Assembly (NCBI RefSeq): GCF_001279005.1
Contig: NZ_LGCN01000243.1
Span: 1-29,981, forward strand
Source: Streptomyces caelestis
GTDB lineage: Bacteria > Actinomycetota > Actinomycetes > Streptomycetales > Streptomycetaceae
DNA: 29,981 bases
Direction of reading: 5' to 3'
Under the pieces are notes generated by a model. It did not search any database and had not been told where the DNA came from. It saw only the letters and a list, made by a program, of their open reading frames with translations. Position 1 is the stretch's first letter. Each line of letters begins with the position of its first letter. Made by a program: the position numbers and the translations under genes. Below, piece after piece: positions 1 to 29,981 of this stretch.

Positions 1-55
1 CGACGAGCGACCAGAGTTCGTCAGGAACCAACCGCTGCGACAAACCAACACCCAT
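1..55 (-). pseudogene. IS5-type transposase, N-terminal end (cut by window edge)
   Basis: Reading leftward from an ATG at 55, the frame gives MGVGLSQRLVPDELWSLV and runs off the window. The block RLVPDELW is the start of the DDE transposase of many Streptomyces IS5-type elements, and it is shared with the element beginning at 103 on the other strand. The two N-termini therefore point away from each other across about 100 bases of terminal sequence. Only 18 codons are visible, so intactness cannot be judged. The identification rests on the short match to the neighbouring copy and on family memory. Confidence 0.6.
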
Positions 56-102
56 GGCACGGCATCATGCCGCATCAACCTCACACCACGTGAGACAAGT
101 TC

Positions 103-960
103 TTAGAGCTCATCTCATTTGGCGGGTTCGATAGCCTGCCTCTGCGGGAATCGTTGAGCGGCTGGTGCCGGATGAGCTGTGGGAGTTGTTCCAGCGAGTG
201 GTGCCGGAGGCGCCGATCCGGCCTCAAGGCGGTGGTCGGCGCCGGCACGGTGATCGGGAAGTGTTGGCCGCGATCGTGTTCGTGGCGACGTCGGGCTGCA
301 CGTGGCAGCAGTTGCCGTCCGCCTCGTTCGGGCCGTCGGGAGCCACAGCCCACCGGCGCTTCGCCGAGTGGTCCAAGGCCCGGGTGTAGGCGAAGCTCCA
401 TCGCCTGGTCCTCGATGAACTCGGCTCTCGTGGTGGGCTGGACTGGTCCCGCTGCGCGATCGACTCGGTGAACATGCGGGCCTTGAAAAGGGGGAACTGA
501 CAGGTCCGAATCCTGTTGACCGAGGCAAGTACGGCTCGAAGATCCATTTGATCACCGAGCGGACCGGACTGCCCCTTTCTGTCGGGATCTCCGGCGCGAA
601 CCTGCACGACAGTCAGGCCCTCGAACCGCTCGTGCGCGGCATCCCGCCCATCCGCTCGCGCCGCGGACCTCGCCGCCGACGGCCCGCCAAGCTCCACGCC
701 GACAAGGGCTATGACTACAACCACCTGCGACGATGGTTATCCGGCCGAGGCATCCGGCACCGCATCGCCCGCAGAGGCATCGAGACTTCGCAACGGCTCG
801 GCCGCCACCGTTGGACCATCGAACGCACCATGTTCTGGCTCGCCGGATGCCGACGCCTGCACCGCCGCTATGAACGCAAAGCCGGCCACTTCCTGGCCTT
901 CACCAGCATCGTCTGCACCCTCATCTGTTACCACAGACTCACCAAATAGGGACGGATACG
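103..960 (+). mobile_element. IS5-type element, decayed copy
   Basis: The left end has the block GAGCTCATCTCATTTGG at about 107-123. The segment around 935-950 carries CACCAAAT, whose complement ATTTGGTG matches the inner part of the left end, but the outer bases of a right inverted repeat are not found, so the right end appears eroded. The transposase gene fills the interior. A related left end (GTCATCTCAATTGG) occurs inverted near 2462-2475. Confidence 0.6.
165..949 (+). pseudogene. IS5-type DDE transposase, broken
   Basis: The frame opens with GTG at 165 (VPDELWELFQRVVPEAP) and continues through a winged-helix-like region to GCTWQQLP. A TAG at 387-389 interrupts it where a Trp codon would be expected before AKLHRLVLDELG. 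Further on, after NMRALK, the reading must shift near 490-500 in a run of four A to reach GELTGPNPVDRGKYGSKIH and then the long segment from 548 with SVGISGANLHDSQ, KLHADKGYDY, RRGIE and RWTIERTMFWL. These blocks are typical of IS5-group DDE transposases that act on the element ends. One stop plus one single-base loss means it is not functional as read. Confidence 0.8.
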
Positions 961-1200
961 GCCGGGCTGGATTCGACCTCCTGCGACGCCAAGGCCTCCT
1001 CGCGGACCGAGTACCGTCACTCACCGTTACCGAACCGCAAGAAGTGGATCAGAACCGTGGGATTTCCCCAGCGGCGGCCACTTGACGGGGAGCGATCTGG
1101 CCGTCGGTGGTCACTCTGCGTTCCCGGATGGTTCGTCGTTCTTGATCGGTCCCGGCGGCAGCCAGGGCCTGACTTCGGTGGCACCTTGATGGGGTTGTTG
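950..1200. other. Intergenic stretch without a convincing gene
   Basis: Between the IS5-type relic and the MerR gene I see only short frames on both strands, none with a recognisable motif. The plus-strand frame containing AGFDLLRRQGLLADRV could be a remnant of a coding sequence, but it is too short to name. Confidence 0.4.
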
Positions 1201-1221
1201 CACATGCCGTAGCGGCATGTG
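1201..1221. promoter_or_regulatory. Perfect inverted repeat upstream of MerR gene, candidate operator
   Basis: CACATGCCG, three bases, then CGGCATGTG form a perfect 9-bp inverted repeat ending 39 bases before the MerR start. There is no T-run after it, so an operator is more likely than a terminator. MerR-family proteins often control their own genes by binding a palindrome in the promoter; assignment to this regulator is inference. Confidence 0.5.
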
Positions 1222-1260
1222 GTGGGGTCGGGGCATCACGCACGAAAGGCTCTGTCTGCG

Positions 1261-2151
1261 ATGTACCCGTCCCTCACGCCTCCCCGGCAGGTCAAGATCG
1301 GTGATGCCGCTGCGTTCGCCGGGATCACTCCACGCGCCATCCGCCACTACCACGAGATCGGTCTGCTGCCGGAACCCGAGCGCGGTGGGGACGGCCGCCG
1401 CCGCTACGGCTATGACGACATGATCCGCCTGCTGTGGATCCGCAAGATGGCTGATGCCGGTATCAGCCTGGACGACATGCGGGCCGCCTTTGGCGAAGCC
1501 CGGGGCGAAGCTGGAGACGAAGCCCTGGACCACGCCTCGGATATCGAGTCGGTCCTGAGCAGGCTGGAGGAAACCTTGGCGGCGCAGGAGGCCGCCATCA
1601 AACGTCGGCGCGCGGCTGTCCAGCGCCTGCAGGCGGTGGGCAGCCCGCTGGGGCTGCTCTCCGAACTGGTCACGGACCGGCTCAGCCACCTGCCCCCGGG
1701 AGCGTTGCGCCCTTCCGATCTGGACGCCCTGCTAGTCACAGAACGGATCTTCGGGCCGCTGGGCGCCGCCATCCAGGCCAGCACGTTCATCGTGCTGGCC
1801 ACCCACCCCGACCTGCGGGCCGAGGAGGACCGTCATGAGGCGGCCGAGGCCGCTCTCGACGACGGCGTCGAACCCGACGACCCGCGCGTCGAAGAGCTCG
1901 CCGTACAGCGATGCGCTCACCAAATGGCCCTGCATCAGGCCATCGAGGCAGCTGGTCTCGACGCGGCCGAGGAGAAGATCTTCGAGATCTACGACGCCGA
2001 CTTGAAAGGGGAGGAGGGCACAGAGATGAGTGCCGCCGCAGCGATCACCAAGATGCCCTACGACTTCTCTCCTGCCCGGATGCGCTGCCTGGAACTCGCC
2101 GGACGACTCCTCGGCGAGGCCCTTGCCGACGCCCACTGCGCGGACAGTTGA
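1261..2151 (+). CDS. MerR-family transcriptional regulator
   Basis: A 296-residue protein. The N-terminal helix-turn-helix and wing read KIGDAAAFAGITPRAIRHYH, then EIGLLPEPERG and RRYGYDDMIRLLWIRKMADAG at about residues 11-75. A helical stretch SVLSRLEETLAAQEAAIKRR (about residues 97-120) is the usual dimerisation coiled coil. The remaining 170 residues are acidic and form a C-terminal effector-like domain I do not recognise; the lack of a Cys cluster argues against a classic metal sensor. The ATG at 1261 is used because it lies just ahead of the conserved start; an in-frame GTG at 1219 overlaps the upstream palindrome. No target gene adjoins: both sides are IS5-type remnants, so the regulator may be orphaned or autoregulated. 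Confidence 0.85.
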   Translation: MYPSLTPPRQVKIGDAAAFAGITPRAIRHYHEIGLLPEPERGGDGRRRYGYDDMIRLLWIRKMADAGISLDDMRAAFGEARGEAGDEALDHASDIESVLSRLEETLAAQEAAIKRRRAAVQRLQAVGSPLGLLSELVTDRLSHLPPGALRPSDLDALLVTERIFGPLGAAIQASTFIVLATHPDLRAEEDRHEAAEAALDDGVEPDDPRVEELAVQRCAHQMALHQAIEAAGLDAAEEKIFEIYDADLKGEEGTEMSAAAAITKMPYDFSPARMRCLELAGRLLGEALADAHCADS

Positions 2152-2177
2152 TCGCCTGTGCCTGGCACTGACGTGGC

Positions 2178-2217
2178 CCGACAACCGGTCACGTCCATCC
2201 GCGTGTGACCGGTCGGG
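2178..2217 (+). terminator. Hairpin downstream of MerR gene
   Basis: ACCGGTCAC at 2184-2192 and GTGACCGGT at 2205-2213 are perfect 9-base arms around a 12-base loop. Flanking CCCGAC and CGGG could extend the stem. It sits about 30 bases after the MerR stop. There is no T tract, as is common for Streptomyces terminators. Confidence 0.6.
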
Positions 2218-2309
2218 TCAGAGGTCAAGCCCGGGACGTAACCAAGAGTGACATCACAACTGACTGTACGTGGGGATTCCGAGCCGGCCGCTGACACCAG
2301 TCTGCGGTT

Positions 2310-2482
2310 GCAAAGCCAGCACCTCCCCATCGCCATGTCGACGCCGACCACCGCCCTGTGGTCGCGAACGCACCTCGGGCACCACTCGCTGGAACAGTTC
2401 CCCCAACGCATCCGGCACCAGCCGCACCACGATCGCCACCACGACCGACAGACCGGCGACCCAATTGAGATGACGTCTTAGG
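2310..2482 (-). pseudogene. IS5-type element left end with transposase N-terminal fragment
   Basis: On the minus strand the frame RLVPDALGELFQRVVPEVRSRP followed by QGGGRRRHGDGEVLA matches the N-terminus of the transposase at 165 nearly residue for residue. Ahead of it lies GTCATCTCAATTGG, the counterpart of that element's left end. Similarity stops after GEVLA near 2310. This is therefore the first 40 or so codons plus the end of a second copy, in inverted orientation. Together with the copy at 103-960 it brackets the MerR gene, but both copies are defective. Confidence 0.75.
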
Positions 2483-2808
2483 AGAAACTTCGCGGGTGGG
2501 TTCCTCTCGCCTTGAGTGAGCCGAAGCACGGTAGTTGTCATATAGGCAGGCTGATTGTCGCCGACGGCGTCGCCGTCGACCAGGAGGGGCACCGGTCTGT
2601 GCGGCGGGCTCGGTGCGCTGGTCGCGGATTTGTGGACCGGGGTCGGAGGGAGCGGTGTCGTTGGGGCCGGTAGTGGGCGCGACGCTGATCGGCGCGATGC
2701 TCGAGCCGGTCGGCGAAGGCATGGGCCACGCCCCGCTCGGCCTGTTCATGTCCGGCTCGTCGGTGTCGGTTGACGGTCGGTTCTCGTATCGGCGTTGCCG
2801 GAAGGCTT
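2483..2808. other. Gene remnants between IS5-type end and second MerR gene
   Basis: No intact gene. On the minus strand an ATG at 2541 opens MTTTVLRLTQGERNPPAKF, which runs straight into the IS5-type end and may be the start of a gene cut by it. On the plus strand about 2650-2780 reads VSLGPVVGATLIGAMLEPVG with GC-rich third positions and a hydrophobic character, possibly the tail of a membrane protein. Neither piece can be named. Confidence 0.35.
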
Positions 2809-3183
2809 TCAGGCAGGTGTTGTCGTCCTCGCTTCTTCGCGGTCCATGGTGTGGATCAGGTCGGTCAGGGCGGTCCGGTTGCGTTCAAGGGAGTCGATGC
2901 GCTCGGTCATCCGGTCGCGCACGAGCATCGCCCGCAGTTCTGAGGCTGTGCCGGGAATCACCTCGTGCGAGCGCTCGATGCAGTGGAGCATGGGCGCGAT
3001 CGCTCGGGTCGGGACACCGGCGTCGAGAAAGCAGCGGATTTTCTCCGCTCGTTCGATGAGAGCCTCGTCGTAGCCGCGGTACCCGTTGTCGCCGCGCTGG
3101 GGCGCGATGAGGCCCTGCTCCTCGTAGTAGCGCAGCATCCGCGCGGAGATGCCCGTCCTTCGGGCCAGCTCGCCGATCCTCAT
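2809..3183 (-). CDS. MerR-family transcriptional regulator
   Basis: A 124-residue protein with the full MerR N-terminal signature: MRIGELARRTGISARMLRYY, EEQGLIAPQR, then YRGYDEALIERAEKIRCFLDAG at about residues 1-65. A helical dimerisation tail with ERIDSLERNRTALTDLIHTM follows. The size is that of short MerR members of the SoxR/CueR type. Only one Cys is present (IRCFLD), so neither an Fe-S cluster nor a typical metal site is evident. It is divergent from the SnoaL-like gene to its right, with a MerR-type promoter between them, which suggests that gene is its target. An upstream TTGACA (about 3208-3213, minus strand) could be its own -35 element. Confidence 0.9.
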   Translation of the reverse strand: MRIGELARRTGISARMLRYYEEQGLIAPQRGDNGYRGYDEALIERAEKIRCFLDAGVPTRAIAPMLHCIERSHEVIPGTASELRAMLVRDRMTERIDSLERNRTALTDLIHTMDREEARTTTPA

Positions 3184-3259
3184 CGTTGCATCACCAGGAT
3201 TCTCATGGTGTCAAGGTCAGCTCGGGTGTGCGTCGGCCGGGTCGGCCTCGCGAGCCGAC

Positions 3260-3291
3260 TTGACCTCGACGCGGTGTGAAGGTTGCACCTT
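3260..3291 (+). promoter_or_regulatory. MerR-type promoter/operator
   Basis: TTGACC at 3260-3265 is a good -35 element. Overlapping it, 3263-3283 is an imperfect palindrome with outer arms ACCT and AGGT and matching inner AC/GT steps. MerR-family activators bind such palindromes within an over-long 19-base spacer, which would place the -10 at about 3285-3290, although that hexamer is not a good match. The direction is toward the SnoaL-like gene. Confidence 0.5.
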
Positions 3292-3305
3292 TGGACGCGT
3301 GCCCG

Positions 3306-3878
3306 ATGACGGCCCACACCGAACAGCGGCGCTGCCGGACGGCTACCGCCATCGGCCTCGGCGAAGGCCATGTCGGCCGGACCCACGACGAAGGAGACCC
3401 GATCACGACCACGGAATTCAGCTTCGGCAAGTTGATGCAGCACCTGAATGCAGGAACGGCACTGCCCCGGCCCGCGGGCCTGCCCGCCGAAGAGCACATG
3501 CGCAAGGCAGTGCAGGGCTACATCGACAACCTCAACAACCCCGACCCGGACTACGCGGCCACCTACCTCGCCGTCCCGCGCAGCGGCGAGGACCCGGTGG
3601 GGACGAAGCCCTTCACCATCCGCGGCAGCTGGGAGGACCTGCTGAACGAGATGAAGGACCTCATCGATGTGTCCTTCACCCCCAGGAGGGCCGAGCTGAC
3701 CGCTCCCATCAGCTTCTCCCTCGGGAACAAGGCGGCCATGGCGTTCAAGCTCTGGGCAGAGGTGGACGGCCACAACATCGGCATCGACATCGTCGAGGTC
3801 ATGGCGTTCGACGAGTCCGGGAAGATCTGCGAGCAGATGGCGTACTGGGGCGTGGAGAACGTCACCGTGCTCGACTGA
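3306..3878 (+). CDS. SnoaL/NTF2-like fold protein (steroid isomerase-like)
   Basis: The recognisable domain starts near residue 33 with TTTEFSFGKLMQHLNAG and includes KAVQGYIDNLNNPDPDYAAT, FTIRGSWEDL and KLWAEVDGHNIGIDIVEVMA. This pattern fits SnoaL-like/ketosteroid-isomerase-like proteins of the NTF2 fold: a small cone-shaped ligand pocket used by isomerases, cyclases and binding proteins. The substrate cannot be told. An excellent ribosome site AAGGAG at 3391-3396 sits five bases before ATC at 3402-3404, exactly where an ATG would be expected, so the native start may have mutated or a near-cognate start may be used. The ATG at 3306 given here adds 32 residues of unclear nature. Probable target of the divergent MerR regulator. 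Confidence 0.75.
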   Translation: MTAHTEQRRCRTATAIGLGEGHVGRTHDEGDPITTTEFSFGKLMQHLNAGTALPRPAGLPAEEHMRKAVQGYIDNLNNPDPDYAATYLAVPRSGEDPVGTKPFTIRGSWEDLLNEMKDLIDVSFTPRRAELTAPISFSLGNKAAMAFKLWAEVDGHNIGIDIVEVMAFDESGKICEQMAYWGVENVTVLD

Positions 3879-3953
3879 GCCTGGCACCTGAGGCCGTACC
3901 CGCTCTGCGGCGCACTCGACGCTGCGCCCCACCACCGGAAGAAGAGTTGTCCC

Positions 3954-4615
3954 GTGACTACATCGGTCACCCCGTCCGTCTGCATCGTCGGCGCCGGCTC
4001 CATGGGCGTCGTCACCGGCTACCACCTGGGCCTGGCAGGGGCCTCCGTCACCTTCCTGGTGCGACCGCACCGCCAGGCACAGTCGTCGCGGCCCAGGTGC
4101 TCTACTCCTATGACGACCACAGCCTGAAGACCTACTCCGGCTACCAGCTCCTCACCGACCCGTGCGAGCTCGCCGGAACCGCATTCGCCTTCATCGTCAT
4201 CACCCTCGACGCAGCGGCGCTGCGCGCGGAAGCCGCCAGAAGCTGGTGGACGAGATCGGCCGCGCCTTCCGGGGCACGTCGACCGCAGTGATCCTCGGCA
4301 GCGTCGGGATCGACCTGCGGTCCTGCTTCCTGGAGCGCTCCGGACTCGCCGAGACCCAGGTGACCTACGGCGGTCTCGGCAGCCTCGCTCACGAGGTCGG
4401 GCCCGCCAGGATGCCCACGCACCCCGGCACCCGGCCGGACCTGCTGGCGAGTGCGGACTACGCCTACCGCCACCTCACCCCGTCCGGCTTCCACGTAGAC
4501 CTCAGCGCGCCGCAGGCGGCGCACGACTTCGCGGCCCTCTACGACCGCAACGGCGTCTCGAAGTGCGGCATCCTCGACGTCGACGCATACGGGCATCGGC
4601 CCGCCTGCCTCAGGA
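3954..4615 (+). pseudogene. 2-dehydropantoate 2-reductase-like (ketopantoate reductase) relic
   Basis: GTG at 3954 opens a Rossmann start, VCIVGAGSMGVVTGYHLGLA, with the dinucleotide-binding GxGxxG, then FLVRPHR. The frame must then shift near 4091-4094 to read QVLYSYDDHSLKTYSGYQLL and again near 4231-4236 to read KLVDEIGRAFRGTSTAVILG, YGGLGSLAHEV and DRNGVSKC. Each shift corresponds to loss of one base in a C or G run. Similarity ends at about VDAY near 4590, so the C-terminus is missing. The family reduces ketopantoate to pantoate with NADPH; this copy is dead as read. It sits 75 bases after the SnoaL-like gene and may once have shared its operon. Confidence 0.75.
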
Positions 4616-4669
4616 CGGCGGCTCGCCCACAGGGCTGCCGGTGGTCATCACACGCTCCTTCCAGGCCGG

Positions 4670-4717
4670 TTGACAAAACGGAACGGCGCTCCGGATACTA
4701 AGTGGAGCGCCGTTCCG
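4670..4717 (+). promoter_or_regulatory. Promoter with double TetR-like operator for the hydrolase
   Basis: TTGACA (4670-4675), 18 bases, GATACT (4694-4699) is the best sigma-70-like promoter in the window. CGGAACGGCGCTCC (4679-4692) and GGAGCGCCGTTCCG (4704-4717) are perfect 14-base inverted copies, and each copy is itself nearly palindromic (CGGAACG/CGCTCCG), as TetR operators often are. One copy lies in the spacer and the other over the expected transcription start, a classic repression layout. No TetR gene adjoins. Confidence 0.65.
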
Positions 4718-4815
4718 CTTCAGGTTGGTTGAAGCGGGATGTCTCTGACCAGCTGGTCCGTTGTCGGTCGCAGGAGACCGGCGGGCAGCAGGTGCCACCG
4801 AAAGGGAAGCCGCTC

Positions 4816-5778
4816 GTGAGTACATCCACCGCCATCAGCGCCGACGCCTGGGGCACGCCCGTCCCGGTCCTGTCCTTCAGTCCCGTCGTCCTCCCCGTGC
4901 CGGGACGTCCCGTGGACCTCCAGGTACGCGTCTCCGCACCCGCGACCGGAACCGATCTCGCCGTCATCCTCCTCTCCCACGGTCAAGGCCCCTCGAACAA
5001 CCTCTCCTCGCTCAACGGCTACGCGCCGCTCGTCAACTCGTGGGCCGCTCAAGGATTCGTGGTCATCCAGCCCACCCACCTCACCTCCCGGACACTGACT
5101 CACCTGGTCGCCGACGCGCCCGGGGCGCCCTTCTTCTGGCGCTCGCGCTCCGAGGACATGTCCCACATCCTCGACCGACTCGACATGATCGAAAAAGCCG
5201 TACCGCTGCTCTCCGGACGGATCGACCACGCCAAAGTCGCCGTCGCCGGGCACTCTTTCGGCGGCTTCACCGCCGGCCTCCTGCTCGGCGCCCAGGTCAC
5301 CGACCCCGACGAAGGAGGGGAGGTGAGCCTTCTCGAACCCCGGATCAAGGCGGGTGTGCTGCTCGCCGCGCCCGGCAGGGGCGACGTCCTCAACGGACCG
5401 ATGGGCGACGCGCTGCCGGTCTTCCGGACCATCGACTTCTCCACCATGACCACACCCGCGCTGGTCGTCGCCGGCGAGAAGGACGACTCCCGGCACTTCA
5501 CGGACATGGGCCCGGACTGGCACGCCGACCCCTACACCCTCGCCCCCGGACCCAAAACCCTGCTCACCCTGTTCGGCGCGGAGCACGGACTCGGCGGGAT
5601 CGCCGGCTATGACGCCGCCGAGACCACCGACGAGAACCCCGAACGAGTCGCGGCCCTCGCCCGGCTCACCGCGGCCTACCTCCGCACCGGGCTTCACCCG
5701 GGTGACCCCGCATGGCAGGCCGCACGCGAGGCACTGACGGCCGGTCCCGATCCGATAGGACGAGTCGAATCCAAGTAA
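4816..5778 (+). CDS. Alpha/beta hydrolase
   Basis: A 320-residue protein without a clear signal peptide. An oxyanion-side strand VILLSHGQGPSNNLSS is followed by the nucleophile elbow VAVAGHSFGGFTAG (Ser in GHSFGG), an acid in VVAGEKDDS and a catalytic His in GAEHGLGG. The spacing fits chlorophyllase/dienelactone-hydrolase-like serine hydrolases; the ester or lactone substrate is unknown. GTG at 4816 is chosen because AAAGGGAAG lies 7-15 bases upstream. The frame is open back to GTG at 4702, but that part overlaps the operator and the presumed transcription start. It appears monocistronic, behind a TetR-like double operator and ahead of strong hairpins. Confidence 0.85.
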   Translation: MSTSTAISADAWGTPVPVLSFSPVVLPVPGRPVDLQVRVSAPATGTDLAVILLSHGQGPSNNLSSLNGYAPLVNSWAAQGFVVIQPTHLTSRTLTHLVADAPGAPFFWRSRSEDMSHILDRLDMIEKAVPLLSGRIDHAKVAVAGHSFGGFTAGLLLGAQVTDPDEGGEVSLLEPRIKAGVLLAAPGRGDVLNGPMGDALPVFRTIDFSTMTTPALVVAGEKDDSRHFTDMGPDWHADPYTLAPGPKTLLTLFGAEHGLGGIAGYDAAETTDENPERVAALARLTAAYLRTGLHPGDPAWQAAREALTAGPDPIGRVESK

Positions 5779-5808
5779 AACCCCGCCGGGGACACGTCCT
5801 TCATTGCA

Positions 5809-5848
5809 TGTCCACACTGCCGACGCCTGGGAGTAGGCAGTGTGGACA
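5809..5848 (+). terminator. Long hairpin after the hydrolase gene
   Basis: TGTCCACACTGCC (5809-5821) and GGCAGTGTGGACA (5836-5848) form a perfect 13-base stem with a 14-base loop, 31 bases after the hydrolase stop. A terminator is likely; an operator cannot be excluded because TTGACA overlaps its right end. Confidence 0.6.
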
Positions 5849-5922
5849 CTTGACAATGACGTCCGGGCAGCCGGCTGCCGCGGTGCGAGTGCCTCGGCAC
5901 CAGGATCTTCAGCCGTCATCGG

Positions 5923-5948
5923 CTGCCGCTGGCGGCCGCCAGCGGCAG
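5923..5948. terminator. 26-bp perfect palindrome between convergent genes
   Basis: CTGCCGCTGGCGG at 5923-5935 is immediately followed by its exact reverse complement. It lies between the hydrolase (plus) and RidA-like (minus) genes, where a bidirectional terminator is expected. A second weaker stem, TTTACG/CGTAAA, follows at about 5971-5989. Confidence 0.5.
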
Positions 5949-6017
5949 CGGGCCAGCCACCGCCGCCCTTTTACGACGGTCGCGTAAAGGCACGGCTGGG
6001 CGGCATCGTCTCAAAGA

Positions 6018-6428
6018 TCAGTCGAGGAGTGCGGTCGCTTCGACCTCGACGAGAACATCCGGTTCGAAGAGATACTCAACACCGATGAGGGAGGCCGGCG
6101 GCAGGGGAAGCCGGAGCCCGATCTCGTCGGCGACGGCTTCCACGCCGCTCATGAAGTCGCTGATCTTCTCCGGGCTCCACTGGGTCACGTAGAACGTCAG
6201 GCGCAGCACATCCGCGAACGACGCGCCCGCGCCTGCCAGCCCGACGGAGGTGTTGCGCAGCGCTTGGGCGACCTGCCCGGCCAGATCGTCAGGCGCGACC
6301 GGAGTCCCGTCGGCCTGGCGCGCGATCTGCCCGCTGACGTGGACGTGTTTCGTCCCGGTGCCCACGGCGACGTGGTGGTACGGGACCGGCTGCAGCATGC
6401 CTTCCGGCGTGAAGTACTGGACAGTCAT
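6018..6428 (-). CDS. RidA (YjgF/YER057c/UK114) family protein
   Basis: A 136-residue protein with the family landmarks GTGTKHVHVSGQIARQADG, QVAQALRNTSVGLAGAGASF, VLRLTFYVTQW and a C-terminal VEVEATALL. RidA proteins form trimers and deaminate reactive enamines/imines such as 2-aminoacrylate. The catalytic Arg, in the usual PAR motif, is replaced here (PPASLIGVEYL), so this member probably belongs to a non-canonical subgroup or binds another ligand. The ATG at 6428 has GGAGAGAAG just upstream. It is divergent from the HxlR regulator across 77 bases holding an AT-rich operator-like repeat, so HxlR control is likely. Confidence 0.88.
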   Translation of the reverse strand: MTVQYFTPEGMLQPVPYHHVAVGTGTKHVHVSGQIARQADGTPVAPDDLAGQVAQALRNTSVGLAGAGASFADVLRLTFYVTQWSPEKISDFMSGVEAVADEIGLRLPLPPASLIGVEYLFEPDVLVEVEATALLD

Positions 6429-6443
6429 GGTCTTCTCTCCTTC

Positions 6444-6469
6444 AAGCTAAGTATCTATAAGCTACCTAG
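6444..6469. promoter_or_regulatory. Operator-like repeat between RidA and HxlR genes
   Basis: CTAAGTA (6447-6453), nine bases, TACCTAG (6463-6469) form an inverted repeat with one mismatch. AAGCTA also recurs directly at 6444 and 6459, 15 bases apart. The island is unusually AT-rich for this DNA, and HxlR-family dimers bind such short palindromes near their own promoters. Confidence 0.55.
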
Positions 6470-6505
6470 TAGAAGAAGGACACTTCAACGAGACCAGGTT
6501 TCGCC

Positions 6506-6880
6506 ATGGATACCGACGACGAACTCCGCATCGATGCCCCGCACCGCGAACTGCTCGACCAGATCCTCGACAAGTGGTCGCTCAGCGTCCTCAACGAACT
6601 CTGCGAACGCCCGTGCCGCTTCAACGAACTGCGCCGGGCCATCCCCCAGATCACGCAGAAATCGCTGACCGCGACACTCCGCCGCCTCGAACGCAACGGC
6701 GTGATCGAGCGCGAGGTAGTCTCCACCCGCCCTGTGGCGGTCATGTACCGGATCACGCCCCTTGGCAAGACCCTCCGGCACCCCGTCGACGTGCTACTGG
6801 CATGGGCCTCACAGAACATGCCCGTCATCGAACGCGCACGCGAAGACTTCGACAGGCGAGAAGAAGAAGCTCACCCCTGA
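6506..6880 (+). CDS. HxlR-family winged-helix transcriptional regulator
   Basis: A 124-residue protein. The HxlR core is plain: LLDQILDKWSLSVLNELCER, RFNELRRAIPQITQKSLTAT and LRRLERNGVIEREV, followed by the wing ending VMYRITPLGKTL at residues 12-95, then a dimerisation helix. Two Cys near residues 33 and 37 could sense thiol-reactive compounds, as known for some family members; this is inference. It starts 77 bases from the divergent RidA-like gene, its probable target. The ribosome site is weak, so translation may be leaderless or inefficient. Confidence 0.9.
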   Translation: MDTDDELRIDAPHRELLDQILDKWSLSVLNELCERPCRFNELRRAIPQITQKSLTATLRRLERNGVIEREVVSTRPVAVMYRITPLGKTLRHPVDVLLAWASQNMPVIERAREDFDRREEEAHP

Positions 6881-7046
6881 AAGGACGCCGCGCGGGAGAA
6901 GCCGGCCTCGCTCTCCCCGGGGCACGCCGCGGCCGCCGACCAGGTGTACGGGCGCCCCTGCCGCCTGTCGGGGGTGCCCCTGCGTCTATGGCCGAGACTC
7001 GAAGATCACCTCGTCCGGGCGGCCGACGTGACAGTGCTCTGCGGCT
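6881..7046. other. Convergent intergenic gap
   Basis: No gene or clear terminator was seen between the HxlR and methionine aminopeptidase genes, only GC-rich sequence with short imperfect stems. Confidence 0.4.
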
Positions 7047-7823
7047 TCACGCCTGCTTGGGCAAAGTGAGGATTTCGGCTCCGTCGTCGGTGATGGCGAT
7101 GGTGTGCTCGCTGTGCGCCGTCCGGCAGCCTGTCGCGCTGCGGAGCGTCCACCCGTCGGCGTCCGTGACGAGCTGGGCGGTGTTCGCCATGACCCACGGC
7201 TCCAGGGCGAGCAGCAGTCCCGGACGCAGTTTGTACCCACGGCCGGGCCGTCCGGTGTTCGGGACGTGCGGGTCCTGGTGCATGGTCGATCCGATGCCGT
7301 GACCCCCGAACTCCGTGTTGATCAGGTAGCCCGCCTTCCTGAGGACGGTGCCGATGGCGTGGGAGAGATCGCCGATGCGGGCCCCGGGCCCGGCGGCGGC
7401 GATCCCCGCGGCCAGCGCGCGTTCGGTCGTCTCGATCATCGCGACGCTCTCCGGGGGCCTGGTGTCGCCGACGATGAAACTGATGGCGGCGTCCGCGGCC
7501 ACTCCACCCTTGGAGACGGCGAGGTCGAGAGTCAGCAGATCTCCGTCGACGAGCGTGTAGTCATGGGGGAGCCCGTGGAGCACGGCGTCGTTGACGGCCG
7601 TGCAGATGTAGTGGCCGAACGGGCCGCGCCCGAAGGAGGGCGCGTAGTCGACGTAGCAGGACTGCGCTCCTGCCTCAGCGATCATCTTCTTTGCCCACCG
7701 GTCGATCTCGAGCAGGTTCGTGCCGACCGTGGTGCGGCCCTTCAGCGTGTGCAGGATGTCCGCGACCAGGGTGCCTGAGTCCTTTGCTCGGGTCAGCAGG
7801 GCGGGGTTCAAAATCTCGATCAT
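7047..7823 (-). CDS. map: Type I methionine aminopeptidase
   Basis: A 258-residue protein of the usual length for the catalytic core without an N-terminal zinc extension. Landmarks in order are FGHYICTAVNDAVLHGLP (substrate-pocket His), the metal ligands Asp in LLTLDLAV and Asp in GVAADAAISF, His in FGGHGIGSTMH, Glu in LALEPWV and Glu in SEHTIAI. It removes initiator Met from nascent proteins in the cytosol. The ATG at 7823 has GGGAAGAG upstream; an in-frame start at 7847 is less well placed. It is divergent from a small XRE-type gene with a shared palindromic operator. Streptomyces carry several map copies, so this is probably an accessory, regulated one. Confidence 0.92.
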   Translation of the reverse strand: MIEILNPALLTRAKDSGTLVADILHTLKGRTTVGTNLLEIDRWAKKMIAEAGAQSCYVDYAPSFGRGPFGHYICTAVNDAVLHGLPHDYTLVDGDLLTLDLAVSKGGVAADAAISFIVGDTRPPESVAMIETTERALAAGIAAAGPGARIGDLSHAIGTVLRKAGYLINTEFGGHGIGSTMHQDPHVPNTGRPGRGYKLRPGLLLALEPWVMANTAQLVTDADGWTLRSATGCRTAHSEHTIAITDDGAEILTLPKQA

Positions 7824-7850
7824 GGGACGCTCTTCCCGTGCGACCAATAA

Positions 7851-7878
7851 CTATACCGGTAAAACTATACCGGTATAG
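7851..7878. promoter_or_regulatory. Tandem palindromic operator between map and XRE genes
   Basis: CTATACCGGTATAG (7865-7878) is a perfect 14-base palindrome. CTATACCGGTA occurs again exactly 14 bases upstream (7851-7861). The block is AT-rich and lies between two divergent starts (7823 and 7889), so binding would control both. The XRE protein encoded next to it is the natural candidate binder. Confidence 0.65.
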
Positions 7879-7888
7879 AGTCGGGGTC

Positions 7889-8187
7889 ATGGTCGGGTTG
7901 CCGCTCACCCCCGTAGAGGTCGCACGCGGTCAGCGCCTCGGCGCCCTTCTGCGCCGGGCCCGGGGGGAATGTTCAATGCTCGAGATCGCGCTCGACGCCC
8001 GCGTCTCACCGGAGACACTCAGGAAGATCGAGTCGGGCCGCGTGGCCACCCCGCCTTCCCGACCATCGCGGCGATCGCCGACACCCTCGGCCTTTCCCTC
8101 GATGCGGTGTGGGCCGAGATCAACAAGCCCGATTACGGCGTCGTGGGCGGCCGCGACACCGCGCGCGGGCGTTGTCACGTTGGCTGA
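7889..8187 (+). pseudogene. XRE-family helix-turn-helix regulator, frameshifted and cut by IS6-type element
   Basis: ATG at 7889 opens MVGLPLTPVEVARGQRLGAL, then the HTH SMLEIALDARVSPETLRKIE and SGRVATP. A single base is missing in the C run at about 8048-8053: the frame continues as SRPSRRSPTPS, whereas one frame over the expected FPTIAAIADTLGLSLDAVWA and EINKPDYG follow at once. The rebuilt reading reaches the IS6-type end at about 8165, and the last codons come from that element. As read it cannot make a full regulator, which would leave the map operator without its presumed repressor. Confidence 0.8.
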
Positions 8188-9030
8188 TCGGCCTGGGATG
8201 ATCTTGGAGTTGGTTGTGCCGGGGAGGGTTCGCTCGTGTCGTCCGCGTCGCCGTCGTACAAGGGGCACCGGTACCCAGTCGAGGTGATCGCGCACTGCGT
8301 GTGGCTGTACTTCCGTTTCCCGCTCAGCTTCCGCGAGGTCGAGGAGCTCGAGCGCGGTGTGCTCGTCTCCCACGAGACGGTCCGGCGCTGGTGCGCGAAG
8401 TTCGGGCAGATCTACGCGAACGGCCTGCGCCGCCGACGGCCCCGGCCGGGCGACAAGTGGCACTTGGACGAGGTTTTCGTAAGAATCGACGGTGAGTTGA
8501 AGTACCTGTGACGGGCCGTCGACGCCGACGGCGCCGTCCTTGACATCCTCGTGCAGAACCGGCGGGACAAGGCCGCGGCCCAGCGTTTCTTCCGCCGCCT
8601 GCTGAAGACGACCCGCACGGTGCCCCGGGTGATCGTCACCGACAAGCTGCGCTCCTGCCGAGCGGTCCACCGCGAGGTCATGCCCTCGGTCAAGCACTGC
8701 TCGCACAAGGGCCTGAACAACCGGGCCGAGAACAGCCACCAGCCCACCCGGCAGCGCGAACGCGCCATGAAAGGCTTCCGTAGCGTTGGCGGAACCCAGC
8801 GGTTCCTGGCCGCGTTCAGCGGCATTTCACCCCACTTCCGGCCCCGCCGCCACCTGATGACCGCTCTCGACCACCGCGCCGAGATGACCATCCGCTTCGC
8901 CATCTGGGACCAGATCACCGACGCCGCCGGCCAGCCCGCCAAGACCTGAGCACCAACCCGGAACCCGGCCCCTGCCACGCCCCGACGCGCCGCCAGAGAC
9001 CCACGCACCCAATAATGTGACAGCGCCTGA
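8165..9030 (+). mobile_element. IS6-family element, copy A
   Basis: The left end GGCGTTGTCACGTTGG and the right end, whose complement is GGCGCTGTCACATTATTGG, are imperfect inverted repeats of the same type as in the other two IS6-type copies in the window. ACCGCGC occurs immediately outside both ends (8158-8164 and 9031-9037), possibly a target duplication, but the sequence to the right reads as another transposase, not as more of the XRE gene. Confidence 0.75.
8236..8949 (+). pseudogene. IS6-family transposase with in-frame stop
   Basis: The reading SYKGHRYPVEVIAHCVWLYF, RFPLSFREVEEL, VSHETVRRWCAKFG and KWHLDEVFVRI is interrupted by TGA at 8509-8511 in place of the Trp of YLWRAVD. It then continues in the same frame with LVQNRRDKAAA, VIVTDKLRS and NRAENSHQPTRQRER to a stop at 947-949 of the 8 kb block. 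The DDE residues (D in LDEVF, D in VTDKL, E in RAENS) are all present. It is otherwise colinear with the intact copy at 21717-22436, so the single nonsense change is the only visible lesion. Confidence 0.85.
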
Positions 9031-9180
9031 ACCGCGCACTCGTCCATGCTCGCGCTCCCGTCGAACGAGGCGTCGCCCGACTGAAGTCCTGGCGCATCCT
9101 CCGCCGAAGCCGCTGCGGCCCGAATCGGATGACGATCATCGCCGCAGCGGTCCTTGCCCTGGAGAGGCAACGTGGAAAAC
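9028..9180 (+). pseudogene. C-terminal tail of an IS5-group (DDE_Tnp_4-like) transposase
   Basis: Directly after the IS6-type right end the frame reads NRALVHARAPVERGVARLKS, WRILRRSRCGPNRM and TIIAAAVLALERQR. The VERGVARLKSWRIL block with a final LERQR is a pattern of the last helix region of IS5-group transposases. The rest of that gene is missing, so copy A inserted in, or recombined with, an older element. An alternative frame would let the XRE gene run on to a TGA at 9082, but this transposase reading is far more specific. Confidence 0.6.
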
Positions 9181-9247
9181 GTTCACAGACGGATTCCAGG
9201 CAGAGGATGGGTGTCACACGCAGTCTTGGGTCACTCCGGAATCCGGG

Positions 9248-10228
9248 CTACGCGCCGGGGCGGACGCCGGCTGCGAGGTCGTGCAGGTGCGCGGTGGTGC
9301 CGTTGCGTCGTGCGCGGCGCAGTCCCTGTTTGGCCAGCAGGCCGTTGGCCACGGTCATGACCGTCCTGCTGGGCGGCGCTGTCATGCCGACCGATGTGTG
9401 GGGGGCGTACAACGCCTCTCCGTTGTCGACGGTCAGCCAGCCGGTGACGGTGCGCATGCTCACGCCGACGCACTGCGGTCGGAACGCGTGGGCGAGGAAT
9501 CCCGCTCGGCGTCCGCCTGGTGGCAGGAGTTCGGGCGGTGCGCTGAGGCGCAGCCCGGTCTCGTCGTGTCCGGTGACCGTCACCGGGAGGATGACGGGGC
9601 TGCCGTCGGCCCCCTCGTACGCCAGCAGGCGATGCGGGAGGGCGGCGATCCGCCGGGCGAGCTGGGAGACGGGTATCCGGGGTGTTGTGCCGTTCTTCGG
9701 GGGTCGCTGTTCGGCGGGATGCTGTGGCCAGGACGGGCCGGTCACGGTTGCCGGTCCGTGTGCTGAGAGGTGGGGCCAGGTGCTGATGCGTTCCAGGTCG
9801 ACGTCGACGAAGACGCGCTCTTGGTGGTATTCGCGCAGCAGCCAGTCCCACACTCTTCCGTGCTTGGTCTTCCCGAAGAACGGCTCTGTGGCGTCCATCA
9901 GCTCTGCCAGCCGCTGTGCCGAGGGCTGGAGGTCCACCGATGCCTTGCCCTGGGCGAGGACGTAGTGGCTGTGGGCGGCGAATCCGTGCGTGCGCGTGTG
10001 ATAGGCGAGGGCGACGCGGGGGTTGTTCAGGATGCGTTCCAGTTTCTTCGGGAAGCCCAGCGAGGTGGTGAAGCTGACCTGGTTGGCCGCCCGGTTCGCG
10101 AGCCCCACCGGTGAGACGCTGGTGACCACCGCGCCTCCGGCGGGGGTGAGGTAGGCGACCGCGACGGTCAGGTCGCCCGTGATCGCCTCGTACGCCGTGT
10201 CCGGCCAGGGGAGGTGTGTGTCCGTCAC
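9248..10228 (-). CDS. Pyridoxamine 5'-phosphate oxidase-like (flavin-binding split-barrel) protein
   Basis: A 326-residue protein. The N-terminal half resembles PNPOx-like split barrels: VAVAYLTPAGGAVVTSVSPV, NQVSFTTSLGFPKKLERILN, NPRVALAYHTR and YVLAQGKASVDLQ, the usual strands lining an FMN or F420 site. It continues with a second half of about 140 residues with a repeated barrel-like pattern (LLAYEGADGSPVILPVTVTG). The GTG start at 10228 overlaps the hemerythrin stop by four bases (GTGA), so the two are translationally coupled. The substrate and cofactor are unknown. The context, with an O2/NO-binding type protein, suggests a redox role, which is inference. Confidence 0.75.
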   Translation of the reverse strand: MTDTHLPWPDTAYEAITGDLTVAVAYLTPAGGAVVTSVSPVGLANRAANQVSFTTSLGFPKKLERILNNPRVALAYHTRTHGFAAHSHYVLAQGKASVDLQPSAQRLAELMDATEPFFGKTKHGRVWDWLLREYHQERVFVDVDLERISTWPHLSAHGPATVTGPSWPQHPAEQRPPKNGTTPRIPVSQLARRIAALPHRLLAYEGADGSPVILPVTVTGHDETGLRLSAPPELLPPGGRRAGFLAHAFRPQCVGVSMRTVTGWLTVDNGEALYAPHTSVGMTAPPSRTVMTVANGLLAKQGLRRARRNGTTAHLHDLAAGVRPGA

Positions 10229-10893
10229 GAGCCGATACCTCGCAGCACTCGCAGGTCGGCGGCGGCCTGGTCGCGCAGGGCGGGCAGCAGCGACTTCACC
10301 GGCGGCGGCATGTTCACGCATATCGATTCCACCTCGGCCGGTGTGCCCACCTCGTCGAGGAGGCCGATCATCAGATGCCCGGCCACCGGGGGCGTGGTGG
10401 CGATGACTCGTTGGGCGAACTCCGCCCACTGCGCGGGCGTGATGTGCGCCCGCAGGGCGGGGAACAGAACCGGTTCCTCGTGGTCCAGGTGGTCGCGCAC
10501 GCTGTCGCGCACCGCGACGGCCGCCTCGCGCAGTGCGTGCCGGTCGTCTTCGTCCGGATTCTCGCCGTCATGGCCTTTCGCGCCGGTGAGGCCGATGTCG
10601 GCGAGGCGGTCGAGCGCGATGTCCAGACGTTCGTGTTCTTCGCTCAGATCGTCGAGTGCGCGCTTCGCCTCGGGCGCCGCGGTCAGGATGAGCGGCCACA
10701 GCCATTCGTCTTCGGTCTCGTGGTGGTGACGCAGGTTCACCACGAGGAAGTCCCGTAACTGCGCGAGCGCTTGGCCAGGCACGGAGGGGCGGCCGGCGGC
10801 GTCCACGAGCAGCCCGGTGGCCAGTCTGTGTGTCTCATGGGTGAGCCGCGTTTCCACGACGGCTTGTGAGTCACGCCCGGCATTCATGTCCAT
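10225..10893 (-). CDS. Hemerythrin HHE domain protein
   Basis: A 222-residue protein. The di-iron His/Glu pattern is visible as THETHRLATG, LVVNLRHHHETEDEWLWPLI, LSEEHERLDIALD and RDHLDHEEPVLFPALRAHI at about residues 18-145. This is the four-helix HHE arrangement used to bind O2, NO or act in di-iron chemistry. The C-terminal 70 residues are not diagnostic. It is first in a two-gene operon with the PNPOx-like gene and is divergent from a TetR regulator with a palindrome in the 128-base gap, so ligand-responsive repression is likely. Confidence 0.88.
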   Translation of the reverse strand: MDMNAGRDSQAVVETRLTHETHRLATGLLVDAAGRPSVPGQALAQLRDFLVVNLRHHHETEDEWLWPLILTAAPEAKRALDDLSEEHERLDIALDRLADIGLTGAKGHDGENPDEDDRHALREAAVAVRDSVRDHLDHEEPVLFPALRAHITPAQWAEFAQRVIATTPPVAGHLMIGLLDEVGTPAEVESICVNMPPPVKSLLPALRDQAAADLRVLRGIGS

Positions 10894-10991
10894 GGGGTGC
10901 GAAACCTTCGGGTTGAGGGGTGCATGGTGCAGGGTCTTCCCGTCCGGAAGGGAAGTCCCATTTTGAAGTTACAGCATCTGCAATGAATACG

Positions 10992-11014
10992 CTTACCCTT
11001 ACCTCGGGGTAAGG
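10992..11014. promoter_or_regulatory. TetR-type operator between hemerythrin and TetR genes
   Basis: CCTTACC (10997-11003), TCGG, GGTAAGG (11008-11014) is a perfect 7-base inverted repeat. An overlapping second pairing is CTTACCC (10992-10998) with GGGTAAG (11007-11013). It ends seven bases before the TetR start codon, in the position for autoregulation and control of the divergent operon. Confidence 0.65.
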
Positions 11015-11021
11015 TGGGAGC

Positions 11022-11654
11022 ATGTCCGCACCGACCCGGAGTTATCGATCGCCGCGGCGTGAGCGGGGCGCGGCTCAGACCCGGCAGGACATCCTGGCGG
11101 CCGCGCGTGAGCTTTTCATCGCGCAGGGCTATGCACAGGTGACGATGGGGCACATCGCTCGCGCGGCCGGCGTCGCGACCAAGACGCTGTACGCGAGCGT
11201 GGGGACCAAGACGGAGCTCCTGCACGCCCTCCTGGCCACGGACGTGGCGGACTCGCGGACCACCGGGATCCATGAGGAGGTGTTCCGGAGCGAGGACCTC
11301 GCCTCGGCGGTCGCACGCCTGGCGCACGGTGTCCGCGACAACACCGAACGCTTCGCTCCGTCCATCGACCTGCTCTACTCCTCCATGGCGAGCGACGCCA
11401 AAGCGCGGGAGGTGTGGGACTACGTCGTCACGCAGTACCGCCAGGCGCTTCGCGAAGCCGCGGAGCACCTGGTCTCCATCGGCGCAGTGGCTCCGCATCT
11501 CGACGTGAACGGTGCGGCGGACCGTCTGTGGCTGTGCTTCGGGCTGTCGGCATGGCGATCGCTTGTCATCGACTGCGGCTGGAGCTACGACGCCGCGGAG
11601 CACCTGCTCTCCCGCCAGGCCCTGAACATGCTCGAGGACCCCGTCCCGGCATAG
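11022..11654 (+). CDS. TetR/AcrR-family transcriptional regulator
   Basis: A 210-residue protein. The TetR DNA-binding domain reads TRQDILAAARELFIAQGYAQ, then VTMGHIARAAGVATKTLYAS and VGTKTELLHALL at about residues 20-72. The remaining ligand-binding helices (SIDLLYSSMASDAKAREVWD, HLDVNGAADRLWLCFGLSAW) are of typical length. The ATG at 11022 follows GGTGGGAGC, a usable ribosome site that overlaps the operator arm. It probably represses itself and the hemerythrin/PNPOx operon; the inducer is unknown. Confidence 0.92.
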   Translation: MSAPTRSYRSPRRERGAAQTRQDILAAARELFIAQGYAQVTMGHIARAAGVATKTLYASVGTKTELLHALLATDVADSRTTGIHEEVFRSEDLASAVARLAHGVRDNTERFAPSIDLLYSSMASDAKAREVWDYVVTQYRQALREAAEHLVSIGAVAPHLDVNGAADRLWLCFGLSAWRSLVIDCGWSYDAAEHLLSRQALNMLEDPVPA

Positions 11655-11740
11655 GCGCGGCCGGCGTTCCCTTCTCGCGCCGCCACCACGCGGCGTGGAC
11701 GGCAGTCCGGACTGGCCGGGGAGTGCCTCTATGTCTTTCG

Positions 11741-12145
11741 TCAAGTGGTGCGGGGGCTTCTCGGTTCGTAGAAGGTTCCGTGGCGGAGCATGGCGAAGAG
11801 GACGCTGATGCGGTGGCGGGCGAGGCGGAGGGGACCTGGGTGTGGGTTTTGCCGCGGGCTCTCGGCAGCGGTCGTAGCAGGTGCGGGAGGCGGGATCGTG
11901 GAGTGCTGCGAACACGGAGAGGAACATCGCCCGTTACTGCCTCTGGGGGCGTGTTCGCCGTGGATCGACGTGCCGGACTGGCGGGTTGCCGGGGCGAGGC
12001 TGGCGTAGGAGGCCAGGCGGGCGGCGCTCGGGAAGGAGCTGCCGTCGCCGACGGTGGTCAGGAGGACTGCGGTGGTCCTGACGCCGATGCCGGGCGTCGA
12101 CGTCAGGACCTGGGAAAGAGACATCCGATGCAGTTGATCTGTCAA
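11741..12145 (-). pseudogene. IS110-family transposase, C-terminal fragment
   Basis: The minus-strand reading LSQVLTSTPGIGVRTTAVLL, FPSAARLASYASLAPATRQS and GTSIHGEHAPRG is the Transposase_20 domain of IS110-type DEDD recombinases. After about 11930 the match moves to another frame (AMFLSVFAALHDPASRTCYD) and then back for LRLARHRISVLFAMLRHGTF, so at least two compensating indels are present. Its N-terminal two thirds are missing. The fragment begins exactly where the next IS110 copy ends, suggesting that one landed in or next to it. Confidence 0.75.
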
Positions 12146-13383
12146 GCGGCGATGGTGAATTGTGGGGTCGGCATGGTGGGGAACGCGGTGAGTTCGTTGT
12201 AGGGGGTGCGCTTGGTGAGGCAGTGGTGGAGGCAGCCGAACATGCGGTTGAAGAGGTTGCGCTGGGCCGCGGTGTGGCGGTCTCCGTCGGCTCGTCGTCT
12301 GTCGTAGTGGGCTCGGGCGCCTGGGGAGGCGGTCAGGCTGGCGAACGCCCAGACGTAGCCGACCGAGGCCAGACGCTGGTTCTTGACCCTGCGGGCCATG
12401 ACCGCAAGGCTTCTGCCGGACGTCCGGGTGACCGGTGCAGCCCCGGCGAAGGTTTTGAGGCCTTTCGCGTCGGTGAATCGGGATCGGTTGTCGCCGATCT
12501 CGGCGAGCACCCGTGCGCCGGTGAGTGACCCGAGCCCTGGAAAGCTGGTGATGATCTTGGTGTCCGGGTGTGTGTCAAAAGCCTCCACCGTCGCTTCGGC
12601 GAGGTCGTCGACGCTGGTGCAGGCGGCATCGAGCTGTTTGAGCAGGGCGATGGCCTGGTGTCCCATAGCTTGCTCGACCTGCGAGGGCTGGCGCATCTGC
12701 GGGACTCGCAGGGCGTCTCGCAGTCGTTCGACTTCTGCCTCGATGCCGCGCTGGCGGCCGGCCTTCTTCAGCAGCGAGCGCAGCTGGGCGCGGGTGAGCT
12801 TGGCTGCCTGATCGGAAGTGGGGCCGCGGCCAGCACGGCGCGGGCGATGCTGCTGCTGATCCCTTCACGCTTGTGCTGGAAGGCAGCCAGAAAGCCGGGG
12901 AAGTATTCGCGCAGGTGGGAGCGGAGTTTGTTGCCTGCCTGGGTGCGGTCCCAGACCGCGTCCTGCTGGGCGCGGGCCAGGACGGCGACTGCTTGGGCGA
13001 GCTCGCTGTCGTCGGGCAGCGGCCGGTGGACGGCTTTGTCCGTGCGCAGGATGTTCGCGAGCACCATGGCGTCAAGGTGGTCGGACTTCTTGCGGGCGAC
13101 GGTGTGGCGGTCGCGGTAGCGGGCGGCGGCCATCGGGGTTGACCGCGTAAACGGGTCGGCCAGTCGCGCGGAGGCAGGCCACCAGGAGGCCGCGAGAGGT
13201 CTCGATCGCGACGGGGATCGCGGCGTTTGCGGTATCGCCGTGGGTGGTGAAGAGCTCGAGGAGCTGGTGCAGGCCGTCGAGGTCGTCGGTGATCCGGGCC
13301 CGGGCTGACAAGTTGCCCTCATGGTCGACCAGGGCGACGTCGTGGTGGTCGCTGGCCCAGTCGATTCCGCAGGTGACGGTCAT
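12142..13383 (-). pseudogene. IS110-family transposase with two frameshifts
   Basis: ATG at 13383 opens MTVTCGIDWASDHHDVALVD (first Asp of the DEDD RuvC-like site), then PVAIETSRGLLVACLRA and PVYAVNP. An extra C near 13133 breaks the frame; one frame over it resumes with MAAARYRDRHTVARKKSDHL, DAMVLANILRTD. A missing C near 12810 breaks it again before AAKLTRAQLRSLLKKAGRQR. The end carries SFPGLGSLTGARVLAEIGD and the Ser-containing FAGAAPVTRTSGRS of the Transposase_20 domain. It would be about 413 residues if repaired. IS110 enzymes use an RNA-guided, DDE-independent recombination without inverted repeats. Confidence 0.85.
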
Positions 13384-13804
13384 CGTGTCGTGTTCGTCCT
13401 CTCGGTCGGGAGCGTGCTGCTGGTCGCAGCCGTGCGGGGGCACGCGTCTCCCTAATGGAAGGGCTCGATGGCCCTGCATCCGATCAGCCGTTCGTGACCC
13501 CAGCGGCTCGCAGGGTCCTCGGTCTGCTCAGGAGCTCGGTGGCGCCAGGCGTGGTGAGAGGTGACCCCTGTAGGCGGCTCGGACCACAAACCTCGATCCG
13601 ATCATCGGACTGGATACGGCCGTCGTGCGGGCTCGCGATGCTGGACGGTCCCGGAGGTCGGCTCTTGACCAAGGGATCCGGTCCCAGGGGGTGTGTACGG
13701 CTTCTCCGGAACCGACCAGCGCCACGAGTGATGCGGGGCCCGCGGTCTCTTCCAGGGACTCAACGGACCGGGGTGGGCCTGGCGATGCCCCGCATCACTG
13801 CCCA
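13384..13804 (-). ncRNA. Candidate IS110 bridge-RNA region (non-coding upstream end)
   Basis: About 420 bases between the IS110 start codon and the IS630 boundary hold no convincing gene. IS110-group elements encode their guide (bridge) RNA in the non-coding end upstream of the recombinase, so this is the expected place. Visible structure includes a perfect 12-base inverted pair, GTGATGCGGGGC (13728-13739) and GCCCCGCATCAC (13787-13798), enclosing 47 bases. The RNA itself is inferred; no guide loops were matched to a target. Confidence 0.35.
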
Positions 13805-13807
13805 TTA

Positions 13808-14974
13808 CTGACTTCGACTGGTCAAGGTGACGTGGGTTCGTCGAAGGTCAGGCCGGTGCCGGCTATGAAGCCGTCGAGGGTGCCGGGCCGGTACCGAAGG
13901 CGCTTGAGCCGGTTACGGACGAGGGCTTCGAGCCGGTCGAGCGCGAGGGCGGCGAGGTTGGCCAGGCTGCGTTTGACGTGTGCCCACACCCCCTCGACGG
14001 GGTTGAGGCCGGGCGAGTAGGCGGGCAGCAGGGACACCGTCAGCCACTCACGCTTGGCGATCAGCTCGCGCATGGCGTGGGAGACGTGGGTGTTCAGCCG
14101 GTCCCAGACCAGCACGATCGGCGCCTTGACGAGCTGGTGGACGCTGTCGACGAGCGCGATGAAGTCCCGCTCGCCCATGCTGCGGCGTGCGCTGCTGCCC
14201 GCTCGGTGAGTGCGCAGACGGTGGCACAGCCGGGTGCGCGGGCCCGGCCGTATCGCGATCAGCCCGGCCACCGACAGACGCCCCGAGCGGCGCCCGCTGA
14301 CGGTCACGACCGGGGTGCGCCCTCGCCGGCCCCAGGTTCGTCCCCGGGGCGGCTTCCGGGTGAACCCTGCTTCTTCCTCGAAGCAGATGTAGCCCCCGCA
14401 GACCGCCTGGGCCCTTTTACCTCCGCCCAGGTCCCCTCCTTCCACGCGGTCACGGCCTGCTCGTCGCGCTCGGCGACCCTGGGTGCGGGGACCTGCGGGC
14501 TGAAGCCGAGCCGGTGCATCAGCCTCGTGGCGCCGGAGACGCTGTAGGAGATGTGGAACTTCCTGCCGATCAGCGTGGTCACCCTCGATGCGGTCCACAC
14601 CTGGTCCTCCACCCAGCCGTGGGCAGCCGGGCCCTCATCGAGGTACGCAGCCAGTTTCTCCAGGCAGCGCGGGGACAGCCGGCAACGGGATCCGCCCGGG
14701 CCGCGGAAAGCAAGAGCTTCACGACCGCCATCCCGCCACAACTGGTGCCAGTGGTAAGCCGACTTCACGCTCACCTGCAGCCGCCGTGCGACCTCCGACG
14801 GCTTGATCTCCTGCTCGAACCACTCGGCCGCCTGCATCCGTACTGACTCACGGCGCCGACGTCCCGCAGGGGGCAGCCCGCCCCCATCCGCATATCTCAC
14901 ACCACACGGATACAGCCGCCCACCTACACCCATCAGAGGCTTCGCAAAGATTCACCCTGACGAGCCGAAGCCAG
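13808..14974 (-). mobile_element. IS630-family element with TA target duplication
   Basis: The left end CTGACTTCGACTGGTCAAGG (from 13808) and the complement of the right end (ending 14974), CTGGCTTCGGCTCGTCAGGG, agree at all but four of the first 20 positions. TA dinucleotides flank both (13806-13807 and 14975-14976), the hallmark of IS630/mariner insertion. Confidence 0.8.
13822..14900 (-). pseudogene. IS630-family transposase, frameshifted and with altered first catalytic Asp
   Basis: The N-terminal HTH reads FEQEIKPSEVARRLQVSVKS, AYHWHQLWRDGG, then TLIGRKFHISYSVSGATRLM and KEGTWAEVK. Near 14405-14415 a base is missing in a G run; one frame over, GGYICFEEEAGFTRKPPRGR continues. The first catalytic Asp normally found in FEDEAG is Glu here (FEEEAG). 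The second (VLVWDRLNTH) and third (LNPVEGVWAHVKRSLANLA) acidic residues are present, and the reading ends GLTFDEPTSP. The start is uncertain; GTG at 14900 is used. Inactive by both lesions. Confidence 0.8.
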
Positions 14975-14999
14975 TAACCGCCGTTCTGTGCGGGTAGAA

Positions 15000-15035
15000 G
15001 GCCCTGGCATCCCGGGCGAGCGCCACGCCAGGGCC
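15000..15035. terminator. Strong hairpin downstream of IS630 element
   Basis: GGCCCTGGC (15000-15008) and GCCAGGGCC (15027-15035) pair perfectly around 18 bases. It lies about 100 bases beyond the stop of the minus-strand membrane protein gene and could end its transcript. Confidence 0.45.
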
Positions 15036-15138
15036 CAAACCGCGCCGTTCGAATTCTGAGCTGGGCAAACGCCCAGACACCACGTGATCATGTCATGCTC
15101 AGCTCATAAACAGGCGCTGACCTTGTCGTTCAACTCCA

Positions 15139-15387
15139 TCAGGGATTGATGTAGTCGCCCCACCAGAAGGTGGCGACGTAGGCCCGCCCAAGTGCCTCTC
15201 CGCCTCGTCCGCCCCTGATATGGATGACGATCAACGCCAGGACGAACCAGGCGATGAAGCATCCCGCGACGATCAAAGCCCACTGAGGACCCGAGGCAAT
15301 AGCGATGACGATCAAGGCAATGATCGTCACGGCCAGTCCGATGTGACCGTCACCGATATCCGTGCCGGACTTGTTGCCGCCTGTCAT
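15139..15387 (-). CDS. Small membrane protein of unknown function
   Basis: An 82-residue protein. A polar start MTGGNKSGTDIGDGH precedes two hydrophobic helices, IGLAVTIIALIVIAIASG (about residues 16-33) and ALIVAGCFIAWFVLALIVI (about 37-55), then a basic RGGRGG and a short soluble tail rich in aromatics (VATFWWGDYINP). Codon use is GC3-rich as for real genes. I do not recognise the family. It stands alone between an IS630 element and a decayed transposase. Confidence 0.6.
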   Translation of the reverse strand: MTGGNKSGTDIGDGHIGLAVTIIALIVIAIASGPQWALIVAGCFIAWFVLALIVIHIRGGRGGEALGRAYVATFWWGDYINP

Positions 15388-15430
15388 GAGGACCCCCGCT
15401 GAAGATCACGCCGTCCTGCGTCAGAGCAGC

Positions 15431-15964
15431 CTACGAGGCTCTGTCTGCACTGTCAGTGCCGCTTGAACGACGGGGCTTGGTGTCCTTCTTGTGGTGGGCG
15501 GGGCGGCTGTATGCGTCGCCGGTCGCCAGGACGCGGCCCACGTCGTGGCGGGTGGCCGGGCGGCGGTTCTTCGAGTCCAGTGGTCGCCCTGGCCCGGGTC
15601 GGGACGGTTTCGGTGCACTGGCCGGGGAGCCGGTCTTCGTGCGCAGGTTCCTGAACCCGCGCCGGATGCGGGCGGGTGTAGGTCTGTTCGGCGGAGCCGG
15701 CTTTTCCCAGGGGCGACGGGTCAGCCGTGGATGCAGCCGGTCCCACGCCTGCGCGGTTGCCTTCCCGTGGAGCCGGGTGTCCGTGGTTGTCACGGCCTGC
15801 TCAGTACCCCAGGTTGTCGGGTCGCCGAAGACGAACTCGCCACCGTGCTTGGGCGGCCGGCCGCCCTTGGGGTCGGCCGGGCCGAACTCTTTGCGGGAGG
15901 GCGCAGGACGCCGCATCACCCGATCTGAACGGAGTCGGCCGAGGATCTCGACGGGAAGGTCACC
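15431..15964 (-). pseudogene. DDE-type transposase relic with internal deletion
   Basis: The minus-strand frame reads GDLPVEILGRLRSDRVMRRP, then GGRPPKHGGEFVFGDPTTWG, GKATAQAWDRLHPRLT and at once RRPWEKPAPPNRPTPARIRR, GFRNLR and PSRPGPGRP. From memory, larger Streptomyces transposases of the type now catalogued as NF041680 have these two blocks separated by well over 100 residues carrying the catalytic core. The join is in frame. The catalytic middle is therefore gone, and the 162-residue frame is a relic even though it looks open. Confidence 0.65.
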
Positions 15965-15993
15965 TACCGTGCACGAGCTCGCCAGGGAAAGTG

Positions 15994-16049
15994 TTGGGCC
16001 AGGCGAAGCTGGGTGTGAGCGGCGACGACCAGCCAGGTCCAGCGGTCTG
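15994..16049 (-). pseudogene. Displaced internal fragment of the same transposase type
   Basis: On the minus strand ADRWTWLVVAAHTQLRLAQ is readable. In full-length relatives, as I recall them, this block lies just before RRPWEKP, that is, downstream of the GDLPVE block. Here it lies upstream of it, so the relic is scrambled or assembled from two copies. Confidence 0.55.
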
Positions 16050-16392
16050 CAGCAGGTCCTCGGCCAGGTGCGCGGCGCCGGTCAGCAGCTACGTGGTATG
16101 CAGCAACTTCGAGCCGCACCCTTTGACGAACTCCTCGAAGTCCGGTGCGCTGCTGCTGTTGTCCATCGAGCCGCTCATGCTCCCGCTTTCGGCTGCATGA
16201 GTGTTGGCAGGAGGCGGCCGCGCGGACAAACGCTCCTCAACCCCTGGCTCCCTGCAGCTCGGACGGCCTCACGGACGTGCTGGACAGGGCATGACCTGCG
16301 GATACCTCCGAAGTCGTTGCAATATAAAGTATCTCTTGGGAGGAACGGCTCCACCGGGAGCCGTGACCATGGTCCGGCCCGGGGAGAACCGA
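16050..16392. other. Intergenic stretch upstream of membrane protein gene
   Basis: No gene with a recognisable motif is present. An AT-rich patch AATATAAAGTATCT near 16320 stands out and could hold the promoter of the gene at 16393. Confidence 0.4.
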
Positions 16393-17139
16393 GTGGCGAG
16401 AAAACGCAGGACCCCCGTGTCGGTACGCGGCCACAAGCGCCGCCTGTCCAACGGGAGAACGACGTACGTACGTCGGCACACCCGGACCTACTGGACCGGG
16501 CGGAAGCCCTCACTCGCCGTGCGCAGGCCGGAACGTTCCACAGGATCGACGCGCGGCATCCCGACGCGACCGACGTCGGACAGTACGCGGTCCCCCTCAC
16601 CGAGGGCTTCGACGACCACGTCGGCCGAGCCAACGGAGGCAAGCGCGGCCTGTGGCGCGTGGGGATGCTTCGGCCTTCTGTCCACCGTCATGATTCTCGC
16701 CTCGCTGATATCGGAGGACGGTGAGCGGCCGTACCTGTCCATCATTGTTTCGTTTTTCGTCGCGGCGGTGGTCGCGGGCTGGCTGTGCGGCCGCGCCTTC
16801 TCGCCCAACACGGCCCAGGGACGAAGGCGGTTGGCGACAGCCAGGCGGATCGCGCTGGCCTCGGGCATCTTCATCGCGGTAGTGCCGATGCTCCTGTGGG
16901 AGGCGGAGTCCGACACCGCGGAGCTGGCGCCCCTGTGGCTCAACGTCATCCGGAATCTCGGCATGGGCTTCCTTCTGTCCTGGGTGGCTGGCGCGCGAAG
17001 GGGAGTCCGCCGCGCCGCTTCGGCGCAGAACGCGTCTCCCGAGTCGTGCTCGCCACAGCATGAGGATGCTCGAAATGACCGGGCCGCCGACCCGGAGGGG
17101 GTCGCATCACTCCGTCCCGCCAGGTATGACGGGCCGTAG
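16393..17139 (+). CDS. Membrane protein of unknown function, with internal compensating frameshifts
   Basis: GTG at 16393 follows GGGGAG by six bases. The start VARKRRTPVSVRGHKRRLSN is strongly basic. A hydrophobic second half has segments GLLSTVMILASLI, LSIIVSFFVAAVVAGWLCG, IALASGIFIAVVPMLLW and NLGMGFLLSWVAG, so four membrane helices. Between about 16485 and 16655 the open frame has poor third-position GC, whereas the frame one base to the left reads PDLLDRAEALTRRAQAGTFH and GQYAVPLTEGFDDHVGRANG with high GC3. The native protein probably used that frame there, so one lost and one gained base bracket the block. The function is unknown. Confidence 0.55.
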   Translation: MARKRRTPVSVRGHKRRLSNGRTTYVRRHTRTYWTGRKPSLAVRRPERSTGSTRGIPTRPTSDSTRSPSPRASTTTSAEPTEASAACGAWGCFGLLSTVMILASLISEDGERPYLSIIVSFFVAAVVAGWLCGRAFSPNTAQGRRRLATARRIALASGIFIAVVPMLLWEAESDTAELAPLWLNVIRNLGMGFLLSWVAGARRGVRRAASAQNASPESCSPQHEDARNDRAADPEGVASLRPARYDGP

Positions 17140-17212
17140 GTACGCCACGGGAGCGAGTCGGATGCGTCCTGAGACATGGCTGACCCTCCCAGAATGAGAC
17201 TGCCCGGCCGGG

Positions 17213-17286
17213 AAACTCTCATTTCAAATGATCAGTTAAAGAGCGTTTTGTCCCGACAAGAACCTGATGGTGCCGATCCTGAAGGC
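17213..17286 (+). promoter_or_regulatory. AT-rich leader-like segment ahead of CRISPR remnant
   Basis: An AT-rich run including TCATTTCAAATGATCAGTTA (a 6-base palindrome around one C at 17219-17231) contrasts with the GC-rich surroundings and ends at the first degenerate repeat. CRISPR leaders have this location and composition; the assignment is inference. Confidence 0.4.
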
Positions 17287-17375
17287 CTGCTCCCCACACC
17301 CGCAGGGATGGCCCCAAGACGCCCGCTCAGCCCAAGGGCAAGGACTCCGCTCCCCGCATCCGTGGGGATGGCCTC
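17287..17375 (+). CRISPR. Vestigial type I-E CRISPR array (two degenerate repeats, one spacer)
   Basis: Repeat 1 (17287-17315) reads CTGCTCCCCACACCCGCAGG then GATGGCCCC. Repeat 2 (17347-17375) reads CCGCTCCCCGCATCCGTGGG then GATGGCCTC. Both keep the type I-E layout: CTCCCC, a short variable centre, and GGGGATGG. The 60-base step (29-base repeat plus 31-base spacer, 17316-17346) is close to the 61 expected. No cas gene is in the window. A weak third echo, CTGCTC, lies another 60 bases on at 17407. Confidence 0.6.
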
Positions 17376-17433
17376 CTTCGGAGTGGCCGGGCGGCTCGCA
17401 CATCATCTGCTCGACGCAGTTCCGCCTCGCTTG

Positions 17434-17784
17434 TCAGCTGCCGCTCATCCCGTTGGCGCGCCAGTAGGTGCCAAAACCGCGTGGCCCGTCGAACGTCCGA
17501 AACGGTCGGACAGGCGGCTTCAACGCGATGTGCTCCAGGACGGTGCGGTGGGCTTTCATGACGACGGGGACGTACTCGTCGTCCAGGCGCCTGCCCTGGC
17601 CGTCGGTGCCGTAGGAGACGAAGTCGTTGTCCAGCAGCCGGGGCAGCGCGATGGCGACCTCCAGATCCGTTCGGCCGGCCGGAGGGCCGAACCGCAGCGA
17701 CTCGACCGTCTTGACATCGAGCACCCATGGCGCGACCCAGCCGTCCCTGCGGCTGAAGAACATCTCGGTGTCCACGCCCCCCAC
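17434..17784 (-). CDS. Protein of unknown function
   Basis: 116 residues with GC-rich third positions. It contains TEMFFSRRDGWVAPWVLDVK, ESLRFGPPAGRTDLEVAIAL, DNDFVSYGTDGQGRRLDDEY and a C-terminus GTYWRANGMSGS. No transmembrane helix, signal or known catalytic motif was seen. The frame is open upstream only to about 17825, where a stop blocks it, so the start is uncertain (GTG at 17784 used) and the gene could be an N-terminally shortened remnant. It lies just beyond the CRISPR remnant, on the opposite strand. Confidence 0.5.
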   Translation of the reverse strand: MGGVDTEMFFSRRDGWVAPWVLDVKTVESLRFGPPAGRTDLEVAIALPRLLDNDFVSYGTDGQGRRLDDEYVPVVMKAHRTVLEHIALKPPVRPFRTFDGPRGFGTYWRANGMSGS

Positions 17785-17960
17785 CCCTCCGACCCAGCCA
17801 AAAGCATCCTCGGCTCTGCCGCGCCCAGTTCACCAGATGCCGCTGACGAACCCCGTCTCTCCGACCGACCGGAAGGCGCCCGCGGGTGTCGGGCAACCGA
17901 TTCAAACTCACGCGCGCGGCGACGGGGTGCGCTCGGGCGGTCCGGATCGTGGTCGTTGAG

Positions 17961-18105
17961 TCAGCGGACGCTGCCGCCGGGCGCGGAGATGTCTCCGCTC
18001 AGGTACACGGCGAAGCCGAACGCATACGCCGCGACCTGGCGCGGGTACTTCCCCAGGCAGGACTCCAGCGTACTGACTGCTCCCGCCTTCCCGTAGGGAG
18101 GGGAC
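17961..18105 (-). pseudogene. C-terminal gene remnant with a hydrophobic segment
   Basis: The minus-strand frame YGKAGAVSTLESCLGKYPRQ, VAAYAFGFAVYLSGDISAPG, GSVR ends in TGA at 17961-17963. Nearly every codon ends in G or C, which supports past coding. No start is evident and the family is not recognised. Confidence 0.3.
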
Positions 18106-18152
18106 CGGTGAGGCGGTGCGGGCGTTGCTCGTCCGCCGGCGGTGCCGGCCGT

Positions 18153-18536
18153 TCAGATACGCCAGGAGCGGAGTGTGTCTGCGATGTCGTAGATCTTCAG
18201 CCGGGTCTCGCGGGCCTTTCTGATCAGGTCGGACAGCGCTCCATAGGGCGGGTCGATGCCTTCACCGGACTGGTCGAGGTATTGGGTGGTGACGAAGGCG
18301 GCGAAGAGGCTGTTGCGGTGGGGGAGCGGTTCGAGCCGCACGATGGTGTGCAGGAGCGCGGCAGCACGCCATGCGGCGTCGGGGTTGGACTCGGCAAGCG
18401 TCGGCGTGCGGGTCTTGTGGCGGGCGACGGCCGCGACAAGGGCCGAGTAGTCGGTGACGGACACGTCGTCGTGACCGAGGGCGATGTCCTGAACGTCCAG
18501 GAGCCAGGAGACGTCTACGTACAGGGTCTCGCTCAT
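18153..18536 (-). CDS. Fic/Doc-family toxin of a toxin-antitoxin system
   Basis: A 127-residue protein: MSETLYVDVSWLLDVQDIAL, DYSALVAAVARHKTRTPTLA, DAAWRAAALLHTIVRLEPLP, HRNSLFAAFVTTQYL. The organisation, an opening YVDVSWLL and a central His in a PLPHRNSLF-like segment, matches small Streptomyces Fic/Doc-type toxins. The classic HPFxxGNKR active-site motif is degenerate, so enzymatic AMP- or phosphate-transfer activity is uncertain. The start ATG overlaps the antitoxin stop by one base (TGATG), so translation is coupled. A GC-rich stem follows the stop at about 18120-18145. Confidence 0.75.
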   Translation of the reverse strand: MSETLYVDVSWLLDVQDIALGHDDVSVTDYSALVAAVARHKTRTPTLAESNPDAAWRAAALLHTIVRLEPLPHRNSLFAAFVTTQYLDQSGEGIDPPYGALSDLIRKARETRLKIYDIADTLRSWRI

Positions 18537-18775
18537 CAGGCGGCAGTGGCTCCCCGGTCGCGCTCGGAGGGAGGAATCTCGTCCGGGAACGCCGCGTCGA
18601 ACTCCTCGCGCAGCCTGTCCGCCCAGGACGTAGCGCCCGCCACGAACCGCTTACGGTGCATCTCGCGCACGCCCAGGTCGTGCAGGTACTGCTTGAGGCT
18701 CTTGCCCTCAGCGGCGGCAGCAGCGCGCACGCCTTCCATTTCTTCCTCGGTGAAGGACACATTCAGTGACGGCAT
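18536..18775 (-). CDS. Antitoxin partner of the Fic/Doc-type toxin
   Basis: A 79-residue protein, MPSLNVSFTEEEMEGVRAAA, AAEGKSLKQYLHDLGVRE, in which the N-terminal strand and two helices look like a ribbon-helix-helix DNA-binding domain. A charged tail, WADRLREEFDAAFPDEIPPS, would neutralise the toxin. ATG at 18775 directly abuts a palindromic operator and has no ribosome site, so a leaderless transcript is likely. It is the first gene of the pair, as usual for autoregulated toxin-antitoxin operons. Confidence 0.75.
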   Translation of the reverse strand: MPSLNVSFTEEEMEGVRAAAAAEGKSLKQYLHDLGVREMHRKRFVAGATSWADRLREEFDAAFPDEIPPSERDRGATAA

Positions 18776-18797
18776 ACCAACATGGTACCTACTTGGT
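18776..18797. promoter_or_regulatory. Operator of the toxin-antitoxin operon
   Basis: ACCAA (18776-18780) and TTGGT (18793-18797) flank a central palindrome GGTACC, giving a 22-base interrupted palindrome that touches the antitoxin start codon. The antitoxin is the expected binder. Confidence 0.55.
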
Positions 18798-18875
18798 GCC
18801 TGTCGAGGAAGCAGAAGCGAGTCTGCCCCATCAGCTGCGAGGCGGTTGTCGATCGGTCCGTCCGCGCGCGGTCGC

Positions 18876-19673
18876 TCAGAGCGTGAGCACCGGTCGCGTG
18901 GAGAAGTTTTCGTACATGCCCTCTCCGTCCGGTCCGTGCACGAACTCGGCCATGTCAGGGTTACGGTTGGCGGTCGCCAGGGGAAGCCAGGCCAGCAGGT
19001 GGCCGTAGCCGCCGCACACCGACTCACCCCCGTCGCCGCCGTGAACCGCGGTGACATCGCTGGTCAGCTCGGCGCGGTAGGTGTCGTAGGCGATGCGCAG
19101 GCCGAAGGCGTTCAGCTCGTTGTGGGGGCCGGTGTCGTCTCCATAAGGGATGCGGTCGAGGGGACAGTCGTCGCCCCACCGGAACAGGGTGCTCGACCCG
19201 GCGCCGCAGGCGTGTTCCCACTCGTCGGAGCTCGGCATCCGCAGACCACGGACGGAGAGGGCAGCAGGCATGTCGGCCGGAGGTTCGGTCAGGTTCTCGT
19301 CCTCCACGGCCATGAGGACGGTGGCCAGGTGAACGCTGCGGCGAGCGCTGAGGATCCGCTCGAGGTGGGTCCGCAGATCGGGCCCGTAACCGTAGCCCTG
19401 TTCCAGGCTCTCGGCGTAGTCGGCGGCCTGCTGCGCGGTCGGTTTCCAGGTGTCGACGTCGAAACCCAGGGACACCTGGCCTCCGGGTATCAGGGCGAAC
19501 TCCTGCCCATCCTGCTCGATCCGGACGCGGTGCAGCGGGGCACCGAGGTGTTCCGTGGCCTCGACGAGTGACACTCGACCGCCCACGTGGTCAGCGGCAT
19601 TCCGGGCGATCTGCCGGGCGGTGACCACGTCGAAGGTCCGCCACAGGTCGAGAGTGAGATCAGCGAGCGACAT
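18876..19673 (-). CDS. FGE-sulfatase (formylglycine-generating-like) domain protein
   Basis: A 265-residue protein. The middle carries FALIPGGQVSLGFD and, later, LRMPSSDEWEHACGAGSSTL followed by FRWGDD, which resembles the LPTEAEWEYAARGG/WGD signature of FGE-sulfatase fold proteins. NAFGLRIAYDTYRAEL and GGYGHLLAWLPLATANRNPD correspond to the later NxxGLxD/GG...R blocks in altered form. The Cys pair that defines true copper-dependent FGE is not evident, so a binding or other FGE-like role is more likely than sulfatase activation. ATG at 19673 gives MSLADLTLDLWRTF; no neighbouring sulfatase was seen. Confidence 0.6.
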   Translation of the reverse strand: MSLADLTLDLWRTFDVVTARQIARNAADHVGGRVSLVEATEHLGAPLHRVRIEQDGQEFALIPGGQVSLGFDVDTWKPTAQQAADYAESLEQGYGYGPDLRTHLERILSARRSVHLATVLMAVEDENLTEPPADMPAALSVRGLRMPSSDEWEHACGAGSSTLFRWGDDCPLDRIPYGDDTGPHNELNAFGLRIAYDTYRAELTSDVTAVHGGDGGESVCGGYGHLLAWLPLATANRNPDMAEFVHGPDGEGMYENFSTRPVLTL

Positions 19674-20118
19674 GGCCCGCAGTGTGGCATGCGGCACTGA
19701 CACTGGAGCGGCGGGACGGCCCAGTCGTGCCACCCGCCGCACGCATTGTTGGCGGCGCGGGTGTCAGCGACGAGCTCAGACGCGGTCGACCGCAGGCAGC
19801 CCCCGGCTCCCGTACCGTCCCACGGTCCCCAGCGACACCCCCGCCCCGCGCTCCACCGCCTGTCACCCAGCGGGCCGCGCACCCAGGAAAACGAGCGAGC
19901 ACCTGCAGGAGCGCCTTGGAGTAGCGGGAGCCAGCGGGCTTCCCACGAGCACCGAAGGCACGAAGAATCAGGCAGGGCCGGCTTCCGCTCCCCGCTCCGC
20001 CCCAGGAGCCGCTGCCTTACGCCCGGTGCCGACAGCAGGCATCCGCAGCAGCGGCGGCAACATGAACTGCTGCGCATGGCGACACGCAACCACGGGGATT
20101 CCGAGTGACGTGCTGACC
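19674..20118. other. Gene-poor stretch
   Basis: Frames on both strands are long only because of high GC and lack motifs. CAGTG and CACTG form a short inverted pair about 15 bases upstream of the FGE-like start. Nothing else is supported. Confidence 0.4.
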
Positions 20119-20283
20119 GCGGTCGGCCTGATCCTGCCGGACCCAGTTCCGCAGCCCTTCGGCGCTGACCCCGAGCTCCCGGGCCGCCTCGGTGACAGTC
20201 CTGCCGGAGGAGCGGACCAGTGCGACCGCGTCCCGCTTGAACTCCTCCGTGTACCGCCTGCTGCGGTTGCTCTTGCTTCCCAC
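20119..20283 (-). pseudogene. IS3-family OrfA, N-terminal fragment
   Basis: MGSKSNRSRRYTEEFKRDAV, ALVRSSGRTVTEAARELGVS, AEGLRNWVRQDQADRG is the HTH_Tnp_1 start of IS3-type OrfA. Similarity ends near 20119 and OrfB is absent, so only the left end of the element remains. The window's right edge holds an unrelated-position OrfB tail. Confidence 0.8.
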
Positions 20284-20347
20284 CTGGCACTACTTCCTCT
20301 GGAACCTCACGTCCACTCTCCAGGTGCCCAGCATCAAGGGGAAGCTT

Positions 20348-20668
20348 CGGGACTGTAAGACGTTCGGTGTAACTCCAGACCATGGAAGATGCATCGATGA
20401 CCAGTGAGAACGTGTCCGAATCCGAGGCCGTCGAGCCCACAAAGGCTGTGTCGGCGAAGGCCATGGACGACCAGCTGATCGACGAGCTGGTGAGCCGGGC
20501 CCAGGCCGAGGGCCTGCAGCTGACCGGTGAGGGCGGGCTGCTGCAGCAGCTGACCAAGCGGCTGCTGGAAGACCGCGCTGAACGCCTTCGACATCACCTT
20601 CGACGGCCGTCTGTCGGCGGCCGGCCAGTAACGACCACCCCAGTTGCACCGCTCGTTTGCCAGACCCC
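20348..20668 (+). mobile_element. Miniature IS256-type element (internal deletion derivative)
   Basis: The left terminus CGGGACTGTAAGACGTTCGG (from 20348, continuing TGTAACT) and the right terminus AGTTGCACCGCTCGTTTGCC (from 20642, continuing AGACCCCG) are inverted repeats agreeing at about 20 of 27 positions. The interior keeps only the two extremities of the transposase gene. About 320 bases long in total, against about 1.3-1.5 kb for full elements. Confidence 0.7.
20397..20631 (+). pseudogene. IS256-type transposase ends fused by internal deletion
   Basis: ATG at 20397 opens MTSENVSESEAVEPTKAVSA, KAMDDQLIDELVSRAQAEGL, QLTGEGGLLQQLTKRLLE, the N-terminus of Streptomyces IS256/Mutator-type transposases. 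Right after LLE, in the next frame, KTALNAFDITFDGRLSAAGQ and TAA at 20629-20631 give the C-terminus of the same family. The DDE core between them is missing. In the original frame the reading instead runs on as DRAERLRHHLRRPSVGG. Confidence 0.75.
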
Positions 20669-20713
20669 GCTCATCCTCTGGCTCCGCACGTAATCGCGCA
20701 TACTCGCGCGGTC

Positions 20714-21193
20714 CTAGGCTGAGGAGGCCGGGGCCAATTCTTCCGGCAGTTGCGGAGGGGAGCCCTGGGTCCACGCCACCCGCAGTGTCGAGGCGGAGAT
20801 CCGCCAGCCGCCAGCCGTCCTGACCAGGTGGGTGTCGGCATGGCCGGCGGAGATGAAGACGCTGCCTGAGCCATCTGCCAGGACGTGAGTGCTCAGCTGA
20901 GCGAAACGGGCAATGGCCCGGGCTCCGTCGATCTCGATGATGGCGTTGGCGCCGAGATGTACGGTTCGGTCGAACAGCGCCATTCCTCGCCGGATACGGG
21001 CCAGTAGGGCATCGCGGCCACGGACGGTGCCGATGGGCATTTCTGCGGTGACGTCTTCGGTGTGGAACGCGCGAGCCCATTCCTCGTCGAAGACCCCGTC
21101 GTCCAGGGAACGCAGGTAGCGGTCCAGCAGGTCGGTGATCTCAGCGCGGTCGGTCAGGGCCTGCAGCTGTCGTTGCATCTCGTTGGTGTCCAT
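20714..21193 (-). CDS. SnoaL-like (NTF2-fold) protein
   Basis: A 159-residue protein: MDTNEMQRQLQALTDRAEIT, DLLDRYLRSLDDGVFDEEWA, then GTVRGRDALLARIRRGMALF, DRTVHLGANAIIEIDGARAI and TAGGWRISASTLRVAWTQG. These are the helical start and curved sheet of SnoaL_4-like proteins, which include polyketide cyclase-, dehydratase- and isomerase-like members; no specific reaction is evident. The ATG at 21193 has GGAAGGAG nine bases upstream. A SoxR-box-like palindrome sits at 21209-21226, so it is probably controlled by a MerR/SoxR-type regulator, none of which adjoins. Confidence 0.82.
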   Translation of the reverse strand: MDTNEMQRQLQALTDRAEITDLLDRYLRSLDDGVFDEEWARAFHTEDVTAEMPIGTVRGRDALLARIRRGMALFDRTVHLGANAIIEIDGARAIARFAQLSTHVLADGSGSVFISAGHADTHLVRTAGGWRISASTLRVAWTQGSPPQLPEELAPASSA

Positions 21194-21208
21194 AGCGGCA
21201 GACTCCTT

Positions 21209-21226
21209 CCTCAAGCGCACTTGAGG
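21209..21226 (-). promoter_or_regulatory. SoxR-box-like operator upstream of SnoaL gene
   Basis: CCTCAAG, CGCA, CTTGAGG is a perfect 7-4-7 palindrome. Its arms equal those of the well-known E. coli SoxR site (CCTCAAG-N4-CTTGAGG). On the minus strand it is preceded by TTGACC, a MerR-type -35 element. Confidence 0.6.
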
Positions 21227-21285
21227 TCAATACCGGCCTTGGGAAGCATCGGTACAGCTGTTGGCACTGAGATTGATCATGGTCT

Positions 21286-21641
21286 CTAGCTGCGGATCTC
21301 CATGCTCGGGTGAGGTTGGGACTGGAGTCGTTCGCGGAGGCCGATCTCCTCGTGGGTAAGCAGGTCCTCGAGCCGGCGGATGCGGACGTGCTTGGGCCGC
21401 AGCGGCAGGCCGTCGTCCACCGCGGCGGCCTCGGCTTCGGCGAGCGCCCGGTAGAGCGAGGCGACCGAGGGGTGCTTGCCCGCGTTCTTGCCGGTCTTGA
21501 TGGTCAGCTTCTTCGCGATCTCGGCGACCGGGACACCTTTGTCCTTGAGTGCAACGGCGAAGGTGAGCATGTCGTCATCGATGACCTTCGGCCGTCCCCC
21601 GTGGTTGCCCTTGGCCGCTGCGGTGACCTGGCCTTCGAGGG
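21286..21641 (-). pseudogene. Serine recombinase (resolvase/invertase), C-terminal part
   Basis: The minus-strand frame reads EGQVTAAAKGNHGGRPKVID, DDMLTFAVALKDKGVPVAEI and AKKLTIKTGKNAGKHPSVAS, then LYRALAEAEAAA. GRPKVIDDD and the following HTH are characteristic of the DNA-binding tail of resolvase-type recombinases. The catalytic N-terminal domain with its Ser is missing, because an IS6-type element begins at 21642 right where the reading would enter. It ends at 21286. Confidence 0.75.
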
Positions 21642-22502
21642 GGCGCTGTCACGTTGTTGGGCGGGCGGTCTCTGATGGTGCGTCACGGCCTGATGGGGCC
21701 TGGTTCCGGGCTGTGCTCAGGCCGCGGTGGCGAGGCCGGCGACGCCGGTGATCTGCTCCCAGATTGCGAAGCGGACGGTCATCTCGGCTCGGTGGGCAGC
21801 AGCGGTCATCAGATGGCGGCGGGGCCGGAAGTGGGTTGAGATGCCGCTGAACGCGGAAAGGAACCGCTGTGCTCCGCCCACCGAGCGGAAGCCTTTCATC
21901 GCCCGCTCACGTTGCCTGGTGGGCTGGTGGCTGTTCTCCGCCCGGTTGTTCAGGTACTTCGACTGCCGGTGTTCGACGCAGGGCATGACCTCTTGGTGGG
22001 CGGCGCCGTAGGAGCGGAGCTTGTCGGTGACGATCACCCGCGGCACCGCGCCGGTCTTCTTCAGAAGTCTGCGGAAGAAGCGCCTGGCCGCGGCCTTGTC
22101 CCGGCGGTTCTGCACCAGGATGCCCAGGACGCTGCCGTCCTGGTCGACCGCCCGCCACAGGTACTGCAACCGCCCGTTGATCTTGATGAAGACCTCGTCC
22201 AGGTGCCACTTGTCCCCAGGCCGAGGCTGCCGGCGGCGCAGCGCGCCTGCGTAGGCCGACCCGAACTTGGCGCACCAGCGGCGCACCGTCTCGTAGGAGA
22301 CGACAATCCCGCCCTCGAGCATCAGCTCCTCGCCCTCGCGCAACGACAGCGGGAAACGGAAGTACACCCACACACAGTGGGAGATCACCTCGACCGGGTA
22401 CCGGTGCCCCTTGTGCAACAGCGACACGACCCCCACGGACAGCCCCCTCCAGCATGATCAACCAGAAGATCACCCCACCCGGCCAACCAACGTGGCAGCG
22501 CC
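21642..22502 (-). mobile_element. IS6-family element, copy B (complete)
   Basis: The left end GGCGCTGTCACGTTGTTGG and the right end, complement GGCGCTGCCACGTTGGTTGG, are inverted. The element is 861 bases long with an intact transposase. The flanks differ (TTCGAGGG against CAGCCGCC), so there is no 8-base target duplication; the left flank is a recombinase gene and the right flank an IS21 istA gene. This suggests replicative or deletion-type rearrangement after insertion. Confidence 0.8.
21717..22436 (-). CDS. IS6-family transposase (intact)
   Basis: A 239-residue protein: LLHKGHRYPVEVISHCVWVY, FRFPLSLREGEEL, the HTH YETVRRWCAKFG, DDE residues D in KWHLDEVFIKI, D in RVIVTDKLRSYG and E in LNNRAENSHQPT, then RERAMKGFRSVGGAQRFLSA. 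The length matches IS6/IS26-type enzymes, which move by replicative or conservative co-integrate formation. This is the only apparently functional transposase in the window and could act on the related ends at 26037. Confidence 0.9.
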   Translation of the reverse strand: MGVVSLLHKGHRYPVEVISHCVWVYFRFPLSLREGEELMLEGGIVVSYETVRRWCAKFGSAYAGALRRRQPRPGDKWHLDEVFIKINGRLQYLWRAVDQDGSVLGILVQNRRDKAAARRFFRRLLKKTGAVPRVIVTDKLRSYGAAHQEVMPCVEHRQSKYLNNRAENSHQPTRQRERAMKGFRSVGGAQRFLSAFSGISTHFRPRRHLMTAAAHRAEMTVRFAIWEQITGVAGLATAA

Positions 22503-22578
22503 CAGCCGCCGAATGCGCACACGCGGTGGCGTCGAGAGCCTCGAAGATTTCCATGATCTCCCTGTCAGACTTCTTCAC
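22503..22578 (-). pseudogene. IS21-type IstA transposase, first 25 codons
   Basis: GTG at 22578, preceded by GGAGGG, gives VKKSDREIMEIFEALDATAC AHSAA; the motif VKKSDREIMEI with CAHSAA is typical of Streptomyces IstA N-termini. The reading is cut at 22502 by the IS6-type right end. Confidence 0.7.
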
Positions 22579-22686
22579 GATCCCTCCGGAATGAGTTGGT
22601 TCGCTGCCAGGCAGTACCGAGCCAACCCCCGGAGGGATCACCTGTTCGGAATCGACACGAATGGGTTCATGGAAAGGTAGATCAAC

Positions 22687-22740
22687 TGTCCGCAGAGCAG
22701 GATCTGACTTGTCCGCCTAAAAGGATCTTGCGCTGTCCGC
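22687..22740. repeat. IS21-type terminal multiple repeats
   Basis: TGTCCGC occurs at 22687, 22710 and 22734 (steps of 23 and 24). The first two copies are also followed by an AGGATCT block. IS21 elements carry such repeated transposase-binding sites at their ends, and this lies about 110 bases outside the IstA start, as expected. Confidence 0.65.
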
Positions 22741-22839
22741 TCTCAAAACCTTCGGAAAAGCTGGAATCCGCCTGGAACCACAGGTCGGGGGCGCCCAAAG
22801 TGTGTGGCGTAGAGTCGGTCGGGTGTCGCAGGGGGTGTG

Positions 22840-25800
22840 ATGGCCACGCGCTTCGAGATCCTAGGAACCATCGAGGTACGGCGGGACGGGTCCCCGGTCG
22901 ACGTGGGGCACGCGATGCAGCGGCGAGTGCTCGCCGCGCTGCTCGTCGACGCGGACCGGCCGGTGTCAGGCGACGCTCTGGTGGACCGGGTGTGGGGGAA
23001 CACCGAGACGGCGAACGGCCGCCGGACGCTGTACGGATACCTCTCCCGGCTGCGCCACGTACTCGCTGCCGACGGCACGGCCATCACACGGGAACGGGGC
23101 GGCGGCTACCGACTGGCGGTCGAACCCTCGGCGGTGGACGCACACCGCTTCCGCGAATTGTCGGCCAAGGCCCGACAGGCGAGCAGCGACGGGCAAGCGG
23201 AGGCCCTGTGGAGGGAAGCCCTGGCACTGTGGCGGGGCAGCGCGTTCACCGGTGTGGACACCCCGTGGTTCAACGCGCAACGCCACCTCCTCGACGGCGA
23301 GCGACTGGCCGCCCAGCTGGAGCTTGCCGACGTGCGGCTGCGCCTGGCGCAACACGACACCATGGTGAGCGAATTGACCGCCCGGGCCGAGGCGTATCCG
23401 CTCGACGAACGCGCGATCGGACAACTGATCCTGGCCCTGTACCGGTGCGAACGGCAGGCCGAAGCCCTGGAGGTGTACCAGCGTGCCCGGCGGCGACTCG
23501 CCGACGAACTGGGCGTCGACCCCGGCACGGCGCTGCGGCGGCTGTACGAACAAATCCTCACCGCCGACCCACAGCTCACCGCGCCCCCCTCCGCCGCCCC
23601 ACCCGCCACTACGAAACCCGCCACCGCCACGAAACCGGCCACCAAAAGCGGCACGGTCGCGAACGCCGGCCCGCACATGGCACGCCAGCTCGCCCCCCGG
23701 CTCCTCCCGGCGGACCTGTCACTCTTCGTCGGCCGGAACGCCGAGACGGATGAAGCGCGCCGACTGCTCGGCGAAGAACGGCTCGGCCCGGTGACACTGC
23801 TGGTCACCGGCCCTGCCGGAGTGGGCAAGACCGCCTTCGCCGTACGTACCGGGCACCTGCTCGCCTCTCGCTTCCCCGATGGCCAGCTCCACGCGGACCT
23901 GCGGGGCTTCGGCGACGATCCGGCCGAGCCGTTCACGGTCCTCGGCACCTTCCTCCGCGCACTCGGCATCCCCGGCGGCACCGTCCCCGCTGAGCTGACC
24001 GGCCGCGTCCACCTCTACCGCACCCTGCTGGCGGGACGGCAGACGCTCGTCGTCCTGGACAACGCCGCCAGCGCCCACCAGGTGAGCGACCTCCTGCCCA
24101 GCGGCGTACGCTGCGCCACTATCGTCACCAGCCGGACGACCATGGCGGAACTGAACGGCCGCCGACTCCCCCTGGACGTACTGGACCCCACGACGGGACT
24201 CGACCTGCTGCGCGAGATGCTGGGCCGGGACCGGACCGACGCCGACTCCGGTTCCGCCCGCTCCATCGTGGAAACCTGCGGTGGCCTTCCCCTGGCGGTA
24301 TGGGTCGCCGGTGCGCGGCTGGCCGCCCGGCCGCACTGGCCCCTGGCCAAGATGGCACGCGCCCTCGCCGACGAGCAGCGCAAGCTCGACGAGCTGGCCG
24401 TCGGCCACATCGCCGTACGGGCCAGTCTCCAACTGACCTACCAGCAGATGTCCGCGGCCACCCAGCACGCCCTGTGTCTGATCACCCATCTGCCCGGACC
24501 GAGCTTCGCCGCCTGGGCCCTGGCCGCGCTACTGGACACCGACCTGCCCGAGGCAGAGGCAGTCCTCGACGACCTGGTCGAAGTACACCTGGTGCAGACC
24601 AGTTCGATGAACGCAACCAGAATCCGATACCAACTTCACGACCTGGTACGGCTGTTCGCCAGGGAACGCGCGGAGAAGGACACCCCCGAGCGGGAGCGCA
24701 CGGCCGCCCTCACCCGATTGCTCGGGGCAAGCCTGCACCTCGCCGACCTCGCCGCGGACACCCTCAGCGTCGACTTCCAGGGCATCTCGCAGCTGGACCT
24801 GGCCTCATGGCAGCCGACCCCCGCCGAGGCCGATCAGTTGCTCGCCGACCCGCTCGCCTGGTTCAACGACGAACGCCAGTTCCTCATTGCCGTGGCGGAA
24901 CAGGCCCTGGACCGAAGAGAGGGTGTCGCACCCGCCGCCGGACTGGCCACCGCCCTCACGACCCTCTTCCAGGTCGGCAGTCACTTCGACGACTGGGAGA
25001 GGCTCCAGAACCGGGCGCTCAAAGCGGCCCTCAGCAGCGGCGACCGGCACAGCGCCGCGAAAATCCACCGCTGCCTCGGCGAACTCACCACCATCCTCGA
25101 CCGCTACCCGGAAGCACTCGACCACTTCGAGCAGGCCCTGCTGCTCACCGAGGGCGAGGGGCCCACATACCGGGCCAGCGCCACGGCCGGGCTCGCCTAT
25201 GTGCACCGGCTCCTGGGCCAGTACTCCTCCGCCGTGCTCCACTTCGAAGAGGCCGCCGAGCTCGCCGAATCGGCGGGCAACGTCAACTGTTTCGTCTACG
25301 CGACCAACGGCCTCGGCGTCATCGACCTCGAGCAGGGCCGTGTCGAAGCCGCCATCGCGCGGTTCACCAAGTGCCTGCGCGTCAGCCGGGCCGCGGGCTA
25401 CCGGCCGGGAGAGGCCCAGGCCCTGCGCTGCCTGGGCCAGAGCCATCGCGCACTCGGCGACCACCCGGCCGCCGCCGACGCCTACCGGCAAGCCGCCGAG
25501 ATCAGCGAGGACCTCGGCGACCGCCTCAGCGCCACACACGCCACCTGTTGGCTCGGGGACGTCCTGGTCCGCCAGGGCGAGCACCGAGAAGGACGCCGCC
25601 TGCTGGCCCGGACCCTGTGGACATATCGGGAATTCGGCAATCTCTGGGGCGAAGCGGCGACCCTGTACGCGCTCGCCGAGGCACAACTCGCGGTGGGCCG
25701 TCCGGGACCGGCCCGCAGGCGCGCCGAAGCCGCCGTCCGGCTTTGGAGACAGATCGGTTCCAGCAGGTGGCTGGCCGTCGGCCTGGACGCCCTCGCCGAA

Positions 25801-25875
25801 GCACACACCCTGTCCGGTGACCACACGGCCGCGGCTCGTTCCCGCGAGGAGGCCGAAGAGATACGTAAGCCTTGA
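22840..25875 (+). CDS. AfsR-type SARP regulator (SARP-BTAD, NB-ARC, TPR)
   Basis: A 1011-residue protein, no frameshift. Residues 1-95 form an OmpR-like winged helix (EILGTIEVRRDGSPVDVG, TANGRRTLYGYLSRLRHVLA). Residues 95-245 are the BTAD domain, ending ELGVDPGTALRRLYEQIL. A Pro/Thr/Lys-rich linker follows. The NB-ARC ATPase has a P-loop VTGPAGVGKTAF near 322-333, a Walker B-like LVVLDNAAS near 405 and GLPLAVWVAG near 482. TPR-like helices (YPEALDHFEQALLLTEG, AAIARFTKCLRVSRA, HPAAADAYRQAAEI) fill 720-1000. SARPs activate antibiotic clusters by binding direct repeats near -35. ATG at 22840 has AGGGGG four bases upstream. No biosynthetic genes adjoin; IS6-type ends flank it on both sides. Confidence 0.93.
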   Translation: MATRFEILGTIEVRRDGSPVDVGHAMQRRVLAALLVDADRPVSGDALVDRVWGNTETANGRRTLYGYLSRLRHVLAADGTAITRERGGGYRLAVEPSAVDAHRFRELSAKARQASSDGQAEALWREALALWRGSAFTGVDTPWFNAQRHLLDGERLAAQLELADVRLRLAQHDTMVSELTARAEAYPLDERAIGQLILALYRCERQAEALEVYQRARRRLADELGVDPGTALRRLYEQILTADPQLTAPPSAAPPATTKPATATKPATKSGTVANAGPHMARQLAPRLLPADLSLFVGRNAETDEARRLLGEERLGPVTLLVTGPAGVGKTAFAVRTGHLLASRFPDGQLHADLRGFGDDPAEPFTVLGTFLRALGIPGGTVPAELTGRVHLYRTLLAGRQTLVVLDNAASAHQVSDLLPSGVRCATIVTSRTTMAELNGRRLPLDVLDPTTGLDLLREMLGRDRTDADSGSARSIVETCGGLPLAVWVAGARLAARPHWPLAKMARALADEQRKLDELAVGHIAVRASLQLTYQQMSAATQHALCLITHLPGPSFAAWALAALLDTDLPEAEAVLDDLVEVHLVQTSSMNATRIRYQLHDLVRLFARERAEKDTPERERTAALTRLLGASLHLADLAADTLSVDFQGISQLDLASWQPTPAEADQLLADPLAWFNDERQFLIAVAEQALDRREGVAPAAGLATALTTLFQVGSHFDDWERLQNRALKAALSSGDRHSAAKIHRCLGELTTILDRYPEALDHFEQALLLTEGEGPTYRASATAGLAYVHRLLGQYSSAVLHFEEAAELAESAGNVNCFVYATNGLGVIDLEQGRVEAAIARFTKCLRVSRAAGYRPGEAQALRCLGQSHRALGDHPAAADAYRQAAEISEDLGDRLSATHATCWLGDVLVRQGEHREGRRLLARTLWTYREFGNLWGEAATLYALAEAQLAVGRPGPARRRAEAAVRLWRQIGSSRWLAVGLDALAEAHTLSGDHTAAARSREEAEEIRKP

Positions 25876-26036
25876 GGCGGATGCGCCCCGCCTCGACGTA
25901 AAAAGGGATCGTGCCCCGGTACGGAGCACTGCCACGCTCAACCCGTCGATGAAACGAGCACCTCGAACGCACCCACCCCTTTGATCCCCCAACGACCAGT
26001 CCTGCGACGGACGAACCTGCGAGCAGGACATCAATG

Positions 26037-26157
26037 GGCGCTGTCACGTTGGTTGGCCGGGTGGGGTGATCTTCTGGTTGATCATGCTGGAGGGGGCTGT
26101 CCGTAGAGGTCGTGCCGCTGTTGCACAAGGGGCACCGGTACCCGATCGAGGTGATCT
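26037..26157 (+). mobile_element. IS6-family element, copy C (5' fragment)
   Basis: GGCGCTGTCACGTTGGTTGG opens a segment that differs from the corresponding 5' end of copy B at about five of 121 positions. The transposase start LLHKGHRYPIEVI is readable and then stops abruptly at 26156-26157, where the CD-NTase-like gene begins on the other strand. The rest of the element is gone. Confidence 0.8.
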
Positions 26158-26509
26158 TCGGGCCGCGCTTGGAGGTGCCGCAGCGGGCCTTCGGGCACAC
26201 CTTGCGCACCGCGGGGCCGAGCAGCGCGCACAGCTCGCCGGTGATCGCGGTCGGCGTCTCGCCGCCACCGTCCGGTCCGAGCCGCGGATACACGCGCCGG
26301 TCCAGGACGACTCCGCCGTCACCGTCGCCGACGGGGTGGATGAAGGTGTGCTGGGGCAGCGAACCACTGCGGTAGGTCCGCAGCGCGCCTGTGAAGCCGA
26401 TCGCGCTCGAGCAGACCAGGTCCAGCCGCGCACGTGCCTGCGCCAGCGGCTCAGGGTGGGCGTCGATCTGGCCGCGGATGTCATTGAGGATGTCCTCGGT
26501 GTATCCCAT
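26155..26509 (-). pseudogene. CD-NTase-like nucleotidyltransferase, truncated by IS6-type element
   Basis: ATG at 26509 gives MGYTEDILNDIRGQIDAHPE, LAQARARLDLVCSSAIGFTG, ALRTYRSGSLPQHTFIHPVG, DGDGGVVLDRRVYPRLGPDG and KARCGTSKRGPKI. The GS followed 11 residues later by DGD fits the nucleotidyltransferase signature GSx9-13DxD, as in CBASS-type cGAS/DncV-like enzymes. The third catalytic Asp and the C-terminal half are absent because the frame enters the IS6 fragment. The open frame extends upstream to GTG at 26596 behind GAGGAGG, an alternative start. The family assignment is motif-based only. Confidence 0.6.
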
Positions 26510-26657
26510 GAAGATGTGTCCGTTCAGGTGAGGGGCGACGAGCGCCGTACAGCGCCAGGGGCCTTCCCCGGGCGGAGCCGTCACTCGGTGGCTCACCCTC
26601 CTCTGACGTCACACCGTCGGGATCGTCCGGGCGGCCCTCACTCTCGCTGCGATCAGG

Positions 26658-26939
26658 TCAGGAACAGTCGCGGCAGACCGTGCTCGCACCCTTGAACCGG
26701 GACGGGGCCAGGACCATGAAGCACTCCCTGCAGGGACGGTCGCTCCGCCTCCTGGCGACCGTGCAGCCACAGTGCCCCTGCCCGCACGAAGGCTCCCCGC
26801 ACGTCTCGCACTCCCACCAGGAACCGAACGGAGCCAGAACGGGAAAGCGCTGTGCTTCCTGCCGCACCAGCTTGCCGGTCAGAGTCAGACACGCGGGGCC
26901 GAAGCACCCGAGTTCGTGCAGTTCGTCGAATACGGAAAT
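26658..26939 (-). CDS. Cys-rich zinc-ribbon-like small protein
   Basis: A 93-residue reading SVFDELHELGCFGPACLTLT, GKLVRQEAQRFPVLAPFGSW, WECETCGEPSCGQGHCGCTV, RPCRECFMVLAPSRFKGAST, VCRDCS. Twelve Cys, several as CxxC pairs, suggest two or more zinc sites. A fine ribosome site GAGGAGGGA lies seven bases upstream of ATT at 26939-26937, exactly where a start should be; the first ordinary start in frame is GTG at 26867, which would lose the first 24 residues. It stands ahead of the CD-NTase-like gene on the same strand and may share its operon. The function is unknown. Confidence 0.55.
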   Translation of the reverse strand: MSVFDELHELGCFGPACLTLTGKLVRQEAQRFPVLAPFGSWWECETCGEPSCGQGHCGCTVARRRSDRPCRECFMVLAPSRFKGASTVCRDCS

Positions 26940-26953
26940 AGCTGGTCCCTCCT

Positions 26954-26978
26954 CTTGACGGGCAAACCGTACGTCAAG
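26954..26978. promoter_or_regulatory. Operator-like palindrome upstream of zinc-ribbon gene
   Basis: CTTGACG (26954-26960), 11 bases, CGTCAAG (26972-26978) is a perfect inverted repeat next to the ribosome site, and GGAGCGCTCC (26978-26987) is a second palindrome directly outside. TTGACG on the minus strand may also be a -35 element. Confidence 0.5.
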
Positions 26979-27114
26979 GAGCGCTCCCGGAACAGGAAGT
27001 TACGGATTCCCTCTCGTCCGTCCATCCCACGCTTGAACCTGAGCGAAGGCACGGATGCCCGCAGCCCCTCTCGGCCGGGTTGATGCACCGGAGGGGGGAC
27101 TGATGCCGACGAGC

Positions 27115-27145
27115 AGAAAGGGGAGGCCACCGGCCTCCCCTTTCT
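27115..27145. terminator. Strong bidirectional terminator
   Basis: AGAAAGGGGAGGCC, ACC, GGCCTCCCCTTTCT: 14 perfect base pairs around a 3-base loop with A/T-rich stem ends. It lies between the zinc-ribbon promoter region and the ISAs1-type element. Confidence 0.75.
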
Positions 27146-27163
27146 CGCTGGCGGGGCGTGCGC

Positions 27164-28381
27164 CAGGGTCTTTGAGAAGTGATCTTGTGTCCGGGTTCGC
27201 CAGGTCAGTCCGAGGGCGGTGGGGGGCCGCTGGTGGTCACGGGCGGTGCGGCGGAGGGCGGCGGCGATGTTGGTGTGGGCGTCCTGGCGGTGGATGCCGA
27301 TGGCGAGGTTGCGCAGGCCGGCCATGACGTGGGGCAGGTTGCGGGTGCGGATCTTGGAAGCGTCCTCGTGAAAGGTGCGGTCCCGGACGTGGTGGAGCTG
27401 GTTCTCGATGCGCCAGTGGCCGCGGATCCAGGCCGTGAGTTCGCTGCCACTGGCCGCGCCGGGCGGCAGGCTCGTGACCAGGTGGATCCGCTCGATCGTC
27501 AGCTTGCCCGTGCCCAGATCGCGTCTTCAGCGCACGGCTTGGAGGGGCTGACGGGCGTGCGGGTAGTCGATGTGGGCGAAGGCGGCGGTCTTCAGACGGC
27601 GGATCTCGTCGCGGTGGTGGGCCCGGGTGCGCTCGATGTGGTCCAGGCGGATGTCGCGCCAGGGAAGGCGGTGGAGGCGCTCAGGGAGTCCGGGATGGTT
27701 CCGCTTGACGACGGCCAGGTAGTGAGCCCCGCGTTCGTGCAGGTAGGCGGCGTGGTCGTGCTGGGTGTGCAGGGCGTCGGCGGTGATGACGGCGCCGGTC
27801 AGGTCGATGTCATTCAGGAGCGGGGCGAAGGCCGGGATCTCGTTGCTCTTGCCGTCGATCTGCCGCTGGGCGAGGACCTGGCCGTTGTGGGTCATGGCGG
27901 CGATCAGGGCCGTGGCCGTCCGGCCGGCGGTGCGGGAGCCGCGGAGTGTCTTGCTGTCGACGGCGATGACCTTCCGTCCCGGTGCCGGGGCCTTGCGTTC
28001 CTGGAGGAAGCGTCCGATGGCGCGGTCAAGGGCGTCACCGTCGGCGGCGGCCAGGACGAGGCGGACGGTCGTGGCATGGGGCGGGCGGAACAGTCCCGTC
28101 AGCGGGTCGGGCCGGAACCCGAGCAGGGCCAGGACGCGTTGCGGCGCGTCGGCGACCCACTCACCGATCGCCGTGATCGAGGCGGCGCCGGCCAGAACGG
28201 CGGCAGCCGCAGCGGTGAGCAGGGCCGTCCACGGATACCGGATGCCGCGACGGGCCCGTGGATCAGGCACCGTGGCCAGATACTTCCGCAGGTCAGCGGC
28301 TGCCTCCAGCGGGGCTGGGCCGGAGGCGCCCTCCAATTGCCGAAGGCATGAGGGCATGCAGGAAGATGGGTGCGCAGGCAT
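27164..28381 (-). pseudogene. ISAs1-family transposase with in-frame stop
   Basis: The first part reads LRKYLATVPDPRARRGIRYP, WTALLTAAAAAVLAGAASIT, AIGEWVADAP, GRKVIAVDSKTLRGSRTAGR and HTQHDHAAYLHERGAHYLAV with VKRNHPGL, the DDE_Tnp_ISAs1 layout. TGA at 27527-27529 follows QAVR. The same frame continues RRDLGTGKLTIERIHLVTSL, GHWRIENQLHHVRDRTFHED and NLPHVMAGLRNLAIGIHRQD to the element end at DHFSKTL. The stop probably replaces a Trp codon. There is no stop inside the right end; the reading passes into flanking DNA. Confidence 0.85.
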
Positions 28382-28537
28382 GGACTCGCTCGGTGCTCAT
28401 ACGGACTAGACACCCACATGATCACCAGCGGCCATGCCTGTTCTGCGTCCAGGGCGGACGTCGACAGAAGTCGACAAGCCACCACAACCGGCACTCAGCA
28501 GGCGAACCGCCCACCTCGGCACTTTTTGAAGACCCTG
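27164..28537 (-). mobile_element. ISAs1-type element
   Basis: The left end CAGGGTCTTTGAGAAGTG (27164-27181) and the complement of the right end CAGGGTCTTCAAAAAGTG (28537-28520) agree at all but three of 18 positions. The 1374-base interior holds one transposase gene. No clear target duplication was seen. Confidence 0.8.
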
Positions 28538-28590
28538 CCTGCCGGGTCGTGTCGGCGGTTGGGTGCGAACAGCAACTTTGTTCAAGAAGC

Positions 28591-28643
28591 AGCGCCGGGT
28601 ATGCGGCCCGAAGAAGGGAGTGTCTTGTCGCATACTCGGCGCT
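28591..28643 (-). terminator. Hairpin after SnoaL-like gene
   Basis: AGCGCCGGGTATGCG (28591-28605) and CGCATACTCGGCGCT (28629-28643) pair at 14 of 15 positions. The stem begins 12 bases beyond the SnoaL-like stop at 28655. Confidence 0.65.
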
Positions 28644-28654
28644 GACCGGCAGAG

Positions 28655-29125
28655 TTACGCCGTCGTGGCTGCTGTCTCGGTGGCTTCGACTGCGGACTTG
28701 AAGTCGGGGTGGACCCCGATTTGATCAAGCCACACGCTCATCGAGTTGTAGCAATTGAACCTTTCGATCTTTCCGTCACGGAGGTACCAGAGGTCCGCCG
28801 CCGGCACGTCGATCCGGTTCCCGGTCGGTGGGATCTCGCCGACCGGAGTCGGAAACCCTCCGAGATGCGTGCCCTGGATTCGCAACTCGACGGCGACGAC
28901 ATCACCGAACGCATGTACCTCGAGCAGTTCACGGTGTACATCGGGGAACGAGCGGGCGAGGCCCGCGACCACCTGAGGAATCTGCTTTTCGCGGAAACTC
29001 TGCGAGGTCGACATGTCGTTGAACGACCCGTCCTCGGTGAACAAGGCCAGGAAACCGTCACCGTCGAGAACGTTCCCTTCCGCGAGCCGGTAAGCCTCGC
29101 GAATGGTCTTTTCGTTACTTTCCAT
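28655..29125 (-). CDS. SnoaL-like ester cyclase/NTF2-fold protein
   Basis: A 156-residue protein: MESNEKTIREAYRLAEGNVL, DGDGFLALFTEDGSFNDMST, IPQVVAGLARSFPDVHRELL, EVHAFGDVVAVELRIQGTHL, PTGNRIDVPAADLWYLRDGK and IERFNCYNSMSVWLDQIG. The run from a catalytic-pocket Asp/His set to PTGxxIDxPxADLWxxRDGKI is characteristic of SnoaL-like proteins. The exact substrate is unknown. ATG at 29125 has AAAGGAG seven to 13 bases upstream. It is divergent from an Rrf2 regulator across three tandem operator copies, so Rrf2-type control is very likely. Confidence 0.88.
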   Translation of the reverse strand: MESNEKTIREAYRLAEGNVLDGDGFLALFTEDGSFNDMSTSQSFREKQIPQVVAGLARSFPDVHRELLEVHAFGDVVAVELRIQGTHLGGFPTPVGEIPPTGNRIDVPAADLWYLRDGKIERFNCYNSMSVWLDQIGVHPDFKSAVEATETAATTA

Positions 29126-29193
29126 TCCTGTTCTCCTTTGAATTCGCAACACGCTCACGGTCCGCGCTTGTCTTTGATTGACCCTTCCCGGCT

Positions 29194-29273
29194 GTCGTAA
29201 CTGTAATCGTTACAGCGGATTGTCGCAACCTTCACCGTTACGACTGCGCTGTCGTAACATGGAGCGTTGCGAC
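29194..29273. promoter_or_regulatory. Three tandem palindromic operators between SnoaL-like and Rrf2 genes
   Basis: GTCGTAAC-N7-GTTACAGC (29194-29216), GTCGCAAC-N7-GTTACGAC (29222-29244) and GTCGTAAC-N7-GTTGCGAC (29251-29273) are three copies of one 23-base palindrome at steps of 28 and 29 bases. The last copy ends 13 bases before the Rrf2 start. The consensus is GTCGYAAC-N7-GTTRCGAC. Confidence 0.85.
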
Positions 29274-29286
29274 CCGAGGAGGGATC

Positions 29287-29730
29287 ATGAGCGCCAACAG
29301 CAGGCTGACCACTGCCGCCCATGCGCTGGCCTGGATCGGTCTCTACCAGCGCCAGGGTCACGAGGTCGCCACCTCCGAGCAGATCGCGACCAGCGCGAAC
29401 ACCAACCCCGTGGTGATCAGGCGGCTGCTCGGCGAGCTGCGCAGGGCCGGGCTCGTGGAGTCCCGGCGGGGCGCGGGCGCGGGCTGGTCACTGGCGCGCG
29501 AGCTGGGGTCGATCACCCTGCTCGACGTGTACGAGGCAGTGGAACCCGGCCCGCTGTTCGCGATGCACCGCACCACCCCGGACCAGGGATGCGTGGTGGG
29601 TCACGGCATCCAGCCGGCAATGCGGGGCATCTACCAGGACATCGAGGAGACCCTGAGACACGAACTGGCCCGCGTCACGCTCGAGAAGGTGCTCAGGGAC
29701 GTACTCGCGGCACCTCGCCAGCCTCTCTGA
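29287..29730 (+). CDS. Rrf2-family transcriptional regulator
   Basis: A 147-residue protein. The Rrf2 winged helix reads NSRLTTAAHALAWIGLYQRQ, then EVATSEQIATSANTNPVVIR and RLLGELRRAGLVESRRGAGA, GWSLARELGSITLLDVYEAV. Only one Cys, in DQGCVVGHGIQPAMRG, lies in the region where Fe-S members (IscR, NsrR) carry three, so cluster binding is doubtful and a YwnA-like or small-molecule sensor is more likely. GAGGAGG precedes the ATG at 29287. It is divergent from the SnoaL-like gene with three operator copies, the presumed binding sites. Confidence 0.92.
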   Translation: MSANSRLTTAAHALAWIGLYQRQGHEVATSEQIATSANTNPVVIRRLLGELRRAGLVESRRGAGAGWSLARELGSITLLDVYEAVEPGPLFAMHRTTPDQGCVVGHGIQPAMRGIYQDIEETLRHELARVTLEKVLRDVLAAPRQPL

Positions 29731-29903
29731 TCAGCTGGGCGACCCCTGCGAACCGTAGGGTTCGGCGTGGGTTCTGCCCACCGGGGCGGAGTGACGTGAG
29801 CGTGGAGATGGAATCCCGCGCCGAACGCGTTGGATCCGCCGCCGGAACAGACGGCGGGTGCAGGCCGAGCTTGAGGTTGATTCCCGGGAGTGGACACCGG
29901 GTT
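29731..29903. other. Gap with IS3-type right end
   Basis: CGAACC and GGTTCG form a small stem just after the Rrf2 stop and may end its transcript. The segment GTGGACACCGGG near 29890 resembles the right terminus of IS3-type elements and belongs with the following OrfB tail. Confidence 0.4.
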
Positions 29904-29981
29904 TCATGCGGCGAGTGGCAGAGTACGTGACGTGATCAGTTGTTGTTCGAACTCGACCGGTGTGAGGTGGCCGAGGGCGGA
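29904..29981 (-). pseudogene. IS3-type OrfB (integrase-core transposase), C-terminal tail at window edge
   Basis: The minus-strand frame entering from the right edge reads SALGHLTPVEFEQQLITSRT, LPLAA and stops at 29904. SxLGxLTPxEFE is the standard end of IS3-group OrfB proteins. Only 25 codons are visible, so it may be intact beyond the window. Confidence 0.75.

Follow-up and report, generated by a model that had tools for sequence, protein, structure and literature searches.

We present here an analysis of a 29,981-nucleotide stretch of Streptomyces caelestis DNA (hereafter the window), in which the gene for an Rrf2-family regulator and a divergent gene for a SnoaL-like protein are separated by an array of three palindromic operators. 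Sequence comparison and analogy with characterized relatives make it reasonably probable that this unit is a mobile electrophile- or quinone-sensing cassette with an exchangeable enzyme. Its features are as follows.

28655..29125, minus strand: SnoaL-like (NTF2 fold) effector gene, 156 aa (Pfam SnoaL_2, 6.2e-14; SnoaL, 2.7e-12)
29194..29216, no strand: operator 1 (op1), GTCGTAAC-N7-GTTACAGC with 2 mismatches, conserved in orthologues
29200..29205, minus strand: candidate -10 (TACAGT) of the effector promoter, inside op1, 17 bases from the -35, proposed from conservation
29222..29244, no strand: operator 2 (op2), exact match, conserved in orthologues
29223..29228, minus strand: candidate -35 (TTGCGA) of the effector promoter, inside op2, proposed from conservation
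29251..29273, no strand: operator 3 (op3), exact match, conserved in orthologues
29255..29260, plus strand: candidate -10 (TAACAT) of the rrf2 promoter, inside op3, TAACAT being present in 72 of the 80 loci that have op3
29287..29730, plus strand: Rrf2-family regulator gene, 147 aa, YwnA/SifR type (Pfam Rrf2, 3.8e-34), sole cysteine Cys102

A scan of the window at up to 3 mismatches found 3 sites in total, all in the gap between the two genes (chance level, mean of 0.56 per window and at least 3 sites in 3 of 100 shuffles). The array spans 29194-29273 within an intergenic region of 29126-29286. The first-pass annotation had reported three clean copies with 28-29 base steps; there are indeed three sites, at steps of 28 and 29, but op1 is imperfect, with both mismatches in its right half-site, and many orthologues have a perfect op1. 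Two palindromes in the window reach at least 7/8 pairs, and op1 has 6/8, as does an unrelated stretch at 29149. In simulation, 20,000 sequences of 161 bases matching the region's neighbour composition included 36 with two palindromes of this geometry at 7/8 pairs or better and 0 with three. A scan of the organism's own 8.6-Mb genome that allowed 2 mismatches found no exact copies besides op2 and op3.

The ortholog set comprised the best 80 of 237 genome loci encoding a relative of the regulator (89-99% identity), and sites were sought in the 250 bases before each rrf2 gene. Three sites (at most 4 mismatches) are present in 78 of the 80 loci and two in the remaining pair (L099 and L116), with exact 28/29-base steps in 67. 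As a control, 1521 other 250-base stretches from these loci were scanned; they held 34 sites when 4 mismatches were allowed and none when the limit was 2. Across 199 genomes, the window's included, the exact motif occurs 10 times in 9 genomes, and each copy is followed at a distance of 14-78 bases by the start of a gene for an Rrf2 homologue. The conservation of the palindromes beside orthologous Rrf2 genes, which the first-pass annotation had named as one of two points on which its proposal would fall, is thus borne out both by the 78 loci and by all 10 exact copies. A class-wide draw of 394 genomes contained 20 with a homologue at an E value of 1e-45 or below, the window's genome included. 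Of the other 19 loci, 9 are full length at 80% identity or more; every one of the 9 carries three sites together with an SDR or SnoaL gene in divergent orientation, and 5 of them belong to two other families of the class. Seven loci at 74-76% identity have one site each, 3 with a co-directional SDR gene and 4 matching no reference effector. At L167 (56% identity), a single weak site is accompanied by a dehydrogenase gene in the same direction, and at L166 (62% identity) no site was found and an SDR-like gene lies downstream on the opposite strand. A regulator copy that has lost its front part (L164, 91% identity over residues 25-144 only) has no detectable operator and no recognized effector. 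The link between operator and regulator is very probable. A wider regulon was considered and rejected: no exact site lies away from an Rrf2 homologue in the 199 genomes, and the 4 two-mismatch sites outside the array in the organism's own genome are at control level (5 with the reversed pattern). Further targets may be reached through weaker sites.

Several positions in the array are more constant than the motif asks. Base 5 of op2 is C in 81 of 81 loci (the 80 plus the window), though the motif allows T; op1 spacer bases 11-12 are TA in 81/81, although they lie outside the half-sites; and op3, found in 80/81, has T at base 5 in all 80. On the effector strand, the pattern TTG-17-TANNNT occurs in 77/81 loci and TTG-18-TANNNT in 4/81. 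Read most simply, the effector promoter would have its -10 at op1 and its -35 at op2, and the rrf2 promoter would have its -10 at op3; most of each candidate hexamer coincides with half-sites that are conserved anyway. A consensus promoter scan of the region reported no sigma-70 promoter, and a search for a conserved -35 candidate for the rrf2 promoter found none. The sequence AGGAG precedes the effector ATG at 29125. Control of a single SnoaL gene, as first proposed, gives way here to a broader assignment: since the array appears to span both divergent promoters, the regulator gene is expected to come under its control along with SnoaL. Repression of both genes is likely.

The op1-op2 step is 28 in 76/80 loci and 29 in 4/80; the op2-op3 step is 29 in 70/80, 24 in 4, 30 in 3, and 57 in 1, with op3 undetected at up to 4 mismatches in 2. 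Linkers between op1 and op2 measure 5-6 bases in 81/81 loci and those between op2 and op3 measure 6 bases in 71/80. The step of 57 (28+29), at L069, encloses a degenerate stretch, perhaps a decayed extra operator unit. Cooperative control, which the first-pass annotation had read from the three copies, was set aside as an unneeded reason for the 28/29 steps, because the op1-op2 step matches the 17-base promoter spacer and the op2-op3 step varies, being 24, 30, or 57 in 8/80 loci. The change from 29 to 24 amounts to five bases, about half a helical turn, which disfavours strict face-to-face contact.

The regulator belongs to the Rrf2 superfamily (PF02082, 118.1 bits, above the cut-off of 30) and scores 59.6 bits with TIGR00738, under that model's stricter cut-off of 73.3. 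Its closest PDB relative is YwnA (1xd7), both by sequence (2.8e-20) and by fold. The single cysteine noticed in the sensor region at first reading proved real and conserved: Cys102 occurs in the window's regulator and in that of every one of the 80 loci (at L061 its number is 112 owing to a run of N in the gene), is the only cysteine in 77 of the 81 regulators, and is accompanied by one extra cysteine in 3 more. It is invariant in an alignment of 26 chosen proteins reaching down to 42% identity (the structure alignments used 33 and 26 chosen sequences). In the predicted model (pLDDT 91), Cys102 stands directly before helix 105-128 and aligns with the YwnA cysteine, so the regulator has the feature of the monothiol subgroup, a single conserved Cys at the start of alpha5. 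The surrounding sequence is mostly HxxxPDQxCVVG or CVIG in the clade versus HxxPNPxC in SifR, and several distant relatives have PNxxCPVG. Fe-S sensing of the IscR/NsrR/RirA kind, which uses three or more cluster cysteines, was rejected on the count of one conserved cysteine.

As described in passages of PMC9218516, quinones react with C102 of Streptococcus pneumoniae SifR and release it from DNA, and the YwnA cysteine is equated with SifR C102. By analogy, the regulator here probably senses electrophiles or quinones through Cys102. The signal, given at first as an unknown small molecule, thereby acquires concrete candidates, quinones and electrophiles, from the SifR/YwnA precedent. We infer that a one-cysteine repressor of the YwnA/SifR type would bind each 23-bp palindrome as a dimer, so that op1 and op2 would cover the effector -10 and -35, op3 would cover the regulator's own -10, and both genes would be held off. 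A quinone or similar thiol-reactive electrophile would then modify Cys102, just before the dimerization helix, and the protein would leave the DNA, allowing the effector enzyme and fresh regulator to be made. The SnoaL protein would in turn act on the electrophile or its source.

With the same repressor and operators, Cys102 might instead report oxidants or disulfide stress, such as hypochlorite or thiosulfinates, in the manner of HypR. This is rather unlikely. HypR is a thiol-based Rrf2 sensor that shares the operator core (PMC9218516, in part), and the regulator matches the NCBIfam HypR model at 5.7e-09, a score well under the curated cut-off. Staphylococcus aureus HypR, however, has two redox cysteines, C33 and C99, in the account given in PMC9218516, whereas 77 of the 81 proteins here have Cys102 only; moreover, the effectors that were classified include no thiol reductase.

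The effector is assigned to the SnoaL-like proteins by SnoaL and SnoaL_2 domains above cut-off and by an NTF2-type fold in the predicted model, the best of five having a pLDDT of 87 and the other four 45-63. The top PDB folds for the best model, at about 20% identity, include AclR, SnoaL2, KstA15, IdmH, and ChaU; PhzA/B and limonene epoxide hydrolase folds also match, so the fold is catalytically diverse. SnoaL2, KstA15, and ChaU have quinone substrates, taken after reduction by an SDR, according to sections of PMC12281474. From this analogy, it is quite conceivable that the SnoaL protein acts on the inducer itself.

The gene divergent from rrf2 differs among the 80 loci: it encodes an SDR in 60 (57 of a first type and 3 of a second), SnoaL in 19, and L055 ends at a contig end. 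The SDR partners are classical SDRs by domain and by PDB relatives, and PDB searches with the two types returned generic SDRs. The Rrf2-SnoaL pair had been proposed as a compact cassette; compact it is, but SnoaL is the minority partner, and the conserved unit, given these counts, is the switch and not the pair. On the DNA tree of regulator genes, the SnoaL loci form one group that implies a single change, with support of 90-91 (below 95), and the three loci with the second SDR type fail to form a group; the protein tree (L036 left out) is poorly resolved, splits the SnoaL loci, and implies 4 changes. The intergenic consensus sequences of the SnoaL and SDR groups resemble each other between a point some 15 bases left of op1 and the start of rrf2 but differ further left, so the effector coding sequence and its leader were replaced and the promoter-operator block was kept. 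SnoaL thus apparently replaced an SDR once. Neighbour lists, made with a codon-composition filter that misses genes, were examined for 10 of 20 places with SnoaL homologues outside the clade and for 6 of 19 SnoaL-group loci. Outside the clade, TetR-type regulators (by Pfam) adjoin the homologues at L128 and L129, TetR look-alike genes lie near those at L130, L131, and L135, and zinc-type dehydrogenase genes lie near those at L132 and L134; these neighbours are consistent with recruitment from elsewhere. The lists of the six SnoaL-group loci, from which the filter dropped genes including SnoaL itself, contained no obvious SDR. It is suggestive that SDRs and a SnoaL-fold protein should alternate as effectors, but the SDRs here are classical, and those of the SnoaW type are called atypical in a passage of PMC12281474. 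More tentatively, the unit might be a mobile "socket", a regulatory block of sensor gene, two promoters, and three operators that accepts a classical SDR, a second SDR type, or a SnoaL-fold protein, with SnoaL as a cofactor-free quinone-detoxifying enzyme.

Sequence beyond the pair is seldom shared. In two flank comparisons, from which loci with less than 1000 bases of flank were left out (18 of 19 SnoaL loci kept; 56 and 55 of 57 first-type SDR loci), similarity extending over 300 bases or more outside the pair was seen in 16/153 and 9/153 locus pairs of the SnoaL group and in 3/1540 and 48/1485 of the first-type SDR group. Thirty plasmid records carry a regulator homologue (E value of 1e-20 or below); identity is 80-90% in 11 of these records and higher in 2. 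Three of these loci were opened: L146 has a SnoaL gene and the array, L147 has an SDR gene and the array, and L148 has neither, its copy showing no detectable operator and no annotated divergent gene in an incomplete gene table. The rarity of shared flanks and the plasmid copies together indicate that the cassette moves. At L146, on a Streptomyces linear plasmid, a gene for a ferric-reductase-like membrane protein (4624-5523) adjoins the cassette; ferric reductases are also under SifR control (PMC9218516, in part), a link that may or may not be chance. In the window, an ISAs1-family transposase frame lies left of the SnoaL gene at 27527-28381 (NCBIfam transpos_ISAs1, above cut-off) and matches the profile at 2-215 of 314, so it is perhaps shortened. 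The contig ends at 29901-29981 in a minus-strand reading frame, SALGHLTPVEFEQQL, which seems to resemble the terminal part of an IS3-type transposase, and two insertion sequences may thus flank the cassette.

A set of 23 distant loci (L015-L037; 42-77% identity) is organized differently. In 20, an effector gene on the same strand starts 509-562 bases after the rrf2 start; by best match among eight references, these effectors are 9 NIPSNAP, 4 SDR, 4 metallo-beta-lactamase fold, 2 MFS, and 1 zinc-type dehydrogenase. The range of effectors in this wider group, oxidoreductases included, speaks for the preferred reading. The other 3 loci match no reference effector; Pfam identifies an MFS gene at one of these, L034. 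At up to 4 mismatches, one site precedes rrf2 in 18 of the 23, L030 has one plus a weak match at -220, and L017, L034, L036, and L037 have none; at up to 2 mismatches, a site is present in 8. These low counts, like the missing sites at L148 and L164, count against the preferred reading. L036 is a paralogous Rrf2 gene in the organism's own genome (G000:C73:17441-17767), with 55% identity across residues 33-141; a NIPSNAP gene follows it downstream and, as noted, no operator site was detected.

A ligand-gated switch has also to be weighed, in which a small molecule, for example a polyketide, would be bound non-covalently and three cooperative sites would give a sharp response. Regular 28/29 steps in 67/80 loci and sites that nearly abut (linkers of 5-6 and 6 bases) fit this proposal, as does the occurrence of SnoaL-like proteins and SDRs in natural-product pathways (PMC12281474, in part). 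It is nevertheless quite improbable: the promoter spacer accounts for the op1-op2 step, the op2-op3 step departs from the rule in 8/80 loci, from 29 to 24 by about half a helical turn, the conserved cysteine occupies the quinone-sensing place of SifR, and the flanking genes are so seldom shared that no fixed pathway is in sight. That the palindromes serve another regulator or a recombinase, Rrf2 adjacency being incidental, is hardly credible, for although the ISAs1 frame, the plasmid copies, and the varied neighbours look mobile, the exact motif lies beside Rrf2 homologues only (199 genomes), a similar palindrome precedes rrf2 in 19 of 23 distant relatives with different effector genes, and the core equals the SifR/HypR operator.

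The preferred reading, a mobile sensing cassette with an exchangeable enzyme, would extend a regulator type characterized in a Firmicute to a widespread and mobile relative in Actinobacteria, with an exact operator. Passages of PMC9218516 on the SifR group mention only a few Actinobacteria. In our search, 1393 regulator homologues were found in Actinobacteria at an E value of 1e-20 or below. An Rrf2-SnoaL or Rrf2-SDR cassette or a three-site array was not found in the open-access literature, among the matches listed. Across the loci, a series of different effectors has been exchanged naturally beneath a single promoter block, and the cassette gives a candidate signal (quinones or electrophiles) and a candidate function to a SnoaL-like protein otherwise named by fold only. 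Because Streptomyces both produce and encounter numerous quinone antibiotics, biologists would have reason to study a dedicated sensor, which would also be of interest as a biosensor part.

Among known systems, SifR is likewise an Rrf2 protein with one conserved cysteine before helix alpha5 and N9-spaced half-sites, and its regulon includes an NAD(P)H quinone reductase, which we count as a likeness (PMC9218516, in part). It differs in controlling scattered genes with an operator upstream of each, whereas here a divergent pair shares three near-abutting operators, the motif arm is longer, and the effectors are SDR or SnoaL proteins. The SifR operator TGTAA-N9-TTACA, found by its likeness to that of HypR (PMC9218516, in part), compares with a core of CGYAA-N9-TTRCG here: the spacing and the GTAA/TTAC core are the same save for the Y/R wobble, and the outer base differs. 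HypR has this same operator core but two redox cysteines, where one conserved cysteine is found here. YwnA of Bacillus subtilis, the closest solved relative by sequence and fold, is encoded in the ywnAB operon and its expression is catechol induced, as stated in passages of PMC9218516; its partner gene thus lies in one operon and is not divergent. Finally, in the pairs SnoaL2/SnoaW, KstA15/KstA16, and ChaU/ChaX, as partly described in PMC12281474, a SnoaL-fold protein and an SDR act on one quinone substrate, and the effector model matches SnoaL2, KstA15, and ChaU; those pairs are enzymes of biosynthetic clusters, whereas the SnoaL protein here is about 20% identical to them and alternates with SDRs in different loci.
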